Origin: Candidatus Propionivibrio aalborgensis
Lineage (GTDB): Bacteria; Pseudomonadota; Gammaproteobacteria; Burkholderiales; Rhodocyclaceae
NCBI RefSeq assembly: GCF_900089945.1
Contig: NZ_FLQY01000012.1
Coordinates: 1 to 55,583 of the forward strand
Direction: 5' to 3'
Length of the DNA stretch: 55,583 nt
This document shows, one piece after another, positions 1 to 55,583 of this stretch (within the stretch, counting starts at the first letter, position 1; each line of letters starts with the position of its first letter). Under the pieces are notes generated by a model. That model saw only the letters and a list, made by a program, of their open reading frames with translations. It did not search any database and had not been told where the DNA came from. The position numbers were made by a program, and so were the translations under genes.

Positions 1-227
1 GACACGACCTCGGCCTGCAGGGAGTTCGCACACTCGCGCTTACCGGTAATCAAAGGCCAAAGCTCCAGATCCTCCATATCGGCCAGTACCACAAACGCCG
101 CCGCCTGTTCCGGAGTCAGGCCGGAGAAGTGCGTGTCGAGAAAGTCTCCCAGCAGCAAATCCATCTCCAGCATGGCGCGACGCGTGCAACGCCAGCGCAA
201 CCGGTTCAGCTCGGCGTCGGCCTCCAT
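1..227 (-). CDS. sdhE: SdhE, FAD assembly factor 2 for succinate dehydrogenase (3' end cut by window)
   Basis: Small cytoplasmic protein that promotes covalent FAD attachment to SdhA. Seventy-five codons are visible from an ATG at 227 that overlaps the sdhB stop as TGATG, so the two are translationally coupled; the gene runs off the left edge. The translation contains the family core RWRCTRRAMLEMDLLL near residues 11-26 and a GLTPEQ stretch near 38-43. The family signature is RGxxE; here the glycine position reads alanine (RAMLE, codon GCC), which is unusual. It is the last visible gene of sdhCDABE. Identity rests on these motifs and on position directly after sdhB. Confidence 0.88.
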   Translation of the reverse strand, partial: MEADAELNRLRWRCTRRAMLEMDLLLGDFLDTHFSGLTPEQAAAFVVLADMEDLELWPLITGKRECANSLQAEVV

Positions 228-946
228 CAAATCGCTCGCCTGACCATCATTTCCTTGATCTTGCCGATGGCCTGGGTCGGATTCAGGTTCTTCGGACAGA
301 CCTCAACACAATTCATGATGGTGTGACAGCGGAACAGGCGGTAAGGGTCCTCAAGATCGTCAAGACGCGCGTTGGTTGCCTCATCACGCGTGTCGGCAAT
401 GAAGCGGTAGGCGTTCAGAAGCCCTGCTGGGCCAACGAACTTGTCCGGATTCCACCAGAACGACGGGCACGATGTCGAGCAACAGGCGCAGAGAATGCAT
501 TCGTACAGACCATTGAGTTCATCGCGATCCTCTGGCGTCTGCAGTCGCTCACGCTCCGGCGGTGGCGAGTCGTTGATCAGGTACGGCTTGACCGAGTGAT
601 ATTGCTTGAAGAACTGCGTCATATCGACGATCAGATCGCGTATCACCGGAAGACCCGGCAGCGGGCGCAAAACAACCGGCTGTTTGAGTTCGTTGATCTC
701 GGTCAGGCACGCCAGACCGTTTTTGCCGTTGATGTTCATCGCATCGGACCCGCAAATCCCCTCCCGGCACGAACGGCGGTAGGACAGCGAATCGTCTTTC
801 GCCTTGAGCTTGGTCAGCACATCGAGCAGCTTGCGATCAATCGCCGGATCGACCTCGATCGAAATGTCCTGCATGTACGGGGCGCTATCCTTGTCCGGAT
901 CGTAGCGGTAAATCTTGAATTGCATGGTTGGGTTTGACATAGTCAT
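227..946 (-). CDS. sdhB: Succinate dehydrogenase iron-sulfur subunit SdhB
   Basis: Electron-transfer subunit of complex II on the cytoplasmic side of the inner membrane, passing electrons from SdhA flavin to quinone. Ligands are visible for all three clusters: [2Fe-2S] Cys60, Cys65, Asp68, Cys80; [4Fe-4S] Cys150, 153, 156 and 217; [3Fe-4S] Cys160, 207, 213. The length of 239 aa is normal. An AGGAG lies just upstream of the ATG at 946; a second ATG at 940 is also possible. It sits 27 bp after sdhA and is coupled to sdhE by a one-base overlap. Confidence 0.97.
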   Translation of the reverse strand: MTMSNPTMQFKIYRYDPDKDSAPYMQDISIEVDPAIDRKLLDVLTKLKAKDDSLSYRRSCREGICGSDAMNINGKNGLACLTEINELKQPVVLRPLPGLPVIRDLIVDMTQFFKQYHSVKPYLINDSPPPERERLQTPEDRDELNGLYECILCACCSTSCPSFWWNPDKFVGPAGLLNAYRFIADTRDEATNARLDDLEDPYRLFRCHTIMNCVEVCPKNLNPTQAIGKIKEMMVRRAI

Positions 947-973
947 TGACTCCTGGGCATGTGAGTGCCGTGA

Positions 974-2758
974 TCAGTAGGCACGCGTCTTTAGCGCGAT
1001 GGTTTCGACGGAGAGCGGCTTGAGTTGCACCGGTTTGTAGGTCAGCTTGTTGCCTTCGCGGTGCCACAGGGTGTGCTTGAGCCACTTCTCATCGTCCCGG
1101 CCGTTCGGATTAGCGGCGGTATCCGGTGCATCGTCGCGCACATGTGCGCCACGCGACTCCTTGCGCGCCTCGGCAGAAACCATGGTCGCCTTGGCTACCT
1201 CGATCAGGTTGTCGAGTTCCAGCGCTTCGACGCGAGCCGTATTCCATGTCGCTGATTTGTCGCCGATTTCGGTCAGCCGCACGCTCTTCTCGACTTCGCA
1301 AATCTTGCGCACGCCTTCCTCAAGCATGTCCTTGAAGCGGAACACGCCACAATGCTTCTGCATCGTCCGCTGCAATTCGAGGCGCGTCTCATTGACGCTC
1401 GCGCCGCTCGTCTGCGTGTTCAGCCGATTCAAACGGCCGAGCGTGGATTCGGCGAAATTCGTCGGTAAATCCTTCAGGGTATTCGGGCCAGCCTTGATCG
1501 CTTCGACCACCGAGTCGCCGGACGACTTGCCGAACACCAGCAGGTCGAGCAGGGAATTGGTGCCCAGACGGTTGGCGCCGTGTACCGAAGCGCAGGCGCA
1601 TTCTCCGGCGGCGTAGAACCCCGTCACGGTGCTGCCGTCAGGATTGACGACCTGGCCGTGGAAGTTGGTCGGAATGCCGCCCATCTGGTAATGGCAGGTC
1701 GGCACTACCGGAATCGGCGCCTTGATCGGGTCGATACCGGCGAACTGGATCGAAATCTCACGGATGCCTGGCAGGCGCTTCATGATCGTCGCCGGATCGA
1801 GGTGGGTGATGTCGAGCAGTACGAAGTCCTTGGCCGGACCGCAGCCGCGACCTTCATTGATTTCAGTGACCATGGCGCGCGAAACGACGTCGCGCGACGC
1901 CAGATCCTTGGCGTTGGGAGCGTAACGCTCCATGAAGCGCTCGTTGTCCGAATTGCGTAGGATGCCGCCTTCGCCGCGCACGCCTTCGGTAATCAGCACG
2001 CCGGCGCCGGCAACGCCGGTCGGATGGAACTGCCAGAACTCCATGTCTTCGAGGGCGATACCGGCACGAGCCGCCATGCCCAGTCCGTCACCTGTATTGA
2101 TAAAGGCATTGGTCGATGAATAGTAGATCCGACCGGCGCCTCCGGTTGCGAAGACAGTCGCCTTGGAATGAAAGGCTACAATCTCGCCGGTTTCCATTTC
2201 CAGTGCAATGACACCGAGAACCTGACCTTCCGCATCACGAATCAGATCGAGCGCCATCCATTCGACGAAAAACTGCGTATTAGCGCGTACGTTGCGCTGA
2301 TAGAGGGCATGCAACATGGCGTGACCAGTCCGGTCGGCCGCCGCGCAGGCGCGACGCACCGGCTTTTCGCCGAAGTTGGACATGTGACCACCGAAGGGTC
2401 GCTGATAAATCTTGCCTTCGTCGGTCCGGTCAAAAGGCATGCCAAAGTGCTCAAGCTCGACAACGGCCTCGGGCGCCTTGCGGCACATGTATTCGATGGC
2501 ATCCTGGTCTCCGAGCCAGTCGGATCCCTTGACAGTGTCGTACATATGCCAATGCCAGTGGTCCTCCTCGGAGTTGCCCAGCGAGGCAGACACGCCACCC
2601 TGAGCGGCAACCGTGTGCGAACGTGTGGGGAAGACCTTGGACAGAACAGCGGTCTTCAAACCAGCTTCGGATAGTTGAATGGCTGCGCGCAGACCGGCTC
2701 CACCGGCCCCAACGATTACTGCATCAAATTTACGAACGGGTATGGTTATCTTGCTCAC
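974..2758 (-). CDS. sdhA: Succinate dehydrogenase flavoprotein subunit SdhA
   Basis: Catalytic subunit oxidising succinate to fumarate with covalently bound FAD. The dinucleotide-binding motif GAGGAG is at residues 17-22. The RSHTVAAQGG motif at about 46-55 contains His48, the expected covalent FAD ligand. HPTG and RGEGG motifs of the family are also present. The start is a GTG at 2758 that immediately follows the sdhD stop (2759-2761), so translation is probably coupled. The length of 594 aa is typical. Covalent flavinylation would depend on the SdhE encoded downstream. Confidence 0.97.
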   Translation of the reverse strand: MSKITIPVRKFDAVIVGAGGAGLRAAIQLSEAGLKTAVLSKVFPTRSHTVAAQGGVSASLGNSEEDHWHWHMYDTVKGSDWLGDQDAIEYMCRKAPEAVVELEHFGMPFDRTDEGKIYQRPFGGHMSNFGEKPVRRACAAADRTGHAMLHALYQRNVRANTQFFVEWMALDLIRDAEGQVLGVIALEMETGEIVAFHSKATVFATGGAGRIYYSSTNAFINTGDGLGMAARAGIALEDMEFWQFHPTGVAGAGVLITEGVRGEGGILRNSDNERFMERYAPNAKDLASRDVVSRAMVTEINEGRGCGPAKDFVLLDITHLDPATIMKRLPGIREISIQFAGIDPIKAPIPVVPTCHYQMGGIPTNFHGQVVNPDGSTVTGFYAAGECACASVHGANRLGTNSLLDLLVFGKSSGDSVVEAIKAGPNTLKDLPTNFAESTLGRLNRLNTQTSGASVNETRLELQRTMQKHCGVFRFKDMLEEGVRKICEVEKSVRLTEIGDKSATWNTARVEALELDNLIEVAKATMVSAEARKESRGAHVRDDAPDTAANPNGRDDEKWLKHTLWHREGNKLTYKPVQLKPLSVETIALKTRAY

Positions 2759-3106
2759 TTAAATTCTCCACAGAATCTGCACCGCCCAGCCGGTGTAACC
2801 GACCAGCGCCGCAGCGGTTGCAATCATCAGAAGCAGACGCAAGCCGTCCGGCTTGACGTAGTCCATCCAGATATCCCGAATACCGATCCAGGCATGATAG
2901 AAAAGGCTGATGAAACACAGGAAGGTGGCAAACTTCATGAAGCCATTGGCGAAAATTCCGCGCCAGCTGTCGAAGGAATCCGGCCCGACCACAAGGACCG
3001 CAGCAAAGAAAATGACCGTGTAAACCGCCATGATGATGGCCGTCGCACGCTGGATTACCCAGTCCTTGAGGCCGTAGTGCGCCCCGACGAGAATTCGATT
3101 TACCAT
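2759..3106 (-). CDS. sdhD: Succinate dehydrogenase membrane anchor SdhD
   Basis: Small integral membrane subunit of complex II (115 aa) with three hydrophobic segments, at about residues 16-38, 45-67 and 88-110. Together with SdhC it forms the quinone site and the heme b pocket. It begins MVNRILVGAHYGLKDW, a pattern seen in betaproteobacterial SdhD, and contains the conserved HAWIGIRDIWMDY stretch, where the histidine is a likely heme ligand and Asp/Tyr line the quinone site. It overlaps the end of sdhC by 7 bp and abuts sdhA. Confidence 0.93.
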   Translation of the reverse strand: MVNRILVGAHYGLKDWVIQRATAIIMAVYTVIFFAAVLVVGPDSFDSWRGIFANGFMKFATFLCFISLFYHAWIGIRDIWMDYVKPDGLRLLLMIATAAALVGYTGWAVQILWRI

Positions 3107-3492
3107 AACACTTTCCCTCCGATAATCAGGGTCAGGGCGATACTCACCGCAAAGACAATCTTGCTGGAAAGACGCGCCGACGCGAGGTCGATTCCCTTGT
3201 GCATATCCAGCAGCAGATAGCGGATGCCCGCACAGAAATGATGCAGGTACAGCCAGATCAGTCCGAACACAATCAGTTTGACCAGCGGATGCGCGACGAA
3301 ACTCTTGGCCGCGGCAAAGGCCTCAGGGGAAGTGAGACTGCTCTCGAACAAACAGAGGAGCACAGGCAAGAGAAGGAAAATTACAGCGCCGCTAACGCGA
3401 TGAACGATCGACAGAATACCCGGCAAAGGTAATCGGATCGTCATCAAATCCAGATTTTTCGGACGCTTCTTTTTAAGAATCATTTCTGCCAT
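3100..3492 (-). CDS. sdhC: Succinate dehydrogenase cytochrome b556 subunit SdhC
   Basis: Membrane anchor of complex II (130 aa from the chosen start) with three transmembrane segments. RPKNLDL and the SIVHRVSG motif (Ser and Arg of the quinone site) are near the N-terminus, and HHFCAGIRYLLLD carries the heme-ligand histidine. The reading frame is open from a GTG at 3501, with ATGs at 3498 and 3492. I choose 3492 because a GGGGGG Shine-Dalgarno lies 8 nt upstream of it and would overlap the earlier starts. It is the first gene of the sdh operon, about 110 bp after gntR on the same strand, so read-through from gntR is possible. Confidence 0.93.
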   Translation of the reverse strand: MAEMILKKKRPKNLDLMTIRLPLPGILSIVHRVSGAVIFLLLPVLLCLFESSLTSPEAFAAAKSFVAHPLVKLIVFGLIWLYLHHFCAGIRYLLLDMHKGIDLASARLSSKIVFAVSIALTLIIGGKVLW

Positions 3493-3610
3493 GGACATCA
3501 CCCCCCAAGTTGGACGGCCAAAAAAATGGCCGCTTAGACCTACATAAACCCAATAAGTTCTAGCTGCGGAACAGCTTTCCCTTACCCCGCAAAACTCACT
3601 TCGATATGAA

Positions 3611-4351
3611 CTACCCTAATTCGTTGTGATAGTAAAAATTCTTGGTTGCATAAAACCCGCGACGCCACTCAACCGGCTTGTTGTCATAGGTGTACGTAAC
3701 ACGCTCGACAAGCAGCAAGGGGCTACCCTCGGCCACTTGCAACAGTTCTGCACTCACCCGGTCGGCGGAGACTGCCCGCAAGCGCTCCTCAGCCCTGATA
3801 ATGCGTACCGAATACCGACTTTCAAACAAGCTGTACATGGATACCGCGACGGAATTGAGAATATCCAGCGACAGATCGGGGAATAACTCGCCAGGCAGAT
3901 AGATTTCGTCATAGACAGCGGGCTCATCGCCAAACCGCATCAGTCGGCGAACGATGTTGATCGGCGCACCCGGCTCAAGAGCGAGAGTACGGGCAACGTC
4001 AGGCCCCGCCTTGGCTCGCCAGCACTCCAAAGGAATGCTCTGCAACCTGAGCAGCTCGCCTTCATTGGACGCCAGCCGAAGGAAGCGAAAAAAGGATCGC
4101 GGATCGTCGTGTGTTGAAACGAAAGTGCCCTTCCCCTGGCGACGCACCAGCAAATTCTCGGCTGCCAGCTCGTCAATCGCTTTCCGCACCGTACCCTGGC
4201 TCACGCCAAAGCGCTCGGCCAGATCGGATTCGCTGGGAATGATATCGCCAGGCTTCCACTCACCTGATTCGAGACTCCTCGTAATCAGCGCCCTGATCTG
4301 CTGGTAGAGCGGACTGAAGGTTGGAGAATGCGTTGTTGCCGGCCGGTTCAT
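3611..4351 (-). CDS. GntR/HutC-family regulator with UTRA domain, likely TCA/glyoxylate regulator
   Basis: DNA-binding regulator of 246 aa. Residues about 11-80 form a GntR winged helix (PLYQQIRALI, PSESDLAERFGVSQGTVRKA, RRQGKGTFV). Residues about 95-240 fit the UTRA effector-binding domain of the HutC subfamily. It lies between sdhCDABE, on the same strand, and divergent mdh. A palindrome (4402-4413) lies in its own promoter region, between a -10 TATAAT (4397-4392, minus strand) and the -35 region, as expected for autoregulation. The same palindrome occurs upstream of aceA. I infer that it senses a TCA-cycle metabolite; the effector cannot be read from sequence. Confidence 0.9.
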   Translation of the reverse strand: MNRPATTHSPTFSPLYQQIRALITRSLESGEWKPGDIIPSESDLAERFGVSQGTVRKAIDELAAENLLVRRQGKGTFVSTHDDPRSFFRFLRLASNEGELLRLQSIPLECWRAKAGPDVARTLALEPGAPINIVRRLMRFGDEPAVYDEIYLPGELFPDLSLDILNSVAVSMYSLFESRYSVRIIRAEERLRAVSADRVSAELLQVAEGSPLLLVERVTYTYDNKPVEWRRGFYATKNFYYHNELG

Positions 4352-4401
4352 ACTATGAATTTCAGCACAAATTTCCCTTCAAGTCCATTTTATTATAAAT
4401 A

Positions 4402-4413
4402 TCTTATATAAGA
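4402..4413. promoter_or_regulatory. Palindromic operator TCTTATATAAGA in the gntR-mdh gap
   Basis: A perfect 12-bp dyad, extended at 4401-4414 as ATCTTATATAAGAC. It overlaps the presumed gntR promoter spacer and lies about 24 bp upstream of the mdh -35 box. It matches 13 of 14 positions of the palindrome upstream of aceA (28110-28123), and both are preceded by AAATATCTTAT-like sequence. It is probably bound by the adjacent GntR protein. Confidence 0.72.
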
Positions 4414-4436
4414 CACATGACCATCAAAAACGACAT

Positions 4437-4466
4437 TTGACACCAAGAGAGATTCGCTCTTATGAT
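4437..4466 (+). promoter_or_regulatory. Sigma70-type promoter of mdh
   Basis: TTGACA at 4437-4442 and TATGAT at 4461-4466, separated by 18 bp, predict transcription from about 4473 and a leader of about 95 nt. The operator dyad at 4402-4413 lies near -65, upstream of the promoter rather than inside it. Confidence 0.7.
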
Positions 4467-4567
4467 TCTCCTCTGGTATTACTTGCCTTGAATGAACCAG
4501 TTACGGACAATGCAACGGTACTTTTCTGGTTTTTTTGCAGTTCATCTTTACCTACAGGAGCCGCACC

Positions 4568-5554
4568 ATGTCCAAATCCCCAGTTCGTGTCGCCGTTACC
4601 GGCGCTGCCGGCCAAATCGGTTACAGCCTGCTTTTCCGGATCGCCTCCGGTGAAATGCTCGGAAAAGACCAACCGGTCTTTCTCCAACTGCTCGACCTGC
4701 CGCAAGCCCAGAAAGCCTGCCAGGGTGTCATGATGGAACTCGACGACTGCGCGTTCCCGCTTCTCGAAGGAATGATCGCCACCGACGACCCCAACGTTGC
4801 ATTCAAGGACGCCGACATCTGCCTGCTGGTCGGCGCCCGCCCGCGCGGCCCCGGCATGGAACGTGCCGATCTCTTGACGGCCAACGGCGCCATCTTCACC
4901 GTTCAGGGCAAAGCCATTGCCGAGAACGCCAAGGAGGATGTGAAAGTCCTGGTCGTCGGCAACCCCTGCAACACCAACGCACTGATCGCCGCCTCCGCTG
5001 CCAAGAAGGTTGGCCGTACCAACCCGGCCAACTACCACGCCATGCTACGTCTCGATTACAACCGTGCCGTCCTGCAGCTCGCCCAAAAGAGCAAGCGTCC
5101 GGTTGCCAGCTTCAAGAATCTGGTGGTGTGGGGAAATCACTCGCCGACGATGTACGCCGATTATCGCAACTGCACGTCCAATGGCGACAACGTCAAGACG
5201 TTGATCAACGACCCGGTCTGGAACAACGATGTCTTCCTGCCGACCGTCGGCAAACGCGGCGCTGCCATTATTGAGGCACGCGGCCTTTCTTCAGCCGCTT
5301 CCGCAGCCAACGCCGCGATCGACCATATCCATGACTGGGTGCTTGGTTCAGCCAACTGGGTCACCATGGGCGTACCGAGCGACGGCTCCTACGGCATCCC
5401 CGCCGGTATCGTGTTCGGCTTCCCCTGCGAATGCAAAGGCGGCTCGTTCAAGATCGTTCAAGGGGTCGAAATCGACGACTATTCGCGCGAGAAGATCAAC
5501 AAGACCCTCAAGGAACTCACCGACGAAGCTGAAGCAGTCAAGGCCATGCTCTAA
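4568..5554 (+). CDS. mdh: Malate dehydrogenase (NAD-dependent)
   Basis: Interconverts malate and oxaloacetate in the TCA cycle. The protein is 328 aa from ATG 4568, preceded by an ACAGGAG Shine-Dalgarno; the frame is open further upstream but lacks a ribosome site there. The N-terminal NAD fold has [10 protein letters not shown] (about residues 11-20). [11 protein letters not shown] supplies the substrate arginines of the mobile loop, VVGNPCNTN is the conserved strand, and VWGNHSPTM carries the catalytic histidine. It belongs to the cytosolic-MDH-like branch common in Betaproteobacteria. It is divergent from gntR-sdh and ends at a strong hairpin terminator. Confidence 0.97.
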
Positions 5555-5570
5555 GCGGGTACCTGCTCAA

Positions 5571-5602
5571 CAAAAAGCCGCAGCGAGTCTGCGGCTTTTT
5601 TT
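5571..5602 (+). terminator. Rho-independent terminator after mdh (works both ways)
   Basis: Stem GCCGCA (5577-5582) pairs with TGCGGC (5590-5595) and is followed by seven T. A run of A at 5572-5576 precedes it, so it could also stop minus-strand transcription from the convergent DUF2914-like gene. Confidence 0.88.
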
Positions 5603-5660
5603 GTCCACCGCAACCGTGCGCCAGGAATCGGCGGTGCTGCGGCAATGCGGAATCGCTGCC

Positions 5661-6062
5661 TTACAAAGGGGGGCTGAATGCGAAGTTCCGCTGATCGATC
5701 ACCTGGCCCTGGCCATTCAGCACCATGACCGTCCAATCACCCGTCCATTCCTCCTGCATTTTCATTTTCGACCAAACGGGTTGCTGCGCACGTGTCACCT
5801 TGATTGATTCTTCCTGCTTGCTCTTGCCCTCAAGACTCCAGCGCAGCTTTACGGTCTGCCCGGTGAGACCGACCAGTTCGCCGTAGTAGAAAACGGCCGG
5901 TGTCGAATTCATGAACTGTTGGCGGAAATCGACGGGCTTGCCGTCTGCAACGTCCGAGGTGAATGTGGCGTTGATAACCGCCCCCCCATCCTGGGCAAAG
6001 GCTGCCGGTCCGGACAAAGCGGCGGCAACGGCAAGCACAATCACAAAACTGGGAATCTTCAC
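5661..6062 (-). CDS. Secreted DUF2914-like protein
   Basis: A 133-aa protein with a clear signal peptide when started at GTG 6062 (KIPSFVIVLAVAAALSG, then PAAFA before the cleavage site); GGAGAGA lies upstream of this GTG. A longer frame from 6164 would bury the signal peptide, so I reject it. The mature part is beta-rich: INATFTSDVADGKPVD, then VKLRWSLEGK, then a WSKMKM and WTGDWTVMVLNGQGQVI stretch. This pattern of a W after a basic turn followed by G-x-W-x-V resembles DUF2914, a domain of unknown role in periplasmic proteins. Convergent with mdh, with no operon partners. Family placement is from memory of the pattern. Confidence 0.72.
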   Translation of the reverse strand: MKIPSFVIVLAVAAALSGPAAFAQDGGAVINATFTSDVADGKPVDFRQQFMNSTPAVFYYGELVGLTGQTVKLRWSLEGKSKQEESIKVTRAQQPVWSKMKMQEEWTGDWTVMVLNGQGQVIDQRNFAFSPPL

Positions 6063-6351
6063 GGGGTCTCTCCATCTGGGATAGCCGGCTTGACCGGCGG
6101 AACCCTCCACACGCCAATAAAAATGGGCAACAATATGGACAGGCATTTCAAACACACGAGCCAAATTATCCGTAGCCTCTGCCTAGCAGTCAATGATAAT
6201 CAGGCTTCGCACGCCAATACTGATTATGACTTCGAAATATTTTGGCGGTGGCGCCATTCAACACGGCGTGACTAGAGACAAACAGAGTCGTTTGACATGC
6301 GTTACAAATATCAGTTGCGAAGAATGAACACCCTTTGCTGAGAGAGCCGCC

Positions 6352-7128
6352 ATGCCAAGATTCGCCGCCAACCTGACAATGATGTTCACCGAACTCCCGT
6401 TCCCGGAGCGCTTTGCCGCTGCCGCCAGGGCCGGCTTTCCGGCGGTTGAATTTCTTTTTCCCTACGATTACCCGGTCGCGGATGTGACCCGCTGGCTCAA
6501 GGACGCCGGACTCAAGAGCGCGCTGTTCAATATGCCGCCCGGCGACTGGGCGGCGGGAGAGCGTGGCATCGCCTCGATTCCGGGACGCGAAGCGGAATTC
6601 CACGCCGGCGTGGACCTGGCGCTCGAATATGCGCTGGCCATGGGGACTCCCGGCCTCCATGCCATGGCCGGCTTGCTTCCGGCAGGTGCCGACCGGGCGC
6701 AGCATCGGGCGGTGTTGGTCGACAATCTGCGCTGTGCGGCCAAAGCGCTTGCCAGCCAGGGCCTGACGCTGCTCATCGAACCGATCAACACGCGCGACAT
6801 GCCCGGCTACTTCCTCGACACGCAGGCCGAGGCGCATGCCCTGCGCAACGAGATAGGCGCCGCTAACCTTAAGGTGCAAATGGATTTCTATCATGCTCAG
6901 ATTGTCGAGGGCGACCTCAGCGTTACGCTGAAGAACAATATCACTGGCATCGGTCATATCCAGATCGCTAGCGTTCCCGAGCGGCACGAGCCTGACGAAG
7001 GAGAAGTCAATTACCGCCATCTGTTCCGGTTGCTGGACGACCTGGGTTACCAGGGCTGGGTCGGTTGCGAGTATCGCCCGCGCGGCAAGACCGAGGACGG
7101 GCTGGGCTGGTTAAAGAGCATGACTTGA
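6352..7128 (+). CDS. otnI: Hydroxypyruvate isomerase family protein, probably 2-oxo-tetronate isomerase (OtnI/Hyi)
   Basis: TIM-barrel sugar-acid isomerase of 258 aa. The N-terminus ([17 protein letters not shown]) and the end ([21 protein letters not shown]) match OtnI/YgbM closely. The middle ([30 protein letters not shown]) matches Hyi. Metal-ligand positions are visible as EPIN, QMDFYH, HIQIA and CEYRP. An isomerase acting on 2-oxo-tetronate (or hydroxypyruvate) fits the next gene, 12 bp downstream, an erythronate dehydrogenase. Substrate choice between OtnI and Hyi is not settled by sequence alone; the neighbour favours OtnI. Confidence 0.85.
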
Positions 7129-7140
7129 GAGGACGATGAC

Positions 7141-8118
7141 ATGAAAGTACTGATTACCGGTGGCGCCGGGTTCCTGGGTCGGCGACTGGCCAGGAAGCTG
7201 CTGCAACGCGGCGTGCTCAGGAATTCTACGGGCGAGGAAGAAGCAATCGACCGGCTGGTGTTGTTCGATGTCGTCAAGGCCGACGGATTCACCGATCCAC
7301 GGGTTTTGGCTGTCACCGGCGATCTTGCCGATCCGCTGGCGATCAGCGACCTTGTCGACACCGATACCGCGTCAATCTTCCATCTGGCCGCGGTAGTCAG
7401 CAGCCAGGCGGAAGCGGATTTCGATCTGGGGATGCGCGTCAACATTGAGGCCTTGCGCCTTCTCTTCGAGCGCTGCCGCCAACTGGAACATCGCCCGAAA
7501 GTGCTGTTTGCCAGTTCGGTCGCCGTCTATGGCGGTGAGCTTCCCGAGATTGTTCGGGACGACACCGCGCTCAGCCCGAAGTCCTCGTACGGCGTCCAGA
7601 AGGCCATCGGCGAGCTGCTACTGTCCGACTACAGTCGCCGGGGCTTCATCGACGGACGCGGCGTGCGTCTGCCGACGATATCCGTACGGCCGGGCAAACC
7701 CAACAAAGCCGCATCGTCATTTGCCAGCGGCATTATTCGGGAACCGCTGAACAACGAAGCGACAGTCTGCCCGGTGACGGCGGATACCCGTCTGTGGCTG
7801 CTTTCCCCACGCCAGGCCATCGAATGCCTAGTCTGGGCGCACGATCTGGAAAGCGAGGCCTTCGCGCAACACCCGGTGCTCAACCTGCCCGGCGTCAGCG
7901 TGACGGTTGGGGAGATGGTCGATACCCTGGGCCGGGTTGCCGGCAAGCCGGCGATCGACAAGATTCGTTGGGAAAGCGATCCCGTCGTACAACGCATCGT
8001 CGGCGGCTGGCCCGGCTGCTGGGACATGACGCGTGCCCACGCGCTGGGCTTCACAGGTGATCAAGACTTTGAAGGGATCGTGCGGGCGTATATGGCGGAC
8101 GATCTGGCTCCGGGCTAA
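7141..8118 (+). CDS. denD: D-erythronate dehydrogenase-like NAD-dependent epimerase/dehydratase (DenD)
   Basis: Extended short-chain dehydrogenase of 325 aa. The Rossmann motif is GGAGFLGRRLA near residues 7-17. AAVVSSQAEADFDLG follows, then the catalytic Ser-Tyr-Lys set is visible as FASSVAVYGG and SYGVQKAIGE. RLPTISVRPGKPNKAASSFASGIIREPL is the substrate loop typical of DenD. DenD oxidises D-erythronate to 2-oxo-tetronate, which OtnI then isomerises, so the pair forms the first two steps of a C4 sugar-acid route. The expected kinase OtnK and decarboxylase OtnC are not in the window. Confidence 0.85.
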   Translation: MKVLITGGAGFLGRRLARKLLQRGVLRNSTGEEEAIDRLVLFDVVKADGFTDPRVLAVTGDLADPLAISDLVDTDTASIFHLAAVVSSQAEADFDLGMRVNIEALRLLFERCRQLEHRPKVLFASSVAVYGGELPEIVRDDTALSPKSSYGVQKAIGELLLSDYSRRGFIDGRGVRLPTISVRPGKPNKAASSFASGIIREPLNNEATVCPVTADTRLWLLSPRQAIECLVWAHDLESEAFAQHPVLNLPGVSVTVGEMVDTLGRVAGKPAIDKIRWESDPVVQRIVGGWPGCWDMTRAHALGFTGDQDFEGIVRAYMADDLAPG

Positions 8119-8315
8119 AGATTTGCTAGGTAGGTATCGGGCTGCGAGGCTGTTGGTAGTCGTACTACGCTGACACATCGCTTCAAGCTGGCACTTGCAT
8201 CGAGTGCTACACGAAATTGTTTATGGGTGCGTGGCGTAGTATCGCTATTCATCGAATTACTAAACAGCCAAGCTGCGATTGATCAAGGCATTTTGCGCCG
8301 ACGGACTTAACCAAG

Positions 8316-9386
8316 ATGACACTGATAGCATCACTTGCAGCGGACGGACATCCGACGCTCTTTGGAGACCTGCTGTTGACGGGTCCAACCGCCAATACTG
8401 CCCCAAACGTCTCCATTCCCGCCTTAGGGAACGTAAGCAACTTCTTCGGCAACTCCGGTTGGGTAGTTAGCAGATTGGCTCAAAAGATCTGCCTTGTGTC
8501 GGATAGGCTGGTCGTGGCGTGGTCAGGTAGTTGGCTTGGTGCATCCCTTGTGCTGGCAGAGCTACGAAGACGTGATGCGCTGGGCCTTCTGAGTTATAGC
8601 GACATCTTTGAATACCTTAACGGTGAGGAAGAATTGGCGCTGCATCCCGCATCGTTCATCGGCTTAATTTCGGAGAAGGACGGAATACGGCGATTTCATT
8701 TTCATGCTGAGGAACTCGACAGCCAATCACATGGCAAACTCTTCTATGCAGGGACCGGAGCCTGCATATTCAAGGACCTCACAGAGTCTGTGATTTCTTC
8801 CGATGCATGCGCTGTCGGCCCCGACAATCCAATTCTGACCGCCCTAAGTGCCAATCTATTCTTTGGTGCAGCGCTTCTTCAAACTGAATATCTTCAAGGT
8901 GATGCTGCAACGACAATCAGAAACATGTTTGGTGGCGGGTACGAAATAGCACATTATGACTACCGCTTGCGTCGGTTTGAGAAGATAGCGCCCATCACCT
9001 ACATACTTTGGACAGTGGACTGCACCGACGGGAGCGTCCATGTTGGATTGCCTCGATTGATAGTTGCACAGCATTATAGCGGCGAATTTCTTCTGATTCG
9101 CTCATTACGCTTTGATCCATCGACGGTCTCACAAGCTCCGTTGAATGTCGACGAACGACGCTTCGTGATTGCCCCAATGATCGCATCCGAGCAAATGCCG
9201 ACAGTTGCTCGGATCGCCGACATACACATTGAATCCAGCACATACTGCCACTGCATCGCGGTCCATGTCGCAGGCAAAAGCATAGGAATCGGAACGATAA
9301 TCTCCCAGAACGTCAGCCCGGCGGATCAGAGCTTCCGTCTTGAATTCCACGACGGAAAAGTCAAATTCTCTACGCGCGAAGTCTAG
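8316..9386 (+). CDS. HslV/proteasome-like Ntn hydrolase with C-terminal extension, function unknown
   Basis: A 356-aa orphan. Its start reads MTLIASLAADGHPTLFGD. If the initiator Met is removed, Thr becomes residue 1 and Asp falls at 17, the spacing of HslV (T-x-I-x-S...G-H...GD). Lys57 in AQKICLVSDRLVVAWSG sits where HslV has Lys33 before its KVIAGFAG strand. Later, FYAGTGA (144-149) and the GGGYEIAHYD to FEKI region (206-223) line up with HslV IGSGG and its late helix and strands. A region of about 130 aa follows that HslV lacks. There is no signal peptide or AAA+ partner nearby. Base composition is AT-richer than its neighbours, suggesting transfer. No good Shine-Dalgarno is visible. The gene is surely coding; the fold call is my alignment by eye. 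Confidence 0.7.
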   Translation: MTLIASLAADGHPTLFGDLLLTGPTANTAPNVSIPALGNVSNFFGNSGWVVSRLAQKICLVSDRLVVAWSGSWLGASLVLAELRRRDALGLLSYSDIFEYLNGEEELALHPASFIGLISEKDGIRRFHFHAEELDSQSHGKLFYAGTGACIFKDLTESVISSDACAVGPDNPILTALSANLFFGAALLQTEYLQGDAATTIRNMFGGGYEIAHYDYRLRRFEKIAPITYILWTVDCTDGSVHVGLPRLIVAQHYSGEFLLIRSLRFDPSTVSQAPLNVDERRFVIAPMIASEQMPTVARIADIHIESSTYCHCIAVHVAGKSIGIGTIISQNVSPADQSFRLEFHDGKVKFSTREV

Positions 9387-9751
9387 ACCACATATCAGTC
9401 TGCGCAAGAGCTATGCGTGATAATGCCTCGCGCACAATCAATCTTAAGCCGCCCGATTGATGCGCGCTCCGCTAATCTCATACGGCCAGAAACCTCGTCG
9501 GTCGTTAGCGCCGAGAATCGGAGGCGCGGAAATGAACTGGTACGCGCCGGCAAAGGTCGAAGGTGGTAGATTGGCAAGCAATGGGTGCTAGGCTGCTGAT
9601 TCGCCTAAGTGGGTATACCGTATCTGCCTGCGGGTTCTGGGGCAATTCGCGCCCCATAGCACTTCTCCGTTTGGGCTCTTTGGCGATCATACAGATAGCG
9701 CGCTACAGAACCGGACAAATCTAAGAACCCGCGACACTCCCAACACAGCAC
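9387..9751. other. About 365 bp with no supported gene
   Basis: Between the Ntn-hydrolase-like gene and the ars promoter I see only short frames on both strands, without ribosome sites or family-like sequence. No tRNA, hairpin terminator or inverted repeat of an insertion sequence stands out. It may be degraded DNA left at an insertion boundary. Confidence 0.5.
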
Positions 9752-9786
9752 TTGCCAAACCGCAAATATTTCCATAGTATTGGAAA
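9752..9786 (+). promoter_or_regulatory. ars operon promoter with ArsR operator
   Basis: TTGCCA (9752-9757) and TAGTAT (9775-9780) are 17 bp apart. An inverted repeat TTTCCA-N6-TGGAAA (9769-9786) encloses the -10 hexamer exactly as its spacer, so bound repressor would block polymerase. The predicted start of transcription, 9787-9788, coincides with the arsR ATG at 9788. Confidence 0.68.
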
Positions 9787-9787
9787 C

Positions 9788-10108
9788 ATGGAAACCAACG
9801 ATGCCGTCAGCTCACTTGCCGCCCTGGCCCAGGAAAGCCGTCTGGCCGTCTTCCGCTTGCTGGTGCGTAACGCCCCCGAAGGGCTGACGCCGGGAGTGAT
9901 CGGCGAGCAGCTTGGCTTGCCGGCGCCGACGTTGTCGTTTCATCTCAAGACGCTGGCCCAGGCCGGTCTGGTTACGACGGTGCAGGAAGGTCGTTTCCTG
10001 CGTTACCGCGTGGCAATGGCCAGCATCAACGCGCTGATCGAATTTTTGACCGAGGACTGCTGCGGCGGTCATCCCGAACTCTGTATCCCGAAAGGAAAGC
10101 AAACGTGA
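9788..10108 (+). CDS. arsR: ArsR-family arsenite-responsive repressor
   Basis: Winged-helix repressor of 106 aa with the helix-turn-helix LTPGVIGEQLGLPAPTLSFHLKTLAQAGLV at about residues 33-62. It lacks the ELCVCDL metal box of the classical E. coli type. Instead it carries Cys91, Cys92 and Cys99 in a C-terminal DCCGGHPELC, so As(III) would be sensed at the C-terminus, as in the Acidithiobacillus-type ArsR. I start at ATG 9788; a TTG at 9752 is upstream of the promoter. No usable Shine-Dalgarno precedes the ATG. The stop overlaps arsC by four bases. Confidence 0.92.
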   Translation: METNDAVSSLAALAQESRLAVFRLLVRNAPEGLTPGVIGEQLGLPAPTLSFHLKTLAQAGLVTTVQEGRFLRYRVAMASINALIEFLTEDCCGGHPELCIPKGKQT

Positions 10109-10620
10109 CAACTGGCAACCCCCTCAACGTGCTGGTGTTGTGTACCGGCAATTCCGCCCGTTCGATTATTGGCGAATCCCTGTTCAACCATCTCGGCAAG
10201 GGCCGCATTCGCGCCTTTTCGGCAGGCAGCAAGCCTTCCGGCAAGGTCAATCCGGTCGCGCTGGAAACGCTGGAAAAGCACGGCATCGCGCTGCCGTCCG
10301 AGGTGCGCAGCAAATCGTGGGACGAGTTTGCCGCGGTGGGTGCGCCGCAGCTCGATTACATCTTCACCGTGTGCGCCAGCGCCGCCGGCGAGACCTGCCC
10401 GATCTGGCCGGGGCATCCAGCTACTGCGCACTGGGGCATCGCGGACCCGGCGCATGTCGAGCCGCTCGAAGCGCGGCGGGAAGCCTTCGAACTGGCCTAC
10501 CGCCAGTTGGAGAAGCGCGTCCGGGCTTTCCTCGCCTTGCCGCTCGAAACGCTCTCGGCCGACGAGGTCAAGGCTGCCGCCCGGCGTATTCATGAGGAAG
10601 CCGGACAAGAAGCGCAGTGA
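10105..10620 (+). CDS. arsC: Arsenate reductase, low-molecular-weight phosphatase type
   Basis: Cytoplasmic enzyme reducing arsenate to arsenite with thiol cofactors. The 171-aa protein begins with the CX5R loop VLCTGNSARS (Cys13, Arg19) and has the general-acid region GIADPAHVE near residue 113, as in protein-tyrosine-phosphatase-like ArsC. Start is GTG 10105, overlapping the arsR stop (GTGA), with AAAGGAA upstream. The C-terminal 25 residues (LSADEVKAAARRIHEEAG) exceed the catalytic core. The reduced product would feed ArsD/ArsA/Acr3 encoded downstream. Confidence 0.93.
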   Translation: MTTGNPLNVLVLCTGNSARSIIGESLFNHLGKGRIRAFSAGSKPSGKVNPVALETLEKHGIALPSEVRSKSWDEFAAVGAPQLDYIFTVCASAAGETCPIWPGHPATAHWGIADPAHVEPLEARREAFELAYRQLEKRVRAFLALPLETLSADEVKAAARRIHEEAGQEAQ

Positions 10621-10666
10621 TTACTTTCTACGGCAAGGACGATGCCGATTTACCAAGGAGACTCAA

Positions 10667-11029
10667 ATGACCAACATCCAGATTTATGACCCGGCGCTGT
10701 GCTGCAGCACGGGTGTTTGCGGGGTGGACGTGGATCAGCAACTGGTGAGCTTTTCCGCCGATGTCGATTGGGCGAAGCAGAACGGCGCTCACGTCGAACG
10801 CTTCAATCTGGCGCAGCAGCCGATGGCTTTTGCCGAAAACACGGTCGTCAAAAGCTTTCTCGAACGTTCGGGCGCCGAAGCCTTGCCGCTCATCCTGGTC
10901 GACGGCGAAGTCGCTCTCGCCGGGCGTTATCCCAACCGGGGAGAGCTCACCCGCTGGGCCGGTATCAGTGCGCCTTCAAATCAGCAAGAGCCGGCGGCTG
11001 CATGTTGCAGCGGCAAGCGCTGCTGCTGA
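10667..11029 (+). CDS. arsD: ArsD arsenite metallochaperone
   Basis: Protein of 120 aa that delivers As(III) to the ArsA ATPase and weakly represses ars operons in known cases. The thioredoxin-like fold begins IQIYDPALCCSTGVCG, giving Cys12, Cys13 and Cys18, the three conserved metal ligands. The tail ends CCSGKRCC, the second and third vicinal pairs found in longer ArsD forms. The start at ATG 10667 is preceded by AAGGAG. It is 46 bp after arsC and 18 bp before arsA. Confidence 0.94.
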   Translation: MTNIQIYDPALCCSTGVCGVDVDQQLVSFSADVDWAKQNGAHVERFNLAQQPMAFAENTVVKSFLERSGAEALPLILVDGEVALAGRYPNRGELTRWAGISAPSNQQEPAAACCSGKRCC

Positions 11030-11047
11030 ACGGGAAAGCCGGATTCC

Positions 11048-12850
11048 ATGAAATTTCTCGATCATCCGCCGCGCTTTCTTTTCTTCACTGGCAAGGGCGG
11101 CGTCGGCAAGACGTCGATCGCCTGTGCCACCGCCATTCAACTGGCCGAAAGCGGCAAGCGGGTGCTACTGGTCAGCACCGATCCTGCCTCCAACGTCGGC
11201 CAGGTGTTCGGCGTGACGATTGGCAATCAGGTTGTGGGCATTGAGGCCGTTGCCGGTTTGTCCGCGCTGGAGATCGACCCGCAGGCGGCGGCGCAGGCTT
11301 ACCGCGATCGCATCGTCGGCCCGGTACGAGGCGTGCTGCCGGAGGCGATAGTCAAGGGCATCGAGGAGCAACTTTCCGGCGCCTGCACCACCGAGATTGC
11401 CGCGTTCGACGAATTCACCGCACTGCTGACCGACTCGACGCTCACCGTCGATTTCGATCACATCGTTTTCGACACCGCGCCGACCGGGCATACCATCCGC
11501 CTCCTGCAGTTGCCGGGGGCCTGGAGCGGTTTTCTTGAAGAGGGCAAGGGCGATGCCTCCTGTCTCGGCCCGCTCGCCGGGCTGGAAAAGCAGCGTTCGC
11601 AGTACAAGGCGGCGGTCGACGCGCTAGCCGATGGTCACCGCACCCGATTGATTCTCGTCGCCCGCGCCCAGATTGCCACCTTGCGCGAGGTCGCGCGAAC
11701 GCACGAAGAGCTCGCCGCCATTGGCCTTTCGCAGCAGTATCTGGTGGTCAACGGCGTTCTGCCCGCGAGCGAAACGGCCGCCGATCCTCTGGCTGCGGCC
11801 ATTCACGAGCGGGAGCAAGCCGCATTGGCCCGGATCCCCGCCGTACTCAAGCGGCTGCCCTGCGATCGCCTGGCTCTGAAGTCTTTCAATCTGGTGGGCC
11901 TGACCGCGCTTCGCCAGTTGCTCGGGTCGGCGGACGATGCCATGACCGAGATTGACCCAGCCCATACCGCGCAGACGTCGCCTGCTCCGCTGGCTGCTCC
12001 GGACCTTGCGACTCTGGTCGACGAGATTGCCGTGGACGGGCATGGCCTTGTCATGCTGATGGGCAAGGGCGGTGTCGGCAAGACAACGCTGGCTGCCGCA
12101 CTGGCTGTCGAGCTGGCAAGCCGTGGCTATCCGGTGCATCTGAGCACCTCCGATCCGGCTGCACATCTCTCGGACACACTCGATGCCGCGCTCGAAAACC
12201 TGACGGTCAGCCAGATCGACCCGCATGCTGAAACGGAGCGCTACCGCCAGCAGGTGCTCGAATCCCAGGGGGCATCCCTCGATGCGCAGGGTCGTGCCCT
12301 GCTGGAAGAAGACCTGCGCTCACCCTGCACCGAGGAAATCGCCGTCTTCCAGGCGTTTTCGCGCGTCATTCGCGAAGCCGGCAAGAAGTTCGTCGTGATG
12401 GATACCGCGCCAACCGGGCATACCCTGTTGCTGCTTGACGCAACGGGCGCCTACCACCGCGAAATCGCGCGCCAGTCGCGCAACGCCGATGAGCATTTCA
12501 CCACGCCGATGATGCAGTTGCAGGATCCAAAGCAGACCAAGGTTCTGCTGGTGACGCTGGCCGAAACCACGCCCGTTCTGGAGGCAGCGAACCTGCAGGC
12601 GGATCTGCGTCGTGCCGGCATCGAGCCCTGGGCCTGGGTGGTCAATAACAGCATCGCGGCCACCACTGTCGTTTCGCCTTTGCTACGCCAGCGTGCGCGA
12701 AATGAACTGCGCGAGATCGATGCCGTGGCATCCCGGCATGCCAAGCGTTACGCGGTGGTTCCTTTGCTGGCCGAGGAGCCGATCGGAACGGCGCGTCTGA
12801 GAAAACTGGCGAACAGGGAAGCAGAGCCTGTTGCCGCAGACGGGATGTGA
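11048..12850 (+). CDS. arsA: ArsA arsenite-transporting ATPase
   Basis: Soluble ATPase of 600 aa that energises arsenite export through the membrane carrier. Two homologous halves are visible, each with a deviant Walker A (GKGGVGKTS near residue 15, GKGGVGKTT near 339) and a DTAPTGHT signature. The allosteric As(III) cysteines are present: CTTEIAAF in the first half, CLGPL after it, and CTEEIAVF in the second half. It lies between arsD and acr3. ArsA with an Acr3-type carrier rather than ArsB is a known arrangement. Confidence 0.96.
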
Positions 12851-12851
12851 T

Positions 12852-13940
12852 ATGCGCGCCGTCACAAGAAAACTCTCGTTCCTCGACAGGTATCTCACCG
12901 TCTGGATTTTCGCCGCCATGGCGCTCGGCGTCGGTCTCGGTTTTTCCGTTCCGGGGATCGAGGATTTCATCAACAGCTTCCAGGTCGGCACAACCAACAT
13001 GCCGATTGCCATCGGGCTGATCCTGATGATGTACCCGCCCTTCGCCAAGGTGCGTTACGAAGAACTGCCCGACGTATTCCGCGACACGAAGGTGCTGGGG
13101 CTGTCGCTGGTACAGAACTGGATCGTCGGGCCGGTCCTGATGTTCATTCTGGCGATCATATTCCTGCAGGACCAGCCGGAATACATGGTCGGCCTGATCA
13201 TGATCGGACTGGCACGTTGCATTGCCATGGTGATTGTGTGGAACGAACTGGCCAAGGGCTCCACCGAGTATGCCGCTGGCCTGGTGGCCTTCAACTCGAT
13301 CTTTCAGGTGCTGTTCTTCAGCGTCTATGCCTGGCTGTTCATCACTGTGCTGCCACCGCTCTTTGGCCTCACTGGAGCAGTTATCGACATCTCGATCGGG
13401 CAGATTGCGGAGAGCGTCTTCATCTATCTGGGCATCCCGTGCCTTGCCGGAGTGCTGACGCGCGTGATCATGCTGCGTTTTGTGACCAAGGACTGGTATC
13501 ACTCCCGTTTCGTTCCGAAGATCGGGCCGATCACCCTGACCGCGCTGCTGTTCACCATCGTCGTCATGTTCAGCCTGAAGGGCAAGCTGATCGTCAGCAT
13601 TCCGCTGGACGTGGTGCGTATCGCCATCCCGTTGCTGATCTATTTCGTCGTGATGTTCATCTTTTCGTTCTTCGTGAGCAAGCGCCTGGGAGCCAATTAC
13701 GAAAAGTGCGCGACCCTCTCATTCACCGCGGCCAGCAACAACTTCGAACTGGCGATCGCCGTTGCCGTCGCGGTTTATGGCATCGACTCGGGCGTCGCGT
13801 TTGCCGCGGTGATCGGCCCACTGGTTGAAGTGCCGGTGATGATCGGCCTGGTCAATGTGGCGCTCCTGTTTCAAAGGAAGTACTTCGCCACGGCTTTGGC
13901 AGGAACCCCGGTATCGGATCACGGAAAACAGAGAGCCTGA
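12852..13940 (+). CDS. acr3: Acr3-type arsenite efflux permease
   Basis: Inner-membrane As(III) exporter of 362 aa with about ten hydrophobic segments. The family signatures are visible: [19 protein letters not shown], containing the essential cysteine, [20 protein letters not shown], and [13 protein letters not shown] with the conserved glutamate. The start is ATG 12852, one base after the arsA stop; the frame extends upstream into arsA without a better start. It is last in the operon and is followed by a hairpin terminator. Confidence 0.95.
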
Positions 13941-13966
13941 CTTGAATTCTGTGACCATGAAGCCCG

Positions 13967-13997
13967 AAAAAAAGCCTCCGACAACGGAGGCTTTTTT
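13967..13997. terminator. Bidirectional terminator between acr3 and icd
   Basis: Stem GCCTCCG (13974-13980), loop ACAA, and CGGAGGC (13985-13991), with an A run on the left and a T run on the right. It can end transcription of both convergent genes. Confidence 0.9.
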
Positions 13998-14020
13998 GCT
14001 AACGCCAGAAGCGCTACAAA

Positions 14021-15250
14021 CTACATGCGAACGATCATTGCGTCGCCAAACTCCGAGCAGGACACCTCGGTTGCGCCTTCCATCAAACGGGCGAAGTCGT
14101 AAGTCACGACCTTGTCGCCGATCGCCGCTTCCATGGACCTGATGAGCAGGTCGGCTGCTTCCATCCAACCGAGATGGCGCAACATCATTTCGGCGGAAAG
14201 AATCAGCGAGCCGGGGTTGACCTTGTCCAGGCCAGCGTACTTCGGCGCCGTACCGTGCGTGGCTTCAAAACAGGCGTACTTGTCGGAGATATTGGCGCCC
14301 GGGGCGATGCCGATGCCGCCGACCTGCGCGGCCAGTGCGTCGGAAATGTAATCCCCGTTGAGATTGAGCGTGGCGATCACATCGTATTCTGCCGGGCGCA
14401 GCAGAATCTGCTGCAGGAAAGCGTCGGCAATGGAATCCTTGATGATGATGCCGTTTGGCAGTTTGAGCCATGGGCCACCGTCGATCTCGACGCCGCCGAA
14501 TTCGTTCTTGGCCAGCGCATAGGCCCAGTCACGGAAAGCACCTTCGGTGAATTTCATGATGTTGCCTTTGTGCACAATCGTCACCGATTTGCGCTTGTTG
14601 GCAATTGCGTAATTGATTGCCGCACGCACCAGCCGCTCGGTGCCCTCCTTGGATACCGGCTTGACGCCAATACCTGATGTTTCCGGGAAACGGATCTTGC
14701 TGACGCCCATTTCTTCCTGGAGGAACTTGATGACCTTCTTGCATGGTTCGGAGCCGGACTCCCATTCAACGCCGGCGTAGATGTCCTCGGTATTCTCGCG
14801 GTAGATGACCATATTGATCAGCTCCGGATGCTTGACTGGCGAAGGCACGCCCCTGAAGTACTGTACCGGACGCACGCACTGGAACAGGTCAAGTTCCTGA
14901 CGCAAGGCCACGTTCAGCGAGCGGATGCCGCCGCCAACCGGCGTCGTCATCGGGCCTTTGATCGAAACGGAGTATTCCTTGAGGGTGGCAAGCGTTTCGG
15001 CTGACAACCAGACGTCGGCTCCGTACATCGTCGTCGACTTCTCACCGGCATACACTTCCATCCAGTGAATCTTCTTCTTCCCGCCATACGCCTTTTCAAT
15101 CGCAGCATCGACCACCTTGATCATCACCGGCGTGATGTCAACGCCAATTCCATCGCCTTCGATAAACGGGATAATCGGATTATCCGGAATGCTTTCACCG
15201 GGAACGATCTTTTGGCCGCCCTGCGGAATCTTGATCAGACTTTCGCTCAT
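14021..15250 (-). CDS. icd: NADP-dependent isocitrate dehydrogenase
   Basis: Converts isocitrate to 2-oxoglutarate at the branch with the glyoxylate shunt. The 409-aa protein is of the E. coli type. It has [17 protein letters not shown], whose serine is the residue phosphorylated by AceK in the E. coli enzyme, [24 protein letters not shown], and [17 protein letters not shown] for metal and substrate binding. The cofactor region GTAPKYAG fits NADP. It is divergent from aceK, its presumed kinase/phosphatase, across a 260-bp gap. Confidence 0.97.
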
Positions 15251-15511
15251 GTTTACTCCAATAATGTGATTTGTTTATGCCCTGGTCGCGTGCCCGAAAA
15301 TCAGCCAACTCGCGTTGTTGGCATTTGCTGCAGACTTGAAAGTTAATCGATGCAGCGTGATCAATCGTAAACGCTGTCTTCAGTTGGCACAGGGCGCAAT
15401 TATGGCGGAAAAACCGGCGTTTCGCCAGCATTCCGTTAATCTCGATTGTCATACTTACTTGTGGTGCAGTTAGTGCTACAATTTCTGGCTCCCAAATCAC
15501 GGTCAACAAAG

Positions 15512-17281
15512 ATGGTAGATTTTTTCGACGAACACCCCCCCTCCCTTCTAATTGCGAAAGCAATGATCGAGGGCTTCAACCGCCACTATCGATTGTTTCG
15601 CGAGTACGGTCAGCGGGCGAAAGAGCTTTTTGAAGAAGGTGACTGGAAAGGCGTGCAGGATGCCGTCCGTGAGCGCATCCACTCTTACGACAACCGATCG
15701 ACAGAAACCGCCAAACTCATCGAAGCCCGGTACGGCACCGATTCGCTCGACGACGCAATCTTGCAACAACTAAAGCTGCATTACATTGGCCAGTTGATCA
15801 ATCACAAGCAGCCTGAACTCGCGGAAACATTCTTCAACTCGGTTAGCTCACGACTCCTGCACCGGACCTATTTTCACAACGACTACATCTTTGCCCGCCC
15901 GGCGCTATCCACCGAATACATTCTCTCTGACCCGCCCGTCTATGCAAGTTACTACCCAAGTCAACATGGACTGCGACAGACGATCAAGCAGATCATTCTC
16001 GATTTCGATTGGCAACGCCCCTTTGAAGACCTCGACCGGGATGTCGATTGTGCATTGCGCGCAGCGGCACAGTTTCTGGGGGGCTGGCCCAAAGCTGAAG
16101 CCAACGTTCAGATACAGGTGCTGCACTCCGCTTTTTACCGTAACAAGGGCGCCTATATTTTCGGCAAAGCCATCAACGGCCACATTGAGACTCCTTTTGC
16201 CGTACCCGTCCTGCACAACGCGGAAGGCAAACTGGTACTCGACACCCTGTTACTCGACCCAGCGAAGATCGTTACTCTTTTCTCGCTGTCCCGCGCCTAC
16301 TTCATGGTCGATATGGAGGTGCCTTCAGGTTACGCTCAATTCCTGATCAGCATGCTGCCAAACAAGCCTCGATCGGAAATCTACACCATGCTTGGCCTCG
16401 GCAAGCAAGGTAAAACGATGTTCTTCCGCGACCTGCATGAGCATCTGCGTCACTCGCGGGACCAATTCATCATCGCACCGGGTGTCCCCGGAATGGTCAT
16501 GCTGGTCTTCACGCTGCCCTCTTATCCTTATGTATTCAAGATGCTCCGAGACGTATTCGCGGCGACGAAGGAAGTTGATCACGACACGGTCAAGGCCAAG
16601 TACCTGATGGTCAAGAAAGTCGACCGTGTAGGCCGAATGGCAGACACGCTGGAATTTTCGGACGTCGCCTTTCCGAAAGACCGTTTTTCGGGCGAATTGC
16701 TCGAAAACTTGCGCACACACGTTCCTTCGCTGCTTGAAGAAGATGGCGATGATCTGGTTATCAAGCACCTCTATATCGAGCGTCGCATGACGCCACTGAA
16801 CGTCTATCTCGACTCCGCAACGCCCGAACAGATCGACCACGCCGTCTTTGAATATGGCAATGCCATTCGCGAACTGGCCAGCGCCAACATATTTCCTGGC
16901 GACATGTTGTGGAAGAATTTCGGCATGACCAGCTACAAACGGGTGGTGTTCTACGATTACGATGAAATCGAATACATGACCGACTGCAACTTCCGCGTGA
17001 TCCCCGAAGCTCCGTACCCGGAAATGGAAATGTCCAGTGAGCCTTGGTATTCAGTGGGAAAGAACGATGTTTTCCCCGAGGAATTTGCCTCCTTCCTGCT
17101 CGGGTCGCCCAAAGTGCGCACAGCTTTTCTCAAATACCACCGCTATCTTCTGAATGCAAAGTTCTGGAAAGCAGCACAGGATAAAATCCGTTCGGGTTAC
17201 CTTGAAGATTTCTTTCCCTATCCTGAAGAATTGCGTTTCTGCAATGCGTTCAAGGATGCGTTCCCGGAAGAAGCGCCCTAA
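15512..17281 (+). CDS. aceK: Isocitrate dehydrogenase kinase/phosphatase AceK
   Basis: Bifunctional enzyme that switches Icd off by phosphorylating it when carbon must pass through isocitrate lyase. From ATG 15512 it is 589 aa, near the family length. The C-terminal kinase-like domain has the AceK ATP loop APGVPGMVMLVFTLPSYPYVFK, with the lysine in VFKMLRD, and catalytic-loop residues in GDMLWKNFG and FYDYDEIEYM. The frame is open from 15446, but that extension is hydrophobic and has no family match. Here it is next to icd rather than in an aceBAK operon; aceA lies about 11 kb away. Confidence 0.95.
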   Translation: MVDFFDEHPPSLLIAKAMIEGFNRHYRLFREYGQRAKELFEEGDWKGVQDAVRERIHSYDNRSTETAKLIEARYGTDSLDDAILQQLKLHYIGQLINHKQPELAETFFNSVSSRLLHRTYFHNDYIFARPALSTEYILSDPPVYASYYPSQHGLRQTIKQIILDFDWQRPFEDLDRDVDCALRAAAQFLGGWPKAEANVQIQVLHSAFYRNKGAYIFGKAINGHIETPFAVPVLHNAEGKLVLDTLLLDPAKIVTLFSLSRAYFMVDMEVPSGYAQFLISMLPNKPRSEIYTMLGLGKQGKTMFFRDLHEHLRHSRDQFIIAPGVPGMVMLVFTLPSYPYVFKMLRDVFAATKEVDHDTVKAKYLMVKKVDRVGRMADTLEFSDVAFPKDRFSGELLENLRTHVPSLLEEDGDDLVIKHLYIERRMTPLNVYLDSATPEQIDHAVFEYGNAIRELASANIFPGDMLWKNFGMTSYKRVVFYDYDEIEYMTDCNFRVIPEAPYPEMEMSSEPWYSVGKNDVFPEEFASFLLGSPKVRTAFLKYHRYLLNAKFWKAAQDKIRSGYLEDFFPYPEELRFCNAFKDAFPEEAP

Positions 17282-17300
17282 AGAAGCTCCCTCGACAGGC

Positions 17301-17329
17301 AAAAAAAACCTCGCTCAATAGGCGAGGTT
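17301..17329 (-). terminator. Terminator after rpmB-rpmG
   Basis: On the minus strand AACCTCGC and GCGAGGTT (17329-17307) form the stem, followed by a run of T (the A tract at 17301-17308). Confidence 0.85.
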
Positions 17330-17358
17330 CGTTTCGCTTCGGGCATCACCCCGTCGTC

Positions 17359-17514
17359 TTATTTCAGCTTGATTTCCTTGTACGCAACGTGCTTGCGCAC
17401 CTTGGGGTCGTACTTCTTGATTTCCATCTTTTCGGGCATGGTCTTCTTGTTCTTGGTCGTGGTGTAGAAATGACCGGTGCCGGCGGTCGATTCGAGTTTG
17501 ATCTTTTCGCGCAT
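17359..17514 (-). CDS. rpmG: 50S ribosomal protein L33
   Basis: A 51-aa basic protein translated from ATG 17514: [20 protein letters not shown], then [17 protein letters not shown] and [13 protein letters not shown]. This is bacterial L33 of the zinc-free type, since it has no cysteine. It is 16 bp after rpmB on the same strand, the usual rpmB-rpmG pair. Confidence 0.95.
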
Positions 17515-17530
17515 GGCTTAAGTTCCCTGG

Positions 17531-17764
17531 TCAGATCTCGCCGCGTGCGCGCAGGTCAGCGAGCACGACGTCGATACCGTTCTTGTCGATGGTGCGCAGT
17601 CCGGCGTTCGATACTCGCAGGCGCACCCAGTGGTTTTCGCTCTCTACCCAGAAGCGGCGGTACTGCAGATTCGGCAGGAAGCGGCGCTTGGTTCGATTGT
17701 TGGCATGGGAAACATTGTTCCCGACCATCGGGCCTTTGCCCGTCACTTGGCAGACTCGCGCCAT
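17531..17764 (-). CDS. rpmB: 50S ribosomal protein L28
   Basis: A 77-aa basic protein, [23 protein letters not shown] at the N-terminus and [21 protein letters not shown] in the middle, a full-length match to bacterial L28. First gene of rpmB-rpmG. radC lies upstream on the same strand, a neighbourhood conserved in many Proteobacteria. Confidence 0.97.
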
Positions 17765-17862
17765 GATTGTTGCTCCAGTTGTGCTTGGGATGAAGGTCGG
17801 GGATTCTAGCTCAAAACAAGGGCTTGCCTCAAGTTAATTGTGCGATGCGATTTGTGAGCGGC

Positions 17863-18540
17863 CTATAGCAACCCGCGTTCGGCAAACGACAGGGGCTGGT
17901 TTTGTCCGGCCACGATGAAGTGATCCAGAACTCGCACGTCAACCAGGGCCAGCGCCTGCTTGAGCTCCCGCGTCAGCAACTGGTCGGCGTTGGAAGGTTC
18001 GGCGACGCCGGAGGGATGATTGTGCGCCAGAACCACCGCAGCAGCGTTGTGCCACAGCGCTTTCTTGACCACCTCGCGCGGATAGACACTGGTTTGCGTC
18101 AGCGTGCCGTGGAACAGCTCTTCGGCGGCGATCAGGCAGTTTTGAGCGTCCAGCCACAGCGCGAGAAAGACCTCATGCGCCAGCCCGGCCAGATGCAGGC
18201 GCAGATAATCGCGCACTGCAGCCGGCGTCGAGAAAGCATTGCTCCGCTTCATTTCCTCGGCCAGAGCCCGGCGCGACATTTCAAGAACAGCCTGCAACTG
18301 GGCGTATTTGGCTGGCCCCATGCCGGATATGGCGGAGAAATCGTCTCGAGTCGCCGAGAACAGGCGATTCAGGCTGCCGAAATGCTGGATCAACTCGCGA
18401 GCCAGATCAACCGCACTCTTTCCCTTCATGCCGACTCGCAGAAAGATAGCCAGCAATTCAGCGTCGGTCAGTGCCGCGGCGCCTTGCGCCAGCAAGCGTT
18501 CACGCGGGCGTTCGTTTTCCGGCCAGTCGGTAATTGCCAT
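17863..18540 (-). CDS. radC: RadC/UPF0758 JAB-domain protein
   Basis: A 225-aa protein with an N-terminal helix-hairpin-helix region ([16 protein letters not shown]) and a C-terminal JAB/MPN metallopeptidase-like domain carrying [16 protein letters not shown], the HxH...S...D zinc motif. The historical link to DNA repair is not well supported, and the real role is unclear. The frame opens at 18585, but [17 protein letters not shown] from ATG 18540 is the usual family start. Divergent from coaBC. Confidence 0.93.
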
Positions 18541-18602
18541 TTTGCAATCTCGGTTAGAATGTTCCGTCTGGCATTCTATCGCCAAGCTCTCGGGTCATTC
18601 GC

Positions 18603-19793
18603 ATGGAATTGAAAGATCGACGTATTGCTCTCGGCATCACCGGCGGAATTGCTGCCTACAAGGCGGCCGAACTGGTTCGATTGCTGATCAAGGAGGGCGC
18701 CACTGTGCAGGTGGTAATGACCGAGGCAGCCACCCACTTCGTAACGCCTGTCACCTTCCAGGCGCTCTCCGGCAGACCTGTATTCAGCGACCAATGGGAT
18801 GCGCGTATGGCCAACAACATGGCGCACATCGATCTGTCGCGCGAAGCCGACGTTCTGCTCGTCGCACCGGCTTCGGCCGATTTTCTTGCCAAGCTGGCCA
18901 ACGGGTTGGCTGACGATCTGCTGAGCACACTTGCTCTGGCACGTGACTGCCCGCTGCTGGCGGCACCGGCGATGAACCGGCAGATGTGGGAGAACGCGGC
19001 AACGCAACGCAATATCGCCACGCTGATTGACGATGGCATTAACATATTTGGCCCGGACTGCGGCGATCAGGCCTGTGGAGAGAACGGCCAGGGTCGCATG
19101 ATCGAGCCGGCAGAAATCGGGGCCCGATTGATTGCCCACTTCCAGCCCAAACGACTCAATGGCAAGAAGGTTCTGCTGACCGCCGGGCCGACCTTCGAAG
19201 CCATCGATCCGGTTCGCGGCATCACCAATCTGTCGAGCGGAAAAATGGGTTTTGCCTTGGCCCGCGCGGCGCAGGAAGCCGGAGCCAAGGTTACCCTGGT
19301 CAGCGGCCCGGTCAGTCAGCCGACACCACCCGGAGTGAATCGCATCGACGTCATCAGCGCACTCGAAATGCACACTGCCGTCATGCAACATGCCGCCGCA
19401 CAGGACGTATTCATCGGTGTCGCTGCAGTGGCCGACTACCGCCCGCAAGCCGTTGCCGAGCACAAAATCAAGAAAGACGGACAGAGTGCGCCGCCCATTG
19501 AACTGGTCCAGAATCCGGATATTCTGGCCGATGTCGCTGCCCTGCCCGCACCGCCGCTATGCGTCGGTTTCGCTGCCGAAAGCCGGAATCTGGCGGAATA
19601 CGCGGAGAAAAAGCGCATGACAAAGAAGATACCGCTGATCGTCGGCAACCTGATTCAACACGGCTTCGGCGGCGACGACAACACCCTGACCCTGTTCGAC
19701 GCAGATGGTGCAACCCCGCTTCCGCCTGGATCGAAACTGGAGTTGGCCAGGGCGCTCATCGGGCACATTGCCGCGCTGGTCGAGGGACGCTGA
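18603..19793 (+). CDS. coaBC: Bifunctional phosphopantothenoylcysteine decarboxylase/phosphopantothenate-cysteine ligase
   Basis: Two steps of coenzyme A synthesis. The N-terminal flavoprotein decarboxylase half has GITGGIAAYKAAELVRLL, PVTFQALSG, a DLSREAD histidine region (HIDLSREAD) and the APAMNRQMW substrate clamp with its downstream cysteine (CGDQACGENGQGRM). The C-terminal synthetase half has TAGPTFEAIDPVRGITN, SSGKMGFALA and AAVADYRP. The length of 396 aa is standard. It is followed without a gap by a small membrane protein gene and dut. Confidence 0.96.
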   Translation: MELKDRRIALGITGGIAAYKAAELVRLLIKEGATVQVVMTEAATHFVTPVTFQALSGRPVFSDQWDARMANNMAHIDLSREADVLLVAPASADFLAKLANGLADDLLSTLALARDCPLLAAPAMNRQMWENAATQRNIATLIDDGINIFGPDCGDQACGENGQGRMIEPAEIGARLIAHFQPKRLNGKKVLLTAGPTFEAIDPVRGITNLSSGKMGFALARAAQEAGAKVTLVSGPVSQPTPPGVNRIDVISALEMHTAVMQHAAAQDVFIGVAAVADYRPQAVAEHKIKKDGQSAPPIELVQNPDILADVAALPAPPLCVGFAAESRNLAEYAEKKRMTKKIPLIVGNLIQHGFGGDDNTLTLFDADGATPLPPGSKLELARALIGHIAALVEGR

Positions 19794-19999
19794 TGCACTC
19801 GCAGCATAGTGACTCTGCTAAGGATTACGCGCGCGAGAAGACCCGTTACATCGTCGGTCGTGCAGCACTCAGACGCGCCAGCCGGACGATCCAGGACTGG
19901 CAGTTGGAAGAACAGGAGAAGGGTCAGCTTGCAAGACGCATCGCCATCTGCCTGCTTATCGTTGTGCTTCTTGGCGTTGCCCTATCCATCTTCATCTGA
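19793..19999 (+). CDS. Small single-pass membrane protein of unknown function
   Basis: A 68-aa protein whose ATG overlaps the coaBC stop as TGATG. The first 45 residues are polar and charged ([20 protein letters not shown], then [19 protein letters not shown]). Residues about 48-67 ([20 protein letters not shown]) form one transmembrane helix at the C-terminus. It lies between coaBC and dut, 11 bp before dut. I do not recognise a family. Coupled translation and codon use support a real gene. Confidence 0.65.
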
Positions 20000-20010
20000 C
20001 AGGAAACAAC

Positions 20011-20460
20011 ATGCATCGCATCGACGTTCGTCTCCTCGACTCTCGACTCAAGGACAACCCGCCGCACTACGCCACTCCCGGTTCAGCCGGACTGGATCTA
20101 CGCGCCTGCATCGAGGCTCCGGTGAAAATCCACCCCGGCGACACCATGCTGATTCCAACGGGCATCGCCATTCATCTCGCCGACCCCGGACTGGCGGCAA
20201 TGATTCTGCCGCGTTCCGGCCTGGGTCATAAACACGGCATTGTGCTCGGCAATCTGGTGGGATTGATCGACTCCGACTACCAGGGCGAAATCATGGTATC
20301 CACCTGGAATCGAGGCAAAGAGAGCTTCACGCTCAATCCGCTTGACCGTCTGGCGCAACTCGTTATCGTTCCGGTAATGCAGGTTGCATTCGACGTGGTT
20401 GACGAGTTCACCATCAGCACGCGTGGCTCCGGCGGCTTCGGCAGTACTGGAAAATCCTGA
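20011..20460 (+). CDS. dut: Deoxyuridine 5'-triphosphate nucleotidohydrolase
   Basis: Hydrolyses dUTP to dUMP, keeping uracil out of DNA and feeding thymidylate synthesis. The 149-aa protein shows the five trimeric dUTPase motifs, including [42 protein letters not shown] and the C-terminal [17 protein letters not shown] precedes the ATG. The coaBC-dut neighbourhood is common in Proteobacteria. Confidence 0.97.
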
Positions 20461-20498
20461 TAACGCATTCATGCAGCCAACAGGCAAAGGAAGAAGAC

Positions 20499-20912
20499 GT
20501 GCCGCATCAACAGACCATTGAGGCATCCACAAACGGTCGGGGAACGACGGAAATTACCGCTGAGGTCGCCAGGATCGTCCGCGCTTCGCACATCGAAACC
20601 GGTCTGGTCAATGTTTTTGTTCTGCATACGAGTTGCTCGGTCATTCTTACCGAAAATGCCGATCCGACGGTGCGCAGGGATCTTGAAACACTTGCGCTGC
20701 GCTGGGCGCCCGACGGCGACTCCGCGTATCGACACGACAGCGAAGGTGATGACGACATGGCGGCGCATGGCAGAAACATTCTGGCGGGCAGCTCAATCAC
20801 GGTGCCGGTAAGCAACGGCGACCTCAAGCTGGGAACCTGGCAAGGTATCTATTTGTGGGAACACCGGACTTTCTCCCATCGCCGAAGAATCGTCGTGACC
20901 GTCATCGGCTGA
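20499..20912 (+). CDS. yjbQ: YjbQ/UPF0047 family protein
   Basis: A 137-aa protein of the YjbQ family, annotated as secondary thiamine-phosphate synthase. Signature elements are GLVNVFVLHTSCSVILTENADP, the RHDSEGDDDMAAH stretch and the end region GTWQGIYLWEHR. His and acidic residues there probably bind metal. The GTG start at 20499 follows AAAGGAAG; an ATG at 20471 is out of frame. Convergent with pabB. Confidence 0.88.
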   Translation: MPHQQTIEASTNGRGTTEITAEVARIVRASHIETGLVNVFVLHTSCSVILTENADPTVRRDLETLALRWAPDGDSAYRHDSEGDDDMAAHGRNILAGSSITVPVSNGDLKLGTWQGIYLWEHRTFSHRRRIVVTVIG

Positions 20913-20947
20913 CGGTTCGGAGAAGACCTGTCACCCTCGCCGACACT

Positions 20948-22732
20948 TCAGGTCTGCAGGCTCACCGAAACCAGCCCGCGCAAGCTGTTTGCCAGGTAGA
21001 TCGGCGACGCACTGAGCAAGTCGTCCCGATCCAGGACGCACTCGACGGCGCGCCCCGTTTCAAGAAGCTGCCGGCGCATGACGCCCGGAAGCAGTCCACA
21101 AGACAACGGCGGCGTCAGCAGAACGCCACCGCGCTCTACAAATACGTTGCTGCGCGCGCCCTCGCACACTTCTTCACGCGTATTGAGAAAAATCGCATCG
21201 AACACATCCGGGCATGCGGCCAGCCGGGCCAGGGCCCGATCATACATGCCGCGCGCGCTGGTCTTGTGGCGCAGAAGGTAGTTCTCGGCATCCACGCGTT
21301 CGTCCGCTACAACTACCTTCCATGATTGAATGCCGTCATCCATCGAAGTAAGGCTGATCAGATAGTGGCCGTTGTGGGAAAGAGTCAAACGAACCCGGAA
21401 AATACCGGTTGTCTGAGCCGATGCCTGCTCCGACAGACTCGCCGCAATCGACGAGACATCACACGCAAAGCCCAGGGCAAACGCCGAAGCCTTAAGCCGC
21501 TCCAGATGGAAGTCCAGAAGACGATACGCCCCGTGCTCCAAACGCATGGTTTCAATGAGCTTGAAACCAGGGTCAAAGCCCGTGAGAAACTGCGATTTCA
21601 GGAGGCATTCGGCATATTCGCGTTCGGGCTCCGAATCAATGACGACGCCGCTACCGACGCCGAGGCGAGCCCGCCCATCAGGGGCAAGCGCAAGCGTCCG
21701 AATCGCTACATTGAAACGACAATCGCCGTTAGGCGCCATCCAGCCCAGCGACCCCGTGTAGATGCCGCGCGGAGAGTCCTCCAACTCCGAGATACGCTGC
21801 ATGGCGCGAATTTTCGGAGCGCCGGTAATCGAACCGCAAGGAAATAGCGCCCGGAACAAGTCATAGAGGCACACATCGGGCAGCTCTGCCGAAACTGTCG
21901 ATACGACCTGCCACAGAGTCGGATAGGCTTCAACTTCGCACAAGGATTCAACCCGCACCTTGCCGGGCAACGCCAGCTTCCCCAGATCGTTACGCAGCAG
22001 GTCGACGATCATGATGTTCTCGGCGCGCTCCTTCTCCGACGCCAGCAATTCATTGCGCCTCACAACATCGTCTGACGGCGACGCACCACGTTGAGTGGTT
22101 CCCTTCATCGGGCGCGTAAGGACTCGACCGCCGATCCGCTCGAAAAACAGTTCAGGAGAAAAGGAAAGCAGTATTTCCTCTTGCGTGTCGATGTAAGCTC
22201 CATGACGCACCGGCTGGCGTTCGCGCAGTCGGGCGTATAGCGCCAGCGGATGGCCGTAGAGCCTGAAATCGATCGGGAAGGTGAGATTGATCTGGTAGCA
22301 ATCGCCGTCGGCAATCCAGCGCCTTATCTGCTCGACCTTTGACGCATGTTCTTCAGCATCGAGGGCCGCCACAAGGTCGGCCACCCCCACAACCCGATCC
22401 TGTTCGGAAACGCCAGCCAGCTGCTCACTGAAAAACGCTTCGAGCGCCGCCGGGTCAAGCTGCCGGGCCTGACCAAACACCCAACCCCGCAACAACGGGC
22501 GCCCGGTTTTCGGCAAGGTGCTGGCGGGCTCGAAACACCCGCCAAGCGCATAGTCCGCAGCAAGAGCTACCCATTCGCCCTGCCTTGCAGCCGCTTCAAA
22601 TGCGGAAAATACCGACGCCAAATCATCGCGGCGTTCATCATCGCCATCGAAAATGATCGCTCGTCGATACTCCGACAAAAGAATGGCATGACCGTTATCG
22701 CTGTCAAACAATGCGAAACGGCCATCGATCAT
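20948..22732 (-). CDS. pabB: Fused aminodeoxychorismate synthase component I and 4-amino-4-deoxychorismate lyase (PabB-PabC)
   Basis: A 594-aa enzyme for p-aminobenzoate in folate synthesis. Residues to about 365 form the chorismate-utilising domain: ADGDCYQINLT, RPMKGTTQRG with the PabB-type lysine, IVDLLRNDLG, YPTLWQVVSTV, CGSITGAPKIRAMQ and GSGVVIDSEPE. From about 380 a class IV aminotransferase-like domain follows (LIETMRLEHGAYRLLDFHLERL), with the pyridoxal-phosphate lysine in RHKTSARGMYD and NTREEVCEGARSNVFV. The glutaminase subunit PabA is not nearby. Convergent with yjbQ. Confidence 0.93.
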   Translation of the reverse strand: MIDGRFALFDSDNGHAILLSEYRRAIIFDGDDERRDDLASVFSAFEAAARQGEWVALAADYALGGCFEPASTLPKTGRPLLRGWVFGQARQLDPAALEAFFSEQLAGVSEQDRVVGVADLVAALDAEEHASKVEQIRRWIADGDCYQINLTFPIDFRLYGHPLALYARLRERQPVRHGAYIDTQEEILLSFSPELFFERIGGRVLTRPMKGTTQRGASPSDDVVRRNELLASEKERAENIMIVDLLRNDLGKLALPGKVRVESLCEVEAYPTLWQVVSTVSAELPDVCLYDLFRALFPCGSITGAPKIRAMQRISELEDSPRGIYTGSLGWMAPNGDCRFNVAIRTLALAPDGRARLGVGSGVVIDSEPEREYAECLLKSQFLTGFDPGFKLIETMRLEHGAYRLLDFHLERLKASAFALGFACDVSSIAASLSEQASAQTTGIFRVRLTLSHNGHYLISLTSMDDGIQSWKVVVADERVDAENYLLRHKTSARGMYDRALARLAACPDVFDAIFLNTREEVCEGARSNVFVERGGVLLTPPLSCGLLPGVMRRQLLETGRAVECVLDRDDLLSASPIYLANSLRGLVSVSLQT

Positions 22733-22793
22733 GATCAGCGTTCAGTCTTGAAGAAACGGTTCTGCTGCCGGCAAGCTGTTGCTAGATGGATGT

Positions 22794-24314
22794 TCAACCG
22801 CCATCCTTTTTCAGCTTCGCCTCTTCGGCCAGCAACTTGCGCAATTCGCGGAGTCGCGCATCAGCGGCAGATTTTTCATAGAAATTGCCATCGGTTGCCT
22901 GCTGTGCGAACTGCAACTGCTCAACCGCCTGCCCGAGCTGCCCCTGCAGGAAATAGAACTCGGCTTGCGCCCGATGCTGCTGCAAGCGCCTGCCCAGGGC
23001 AGAATATGATCTGGCTTGCAGGCCATAGAGTTTGTAGTCAGAAAAACTGAGCTGCACTTGTGAATCCAGAAACTGCAAGGCCTGTTCGTACTGCCTCCCC
23101 GCATAAAGCGACTCGGCATACCCATAGACGAGCGACTTGGCCTGAGGAAAGCGTAACAGGGCATCGCGATAGATGTCCTGGGCAGCAGGCAAGTCCCCGG
23201 CGGCCGCCCTGATCTCGGCAGCCAGATCGGCAATAATTGGCGACGCCACCTTGAGGGCTTTGAGAGCGTCCATTTCACGCTGCGCAGCCGGAACGTCCTT
23301 GGCCCTCATGAAGGCAAAGGCGAGCCCGTACTGAGCGGCCGCCTGCGATGCATATTTCCTTTCCCGCAACAGGGTTTCAAACTCACTCACGGCCTCGCGT
23401 GGCGTACCCATCAGCGCGCGCAGCTTGGCGCGCACGAGATGAAAATCGAGGCTGCTGACAACCTGCCGATAGGGCGAGCTCTGCGCCCGGTTCTGCATAT
23501 CGGAAATCCGTTCGATCGTCAGCGGATGCGTACGCAAATAGACGGGCGCATTGTTCTCGTAAACTCGCCCAGCCTTCTGCATGCGTTCGAAGAAATCGCT
23601 CATGCCACGAACATCGAAGCCGGCCTTCTCGAGGGTTCTATAGCCCGAGCGATCTGCCTCCCGCTCAAAATCCCGGCTGAACCCAAGCTGCGATTGAATC
23701 ACGCCGGCCTGCACCGAAGATATTGTGGCCATGCCGATATTTGCATTGGCACGGGCAGCAAGCAGGCCAACGGCCATGGCGATCATGCTTGGAATCGTAT
23801 TCTGCTTTTCCTTGGCGATCTGCCGGGCCAGATGGTTCTGCGTCACGTGCCCGATTTCGTGAGCAATCACGCCCGCCAGTTCCGACTCGGACTGTGCTGT
23901 AAGAATGGTTCCGGTATTTACGCCGATAAAGCCACCGAACATCGCGAACGCGTTTACCGTGTTGTCGCGAATGGCAAAAAAGTGAAAATCGCCAACCGGA
24001 TTCGCACTGGCTTCAACAAGGCGGTGGCCCAGGCGATTGAGGTAGTCGTTGATTTCCGGATCGTCGACGTAGCTGGGTTCACGCAGTCGAATCTCGTTCA
24101 TGATGCTCTCGCCGATCCGGCGCTCAACCTGCGGCGAAAAATCGGCACGCGCCGACTCTCCGAGATCCGGGAGCTCAGCGGCCCATGAATTCGGGAATCC
24201 CGAGACCGCTATTGCCACCGTCAGCTGCAAGACGGCACGGACTATGCGGAATAGCGAGCTGGAAAGGCAGAAGTTCACTATGTTCATGAATACAATTCCA
24301 AGTACATGCCGCAA
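22794..24314 (-). CDS. bepA: BepA-like periplasmic M48 metalloprotease with TPR repeats
   Basis: A 506-aa outer-membrane-assembly protease/chaperone homologue. A hydrophobic N-terminal segment ending PNSWAAE serves as signal peptide. The M48 domain follows, with AVIAHEIGHVTQNHLARQ holding the HExxH-type zinc site (HEIGH) and a downstream READRSGYRTLEKAGFD glutamate. The C-terminal half is made of tetratricopeptide-like helices (QAEFYFLQGQLGQAVEQL). The frame permits later starts (MNIVNFC), so the exact start is uncertain. Confidence 0.9.
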   Translation of the reverse strand: MRHVLGIVFMNIVNFCLSSSLFRIVRAVLQLTVAIAVSGFPNSWAAELPDLGESARADFSPQVERRIGESIMNEIRLREPSYVDDPEINDYLNRLGHRLVEASANPVGDFHFFAIRDNTVNAFAMFGGFIGVNTGTILTAQSESELAGVIAHEIGHVTQNHLARQIAKEKQNTIPSMIAMAVGLLAARANANIGMATISSVQAGVIQSQLGFSRDFEREADRSGYRTLEKAGFDVRGMSDFFERMQKAGRVYENNAPVYLRTHPLTIERISDMQNRAQSSPYRQVVSSLDFHLVRAKLRALMGTPREAVSEFETLLRERKYASQAAAQYGLAFAFMRAKDVPAAQREMDALKALKVASPIIADLAAEIRAAAGDLPAAQDIYRDALLRFPQAKSLVYGYAESLYAGRQYEQALQFLDSQVQLSFSDYKLYGLQARSYSALGRRLQQHRAQAEFYFLQGQLGQAVEQLQFAQQATDGNFYEKSAADARLRELRKLLAEEAKLKKDGG

Positions 24315-24382
24315 TGATACCGGACTCGATCGTATCGCCGTGTTTCCAGATGTTTCAGGCGTGCCCTGTCAAATTCGCTCGA

Positions 24383-24409
24383 CGAAAAAAAACCCGCCAA
24401 AGGCGGGTT
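24383..24409 (-). terminator. Terminator after cspA
   Basis: Minus strand: AACCCGCC, TTT loop, GGCGGGTT, then a run of T (the A tract at 24385-24392). It ends the cold-shock transcript. Confidence 0.87.
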
Positions 24410-24435
24410 TTCTCGGCGCAGCTCTGAGACTAAGC

Positions 24436-24639
24436 TCAGGCACGCCCAATATTCGAAGCCTGCTTGCCCTTAGGACCCTGCGTAACGTCGAAGGAAACCT
24501 TCTCGCCCTCTTTGAGGGTCTTGAATCCGCCCATGGTGATCGCGGAAAAATGCGCAAAAAGATCTTCGCTGCCATCATCCGGAGTAATGAAACCGAAACC
24601 CTTGGCGTCATTGAACCACTTAACTGTACCTGTTGCCAT
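24436..24639 (-). CDS. cspA: Cold-shock protein, CspA family
   Basis: Single-stranded nucleic acid chaperone of 67 aa. RNP1 (KGFGFITP) and RNP2 (DLFAHFS) are intact, within [17 protein letters not shown] and the C-terminal [13 protein letters not shown] 24639 is preceded by AAGGAAG; the frame extends upstream to 24690 without family match. The gap to divergent clpS (232 bp) leaves room for a structured 5' leader, as is usual for cold-shock genes. Confidence 0.96.
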
Positions 24640-24837
24640 ATTGCTACTTCCTTGAAAAGAGACAAGATCCGGGCATCGCCCGACGTGCATGTTTGAAATT
24701 CAAATTAGGACTTGAACCAAAACATGAAGACTTTTTACGCTAGTTATGGTGGATGCGTCAAGCATTTTTGAACGCGAATGCCGGCACAGCGGGATTTGTA
24801 CAACGAAAGAGGCAAACAAAGCGGTTCTAAAGTGGTT

Positions 24838-24865
24838 TTGCACATTCGAAAAGACTGGTTAGAAT
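24838..24865 (+). promoter_or_regulatory. clpS promoter
   Basis: TTGCAC (24838-24843) and TAGAAT (24860-24865) with a 16-bp spacer. The -10 box ends only 6 bp before the clpS ATG at 24872, so the transcript would start at or next to the start codon. Confidence 0.55.
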
Positions 24866-24871
24866 TGAATC

Positions 24872-25180
24872 ATGGCAAAACAGCAGCAGGAAGGTTCCGT
24901 ACTCGAGGCTAAACGCAGCAAGACCGCGCCGCCGCCGCTTTACACCGTACTGTTGCTCAACGACGATTTCACGCCAATGGAGTTTGTTGTTCTTGTGTTG
25001 CAGCGGTTTTTTTCCATGAACAGAGAACAAGCAATGCAAATCATGCTCAAAGTACATATCGAGGGGCGAGGCGTCTGTGGAGTTTATCCGCGTGATGTGG
25101 CCGCCACCAAGGTCGAGCAGGTTGCGATCTTCGCCAGGGAAAACCAGCATCCCCTGGCGTGTGTAATGGAGGAAAACTGA
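24872..25180 (+). CDS. clpS: ClpS, ClpAP adaptor for N-end-rule substrates
   Basis: Adaptor of 102 aa that hands proteins with destabilising N-termini to ClpA. The core motif [20 protein letters not shown] is at about residues 28-47, including the Asn-Asp pair that binds the substrate N-terminus. [23 protein letters not shown] forms the ClpA-binding face. Its stop is immediately followed by the clpA ATG. No Shine-Dalgarno is visible before its ATG. Confidence 0.96.
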
Positions 25181-27439
25181 ATGATTGCGCAAGAGCTTGA
25201 AGTCAGCCTGCACATGGCTTTTGTCGAGGCACGACAAAAGCGCCATGAGTTCATCACGGTCGAGCACCTTCTGCTTGCGCTGCTTGACAACACCTCAGCC
25301 GCCGAGACCTTGCGCGCCTGTGGCGGAAACATAGAACAGCTTCGCAAGGATTTGACCAAGTTCATCGTTGAGCACACGCCGACGGTCGACGGTGAAGACG
25401 ATATCGATACGCAACCCACGCTCGGTTTTCAGCGCGTTATCCAACGCGCCATCCTGCATGTCCAGTCTTCCGGTAAGAAAGAGGTCAATGGCGCCAATGT
25501 CCTGGTCGCGATTTTTGGCGAAAAGGATTCACACGCGGCGTATTACCTGCAGAAACAGGGAATCGCCCGCCTTGATGTAGTCAATTACATTTCCCACGGC
25601 ATCAGCAAGGTACCGCAAGGCACGGTGCGCAGCGAAAATGATGTTGAAACCGAAGGTGAAGCCCAGGTCGCCGCCGGGCCGCTGGAGAGCTACACCATCA
25701 ATCTCAACGCACTTGCCCAGCAAGGCAAGATCGATCCTCTGATCGGGCGTGAAAAGGAACTTGAGCGGGTCATCCAGACACTCTGCCGTCGACGCAAGAA
25801 CAACCCCTTGCTGGCAGGCGAAGCGGGGGTGGGCAAAACTGCCATTGCCGAGGGCCTTGCCCGTCGAATCGTTGAAAATAACGTGCCGGAGGTTCTCGAG
25901 AAGGCAAACGTCTACGCACTAGACATGGGCGCGCTGCTGGCGGGCACGAAGTATCGCGGCGACTTCGAGCAGCGCTTAAAAGGCGTTCTGAAGCAACTGA
26001 GCGAAAAACCCCAGGCCATTCTGTTCATCGACGAAATCCATACCCTGATTGGTGCCGGATCGGCTTCCGGCGGCACACTCGATGCGTCGAACCTGCTCAA
26101 ACCGGCGCTTTCCAACGGCCAGCTCAAGTGCATCGGTGCGACAACCTACACCGAGTACCGCGGCATCTTCGAGAAAGACCACGCGTTGTCGCGTCGCTTC
26201 CAAAAAATCGACGTCAATGAACCTTCTATCGCCGAGACCATTGAAATTCTCAAGGGTCTAAAAACCCGCTTCGAGACGCACCACGGCATCAAGTACTCGG
26301 CTGCAGCGTTGACCTCGGCCGTTGAACTCTCGGTACGCTTCATCTCCGACCGCCACCTCCCGGACAAGGCCATCGATGTCATCGATGAAGCCGGTGCCGC
26401 ACAACGCATTCTTCCCAAGTCCCGTCAGAAGAAGATGATTGGCAAGCAGGACATCGAAGAGATCGTGGCCAAGATCGCACGCATTCCCTCGACGCACGTC
26501 TCGACCGATGACCGCAGTTCGCTGAAGAACCTTGACCGCGATCTCAAAGCGGTAGTCTTTGGACAGGAGGCAGCCATCGATGCTCTGACCAGGGCGATCA
26601 AGATGGCACGTTCGGGACTGGGCAATCCAACCAAGCCGATTGGCTGCTTCCTGTTTTCCGGCCCCACTGGCGTCGGCAAAACCGAAGTGGCCAAACAGCT
26701 CGCCTACTGCCTCGGCAATGAATTATTGCGTTATGACATGTCGGAGTACATGGAACGCCATGCGGTTTCAAGGTTGATCGGCGCGCCACCGGGCTATGTC
26801 GGTTTCGAGCAGGGCGGGCAATTGACTGAGGCAGTCACCAAGAAGCCTTATTGCGTACTGTTGCTTGACGAGATCGAAAAAGCCCACCCGGATATTTACA
26901 ACATCCTGTTGCAGGTGATGGACCATGGCACCCTGACGGACAACAACGGCCGCAAGACTGATTTTCGCAACGCGGTCATCATCATGACCACCAATGCCGG
27001 TCAGGAATCCATTCAAAAAACCAGTATGGGCTTTACCAATGTCAAGACGGCAGGCGACGAGATGGTCGAAATAAAACGACTGTTCACGCCCGAGTTCCGC
27101 AACCGGCTCGACGCCACCATTTCCTTCAAGGCACTTGACCACGACATTATTCTGCGCGTGGTCGACAAGTTCCTTATCCAGCTTGAGGAACAGTTGCATG
27201 AGAAGAAGGTGGAAGCCACCTTCACCGATCGGCTGAAGGAACACCTTGCCGCCCATGGATTCGATCCACTGATGGGCGCACGCCCCATGGCGCGCCTGAT
27301 TCAGGACACCATCCGCTCGGCGCTGGCTGACGAATTGCTGTTCGGACGCTTGACCAGCGGCGGTCAGGTAACGGTCGATCTGGACGAAGAGGACAAGGTA
27401 AGACTGGTTTTTGAAGAAGAAGCCGAAGCGGTCGTTTGA
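25181..27439 (+). CDS. clpA: ClpA, ATPase subunit of the ClpAP protease
   Basis: AAA+ unfoldase of 752 aa that feeds proteins to ClpP. The N-domain spans about residues 1-145. AAA module one has [15 protein letters not shown] and the Walker [13 protein letters not shown]. Module two has [15 protein letters not shown] and [12 protein letters not shown]. The absence of a long middle coiled coil separates it from ClpB. GGAGG lies upstream of the ATG. clpP is not in the window. Confidence 0.97.
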
Positions 27440-27513
27440 CTAGCCTGGACAAGGCGCTCTCCTCAGGGCTTTCTTATCGCCCCCAAGTATTTTGTTTTCA
27501 TTCAGGCCCCCCC

Positions 27514-28008
27514 ATGAGTCTCAAAACCCCCGACCTTCTCGATTCCAACGAAGAGCAGACCCTTGCAGGCGCCGTGCGTGTTGTCGCTCCAATGTTCCAG
27601 CGTTACGGCGCTCGAACTTCGTTCAGTGGCCAGATCGTCACGCTCAAGCTGTTTGAAGATAACTCGCTGGTGCGCGAGGCATTCGCTGAAGCTGGAAACG
27701 GAAAGGTGCTGGTGATTGATGGGGGTGGTTCAACGCGCTGCGCGTTGGTCGGCGATCAGTTGGCGATCCTCGCACACAAAAACGGTTGGGAAGGCGCGAT
27801 CGTCTTCGGCTGTATCCGGGATTCTGGTGATATCAACCTGATCGACATTGGCGTTCGTGCCCTCAATACCCACCCTCTGAAAAGCATCAAGAAGGGCGTT
27901 GGCGACCGCAACATCGACATCACCTTCGGCGGTGTCACCTTCAAGCCGGGCGAATGGATTTACGCTGATGAGGACGGCGTGATCGTCTCATCGTCGGCGC
28001 TGACTTAA
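27514..28008 (+). CDS. rraA: RraA-family protein (RNase E regulator or HMG/oxaloacetate aldolase type)
   Basis: A 164-aa protein of the RraA/MenG fold. MFQRYGARTSFSGQIVTLK, then DGGGSTRCALVGDQLAILA, then FGCIRDSGDI carry the Arg/Asp positions used by aldolase members (G-x-x-R then R-D). NTHPLKSIKKGVGDRN follows. The family includes E. coli RNase E inhibitor RraA and class II 4-hydroxy-4-methyl-2-oxoglutarate aldolases, and sequence alone does not decide between them. ATG 27514 matches family length; the frame extends upstream into the clpA end. Confidence 0.9.
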   Translation: MSLKTPDLLDSNEEQTLAGAVRVVAPMFQRYGARTSFSGQIVTLKLFEDNSLVREAFAEAGNGKVLVIDGGGSTRCALVGDQLAILAHKNGWEGAIVFGCIRDSGDINLIDIGVRALNTHPLKSIKKGVGDRNIDITFGGVTFKPGEWIYADEDGVIVSSSALT

Positions 28009-28109
28009 GACCTTCTTGCAGCAATTCCCGAACGATCGCCTCCAACTTGATTCGGCAGGATCAAGTCGCACGCCTGACCAAAAATTATCGCGAGCGGCAA
28101 ATATCTTAT

Positions 28110-28123
28110 GTCTTATATAAGAC
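28110..28123. promoter_or_regulatory. Palindromic operator GTCTTATATAAGAC upstream of aceA
   Basis: A perfect 14-bp dyad ending 2 bp before the aceA -35 box, with a further TCTTAT half-site at 28104-28109. It is nearly identical to the dyad in the gntR-mdh gap (4402-4413). The dyad centre is about -44 from the predicted transcription start. Confidence 0.75.
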
Positions 28124-28125
28124 TA

Positions 28126-28154
28126 TTGATGCTGAAGCAAAAGCGCTCTATAAT
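28126..28154 (+). promoter_or_regulatory. Strong sigma70 promoter of aceA
   Basis: TTGATG (28126-28131) and a consensus TATAAT (28149-28154) with 17-bp spacing. It predicts a start near 28161 and a leader of about 97 nt before the ATG at 28258. Confidence 0.8.
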
Positions 28155-28257
28155 TGTTCGTATAGACTGCTCGGAATAGTGAATCATCCATAGACAAGAC
28201 TTGCAGTCTGTTTTTCTCGAATTCCGGTCATGTTTCTAATCTTTTGGGAGATCAATT

Positions 28258-29556
28258 ATGAGCACACGTGAACAACAAATCGCCGAACTTGAAAAAGACT
28301 GGGCTGAAAACCCACGTTGGAAGGGAATCAAGCGAGGCTACTCAGCGGCTGATGTTGTCCGTTTGCGTGGCTCCTTCCCGATCGAATACACCATAGCCCG
28401 TCAAGGCGCCGAGAAGTTGTGGAACCTCGTCAACAGCGAACCTTACGTCAATTGCCTCGGCGCATTGACCGGAGGCCAGGCCATGCAACAGGTCAAGGCA
28501 GGTGTAAAAGCCATCTACCTGTCCGGCTGGCAAGTTGCCGCGGACAACAACGGTTATGCCGCGATGTATCCCGATCAGTCGCTGTACCCCGTCGACTCCG
28601 TCCCGAAGGTTGTCGAGCGCATCAATAACTCATTCCGTCGCGCCGACGAGATTCAGTTCTCCAAGAACATTAACGCTGGAGACAAAGGCTACGTTGATTA
28701 TTTCGCGCCGATCGTTGCCGATGCTGAAGCCGGATTCGGCGGCGTGCTCAACGCTTTCGAGCTGATGAAAGCCATGATCCGCGCTGGCGCTGGCGGCGTT
28801 CACTGGGAAGACCAGCTGGCCTCGGTCAAGAAGTGCGGCCATATGGGCGGCAAGGTTCTGGTGCCAACCCAGGAAGCGGTCCAGAAACTGATTGCCGCAC
28901 GTTTTGCTGCTGACGTCTGTGGCGTACCGACGCTGGTTATCGCCCGTACCGATGCCGAAGCTGCCGACCTGCTGACCTCCGACTATGACGAGAACGACAA
29001 GCCCTTCGTCACCGGCGAGCGCACAGCGGAAGGCTTTTACAAAACGAAAAAAGGCCTGGAGCAGGCTATCTCCCGCGCCGTGGCCTATGCGGCCTACGCC
29101 GACCTCGTATGGTGCGAAACGGGCACACCGGATCTGGAGTTTGCCCGGAAATTCGCCGAGGGCGTACATGCCAAGTTCCCGGGGAAGATGCTTGCCTACA
29201 ACTGCTCGCCTTCGTTCAACTGGAAGAAGAATCTGGACGACGCCACCATCGCCAAATTCCAGAAAGAACTCGGCGCCATGGGCTACAAGTACCAGTTCAT
29301 CACCCTCGCCGGCATCCACAACATGTGGTACCACATGTTCGATCTGTCGCAAGACTATGTAAAACGCGGCATGACGGCCTACGTCGAAAAGGTTCAGGAA
29401 CCCGAGTTTGCGGCGCGTGATCGTGGTTACACCTTCGTATCGCACCAGCAGGAAGTCGGTACCGGCTATTTCGACGAAGTCACCACCGTTATCCAGGGCG
29501 GAGTCTCATCGGTCACCGCACTAACCGGCTCGACAGAAGAAGAGCAGTTTCACTGA
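28258..29556 (+). CDS. aceA: Isocitrate lyase
   Basis: First enzyme of the glyoxylate shunt, cleaving isocitrate to glyoxylate and succinate. The 432-aa protein has the catalytic [10 protein letters not shown] (active cysteine), WQVAADNN, the DAEAGFGG metal site and [16 protein letters not shown] precedes the ATG. It stands alone with its own promoter and terminator. Malate synthase is not in the window. Control by the GntR regulator is suggested by the operator upstream; flux sharing with Icd would be set by AceK. Confidence 0.97.
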
Positions 29557-29568
29557 TCTGACTCGATC

Positions 29569-29598
29569 AAAAAAGCCGCCAGCAGGCGGCTTTTTTTT
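29569..29598. terminator. Terminator after aceA (bidirectional)
   Basis: GCCGCC (29575-29580), AGCA loop, GGCGGC (29585-29590), eight T on the right and six A on the left, so it can also serve the convergent flavodoxin-like gene. Confidence 0.9.
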
Positions 29599-29650
29599 GC
29601 CCCAACGCCACGCTTGCTTCGGTTTGTGGACGGCGGAATTGTCCGTGCGA

Positions 29651-30142
29651 TCAGAACACGCCTATCGCTAGTCCCGTAGCGAACGCTGCTCCAAGTTCCC
29701 TGCAGCGATCAAGATCAGGCGGGCTGATGGTTTTGCGCGAAAGTATGGTTTCCGGAGATTGCGCGTGTGTGCAAACGATCAGAGCTTCGGCTGTACGTCG
29801 CAGTCGCCATCCGGTAGCGATGCGGTCAATCTGTCGCACGGCGTTTTGCCCATCGCTGCCTGCACAGACCAGGACGGCATAAGGCCGACCGTTGATCCGA
29901 TTGAGCGCAGGGTAATAGCAGCGATCAAAGAAATCCTTCATCAGCCCCGAAATAGCCGCGAGATTCTCCGGCGTTGCGAACACGTAACCGTCGGCGTTGA
30001 TGACATCCGCCGCCAAAGCGGCCGATGCATGGAGTAGTCGCGTCGTCACTCCATCTTCAAGCTTGGCACCCATGACCAGCGCACGCACCATTTGCTCGGT
30101 GCCGCCGGTCATCGAGTTATATACAACGAGTAGCGTTTTCAT
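29651..30142 (-). CDS. Flavodoxin-like/NADPH-dependent FMN reductase family protein
   Basis: A 163-aa protein with a flavodoxin fold. LLVVYNSMTGGTEQMVRAL is the phosphate-binding loop for FMN, and DGYVFATPENLAAISGLMKDFFDRCYYP matches the NAD(P)H-quinone reductase/WrbA-like second loop. AVLVCAGSDGQNAVRQIDRI gives the third. The start is ATG 30142 (MKTLLVVY); an ATG five codons earlier is possible. Its redox partner is unknown. It stands alone between the aceA terminator and tRNA-Ser. Confidence 0.82.
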   Translation of the reverse strand: MKTLLVVYNSMTGGTEQMVRALVMGAKLEDGVTTRLLHASAALAADVINADGYVFATPENLAAISGLMKDFFDRCYYPALNRINGRPYAVLVCAGSDGQNAVRQIDRIATGWRLRRTAEALIVCTHAQSPETILSRKTISPPDLDRCRELGAAFATGLAIGVF

Positions 30143-30334
30143 CTCGGGTGCCCGCATAAAAGGGGATCACACGTCTCGCCGGATCCACAGAAGAAGAACA
30201 GCCCGTCGATAGTGCATGACCGAGTTCTTGTGTCAGGATAGACCATTCAAGCGCACAATGAACGGTATCTGCGATGGCAAATAATACGGCAAAGCACTTC
30301 GTGCGGCGCTTGGATACGAAGGTGGCTTGGCATC

Positions 30335-30422
<88 letters not shown>

Positions 30423-30457
30423 GTCAGGGGCGGGAGTTTAGCACAACTCGACAGCCT

Positions 30458-31858
30458 ATGCGCCTGATCCTTCTTCTTCTCGCCGTCATTGCTGGCGGCT
30501 GCGGCGATAGCACTCGGCAGCCTCTCGAAAGTACCAAAAAGCTTGTCGTCCTCACCCGAGTGGGTTCAACCACCTACTCGGTTGATGAAACGAATGGCGC
30601 CACGGGCTTTGACTACGACCTGGTCCGCATGTTCGCCAAGGAACTGGGTCTGAAGATCCGTATTGTTGTTGCCGCCAGCGACAGTGACATACTGCTACGA
30701 CTCAAAAACGGCGAAGCGCACATGGCAGCCGCGTGGCAGTCGCCGGTTGACGATCCGGAGATTCACAGCAGCACGCCTTACTTCCAGGACTATGACGTGC
30801 TGGTCTCCCACGAAGCGGCATTGCCATTGACCGGCATCGAGCAACTGGCCAACAAGACCATACATGTTGTTTCCGGTTCGCGGCAGGAGGAGGCGTTACG
30901 CGAACTGAGTAGTGAATTTCCAGAAATGATCATCGTCGGCAGTCATAAACGCCGTGAGCTCGACTTGCTGGAAGGCGTCGCAACCCAACGCTTGGAGGCG
31001 ACCCTAGTCAATAACGCAGCATTCAATATTGGGAACAATTTCTACCCGGAATTGCAGGACGCGCTGAAGATCGACGCAGCCCGACCGATAGTCTGGCTGT
31101 TTTCACCGGGTGTTGATCCTGAACTGATTGCCCGAGCCGACGCTTTTCTGGAGCGCACGCAGAAGAATGGCGAAATGGATCGCTTGAAAGACCGTTATTT
31201 CGGGCATGTCAAGCGGCTCACCGAGGCCGACAGCATTCGTTTCATCGAGCGCATGCACTCTGTTCTCAAGCCCTATCGCCCCCTTTTTCAAGAGGCTCAG
31301 ACGCGAACAGGAATCGACTGGCGGCTGCTGGCGGCGGTCGCCTACCAGGAATCCCAGTGGGATCCGCTGGCGACCAGTCCAACCGGCGTGCGCGGCATAA
31401 TGATGCTGACCGAGGATACTGCCGACCTGCTGGGCGTCAGCAACCGGCTCGATGCAGCGCAAAGCATCAGTGCCGGAGCCCAGTACATCCGTGACCTGCG
31501 CGAGGCGCTCCCGGCGAGCATTGCCGAACCCGATCGTTTATGGCTGGCGCTTGCCGCCTACAATCTGGGCATGGGTCACCTGAACGCCGCCCGTTACATT
31601 GCCAAGACGCTAAAGGCCAACCCGGATTCCTGGTATGCCATGAAGAAGGTCCTCCCCTTGCTCGGACTTCCTCAGTACTACAGCCGGCTAAAATCCGGCA
31701 AGGGGCGTGGCGGAGAAGCCGTCATCATGGTTGAGAACATCCGCGTCTTCACCGACATACTTGATCGCTACGAACCAGCTTACAATCCATTGGAACACGT
31801 ATCTGTCATTGGAAGCAGGCAACAGAAACTGCGAACAGAACAACCGGTAACGCCATAA
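30458..31858 (+). CDS. mltF: MltF-like membrane-bound lytic murein transglycosylase
   Basis: Outer-membrane lipoprotein of 466 aa that cleaves peptidoglycan glycan strands. A lipobox LAVIAGGC ends at Cys15. Residues about 27-265 form a periplasmic solute-binding-like domain (LVVLTRVGSTTYSVDE, GFDYDLVRMFAKELG). From about 270 an SLT lysozyme-like domain follows: AVAYQESQWDPLATS with catalytic glutamate, GVRGIMMLTEDTA and LALAAYNLGMGH. This two-domain layout is MltF's. Confidence 0.93.
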   Translation: MRLILLLLAVIAGGCGDSTRQPLESTKKLVVLTRVGSTTYSVDETNGATGFDYDLVRMFAKELGLKIRIVVAASDSDILLRLKNGEAHMAAAWQSPVDDPEIHSSTPYFQDYDVLVSHEAALPLTGIEQLANKTIHVVSGSRQEEALRELSSEFPEMIIVGSHKRRELDLLEGVATQRLEATLVNNAAFNIGNNFYPELQDALKIDAARPIVWLFSPGVDPELIARADAFLERTQKNGEMDRLKDRYFGHVKRLTEADSIRFIERMHSVLKPYRPLFQEAQTRTGIDWRLLAAVAYQESQWDPLATSPTGVRGIMMLTEDTADLLGVSNRLDAAQSISAGAQYIRDLREALPASIAEPDRLWLALAAYNLGMGHLNAARYIAKTLKANPDSWYAMKKVLPLLGLPQYYSRLKSGKGRGGEAVIMVENIRVFTDILDRYEPAYNPLEHVSVIGSRQQKLRTEQPVTP

Positions 31859-31871
31859 CGATCCGAGCGGC

Positions 31872-34486
<2,615 letters not shown>

Positions 34487-34494
<8 letters not shown>

Positions 34495-35152
34495 CTAGGA
34501 CATCGACGCCCGCAGGGGCCGTAAAGCGGAAAAGCGCGGGCGATAGCGGTGGATTGCGGTCCAGATTTGAAAAGAACAAGGTTGTGACCTGTCCGAAATT
34601 GTCGAACAGCTCCATCGACTTGAGATCGTTTCCGAAAAACCCCAGCAACAATTTCTCAAAACCACTGTCCGCCGATTTCGGGATCGCCTCCAGCCATTCG
34701 AGACCCTCCCGCTCGCCGGCTTCGCGCAGGGTAAAGTTTCTCTCAAGGGCACCTTTGTCGCTCCCCTTACCATCACTCTCGCCAACAAGCAGCGCCACCG
34801 GCGAGCTGCCAAGGGCGGCGTCGAACTTCTTCACCGTCACCTGGCGCAAATCAGGATCGTAGATCCATATTTTCTTGCCATCACCGACCAGCAACTGACT
34901 ATAGGGTTTTTCGATCTGCCAGCGGAATTTTCCGGGTCGCGAGAACATCATCACGCCGGTCGACTGCTGCGGCCTTTTGCCATTTTTGGCGACTACGATC
35001 TGCGCAAAATCGGCGCGCATGCTCTTCGTTGTTTCAAAGAAGGCGTGCAGCTTGTCGATGGCACCGGCATGGGCTTTATTTATCAACAGCAAACCACAGA
35101 GGCACAGAGACACAGACAAGAGCGAGATGGACCAATTCTTAGTGTATTGCAT
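34487..35152 (-). CDS. lolA: LolA, periplasmic lipoprotein carrier
   Basis: Carries lipoproteins from LolCDE to LolB across the periplasm; 221 aa. Residues 1-29 form a signal peptide (MQYTKNWSISLLSVSLCLCG, then LLLINKAHA). Mature LolA motifs follow: MRADFAQIV, GVMMFSRPGKFRWQIEKPYSQLLVGDGKKIWIYDPDL. The signal peptide's hydrophobic part lies inside a short repeat element (35094-35171), which is odd. It is between ftsK, 33 bp upstream, and rarA, which it overlaps. Confidence 0.94.
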
Positions 35153-35171
35153 CTGTTATTCGTCTCTGTGG
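35094..35171. repeat. Short inverted-repeat element over the lolA start
   Basis: CCACAGAG (35094-35101) and CTCTGTGG (35164-35171) bound 78 bp. The left arm continues with CACAGAG-type direct repeats. It contains the lolA start codon and encodes the core of its signal peptide. A 76-bp relative lies after trxB (39384-39459). Confidence 0.6.
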
Positions 35172-35185
35172 TGAGCTGACTCTTG

Positions 35186-37525
35186 TCATTCCTGCGTCTT
35201 TCGCGCAATGACTTCGCGGCCACCGCGCCCATCCATGGCCGATACCAGCCCGGATTTCTCCATGGCTTCGATCAGGCGCGCCGAGCGATTGTAGCCAATG
35301 CGCAAATGGCGCTGAACCAGCGAGATCGAAGCGCGGCGGTTCTTGAGAACGATCTCTACAGCCTGATCGTACAGCGCGTCGGATTCGCCATCGCCGCCAT
35401 TTCCATTGCCGTTGCCACCATCGCTCGCCTCGTCGCTGTCATCGTCAACACCGGCGCCTGACAGCACGCCTTCGACGTAGTCCGGCGCACCGGCGCGCTT
35501 CAGGTAATCGACAACGTGGTGTACTTCATCGTCGGCCACAAAAGCGCCATGCACGCGCGTCGGATACCCGGTTCCCGGTGCAAGGAAAAGCATATCGCCC
35601 TGACCCAGCAGTGCCTCGGCGCCCATCTGGTCGAGAATGGTGCGCGAGTCGATTTTCGATGACACCTGGAATGACATTCGCGTGGGTATGTTGGCCTTGA
35701 TCAGGCCGGTAATCACGTCGACCGAAGGTCGCTGTGTCGCGAGAATCAGATGGATGCCCGACGCACGTGCCTTCTGGGCGAGTCGTGCAATCAACTGCTC
35801 GACCTTCTTGCCGGCGACCATCATCAGATCAGCCAGTTCGTCGATGACCACGACGATGTTCGGCATTGAAATCAAAGGCTCAGGCGATTCCGGCGTCAGC
35901 GAAAATGGATTCGTCAACTTGTTCCCGGCCTTCTCCGCATCCTTGATGCGATGGTTGAGCCCGGCAATATTGCGCACGCCCATGGCCGACATCAGCTTGT
36001 AACGTTTTTCCATTTCCGCCACGCACCAGTTGAGCGCATTGGCCGCCTGTTTCATATCCACCACCACCGGCGCCAGCAGATGCGGGATGCCTTCGTAGAT
36101 GGACAGTTCGAGCATTTTCGGGTCGACCAGAATCAAACGCACCTTGTCCGGTTCGGATTTGTACAGCAGCGAAAGAATCATCGCATTGATTCCGACCGAC
36201 TTGCCCGACCCGGTCGTTCCGGCGACCAGCAAATGCGGCATCTTGGCCAGATCGACAACTACCGGATGACCGCCGATATCCTTGCCCAGCGTCATGGCCA
36301 GCGGCGATGACATATCGTGATAGGCACTGCTCGAAATAATCTCGGAAAGCCGAACGATCTGCCGCTTGGCGTTCGGAAGCTCAAGCGCCATGCACGATTT
36401 TCCGGGTACCGTCTCGACGACCCGGATTGAAACCATGGACAGAGCACGCGCCATATCCTTGGCCAGATTGACGATCTGAGCACCCTTGACCCCGACCGCC
36501 GGCTCGATCTCGTAACGCGTGATTACCGGTCCCGGATACGCGGCGAGCACCCTGGCCTGAACACCAAAGTCGGCGAGCTTGCGTTCGATCAGGCGCGACG
36601 TGTACTCGAGACTCTCGCTACTGACATGGTCGGTGTGGGATTCGGCTTGTTCGAGCAAATGCAGTGGGGGCAGCAGGCCGCCAACAACTGCCTCGGGGAA
36701 GAGCGGTACCTGACGCTCGCGTTCGATCCGCTTTTCGACCTTGGCCGGCAGCGGGGCCGCCGGCTCAGGCGCTTCGATATATATCGGCCCATGGCCTTCC
36801 ACCCGACGTTTCTCGTCGTCAACCACTGCTTCGCGCTCGCGCGCCACCTCACGTCCAATGCGTCTGTCCTGCCAGCGCTCGATCAAGTCGCGAACCGCGC
36901 CGTAAGTAGTTTCAAGCAAGCTGCCAAAACGTTCGGCAGCCGAAAGCCACGACATTCCGGAAAATATGCTCCAACCAAGCCCCAGCGCTGCAAGCAAAGT
37001 CAGCGTGGCACCGGTATAGCCAAGATAACGCACTGCCGCATTACCGATTTCGATACCCAGCATTCCGCCGGCACCGTGTTCGAGCGGCAACTGAACCGTG
37101 AGCGTGTAAAAACGCAAGTTCTCAAGTGCGCAACTGGCCAGGATAAAAACTACAAAGCCGGCCAGCGCGATATAGAAAGGGCGCCGATCCGTCGTACGCA
37201 GACCGTCAAGCCGACGATAGCCCCACCAGACAACGGCAACCAGGAAGACGATCCACCACCAGGCTGATAGACCAAAGACATAAAGCAGCAAATCGGCGAT
37301 CCAGGCGCCGCCACGACCCGCCGGATTGTGAAGTGCCCCTCCATGCACAGCATGCGACCAGCCGGGATCATCCCGCTGGTAGCCCCACAAGGCCAAGCCA
37401 AGAAATGCGGCAAGGACAACCAGCGCCAGCCAGCGCGATTCCTGCAATATGGCGGCAATCTTTTCCGGTAGCGGGCTGGGCGGATTGGAAGCCCGATCAA
37501 TCCTGTTCTTGAGCAGCGAAGCCAT
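35186..37525 (-). CDS. ftsK: FtsK/SpoIIIE-type DNA translocase
   Basis: Septum-anchored motor that clears chromosome dimers at division; 779 aa. Four to five transmembrane segments lie in the first 190 residues. The motor has [21 protein letters not shown] (Walker A) and [16 protein letters not shown] (Walker B), then [20 protein letters not shown] Gly/Asn/Asp-rich linker ([15 protein letters not shown]) precedes the C-terminal gamma winged helix ([24 protein letters not shown]), which reads KOPS sites. It heads ftsK-lolA-rarA-serS. Confidence 0.96.
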
Positions 37526-37599
37526 CGATATCAGTAGAAACTGGACAAACGAGGATTATAGCCGGCTGCAGGCAACAACCGGAGCGGTTCGACCAATGT

Positions 37600-38274
37600 T
37601 CAGTCCTCGTTGAGGACGATCCGTCCCGCTTCGACACGGATGTAACCGCTACGCTCCAGATCCTTCATTACGCGACTGACCATTTCGCGGGATGCCCCCA
37701 CCATCTTGGCCATATCCTGTTTTGTTATCTTGCGCCGAATTGTGCGAATGCCGTTTTCCTTCTCGGAAAGATCGAGCAGCAGCTTGGCCACCCGGCCATA
37801 AACATCCATCAGTGCCAGACTCTCGATCTTTCGGTTTGCCTCGCGCAATCGCAGCACTAGGCTCTTCATGATGTTCAGACAGAGATCAAGGTTTTCTGCC
37901 AAGGCTTTCATCAGATCGGACTTGGCAATGACCAGCAGCTCGCAGGCTTCGTTGGCGACAACGTCTGCCGAGCGCGGAGACCCGTCGATCAAACCCATCT
38001 CTCCAAAGCATTCACCTTCGTTCAGAAAGCACAGAATGACCTCGTTGCCCTCGGGGTCCCGATTCATCACTTTCGCACTTCCGCTTACAATGACGAACAG
38101 TGAGTCCGTACTGTCACCGACATAGACAATGGTCGTATTTCGTGCCACTTTGCGACTCACTGCCATTCTGGAAATCTGTTCGAGTTGCGCATCCGGCAAG
38201 CCCGCAAACATGGGAATACTCTGCAACAAAGTCAGTCCTGACTTCGCACCCGCCTTCTGCTGTTTTGCCTGCAT
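37600..38274 (-). CDS. Crp/Fnr-family transcriptional regulator
   Basis: A 224-aa regulator. The cyclic-nucleotide-binding beta-roll spans about residues 20-135 and has GECFGEMGLIDGSPRSADVVA, which keeps the FGE...R-S/A of the cNMP phosphate cassette, so cAMP or a similar ligand is plausible. The helix-turn-helix is ITKQDMAKMVGASREMVSRVMKDLERSGYI. It lacks the N-terminal cysteines of Fnr. GGAGC precedes the ATG and a TATAAT (minus strand, 38326-38321) suggests its own promoter. Divergent from trxB. Confidence 0.9.
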   Translation of the reverse strand: MQAKQQKAGAKSGLTLLQSIPMFAGLPDAQLEQISRMAVSRKVARNTTIVYVGDSTDSLFVIVSGSAKVMNRDPEGNEVILCFLNEGECFGEMGLIDGSPRSADVVANEACELLVIAKSDLMKALAENLDLCLNIMKSLVLRLREANRKIESLALMDVYGRVAKLLLDLSEKENGIRTIRRKITKQDMAKMVGASREMVSRVMKDLERSGYIRVEAGRIVLNED

Positions 38275-38387
38275 GATTGCTCCTTCCGTTTGAGCAATTA
38301 TTTCAATAGGTTGCGTTGGAATTATAAGACACTTTATGGGATTGGTAGCAATTCACCCCGAATTGGATCGAGCATTGCCGGTTATAA

Positions 38388-39380
<993 letters not shown>

Positions 39381-39383
39381 GAG

Positions 39384-39459
39384 CCACAAAGCGCAAGAAA
39401 TACGGGGATTGCCAGGATAGACAGCCAGGCTTTCCCGGTGTGCTCAGGATGCTTTGTGG
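39384..39459. repeat. Short inverted-repeat element after trxB
   Basis: CCACAAAGC (39384-39392) and GCTTTGTGG (39451-39459) are perfect 9-bp arms around 58 bp. The size (76 bp) and end sequence resemble the element over the lolA start. Confidence 0.55.
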
Positions 39460-39487
39460 TGGATATTCTGTTCACTAGTCAATTCCG

Positions 39488-40045
39488 ATGACTCAACGCC
39501 GCCAACCGACCCCGGAAGATCTGGCCGCCTTTCGTGCTGCGGTCGATGGCGCTGTCCCCTTGCGCGTACCTGAGCGTGTTGCTTTTGAACCGCCCAAGCC
39601 CAGTCCGCGTCCGCGCCAAAGGGAGCTCGATGAGGCGGCAGCCGTCACCGAATCCCTGTACGGCCCGTTTGAAATCGACGATCTGCTGGCCATCGGCGAT
39701 GCCGACTCCTACCTGCGCACGGGGCTGCCGCGCAACGTTCTACGCGATTTGCGCCGCGGCCGCTGGTCGATCCAGAATCACACCGACCTGCACGGCCTCA
39801 ACCGACACGAGGCACATGAAGAAGTTTCGCGCTTTCTTGCTGAATCACACAGCTCCGGCAAACGATGCCTGCGCATTGTGCATGGTCGCGGACACGGCTC
39901 CCCCGGCCGGGAGGGCATCCTGCGTCAACTGGTCAAATCGTGGCTCGCGCGTCGCAAGGATGTTTTGGCCTTCTGCCACGCCCCGCCCTGCGACGGCGGC
40001 GAAGGTGCGTTGTGGGTGTTGCTCAAGGCAGATTTTCGGGGCTGA
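39488..40045 (+). CDS. Smr-domain protein (putative endonuclease)
   Basis: A 185-aa protein of the proteobacterial Smr type. The N-terminal 85 residues are polar and proline-rich. The Smr domain starts near 96 with HTDLHGLNRHEAHEEVSRFL and continues with CLRIVHGRGHGSPGREGILRQLVKSWL, the DLHG and HGRG motifs of the nuclease fold. Domain relatives act on DNA or on mRNA at collided ribosomes; the substrate of this short form is not known to me. Confidence 0.9.
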   Translation: MTQRRQPTPEDLAAFRAAVDGAVPLRVPERVAFEPPKPSPRPRQRELDEAAAVTESLYGPFEIDDLLAIGDADSYLRTGLPRNVLRDLRRGRWSIQNHTDLHGLNRHEAHEEVSRFLAESHSSGKRCLRIVHGRGHGSPGREGILRQLVKSWLARRKDVLAFCHAPPCDGGEGALWVLLKADFRG

Positions 40046-40129
40046 GAATCGGCTGAGAATCGGAATAATCGCTTGGGGATGGCGTAGTTTTCGAAAGGTA
40101 TGCCGGCTTATACTCCTGCCGGCCGAACC

Positions 40130-40157
40130 AAAAACGGCTCGCGAATTTGCGAGCCGT
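40130..40157 (-). terminator. Terminator after glnB
   Basis: Minus strand ACGGCTCGC and GCGAGCCGT (40157-40134) form a 9-bp stem followed by a short T run. Confidence 0.82.
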
Positions 40158-40178
40158 CTGTGTCGAACGGGAGGAAAA

Positions 40179-40523
<345 letters not shown>

Positions 40524-40577
40524 TTACTCCGGAAAAATCTTGCCAAATCGTACCAGAAATCGGGTTTCAGCATGAGT

Positions 40578-42188
40578 TCAGTACGGGTCGCGATAGCGAT
40601 TCGTAATCGGATACCGCCAATCTTTGCCAAAACCTCGCTGCGTTACGCGGATACCCACCGGTGCCTGGCGTCGCTTGTACTCGCTGATCTTGAGCAGTTG
40701 TACGACACGGCACACATCGGCTTCGGCATAACCTCTGGCAATAATCTCACGCGGACTGAGGTCGTCTTCCATATACGCCTCGATGATGGCATCAAGCACA
40801 TCGTAGGGCGGCAAATTGTCTTGGTCGGTCTGCCCCGGCTTCAATTCGGCCGAAGGCGCCCGCGTAATGATGCGCTCGGGAATCGCGCAGGAAACCGAAT
40901 TCCGCCAGCGTGACAGACGGTAAACCAGCGTCTTGGCAATGTCCTTGATTACCGCAAACCCGCCAGCCATGTCGCCGTAGAGCGTGCAATATCCGACTGC
41001 CATCTCGGACTTGTTACCGGTCGTCAATACCAGCGACCCGGTCTTGTTCGAGAGCGCCATCAGGATCATGCCGCGAATGCGCGCTTGCAGGTTCTCTTCC
41101 GTCGTGTCGGCTGGCAAGCCGGAAAATTCTTTCTCCAGCATGCTGGCAAAGGTCTGCATCGCCGGCTCAATGGGAATTTCATCATAGCGCACGCCGAGCA
41201 GGCGAATCATCTCCCGCGAATCCGACAAACTGATCTCGGCGGTGTATGGCGAAGGCATCATCACGGCACGTACCTTGTCTGCGCCAAGTGCGTCGACTGC
41301 GATGCAAAGAGTCAACGCCGAGTCGATGCCGCCCGAAAGCCCGATGATTGCGCCCGGGAAACCATTCTTCCCGAGGTAGTCGCGCACGCCGATGACAAGC
41401 GCCCGATAAACTTCGGCTTCGACGGCCTGATCCGCAACGATAATGCCCGGCTGCGGCTCGCCATGATCGAAATCAACCATTGCCAGCGCTTCGTCGAACT
41501 TGGGCAACTGACAACACAGCACACCGCGCGAATCCATGGCAAACGACCCACCGTCGAAGACCAGTTCATCCTGACCACCGACCAGATTGGCATAAACCAC
41601 CGGTAATCCGGTTGACGCGATGCGCTTCCGCAACACATCGGCTCGACGCTGCTGTTTGCCAATGTGATAGGGCGAGGCGTTGAGCACGAGAAGTATTTCG
41701 GCCCCGGATTCCCGAGCCAGATCCGCCGCCCCCGCCTCCCAGACATCGGCACAGATGTTGATGCCGCAGCGGACTCCGTTGATGTTCACGACGCAAGCGG
41801 TATCTCCGGACTCGAAATAGCGCTCCTCGTCGAAAACCTCATAGTTGGGCAAGCGCTGCTTGCAGTAAGTCGCGATGCGCACACCATTCATCAGCAAGGT
41901 GGCCGCATTGTAGCGGCACCCTTCGCGCAAAAGCGGATGTCCAACGATTACGGCAATGCCTTTGACTCTGGCTGCCAGTGCATCGAGTTCCCGTTCACAG
42001 GCCACATAAAAGTCCTCGCGCAACAACAAGTCTTCCGGCGGATAGCCGCAAAGTGCCAATTCGGGGGTAAGCAGAAGATCGGCGCCTTGAGCCTTGGCCT
42101 GTTCGGCGAAATCGAGAATCCGCGCCGCATTGCCGGTCAGATCGCCGACCGTGGCGTTGATTTGAGCAATGGCGATCTTTAGGGGCAT
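40578..42188 (-). CDS. nadE: Glutamine-dependent NAD+ synthetase
   Basis: Last step of NAD synthesis, amidating nicotinate adenine dinucleotide; 536 aa. The N-terminal nitrilase-like glutaminase half has LLTPELALCGYPPEDLL (Glu), a central lysine region and GINICADVWE (Cys). The C-terminal synthetase half has IGLSGGIDSALTLCIAVDALG, the ATP pyrophosphatase loop, and LTTGNKSEMAVGYCTLYGDMAGG. Both activities are therefore on one chain. Confidence 0.97.
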   Translation of the reverse strand: MPLKIAIAQINATVGDLTGNAARILDFAEQAKAQGADLLLTPELALCGYPPEDLLLREDFYVACERELDALAARVKGIAVIVGHPLLREGCRYNAATLLMNGVRIATYCKQRLPNYEVFDEERYFESGDTACVVNINGVRCGINICADVWEAGAADLARESGAEILLVLNASPYHIGKQQRRADVLRKRIASTGLPVVYANLVGGQDELVFDGGSFAMDSRGVLCCQLPKFDEALAMVDFDHGEPQPGIIVADQAVEAEVYRALVIGVRDYLGKNGFPGAIIGLSGGIDSALTLCIAVDALGADKVRAVMMPSPYTAEISLSDSREMIRLLGVRYDEIPIEPAMQTFASMLEKEFSGLPADTTEENLQARIRGMILMALSNKTGSLVLTTGNKSEMAVGYCTLYGDMAGGFAVIKDIAKTLVYRLSRWRNSVSCAIPERIITRAPSAELKPGQTDQDNLPPYDVLDAIIEAYMEDDLSPREIIARGYAEADVCRVVQLLKISEYKRRQAPVGIRVTQRGFGKDWRYPITNRYRDPY

Positions 42189-42209
42189 AGGCGTAACTAT
42201 AAACGATAG

Positions 42210-42497
42210 CGCCCGCCTAAAGAACGGACCAACGACTACTTCCTAGCCGTCAATGCCAAACCGATCCACGCATCGTGTTGCGAGGTATACGGTTATACGC
42301 AGGCAATTGCTGAGTCGACACTGCAAATCAACCAGATGGTCATGATGCATGGAAATGCGGGCTGCGCCCTGTGCCATATTCATGGCGACCGGGTCCGAAG
42401 AAAAGCACGCCCAGACCACTGTTCAGATCACATCACCAGTGTTCGCGTCACCCCATGTTCGTCGATGCCAAGCAAGCGGAAACCCGGGTGCGGGTGA
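42210..42497 (+). other. Open stretch encoding a CxxCH motif; possible decayed cytochrome fragment
   Basis: Between nadE and the next minus-strand ORF this frame is open for 95 codons but has no start before 42336. It reads NDYFLAVNAKPIHASCCEVY, then QINQMVMMHGNAGCALCHIHGD. CALCH (42363-42377) is a heme c attachment motif, and MMH before C..CH recalls tetraheme reaction-centre cytochromes. The 3' part runs antisense to the next ORF. A chance frame is quite possible; treat it as a hint. Confidence 0.22.
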
Positions 42498-42685
42498 AAG
42501 ATCCGGCCGGTCACCGGATCCAACAGATTTTCGGACATCGCCAGCAGGGTCAGTGCCGCCATGTGGATATGGCCCAGGTAGTTGATGTTGTGAATGTTGC
42601 AGACATCCCCGGTATGCATGGCCAGTTCAACGGTCGGCAGAACGGTTTCGATCGAGTCATTGGTATTCAGGGTTAAATTCAACAT
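42428..42685 (-). CDS. Small hypothetical protein, histidine- and methionine-rich
   Basis: An 85-aa frame (MLNLTLNTNDSIETVLPTVE..., NIHNINYLGHIHMAALTLLA...). It has GC-rich third positions like the surrounding genes and a weak GGGAAG before the ATG. Seven His and four Met residues in 85 and the motif HPHPGFRLLGIDEHG are striking. I see no signal peptide and recognise no family. It stands alone between nadE and the exonuclease gene, with 239 bp and 139 bp of flanking DNA. Confidence 0.45.
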   Translation of the reverse strand: MLNLTLNTNDSIETVLPTVELAMHTGDVCNIHNINYLGHIHMAALTLLAMSENLLDPVTGRIFHPHPGFRLLGIDEHGVTRTLVM

Positions 42686-42824
42686 GGCACTTCCCAGTAT
42701 CTTTTTAGGGCGCTGGACCTCGTGAGGTTCGGGTTGGAGACAAGTCGGTCTACGGCCTCCATCGCAACAACTTTAGCAAGCCTGTCGATGTACTCACGGA
42801 AGGTACCGCCCGAGCACCGCGACA

Positions 42825-43613
42825 TCAGCCGCCCCAAGCGGCCAGGAACTCCCGCCAGTGCGGCTTGTCGAGCCGCTCCAGCTCGCTGCGAACAAACCTG
42901 ATCTCGGCATCGTATTCAGCCCGCGATAACTCGCCGCGCATCAGCCGGAAACGCAGCGACACGAGATAGGTATTCATCACATCGGTTTCGCAGTAGTCGC
43001 GAATCCCGGAAATTTCGCCGTTCTGCCAGGCCTCCCAGACCTTGCTTCCATCCATGCCGAGCTTGCCGGGGAAACCGATCAGCTTGGCGAGAGCATCCAG
43101 CGGGACGCTGGCTCGCGGCTGGTACATGGCCAACAAATCCATGAGGTCGAGATGGCGCGTGTGGTAACGGCTGATATAGTTGTTCCACTTGAACTCGCGG
43201 CTGTCGCCGTAGTCGCCGTCGCCAAGATCCCAGTAGCGCGGCGCCACAACACCGTGAATCAGCCCACGATAATGCAGCACCGGCAGGTCGAACCCTCCCC
43301 CGTTCCAGGAAACGATCTGCGGGGTAAACTTTTCGACACCGTCGAAGAAGCGTTGAATAATCTCGGCTTCGCTCTGCTCAGGCTCGGCCAGCGACCAGAC
43401 GCGAATATCCTCGCCAGAACGCAATGCGCAGGAGATGACGGCGATGCGTTGCAGATGGTGTGGCAGAAAATCGTTTCCGCTCTTGACCCGACATTGCTGA
43501 AAGGCCATTTCCGCGACCTCGGCGTCCGACAATGCCGGGTCGAGATCATGCAAACGGCGCAGGCCCGGCACGTCCGGAATGGTTTCAATATCGAAGACGA
43601 GAACGGGCTTCAT
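42825..43613 (-). CDS. Predicted 3'-5' exonuclease, PolB-like DEDDy family
   Basis: A 262-aa protein. Exonuclease motif I is VFDIETIPD at residues 5-13, motif II is VSWNGGGFDLPVL near 99-111, and motif III is DYCETDVMNTYLV near 208-220 with Tyr four residues before Asp. This matches the stand-alone exonuclease related to DNA polymerase B (DNA_pol_B_exo2). The frame extends to 43670, but ATG 43613 (MKPVLVFDIET) is the natural start. It follows cysM by 16 bp. The substrate is unknown. Confidence 0.87.
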   Translation of the reverse strand: MKPVLVFDIETIPDVPGLRRLHDLDPALSDAEVAEMAFQQCRVKSGNDFLPHHLQRIAVISCALRSGEDIRVWSLAEPEQSEAEIIQRFFDGVEKFTPQIVSWNGGGFDLPVLHYRGLIHGVVAPRYWDLGDGDYGDSREFKWNNYISRYHTRHLDLMDLLAMYQPRASVPLDALAKLIGFPGKLGMDGSKVWEAWQNGEISGIRDYCETDVMNTYLVSLRFRLMRGELSRAEYDAEIRFVRSELERLDKPHWREFLAAWGG

Positions 43614-43629
43614 ACGAAACTCGATGGGT

Positions 43630-44529
43630 TCAGGATGGAAACACGCCGGTGGACAAGTAACGATCACCACGGTCGCAAATGATCGTCACGATCGTGGCGT
43701 TCTGGATTTCACGCGCCAGCCGCAAGGAAACCACAACTGCGCCACCGGAAGAAATACCGGCAAAAATTCCCTCTTCGCGTGCCAACCGCCGTGTCATGGC
43801 CTCGGCATCCCCCTGCGCGACCGACTCAACGCGGTCCACACGCGATGGCTCAAAGAACTTCGGAAGATAGGCTTCCGGCCACTTCCGGATTCCAGGTATC
43901 TGCGAACCCTCCTCCGGTTGGCAGCCGACAATGCAGACGGCCGGATTCTGCTCCTTGAGATAACGTGAAACGCCCATGATCGTCCCCGTCGTGCCCATGC
44001 TGCTGACGAAGTGCGTAACACGCCCTTGCGTATCGCGCCAGATCTCAGGTCCGGTGCCTTCGTAGTGTGCCAGCGGATTATCCGGGTTGGCAAACTGGTC
44101 GAGAATCAACCCACTGCCTTCTTTCTGCATCTTCTCCGCCACATCGCGGGCCAACTCCATGCCGCCGCTCTTTGGTGTGAGGACAAGTTCCGCACCGAAG
44201 GCACGCATGGTCTGGCGACGTTCGATACTCTGGTTTTCCGGCATGACGAGAAGCAGGCGATAGCCGCCCATTGCCGCCGCCATCGCCAGAGCGATACCGG
44301 TATTGCCCGAGGTTGCCTCGATCAGCGTATCGCCCGGTTTGATCTCGCCACGTTGTTCGGCGCGACGGATCATCGACAACGCCGGTCTGTCCTTGACCGA
44401 CCCTGCCGGGTTGTTGCCTTCAAGCTTGGCCAGGATGACGTTGCCCCTCGCCTCCAGACCCTCATCTGGCAGACGCTTCAAGCGAACCAGCGGCGTGCCG
44501 CCAACGAAATCTTCCAGCGTTTTATACAC
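43630..44529 (-). CDS. cysM: Cysteine synthase B
   Basis: Pyridoxal-phosphate enzyme of 299 aa making cysteine from O-acetylserine and sulfide or thiosulfate. [20 protein letters not shown] contains the PLP lysine; [20 protein letters not shown] binds substrate; [18 protein letters not shown] is the phosphate loop. The CysM-type sequence (NPAGSVKDR, shorter than CysK) decides the call. It overlaps hldD by 8 bases. Confidence 0.95.
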
Positions 44530-45517
44530 GCGCGTTCAACCATTCAACGTATTTCGCCACACCTTGCTCGACACTGGCAAACGGTGCGTCATAACCCGCC
44601 TTCCGGAGCGTGGCCAGGTCCGCCTGAGTGAAGCTCTGGTACTTGCCTCGAAGCGCTTCGGGAAAGGGTATGTATTCAATGAAGCCCAGCCTGACGAGTT
44701 CATCCAGCGACTGTGCGGGCTCACCCGCCAGCGCGCGGCAACTGTTCACGTTGGCTGCGGCCAGTTCGTTGAAGCTTTGCGCGCGTCCGGTGCCGACGTT
44801 GAATATCCCGGATTCTTCAGGGTGATCGAGGAAGTAAAGGTTCACTGCGGCCACATCGCCAACAAAAACGAAATCGCGCTTCTGCTCACCATTCGCAAAA
44901 CCATTGCAGCCTTCGAACAGCCTTACCTTGTGCTCGGCACGAAACTGGTTGAAGTGGTGAAAGGCGACCGAGGCCATACGCCCTTTGTGCGATTCGCGCG
45001 GACCATAGACATTGAAATAGCGAAAACCGACGATCTGCGACGAAGCCTTCGGCAAACGCCGACGCACAATCTGATCAAAGAGGAACTTGGAATAGCCGTA
45101 AACGTTTAGCGGCGCCTCGAATGCCCGCTCTTCCCTGAATTCACTGCTTCCCCCGTAGGTCGCTGCACTTGATGCATAGAGGTATTGCACGCCCTGGTCG
45201 ATGCACCAATCGAGTATCCCGAGTGAATAACGGAAATTGTTCTCCATCATGTAGCGACCGTCAGACTCCATCGTGTCGGAACACGCGCCTTCATGGAATA
45301 TGGCGTCGACCTGACCGTTGAATTGCCCGCCCAGCAGTCGTGCGAGGAACTCGGTCTTGTCGATGTAATCGACGATTTCGCAATCAACCAGATTTTTGAA
45401 TTTGTCGGCGCGCGTAAGATTGTCGACCGCAATAATCTGGTCTGTACCGCGCTCATTGAGCGCCTTGACGAGATTTGAGCCGATAAAACCTGCCGCGCCT
45501 GTGACAATGGTATACAT
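44522..45517 (-). CDS. hldD: ADP-L-glycero-D-manno-heptose 6-epimerase
   Basis: Final step in making the heptose of LPS inner core; 331 aa. NAD motif [46 protein letters not shown] and [10 protein letters not shown] (catalytic Tyr-Lys) match HldD. Nine bases separate it from hldA, so the heptose genes are co-transcribed, with cysM following. Confidence 0.96.
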
Positions 45518-45526
45518 AAAACGCCC

Positions 45527-46459
45527 TCAGTTCAGTGCCGCGTCAAGCTCGGCACGCGTCACAACGGCAGTACCCAACTTGCCGACTACAATGCCGGCCG
45601 CGACATTCGCAACATGAATCGCGTGCGTCCAATCAGCACCGCGCGCCAGCATGACCGCCAGCGTGGCAATTACCGTATCACCCGCGCCCGACACATCAAA
45701 CACCTCGCGTGCCACGGCCTTTTCATGGACCGTACCCCCGGCATGGAAAAGCGACATGCCCTCATCGCTGCGCGTAACCAGCAGTGCCTGGAGCGCCAGT
45801 TCTGTGCGCAGAGCACTGGCTTTGCGCTCCAGCTCAGCCTCGTCCTTCCAGCGCCCGACGACAGAACGCAGCTCACCTCGATTCGGCGTAATGATCGTTG
45901 CGCCCGCATACTTCGAGTACTCTTCACCCTTCGGGTCAACCAGAACGATCTTTCCGGAAGCACGCGCCAAACTGATCATCTCGCTGATGTGCGTCAATCC
46001 ACCCTTGCCATAATCAGAGAAAACAACGGCATCACACATGGGCAGGCGCTGCTCGAACTCTGAAAGCTTTGCCCGCAGCACTTCATGCGAAGGTATCGTC
46101 TCGAAATCTATTCTCAACAGTTGTTGCTGTCGGCCAATCACGCGCAGCTTGACCGTTGTCGTAACGGCTTCGTCGATGTACAGGCTGGCGTTGATGTCGC
46201 TTTCTTTCATCAAGCCTCTTAGCCGTTCGCCCGGTTCATCATTACCGACCAGCGCCAACAAGGAGACCTGTGCTCCAAGCGCCGCTGCATTGCGTGCCAC
46301 GTTGGCGGCCCCTCCGGGACGTTCCTCGCTACGCTCGACCCTGACGATCGGCACCGGCGCTTCAGGCGAAATGCGCGACACCTCTCCGAACCAGTAACGG
46401 TCGAGCATGACATCGCCGACAATGAGCAGGCGAACTGTCGAAAAATCTCCCAAAACCAT
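45527..46459 (-). CDS. hldA: D-glycero-beta-D-manno-heptose-7-phosphate kinase (HldA type)
   Basis: PfkB-family sugar kinase of 310 aa: DVMLDRYWFGEVSRISPEAPVPIV, GGAANVARNAAALGAQVSLLA, and DVSGAGDTVIATLAVMLA with the catalytic Asp. It corresponds to the N-terminal half of E. coli HldE only; the adenylyltransferase half is absent, so a separate hldC is expected elsewhere. It is 18 bp after lapB and 9 bp before hldD. Confidence 0.94.
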   Translation of the reverse strand: MVLGDFSTVRLLIVGDVMLDRYWFGEVSRISPEAPVPIVRVERSEERPGGAANVARNAAALGAQVSLLALVGNDEPGERLRGLMKESDINASLYIDEAVTTTVKLRVIGRQQQLLRIDFETIPSHEVLRAKLSEFEQRLPMCDAVVFSDYGKGGLTHISEMISLARASGKIVLVDPKGEEYSKYAGATIITPNRGELRSVVGRWKDEAELERKASALRTELALQALLVTRSDEGMSLFHAGGTVHEKAVAREVFDVSGAGDTVIATLAVMLARGADWTHAIHVANVAAGIVVGKLGTAVVTRAELDAALN

Positions 46460-46477
46460 GCAAATTACCCCGGCAAA

Positions 46478-47647
46478 CTAAGGCGTCAAATCGAATTCTT
46501 CGGTACGTTTTGGCGAGTAGGTCTCCCAGCCGCCACACGCTGGACAGCGCCAATAGAACTGTCGTGCCTTGAAGCCGCAATTATCGCACCGATAGCGTGC
46601 CAGCCGGCGTGTGTAGCCCTGCACAATGCTTTTGGCAAGATCCAGATCAGCGCGCGTTTCGGGCGGTGCGACCAGCAATCGGGCTTCGATCAACTTGTCG
46701 AATCCGAGCAGTGTCGGGTTGCGTTTCAACTCGTCGCGGACCAGACAATACGCCGCGTCGGCGCCTTCACTTTCCAGCACGAGCTGAAAGACGACGTCAA
46801 GCAGGTCGAGCGAATGATAATGCTCCAGATAGCCACGCAGAAGCTGCAAACCTTCGTCGCGACGCGCCAGCTTGCGAAATGCATCAAGCAGACGGGAGGC
46901 AACCAGCGCCAGATAGGTCGGGTCCTGCTGCTCGATGCGTTGCCAGCAGGCAACAGCCTCCTCGATTCTGTCTTGCTGTGCCTCGATGTCACCTTGCAAC
47001 AGACTGGCACGAACACATTTCCGGTTACGCTCAAGCGCTGTCTTCAGGTAGCCCGACGCAACGTCGCGTCGCGAACGAATCATTTCAGCGGCGGCAAGCT
47101 CGCAATAGTACTCGGCAATTTCCTTCTGCGTAGCGATGTCAGGCAGTTCAGCGGCGATGGCTATCGCCTTCTCCCAGTCCTTTTCGAGCTGGTAGATTTC
47201 GAGAAGATTCCTCTTGGCTTCCTTGACCATTGCCGAGTCACGAAGCTTGTTGAACACTTCCTCGGCGCGGTCGAGCAGACCAGCTTTTAGATAATCCTGC
47301 CCCAGTTCGGACAACGCCTGCAACTTCAGATCCTGCGGCAGATCATCCCGCTCGACGAGATTCTGATGCATACGGATGGCACGTTCGGTCTCGCCACGAC
47401 GACGGAACAAACTGCCCAGCGCGAAGTGCAGTTCAATGGTTTGCGGATCGACCTTGACAGCATCGACGAAGGACTCGATGGCCCGGTCCGGCTGTTCATT
47501 GAGCAGGAAATTGAGCCCTTGAAAATAGGAGCGCGGCAAGGCACGCGACTCCTTGACCAAGTGCCGGATATCGATTCGTGCAGCCGCCCAGCCCAGTCCG
47601 AAGAAGACGGGGAAGAAGAGGAGTTGCCAGTATTCGAATTCAATCAT
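46478..47647 (-). CDS. lapB: LapB (YciM), LPS assembly TPR protein
   Basis: A 389-aa inner-membrane-anchored protein that tunes LPS synthesis, through LpxC turnover in E. coli. One N-terminal transmembrane segment (LLFFPVFFGLGWAAARI) is followed by TPR repeats through about residue 340. The C-terminus is a rubredoxin-like zinc knuckle, CDNCGFKARQFYWRCPACGGWETY. It follows lapA by 45 bp, the usual lapA-lapB pair. Confidence 0.96.
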   Translation of the reverse strand: MIEFEYWQLLFFPVFFGLGWAAARIDIRHLVKESRALPRSYFQGLNFLLNEQPDRAIESFVDAVKVDPQTIELHFALGSLFRRRGETERAIRMHQNLVERDDLPQDLKLQALSELGQDYLKAGLLDRAEEVFNKLRDSAMVKEAKRNLLEIYQLEKDWEKAIAIAAELPDIATQKEIAEYYCELAAAEMIRSRRDVASGYLKTALERNRKCVRASLLQGDIEAQQDRIEEAVACWQRIEQQDPTYLALVASRLLDAFRKLARRDEGLQLLRGYLEHYHSLDLLDVVFQLVLESEGADAAYCLVRDELKRNPTLLGFDKLIEARLLVAPPETRADLDLAKSIVQGYTRRLARYRCDNCGFKARQFYWRCPACGGWETYSPKRTEEFDLTP

Positions 47648-47692
47648 GCCATGCCAATTTTATGGTCACACGCGAAACCTGATCGCCGCACG

Positions 47693-47977
47693 CTATTTCG
47701 AGTCCAGTTGCGTTGCGCGATTCTGATGCTGATTCGCTGATTTCAGTTCGCGCTTCAATTTGCCCACTTCCCGGCGCAAGTTGAAAACCATTCCGAGCAG
47801 CGACATCACGCCCAGTACCGCACCGCCCGCAAAAAAGGCCAGAACGATGATGATCAGCGGTGCTTGCCAGACGGAATCAAAGAAAAAGCGGACGCCCACG
47901 GGATCCGTGTTCTTGAGGGCAAAGGCGAACAAGAACAGGAATATGAAAATGCGAAATCCCCACAACAAGGCATTCAT
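47693..47977 (-). CDS. lapA: LapA (DUF1049) inner-membrane protein
   Basis: A 94-aa protein with two transmembrane segments (about 5-22 and 40-65) around the conserved NTDPVGVRFFFDSVWQAPL, then a basic helical tail (NLRREVGKLKRELKSANQ). It is the LapB partner in LPS regulation. It sits between ihfB and lapB. Confidence 0.93.
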   Translation of the reverse strand: MNALLWGFRIFIFLFLFAFALKNTDPVGVRFFFDSVWQAPLIIIVLAFFAGGAVLGVMSLLGMVFNLRREVGKLKRELKSANQHQNRATQLDSK

Positions 47978-47996
47978 CGGTCATCCTCCAGCAATG

Positions 47997-48024
47997 AAAA
48001 GGGCGGCAACCTTCGTCGCCGCCC
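47997..48024 (-). terminator. Hairpin after ihfB, probably partial terminator
   Basis: Minus strand GGGCGGC and GCCGCCC (48024-48001) with a 10-nt loop, then TTTT. It lies between ihfB and lapA and may lower read-through into the LPS genes. Confidence 0.6.
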
Positions 48025-48058
48025 AACAGGGTATTTCACGGTATCACCGCTTCGTCAC

Positions 48059-48352
48059 TCAACCCGCGTTGAGCGCGCTATCGACACGCTCACGCAACTC
48101 CTTGCCAGCCTTGAAATGTGGAACCCATTTTGCCGGGACACTGACTTTATCCCCGGACTTGGGGTTTCGGCCAACGCGCGGTGGTCGGTAGTTCAGCGAA
48201 AAACTACCAAACCCGCGAATCTCGATACGATCGCCCTTGGCCAGAACCTCGGACATCGCATCGAGAATCATCTTGACCGCGAAATCGGCATCTTTTGCGA
48301 CAAGCTGCGGAAACCGGTCCGCCAGTCGCGCGATCATATCTGACTTGGTCAT
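48059..48352 (-). CDS. ihfB: Integration host factor subunit beta
   Basis: DNA-bending protein of 97 aa. [17 protein letters not shown] begins it, [31 protein letters not shown] is the DNA-binding arm with the intercalating Pro, and [14 protein letters not shown] follows. The ATG at 48352 fits better than the TTG at 48358. It lies 9 bp after rpsA, the conserved rpsA-ihfB pair. Confidence 0.96.
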
Positions 48353-48361
48353 GCTCAAGCC

Positions 48362-50059
48362 TTATTGTGTGTTGCTCAGCTTGGCCTTCAGCAAAGCGCC
48401 AAGGTTTGTTGTACCCGAGCTCGCGTTGCTGTCCGCTGAAAACTTCTGCATCGCTTCATGTTGCTCGGCCTGATCCTTGGCCTTGATCGACAGGTTGATC
48501 GAACGCGTCTTGCGGTCGATGTTGATGATCATCGCCTCGACTGCGTCACCTTCCTTATAAACCTTGGTCAGGTCATCGATACGATCCCGCGACACTTCCG
48601 AGGCTCGAAGATGGCCATCCATGTCGCCCTCCAGAGTAATGACCGCACCGCGGGCATCAACCGACTTGACGACACCGCGAACAATGGCGTTCTTCTCGTG
48701 AGTGGCAATAAAACTGGTGTAGGGATCACCGTCAAGCTGCTTGATGCCGAGCGAGATACGCTCCTTGTCGGTATCAATGGCGAGAACGACGGCTTCAACT
48801 TCGTCGCCCTTCTTGAAGTTGCGGATCGCTTCTTCGCCGGGAACGGACCATGACAGATCCGAAAGGTGAACCAGGCCATCTATGCCGCCCGGCAGACCAA
48901 TGAACACGCCGAAGTCGGTAATCGACTTGATCGCGCCGCGAACCTTGTCGCCCTTCTTCTGGTTCATCGAGAAATCGTCCCACGGATTGGCCGCACACTG
49001 CTTCATGCCAAGCGAAATACGACGTCGCTCTTCGTCAATCTCGAGAATCATGACTTCGACTTCGTCGCCGAGCTGAACCACCTTGGACGGATGAACGTTC
49101 TTGTTCGTCCAGTCCATCTCGGAGACGTGCACCAGGCCTTCGATACCTTGCTCGATTTCGACGAAAGCGCCGTAGTCGGTCAGATTGGTAACCTTGCCGA
49201 ACATACGGGTGCTCTGCGGATAACGACGCGAGATGCCGACCCACGGATCTTCGCCAAGCTGCTTGAGGCCCAGCGAGACGCGGTTCTTGTCCTGATCGAA
49301 CTTGAGAATTTTGGCTTGCACTTCGTCGCCGACTGCCAGAACTTCTGACGGATGACGGACACGGCGCCAGGCCAGGTCGGTGATGTGCAGCAGACCGTCA
49401 ATGCCTCCGAGATCGACGAATGCGCCGTAGTCGGTAATGTTCTTGACGATACCCTTGACGATACTGCCTTCCTTAAGATTGGACAGCAGTGCTTCGCGCT
49501 CTTCACCAACGCTGGCTTCGAGAACGGCACGACGGGAAACGACGACGTTATTGCGCTTGCGATCAAGCTTGATGACCTTGAACTCGTAGGTCTTGCCTTC
49601 GTATGGCGTAGTGTCCTTGACCGGACGCATGTCGACCAGCGAACCCGGCAGGAATGCACGGACGCTGTTGGCCATGACGGTCAGGCCACCCTTGACCTTG
49701 CCGGTGATGGTTCCGGTGACCAGGGTGCCTTCGTTCAAGGCAGCCTCAAGGTAGTTCCATGCGGCAACGCGTTTGGCGCGTTCACGCGACAGGCGGGTCT
49801 CGCCGAAACCGTTTTCGAGTTGCTCAATGGCGACCTGCACAAAGTCGCCGACATTGACTTCAAGTTCGCCCTGATCGCTCAGGAATTCTTCGCGATCAAT
49901 ATAGCTTTCGGACTTCAATCCTGCATTGACGACCACAAAATTCTGGTCGATGCGCACCACCTCAGCGGTGATGACTTCACCCTGGCGCATTTCCTGACGC
50001 GCAAGGCTGGCTTCAAAAAGATCTGCAAAACTTTCCTGGATAACGGGATTAGCTGACAT
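48362..50059 (-). CDS. rpsA: 30S ribosomal protein S1
   Basis: Six S1 RNA-binding repeats in 565 aa, for example [27 protein letters not shown] and the similar later copies, as in other proteobacterial S1. It binds mRNA leaders at the ribosome. No well-placed Shine-Dalgarno is seen before ATG 50059 (the nearest AGG is about 14 nt away), as in E. coli rpsA, where S1 itself controls translation. It is 172 bp after the aroA-cmk fusion. Confidence 0.97.
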
Positions 50060-50231
50060 ATATAAAATGACCTGTCCGCATGGCTGCGGGTAAAGTTAAT
50101 AAAAAATCACCGATTCTGATCGCTACCCCAGCGGAACACGAAGTGTCCTGACGGGCATGCGAAATGTATTGAACCGGCAACAATTAAGGGAACGGCATTT
50201 GCCCACACCCGGCATTTACACACTCCCTTTT

Positions 50232-52181
50232 CTATGCGCCCTGTTTGCTCCAGGACAAGACCTGAGACACGGCTTGTTCAATGGTCAAATCTGTCGTATC
50301 GAGCAAATTGGCGTCTTCACTCTGCTGCAAGGGCGCAACGCTACGTTGGCTATCGCGTTGGTCACGTTCGCGCAAATCCAGCAAAAGAGGCAGGATACTA
50401 GCAGCGATTCCTTTTTCGATCAACTGCTTATGACGTCTTTCCGCTCGAACTTCAACGCTCGCAGTGAGAAAAACCTTGGTCAGCGCATCCGGAAATACCA
50501 CTGATCCCATATCGCGACCATCGGCGACCAAACCGGGAGCCCGCCGGAAGACGCGCTGTCTGAAGAGCAGCGCATCACGCACTGCAGGCAGCGCCGCAAC
50601 CTGGGAAGCCCCTGAGGAGATTTCCTCGTCGCGAATTGCGTCATTGACTTCATCGCCGGACAGCCGTATCGAGTTCTCGCCAAACACCACATCCAGTCCG
50701 GCAGCGATGGTTGCTGTGGCCGCCTCGTCGTCCCACGTCACGCCGGCGCGTCTGCAGGCCAAGGCGGTGAGGCGATACAAGGCCCCCGAATCAAGGTAAT
50801 GCCAACCCAGTGTCGAAGCAAGACGTGCCGCAACCGTACCTTTGCCCGAGGCTGATGGACCGTCAATGGCAATTACCGGAACAGGCTGCGTGACCGCTGC
50901 GAAACGTGCAAAAAAATCGGGGAAAGTCTTGGTGACACAACCTGGATCATTGATGCGCAAGGTGTTAGCAAACGCTGCCAGGGAGAAACACATGGCGATG
51001 CGGTGATCGTCATAGGTATCGATACCCGCGGGAGGAGTGAGGAACGAGGAATGGGGAGGGGTGACGCGAATAAAGTCGGCCCCCTCCTCGACCGCCGCCC
51101 CAAGCTTTCGCAATTCCGTCGCCATGGCGGCAATGCGGTCGGTCTCCTTGACACGCCAGCTGGCGATATTGCGCAGCGTCGTCGCGCCTTCCGCAAACAA
51201 CGCGGTCGTCGCCAGCGTCATCGCCGCATCCGGAATGTGCTTGCAGTCAAGGTCAATCCCGTGCAACTTTCCCTGCAGTGGCCCGGCAGTTTCAATCCAG
51301 TTCGGGCCTCTTTCGACGCGGGCACCCATCAGCGCCAACGCGTCGGCAAAACGCACATCACCCTGAACCGAATCGCGACCGACGCCCTCAACGCGTAGCG
51401 GACCGCCGCCAATCGCACCAAGGGCAAGGAAGTACGATGCCGAAGAGGCATCACCTTCAACGGACACCACCCCTGGCGAACGATAGGCATGGCCGGCGGG
51501 AAGGGTAAATCGCTGCCACCCTTGGCGCTCCACCTGTACACCGAAGCGCGCCATCGTCGCGAGGGTGATTTCAATGTAGGGCTGGGAGATCAGATCGCCC
51601 ACCACCTCTACCGTGGTTTCTACGCCGGTCAGCGGCAACGCCATCAACAGGCCGGTCAGGAACTGGCTCGACAGATCGCCTCGTACCTGCAGTACGCCAC
51701 CGGAACGGATCGCGGACGGGCGAATCTCGAGCGGCGGGAATTTTTCATTCCCAAGATAGCGGATGTCGGCGCCAAGCTGGCGCAAGGCGTCGACAAGATC
51801 GCCGATGGGTCGCTCATGCATCCGCGCCACGCCGGTCAGCGTGTAGTGCCCACCTGCCAGTGCCAGCGCCCCGGTCAGCGAGCGAAACGCCGTTCCGGCG
51901 TTGCCTAGAAACAGCTCGGCCTGCCGGCACGGAAATTTGCCGGCCACGCCGTGCACGCGATAGGCGCGATCACCCAGAGACTCCACGACAACGCCAAGCA
52001 ATCTCAATGCATCTATCATGCGCGCTGTATCGTCGGACTCCAGAAGATCGCGAACTTCAGTCTGTCCGTCGGCGAGCGCGGCGAGTAGAAGCACGCGATT
52101 GGATATGCTCTTTGAGCCGGGCAGACGCACTACGCCTTTTGCGGACAGCAGCGGCGGCAGATCGACGAAGTCCATGACCAT
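50232..52181 (-). CDS. aroA: Fused EPSP synthase and cytidylate kinase (AroA-Cmk)
   Basis: One chain of about 650 aa. Residues to about 430 are EPSP synthase, the shikimate-pathway step to 5-enolpyruvylshikimate 3-phosphate: [66 protein letters not shown]. From about 434, [23 protein letters not shown] to [19 protein letters not shown] is cytidylate kinase, about 217 aa. These are separate neighbours in most relatives. ATG 52181 overlaps the tyrA stop (TGATG); GTG 52184 and ATG 52175 are alternatives. A heptanucleotide repeat lies inside. Confidence 0.95.
51032..51052. repeat. Heptanucleotide tandem repeat GAGGARY x3 inside aroA
   Basis: GAGGAGT, GAGGAAC, GAGGAAT in tandem, followed by a G-rich tract. 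On the coding strand it supplies part of the variable HSSFLTPP loop just before the TYDDHR motif of EPSP synthase. Confidence 0.6.
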
Positions 52182-53065
52182 CACTTGCCCTTGCCGTCCG
52201 CCCAGTTGCGACGCGCCTTGCGGGCGACGTCGAAGGTTCGCTCAAGCAGGGCGCCGTCATCACGCTGCAACGCATCGCGCAATGTGTCCAGCTGCGCGCG
52301 ATAGCGGTCGAGTTCGTCCAGCAACGCTGGACGGTTGGCCAGACAGATATCGCGCCACATTTCGGGATGGCTGGCAGCAATTCGCGTGAAATCGCGGAAT
52401 CCGCTTGCCGCAAAATCAAAAAACTGATCACAGTTCTCGCGCACTGCCAGTTCATATACCAGAGCAAAAGACAATAGGTGCGGAAGATGGCTAACGGCGG
52501 CAAAAATGCGATCATGATCGGCCGGCGGCAACTCGTGAACCTGTGCGCCACACCATTCCCAGGCCGAACGTACACGAGCCACATTAAGAACGGGGTTTTC
52601 CGGCAAGGGAGTCAGCACCACTTTCTTGTCGCGATAAAGATCGGCGCGCGCCGCCGCTGCCCCACTGTTCTCGGCTCCGGCAATGGGATGCGCAGGAACA
52701 AATTGTCCAAGCTTGTCCGAAAAATGCTCACGTGCTGACGCGACCACATCCGCTTTGGTGCTACCACCGTCGGTAACGACCGTCTGAGCGCCAAGATAGG
52801 GAGCAATGCGCGCCATGATCTCCGGCATCTGACCGACCGGAGTGGCCATCAAAACAAGATCGGCATCGGCGACTTCCTGTCCGGCATTGGCACCCACACG
52901 ATCGATAATACCCAGGTCCATGGCCTGAGTCAGCGTGGACAGGCTACGGCCGAAGCCAACGACTTCCTCGACCTGTTCGGCAGCCTTGAGCCCGAGAGCG
53001 AAGGACCCGCCGATCAGGCCAACGCCGAAGATGACCAGCTTGCCAAATTCGGGGCTTCCGCTCAT
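52181..53065 (-). CDS. tyrA: Prephenate dehydrogenase
   Basis: Oxidative decarboxylation to the tyrosine precursor; 294 aa. NAD motif [16 protein letters not shown] near residue 12, [10 protein letters not shown], and [22 protein letters not shown] with the active histidine. The frame extends to 53149, but ATG 53065 overlaps the hisC stop (ATGA) and gives the standard length, so I use it. It may accept arogenate as well; sequence does not decide. Confidence 0.94.
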
Positions 53066-54165
53066 TGCTGCGGCCTCGTCAGCGCGTTGTCCAACGCTTC
53101 GAGAAATCGAAAGTTTTCCGTCTCGGTGCCAATGGTCACTCGCAACCACTCTGGCATACCGTAGCCGCCAATCGGACGGACGATCACGCCTTGCTTGAGC
53201 AGCCTCTGATTCAGAGCCGCCGCATCGCCGGCCTTGAATGTCACGAAATTTCCATGCGACGGAAGATGCGAAAAGCCGAAGTGCTTCAGGCCGGTGACGA
53301 TCTGCTCCATGCCGGAGCGATTGAGCGCATAGCTGCGTGCCACAAACTCGTGATCGTCCAGTGCGGCCGTCGCTGCGGCCAGCGCCAGATTGTTACAGTT
53401 GAAGGGTTGACGCACGCGATTCATCAGATCGGCTATTGCAACCGATGCCAGCGCATAACCAATACGCAAGCCGGCCAGACCGTAAATCTTTGAGAAGGTC
53501 CGCGTGACGACAAGATTCGGAAATTCGGCCAGCCAGGCGGTCGTATCGGCACGTTCCAATGGAGGAATGTACTCGTTGTACGCTTCATCGAGTACGACAA
53601 CGACATCCGGGGGGGTAGCTCGCAGAAAGGCCTTCAGTTGCGGATATGTCAGGAAGGTGCCGGTCGGGTTGTTCGGGTTGGCGATCCAGATCAGCCGGGT
53701 GTCAATGCGAATCGCATTACCCATGGCCTCAAGGTCGTGTCCGTAGTCCTTTGCCGGAACTTGGATCAGTTCGGCACCTGCCGAAAGTGTCGCCAACGGA
53801 TACACGGCAAAAGCATGTTGCGAAAAAATGGCCGAACGACCCGGTGACAAAAATACTCGGGCAATCAAATCAAGAACGTCGTTCGATCCGTTGCCTAGAA
53901 CGATGTGCTCCATGCCCAGAGCAACATGATTCGCCAGCGCATGTTTCAGCTCGAAGTCATCAGGGTAGCGCTCCAGTGAAACGAGGGCTTTTTCAACCGC
54001 CACCTTCGCTTTCGGGCTCATGCCCAAGGGATTCTCGTTGGAAGCCAGTTTGACGATTCGCTCAACCGGTATGCCCATTTCGCGAGCCAGTTGAGTGATC
54101 GGCTTGCCCGGCAGATAGGGTGAAATGGCACGAACGTTAGGCAACGACTGGTCACACAGCGCCAT
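53062..54165 (-). CDS. hisC: Histidinol-phosphate/aromatic aminotransferase
   Basis: Class I/II PLP enzyme of 367 aa with NENPLGMSPKAKVAVEKAL, GNGSNDVLDLIARVFL, NPNNPTGTFL and TRTFSKIYGLAGLRIGYALA containing the PLP lysine. Its place between pheA and tyrA suggests that it transaminates prephenate/aromatic keto acids, although the HisC-type sequence also fits histidine synthesis. It lies 28 bp after pheA and overlaps tyrA. Confidence 0.93.
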   Translation of the reverse strand: MALCDQSLPNVRAISPYLPGKPITQLAREMGIPVERIVKLASNENPLGMSPKAKVAVEKALVSLERYPDDFELKHALANHVALGMEHIVLGNGSNDVLDLIARVFLSPGRSAIFSQHAFAVYPLATLSAGAELIQVPAKDYGHDLEAMGNAIRIDTRLIWIANPNNPTGTFLTYPQLKAFLRATPPDVVVVLDEAYNEYIPPLERADTTAWLAEFPNLVVTRTFSKIYGLAGLRIGYALASVAIADLMNRVRQPFNCNNLALAAATAALDDHEFVARSYALNRSGMEQIVTGLKHFGFSHLPSHGNFVTFKAGDAAALNQRLLKQGVIVRPIGGYGMPEWLRVTIGTETENFRFLEALDNALTRPQQ

Positions 54166-54193
54166 GGATGATCCTTGAAAAGTTGGCGGGTCG

Positions 54194-55285
54194 TCAGTAG
54201 ACAGTAACCGGGTAGGAACCCATAACTTTCAGATAGGCTGCGCGCTGGCCAAGCTCGGCCAGCGCCGTCGCCACGGCGGGATCTTCTCGATGCCCTTCGA
54301 TATCGACGAAAAAGACGTACTCCCACAAAGTATGCCGCGCCGGCCTGGATTCGAGCCGGGTCATCGATACACCGGACTCGGAAAATGGCGCGAGCAGTTT
54401 ACCGAGCGCACCTGTCCGGTTGTGCGCCGACATGATCAGCGATGTCTTGTCTCGCCCCGATGGCCTCGCTTCCTGACGACCGAGAACGACAAAACGTGTG
54501 GTGTTGTTCGGCTCGTCTTCGATGCTGCTCGCCAGTTTTGGCAACTGGTACCGCTCGGCGGCGGCCTCCCCGGCAATCGCCGCAGTTCCTGCCTCGGCAG
54601 CAGCGCACTGAGCCGCCTGAGCGTTGCTGGCCACCGGGATACGCTGGGCATTAGGCAGGGAACGATTCAGCCATTCGTGGCATTGCGCCAGTGATTGTGC
54701 ATGCGAATAAACCTTGCTAATGTTGCCAAGCGATGTTTCACTCGACAGCAAATGCTGGTGAATTCGCAGCACGACTTCGCCACAGATCTTCAGCGGTGTG
54801 GTCAGCAAGAGATCAAGGGTGCGCCCGATCGCGCCTTCGGTTGAATTCTCGATCGGCACCACGGCATAATCGGCGTGCGACGCTTCAACCTCACGAAACA
54901 CGTCATCAATCGAAACTTGCGGCATCAGTCGCGCCGCATGGCCGAAGTGTTTGGTTGCCGCGCTTTCCGAGAAGGTGCCCAGCGGACCGAGAAAGGCAAT
55001 ACCGAGCGCTTGTTCAAGCGACAGACAGGCGGACATGACCTCGCGGAAAAACCAGGTAACGCTCTCGTTCGACAGGGGCCCCGGATTGATTTCCTGAATG
55101 CGACGCAACACTTGCGCCTCGCGCTCGGGGCGATAAATGTAGCCCGCATCCCCGTGACTTGCCTTGATTTCCCCAACCTGCTGCGCACACTTGGCGCGAC
55201 GATTGAGAAGCTCGATCAACTGTGCATCGATGGCGTCGATCTCGGCCCGTACTATCGAGAGTTTTTGCTGAAGCTCATCGCTCAT
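54194..55285 (-). CDS. pheA: Bifunctional chorismate mutase/prephenate dehydratase
   Basis: A 363-aa P-protein for phenylalanine synthesis. Residues 1-90 form an AroQ-type mutase (IVRAEIDAIDAQLIELLNRRA). The dehydratase domain has FLGPLGTFSESAATKHFG, IENSTEGAIGRTLDLL and TTRFVVLGRQ. The C-terminal ACT domain (NRTGALGKLLAPFSESGVSMTRLESRPAR) holds ESRP, the Phe-feedback site. It is near gyrA, with serC absent from the position it often holds between them. Confidence 0.95.
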   Translation of the reverse strand: MSDELQQKLSIVRAEIDAIDAQLIELLNRRAKCAQQVGEIKASHGDAGYIYRPEREAQVLRRIQEINPGPLSNESVTWFFREVMSACLSLEQALGIAFLGPLGTFSESAATKHFGHAARLMPQVSIDDVFREVEASHADYAVVPIENSTEGAIGRTLDLLLTTPLKICGEVVLRIHQHLLSSETSLGNISKVYSHAQSLAQCHEWLNRSLPNAQRIPVASNAQAAQCAAAEAGTAAIAGEAAAERYQLPKLASSIEDEPNNTTRFVVLGRQEARPSGRDKTSLIMSAHNRTGALGKLLAPFSESGVSMTRLESRPARHTLWEYVFFVDIEGHREDPAVATALAELGQRAAYLKVMGSYPVTVY

Positions 55286-55355
55286 GGTCTATATCCGGCA
55301 TGGTGTCGGCATTTGCGGCTCATTTGATCATGATCTCATGCTCGGGGATCGGACT

Positions 55356-55583
55356 TTACGATTGATCCATCCCTGGAGCTTTCTCATCGCCTGACTCCGG
55401 CACGACATCCTGATCATCTTCCGTTTCGACAACTTTTTCCAGACCGGCAAGCTTTTCGCCGGCATCCAGCGCAATTAGTGTAACGCCTTGCGTGGCACGG
55501 CCTAACTCGCGGATTTCGCTGACGCGCGTGCGGATCAGCACACCGCCCGTGGTAATCAACATGATCTCGTCTTCGTCATGGAC
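55356..55583 (-). CDS. gyrA: DNA gyrase subunit A, C-terminal end (5' part outside window)
   Basis: The last 75 codons of GyrA: EIMLITTGGVLIRTRVSEIRELGRATQGVTLIAL and an acidic tail (ETEDDQDVVPESGDEK). The TTGG...R...EI..LGR.TQGV.L pattern is the final blade of the GyrA DNA-wrapping beta-pinwheel, and the acidic tail is usual. The gene continues beyond the right edge. Confidence 0.95.
   Translation of the reverse strand, partial: VHDEDEIMLITTGGVLIRTRVSEIRELGRATQGVTLIALDAGEKLAGLEKVVETEDDQDVVPESGDEKAPGMDQS

Follow-up and report, generated by a model that had tools for sequence, protein, structure and literature searches.

The gene analysed here, which lies in a stretch of 55,583 nucleotides of the Candidatus Propionivibrio aalborgensis genome (hereafter the window), probably encodes a stand-alone proteasome-type Ntn enzyme that is carried as mobile accessory cargo and works without an AAA+ unfoldase. 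As judged from the alignment of its homologues, the catalytic residues Thr2, Asp18, Lys57 and Gly71 are retained throughout a highly divergent family composed of 12 proteins from 11 loci, which are 15-45% identical between loci. Orphan proteasome homologues have already been published as a group (Fuchs, Alva and Lupas, 2021; PMC8665760); what is new is the setting of this family, which is mobile and in part linked to defence, together with the discovery of a variant that has no insertion.

Results

Catalytic layout and homologue family

The gene is uninterrupted, running from an ATG at 8316 to a TAG at 9386, and encodes a protein of 356 aa (Table 1). A previous sequence-only reading of this DNA had located Thr2, Asp18, Lys57, a GTG turn (residues 146-148) and a long C-terminal region in the translation, and all of these are at the positions claimed. 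The insertion of 23 residues which it had placed between Asp and Lys is also right, because Asp18 and Lys57 span 39 residues in the window protein and the same span is 16 in HslV and the proteasome (D17, K33).

Searches of genomes, plasmids and contigs identified 11 proteins from 10 loci in addition to that of the window. In the 12-sequence alignment the only invariant residues are M1, T2, D18, P35, K57, G71, G146, G148, G206, G207 and Y254. The conservation of Thr2, Asp18 and Lys57 proposed by the earlier reading thus extends to 12/12 proteins, and these three residues, named before any homologue was known, are all among the 10 invariant positions besides Met1. By hand arithmetic the chance odds of three named positions landing in 10 of 355 are about 2e-5, a figure that is only rough because Thr2 is at the protein start and a Met-Thr start was chosen in four of the 12 proteins. 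In these four (both copies of L010, and the members of L022 and L023) the start was moved to an internal GTG or ATG giving Met-Thr; a ribosome-binding-like GGTGGAGG precedes the chosen start in L010, and in the other eight proteins the first ORF start already yields Met-Thr. The L010 copies share 91% identity and have a dN/dS of 0.26, a value consistent with purifying selection in this pair. They form a direct repeat in the IMG/VR contig (2850-3932 and 4850-5932) with starts exactly 2,000 bases apart.

The N-terminal Thr or Ser, Asp17, Lys33 and Gly47 by which proteasome-like Ntn hydrolases are recognised all have counterparts in the sequences of the family. The Tenderia member is without the insertion (T2, D18, K33, G47) and, minus Met1, is within one residue of the proteasome Thr1-Asp17-Lys33-Gly47. 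The invariant Gly206-Gly207 perhaps corresponds, as we presume, to the S-G-G that follows helix 4 in beta subunits; counterparts of the beta-subunit positions Asp166 and Ser169 are not evident in the family.

Table 1. Features of the window and loci of the homologous proteins.
Feature	Position	Strand	Basis or source
Proteasome-like gene (356 aa)	8316..9386	+	ORF reading plus 11 other homologous proteins
Thr2 codon, predicted N-terminal nucleophile once Met gone	8319..8321	+	invariant 12/12
Asp18 codon (= proteasome Asp17)	8367..8369	+	invariant 12/12
Asp-Lys insertion, residues ~24-52	8385..8471	+	spacing 37-43 in 11/12, 15 in Tenderia member
Lys57 codon (= proteasome Lys33)	8484..8486	+	invariant 12/12; residue 33 in insertion-less Tenderia member
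Gly71 codon (= proteasome Gly47, oxyanion hole)	8526..8528	+	invariant 12/12; within profile columns 55-96
G-T-G turn, residues 146-148	8751..8759	+	both Gly invariant 12/12
Gly206-Gly207	8931..8936	+	invariant 12/12
Extra C-terminal region, residues ~240-356, mostly beta	9033..9383	+	strands in two weak models
Variable segment flanked by the epimerase-like and arsR-like genes	8109..9690		replaced in sister genome G007; GC dip
Homologue locus L019			Azospira oryzae
Homologue locus L003			G080
Homologue locus L020			Agitococcus MAG
Homologue locus L014			G519
Homologue locus L006			Oscillatoria nigro-viridis plasmid
Homologue locus L010			IMG/VR contig, two copies
Homologue locus L022			G803
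Homologue locus L004 = L007			Candidatus Tenderia electrophaga plasmid
Homologue locus L023			G584
Homologue locus L024			G795

No Pfam, NCBIfam or PADLOC model matches the window protein itself. Across the family Pfam gave nothing usable for the 11 of 12 members scanned (single matches below the cut-off, e.g., DUF3999 and GDH_2nd), NCBIfam and PHROGs gave nothing usable for all 12 (best E 0.035 for NCBIfam and 0.082 for PHROGs, each from a single member) and PADLOC gave nothing for the six scanned. No new relative came from genome contigs with the window protein as lone query, viral contigs held no new relative (one search recovered L010 only), plasmid searches with three other members found just Oscillatoria and Tenderia again, and tblastn with two of the 12 members as queries detected no member in 50,697 phage records. 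Two matches were dropped as spurious: L005 (85 residues with one internal stop, inside an ispE-like frame) and L025 (67 residues with an internal stop).

Fold

When searched against 177,635 PDB sequences the family profile matched 13 proteasome alpha-7 sequences at E 5e-4 to 6e-4 (best 5.4e-4), the only PDB match at E<=0.001, with coverage of just 42 columns (55-96). Alpha-8 followed at E 1.2e-3, and below it came weaker rows with further proteasome subunits, a single HslV (E 0.42) and unrelated chains, among them a starch synthase (0.03). For the window protein alone the best E in the PDB was 0.068, and none of its five matches was a proteasome. Proteasome alpha subunits are without an N-terminal Thr. 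That the best profile match is an alpha subunit speaks for a catalytically dead or binding-only member of the proteasome-like proteins, which we hold to be highly improbable given that Thr2, Asp18, Lys57 and Gly71 are invariant in 12/12 proteins and given that alpha subunits are described in the sections of the 2021 survey drawn on here as inactive and bearing N-terminal helical extensions (PMC8665760).

The AlphaFold2 model of the window protein, built on 5 sequences, is weak (mean pLDDT 54.4, pTM 0.62), and pLDDT is below 50 for residues 1-53, the nucleophile included. The 50 rows listed by Foldseek all refer to chains from proteasome entries (best E 7.7e-4), with only three at E<=0.001 and TM-scores of about 0.3 on the query; among those listed by VIA the 50 entries are likewise all proteasome (best Z 9.8, rmsd 3.9, 178 aligned), and in several VIA rows residue 2 of the model and residue 1 of the proteasome chain are the first aligned pair. 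A fold other than Ntn did not occur in these comparisons, and the predicted alpha-beta-beta-alpha Ntn fold holds on a low-confidence model (pLDDT 54).

Comparison by hhalign with known families included BPH-like and Anbu-like proteins, which we take to be such from their start motif. The family aligned with a BPH-like set of 5 sequences at E 0.0012 (probability 19%), with HslV plus BPH at E 0.0008 and with a mixed set at E 0.0008 (25%). HslV alone (E 0.27) and Anbu alone (9 sequences, E 0.19) gave results no better than the control, an unrelated epimerase family (E 0.2).

In the model the Asp-Lys insertion, at a pLDDT of about 30, contains no helix, and two helices (73-88 and 94-103) come after Gly71. 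Modelled alone, the C-terminal region is predicted to form nine strands (pLDDT 65.6) with no reliable fold match (best Foldseek E 0.17; VIA Z 4.0). Against viral folds the one match, the nameless A0A7G8AMJ0, was borderline (E 1.3e-3). This anatomy bears on whether the protein is a connectase-like ligase or single-substrate transpeptidase, in which the insertion after strand 3 would cover the active site and give specificity. The two share a proteasome-like fold, the insertion apparently lies where connectase has its specificity element (a position that we deduce from the published description), and the beta-rich C-terminal region recalls the small C-terminal beta barrel that some connectases bear (PMC8665760, section 3.3). 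We nevertheless consider this reading quite unlikely: the archaeal connectase is described in the same source as having an insertion of two helices and as missing the first helix pair, whereas in the bacterial window protein the insertion has no predicted helix and that pair is predicted, if by a weak model; moreover, the Tenderia member is without the insertion and the C-terminal fold is unmatched.

Locus and exchange site

Neighbour names given here and below are a reading of translations unless a domain match is stated. In the window the gene is separated by about 200 bases from an epimerase-like gene (7141-8118) on one side and by about 370 bases from an arsR-like gene (9752-10108) on the other. 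Within the reach of the Pfam families AAA_2 and AAA, the statement that no hslU or ClpX-like gene is adjacent stands: neither places an AAA+ gene beside the proteasome-like gene, and within the window they match just two ORFs, one clpA-like (25181-27439) and one rarA-like (33160-34494). An ArsA-like ATPase close by (11048-12850) is not AAA+.

The sister genome G007 aligns at 86-88% to the window flanks 6332-8108 and 9691-10615, and at the site between them (L062:5532-6280) it carries a 102-aa ORF, antitoxin-like by eye and with no Pfam match, and a PIN_3-domain gene (E 2.9e-16). Because different genes are thus held between aligned flanks, the epimerase-arsR segment looks, on this comparison of two genomes, like an exchange site. 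GC is 50-52% in bins within 8250-9499 vs 54-67% in the other bins of 5000-13999. Flanking repeats of an insertion were only short and imperfect, promoter and terminator counts were none above chance, Rfam gave no match, no similar plasmid DNA was found, and the one tRNA, a tRNA-Ser, is far off. It should be added that G007 is without the arsD/arsA-like stretch (window 10616-12851, including a 600-aa ArsA-like ORF) and has its arsC-like gene followed directly by an Acr3-like transporter gene. Elsewhere in the window a 611-aa ORF (15446-17281) with GC 0.52 and GC3 0.63, below its neighbours, resembles isocitrate dehydrogenase kinase/phosphatase (AceK) by reading.

Distribution

In overlapping samples, the own genome being included each time, homologues were found in 3/99 and 4/198 relatives, in 4/399 genomes of the order, in 2/369 of the class and in 5/398 of the phylum, one of these five being dropped; with the window protein alone the class gave 3/369, of which one was dropped. 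No match occurred in the remaining 27 genomes of the genus, several of which are incomplete. The GC of the gene is lower than that of its flanks in 12/12 copies, and by at least 5 points in 10/12. With 45% identity the protein of Azospira is a little nearer to that of Agitococcus than to the window protein (41%), although Azospira belongs to the same taxonomic family as the window organism. From this distribution we infer that the gene, which is rare, is horizontally exchanged accessory cargo.

Rarity, atypical GC and an exchangeable site would be unusual for a housekeeping protease, and for this reason we think it rather unlikely that the family is a general self-compartmentalising protease, i.e., HslV/BPH-like rings degrading unfolded proteins, perhaps with housekeeping chaperones. 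Such a ring would fit with the proteasome matches of Foldseek and VIA, the weak profile similarity to BPH-like proteins, the chaperone-like neighbour in G803 (see below) and the ATP-independent turnover discussed for orphan proteasome homologues in the part of the survey drawn on here (PMC8665760).

Neighbours at the homologue loci

Plasmid, defence, toxin or prophage settings were assigned to six of the 11 loci, the classes being set after looking and with no random-gene baseline; the window locus is counted among the six as a swapped site. In Oscillatoria the gene is on a conjugative plasmid between hsdS and hsdR. A row of multiubiquitin, E2/UBC, ThiF and DUF6527 genes (L006:669-3292) lies about 4.7 kb upstream of this homologue. 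In G795 a Septu-like pair, PtuA-like and PtuB-like (E 1.5e-53 and 1.6e-28), is about 4 kb upstream, a candidate PDC-S36 gene (E 2e-99) is next downstream and TniQ/TniB genes are further on. The Tenderia gene is on a mobilizable plasmid, where an annotated antirestriction protein lies about 2 kb off on the other side of the origin; Agitococcus has a YafO-toxin gene upstream and, about 5 kb downstream, a Zot gene of filamentous-phage type; and the IMG/VR contig with its two copies carries a Fic-like C-terminal domain and an Rhs-like ORF. The other five loci (Azospira, G080, G519, G803 and G584) are plain-looking, as judged from their ORFs only save for one gene of G803. This gene (L029:1486-2217) is the next one upstream from the homologue, and its product combines TerB and DnaJ domains, a possible chaperone link. 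With five of 11 loci plain, classes set after looking and no random-gene baseline, the defence leaning from neighbours is weak.

Discussion

The stand-alone enzyme favoured here is likely, by prediction, to be a mobile N-terminal-threonine peptidase or transpeptidase without an AAA+ partner. Methionine aminopeptidase cleaves Met1 before a small residue such as Thr2; its action would expose Thr2, and no propeptide would be needed because Met1 is removed in this way. The freed alpha-amine of Thr would serve as general base, aided by Asp and Lys, and the hydroxyl would attack an amide bond to form an acyl-enzyme. Past this N-terminal-threonine acyl-enzyme the mechanism is one that we infer: release would be by water (peptidase) or by another amine (transpeptidase or ligase, as in connectase), and, from the anatomy, the insertion between Asp and Lys together with the C-terminal region rich in beta strands may select the substrate or control assembly, which would make an AAA+ unfoldase dispensable. 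The substrate handled without an unfoldase would then be narrow or already unfolded. Horizontal exchange and the toxin-antitoxin or defence sites make it likelier that the role is conditional, whether in defence, in the control of toxins or in the biology of plasmids and prophages, than that it is housekeeping protein turnover. A more specific proposal, that of a mobile single-gene AAA+-independent family which cleaves or ligates one specific protein in anti-phage defence or toxin control, is speculative and in our estimate unlikely; if true, it would mean that the proteasome fold works outside bulk degradation, in bacterial immunity, and is carried like toxin-antitoxin cargo.

The earlier suggestion of a proteasome-like Ntn hydrolase is supported, and its distinctness from HslV is borne out by the lack of a PF00227 match and by the presence of the genome's own HslV on contig C349. 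This HslV (178 aa) is the sole PF00227 match in the genome and adjoins an HslU-like frame. The latter (C349, L009) appears as two open frames with AAA_2 at 10-231 and 410-541, either because the gene is broken or because of misassembly close to the end of the contig. HslV and the window protein are alike in the layout of Thr, Asp and Lys and in a glycine-rich turn, but HslV is half the length (about 175 aa), matches PF00227 and has an hslU partner; with 356 aa, no Pfam match and no adjacent AAA+ gene the window protein was ruled out as an HslV. BPH-like proteins share with the family the Met-Thr start, similar first strands and weak profile similarity; unlike the window protein they match PF00227, are about 190-210 aa long and have neither the insertion nor the long C-terminal region, so that BPH was ruled out on length, insertion, C-terminal region and PF00227. 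Anbu-like proteins also have a Met-Thr start and are proteasome-like, but they match PF00227 and the 11 of 12 family proteins scanned do not; this, with no significant Anbu profile match (E 0.19), led to the rejection of Anbu. In the same order PF00227 finds HslV and Anbu/BPH-like proteins and does not find the window family.

The proposal of a separate class stood in part: the distinction from HslV is as claimed, but the term is too strong because orphan proteasome homologues have been published as a group (PMC8665760). Fuchs, Alva and Lupas (2021) described 22 further prokaryotic proteasome-like families, and the window protein may belong to one of these. Among the open-licence papers listed none was recognised as assigning the families a function; "proteasome" and "Ntn" are absent from two defence papers (PMC13092281 and PMC12799240), and in PMC13022661 the sought terms occur solely in the reference list. 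Going by the sections of the survey drawn on here (PMC8665760), the orphan homologues (GPH, DAH, RPC, PMI-5/6) and the window family have in common a proteasome-like fold, Thr-Asp-Lys, a prokaryotic host and no identified AAA+ partner. Several also have an extra C-terminal domain, of no known structure in RPC, DAH and "DGH", or an S3/S4 insertion, as in connectase, PMI-5 and PMI-6. By published description only, GPH (159 sequences, marked for Proteobacteria and Euryarchaeota) or DAH (77 sequences, marked for Proteobacteria, Actinobacteria, Cyanobacteria, other bacteria and phages) may be the likeliest home of the window family. Of the two, DAH is the one marked for phages; two members of the window family used as queries found none in the phage records. 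For the 22 families the same sections report neither co-occurring AAA+ interactors nor genome contexts suggestive of function, in contrast to the defence, toxin and plasmid neighbours at six of our 11 loci. These intact loci give testable handles, including the conjugative plasmid with hsdS/hsdR and the region with the Septu-like pair, the defence candidate and the Tni genes, and the insertion-less Tenderia member offers a natural comparison for the role of the insertion.
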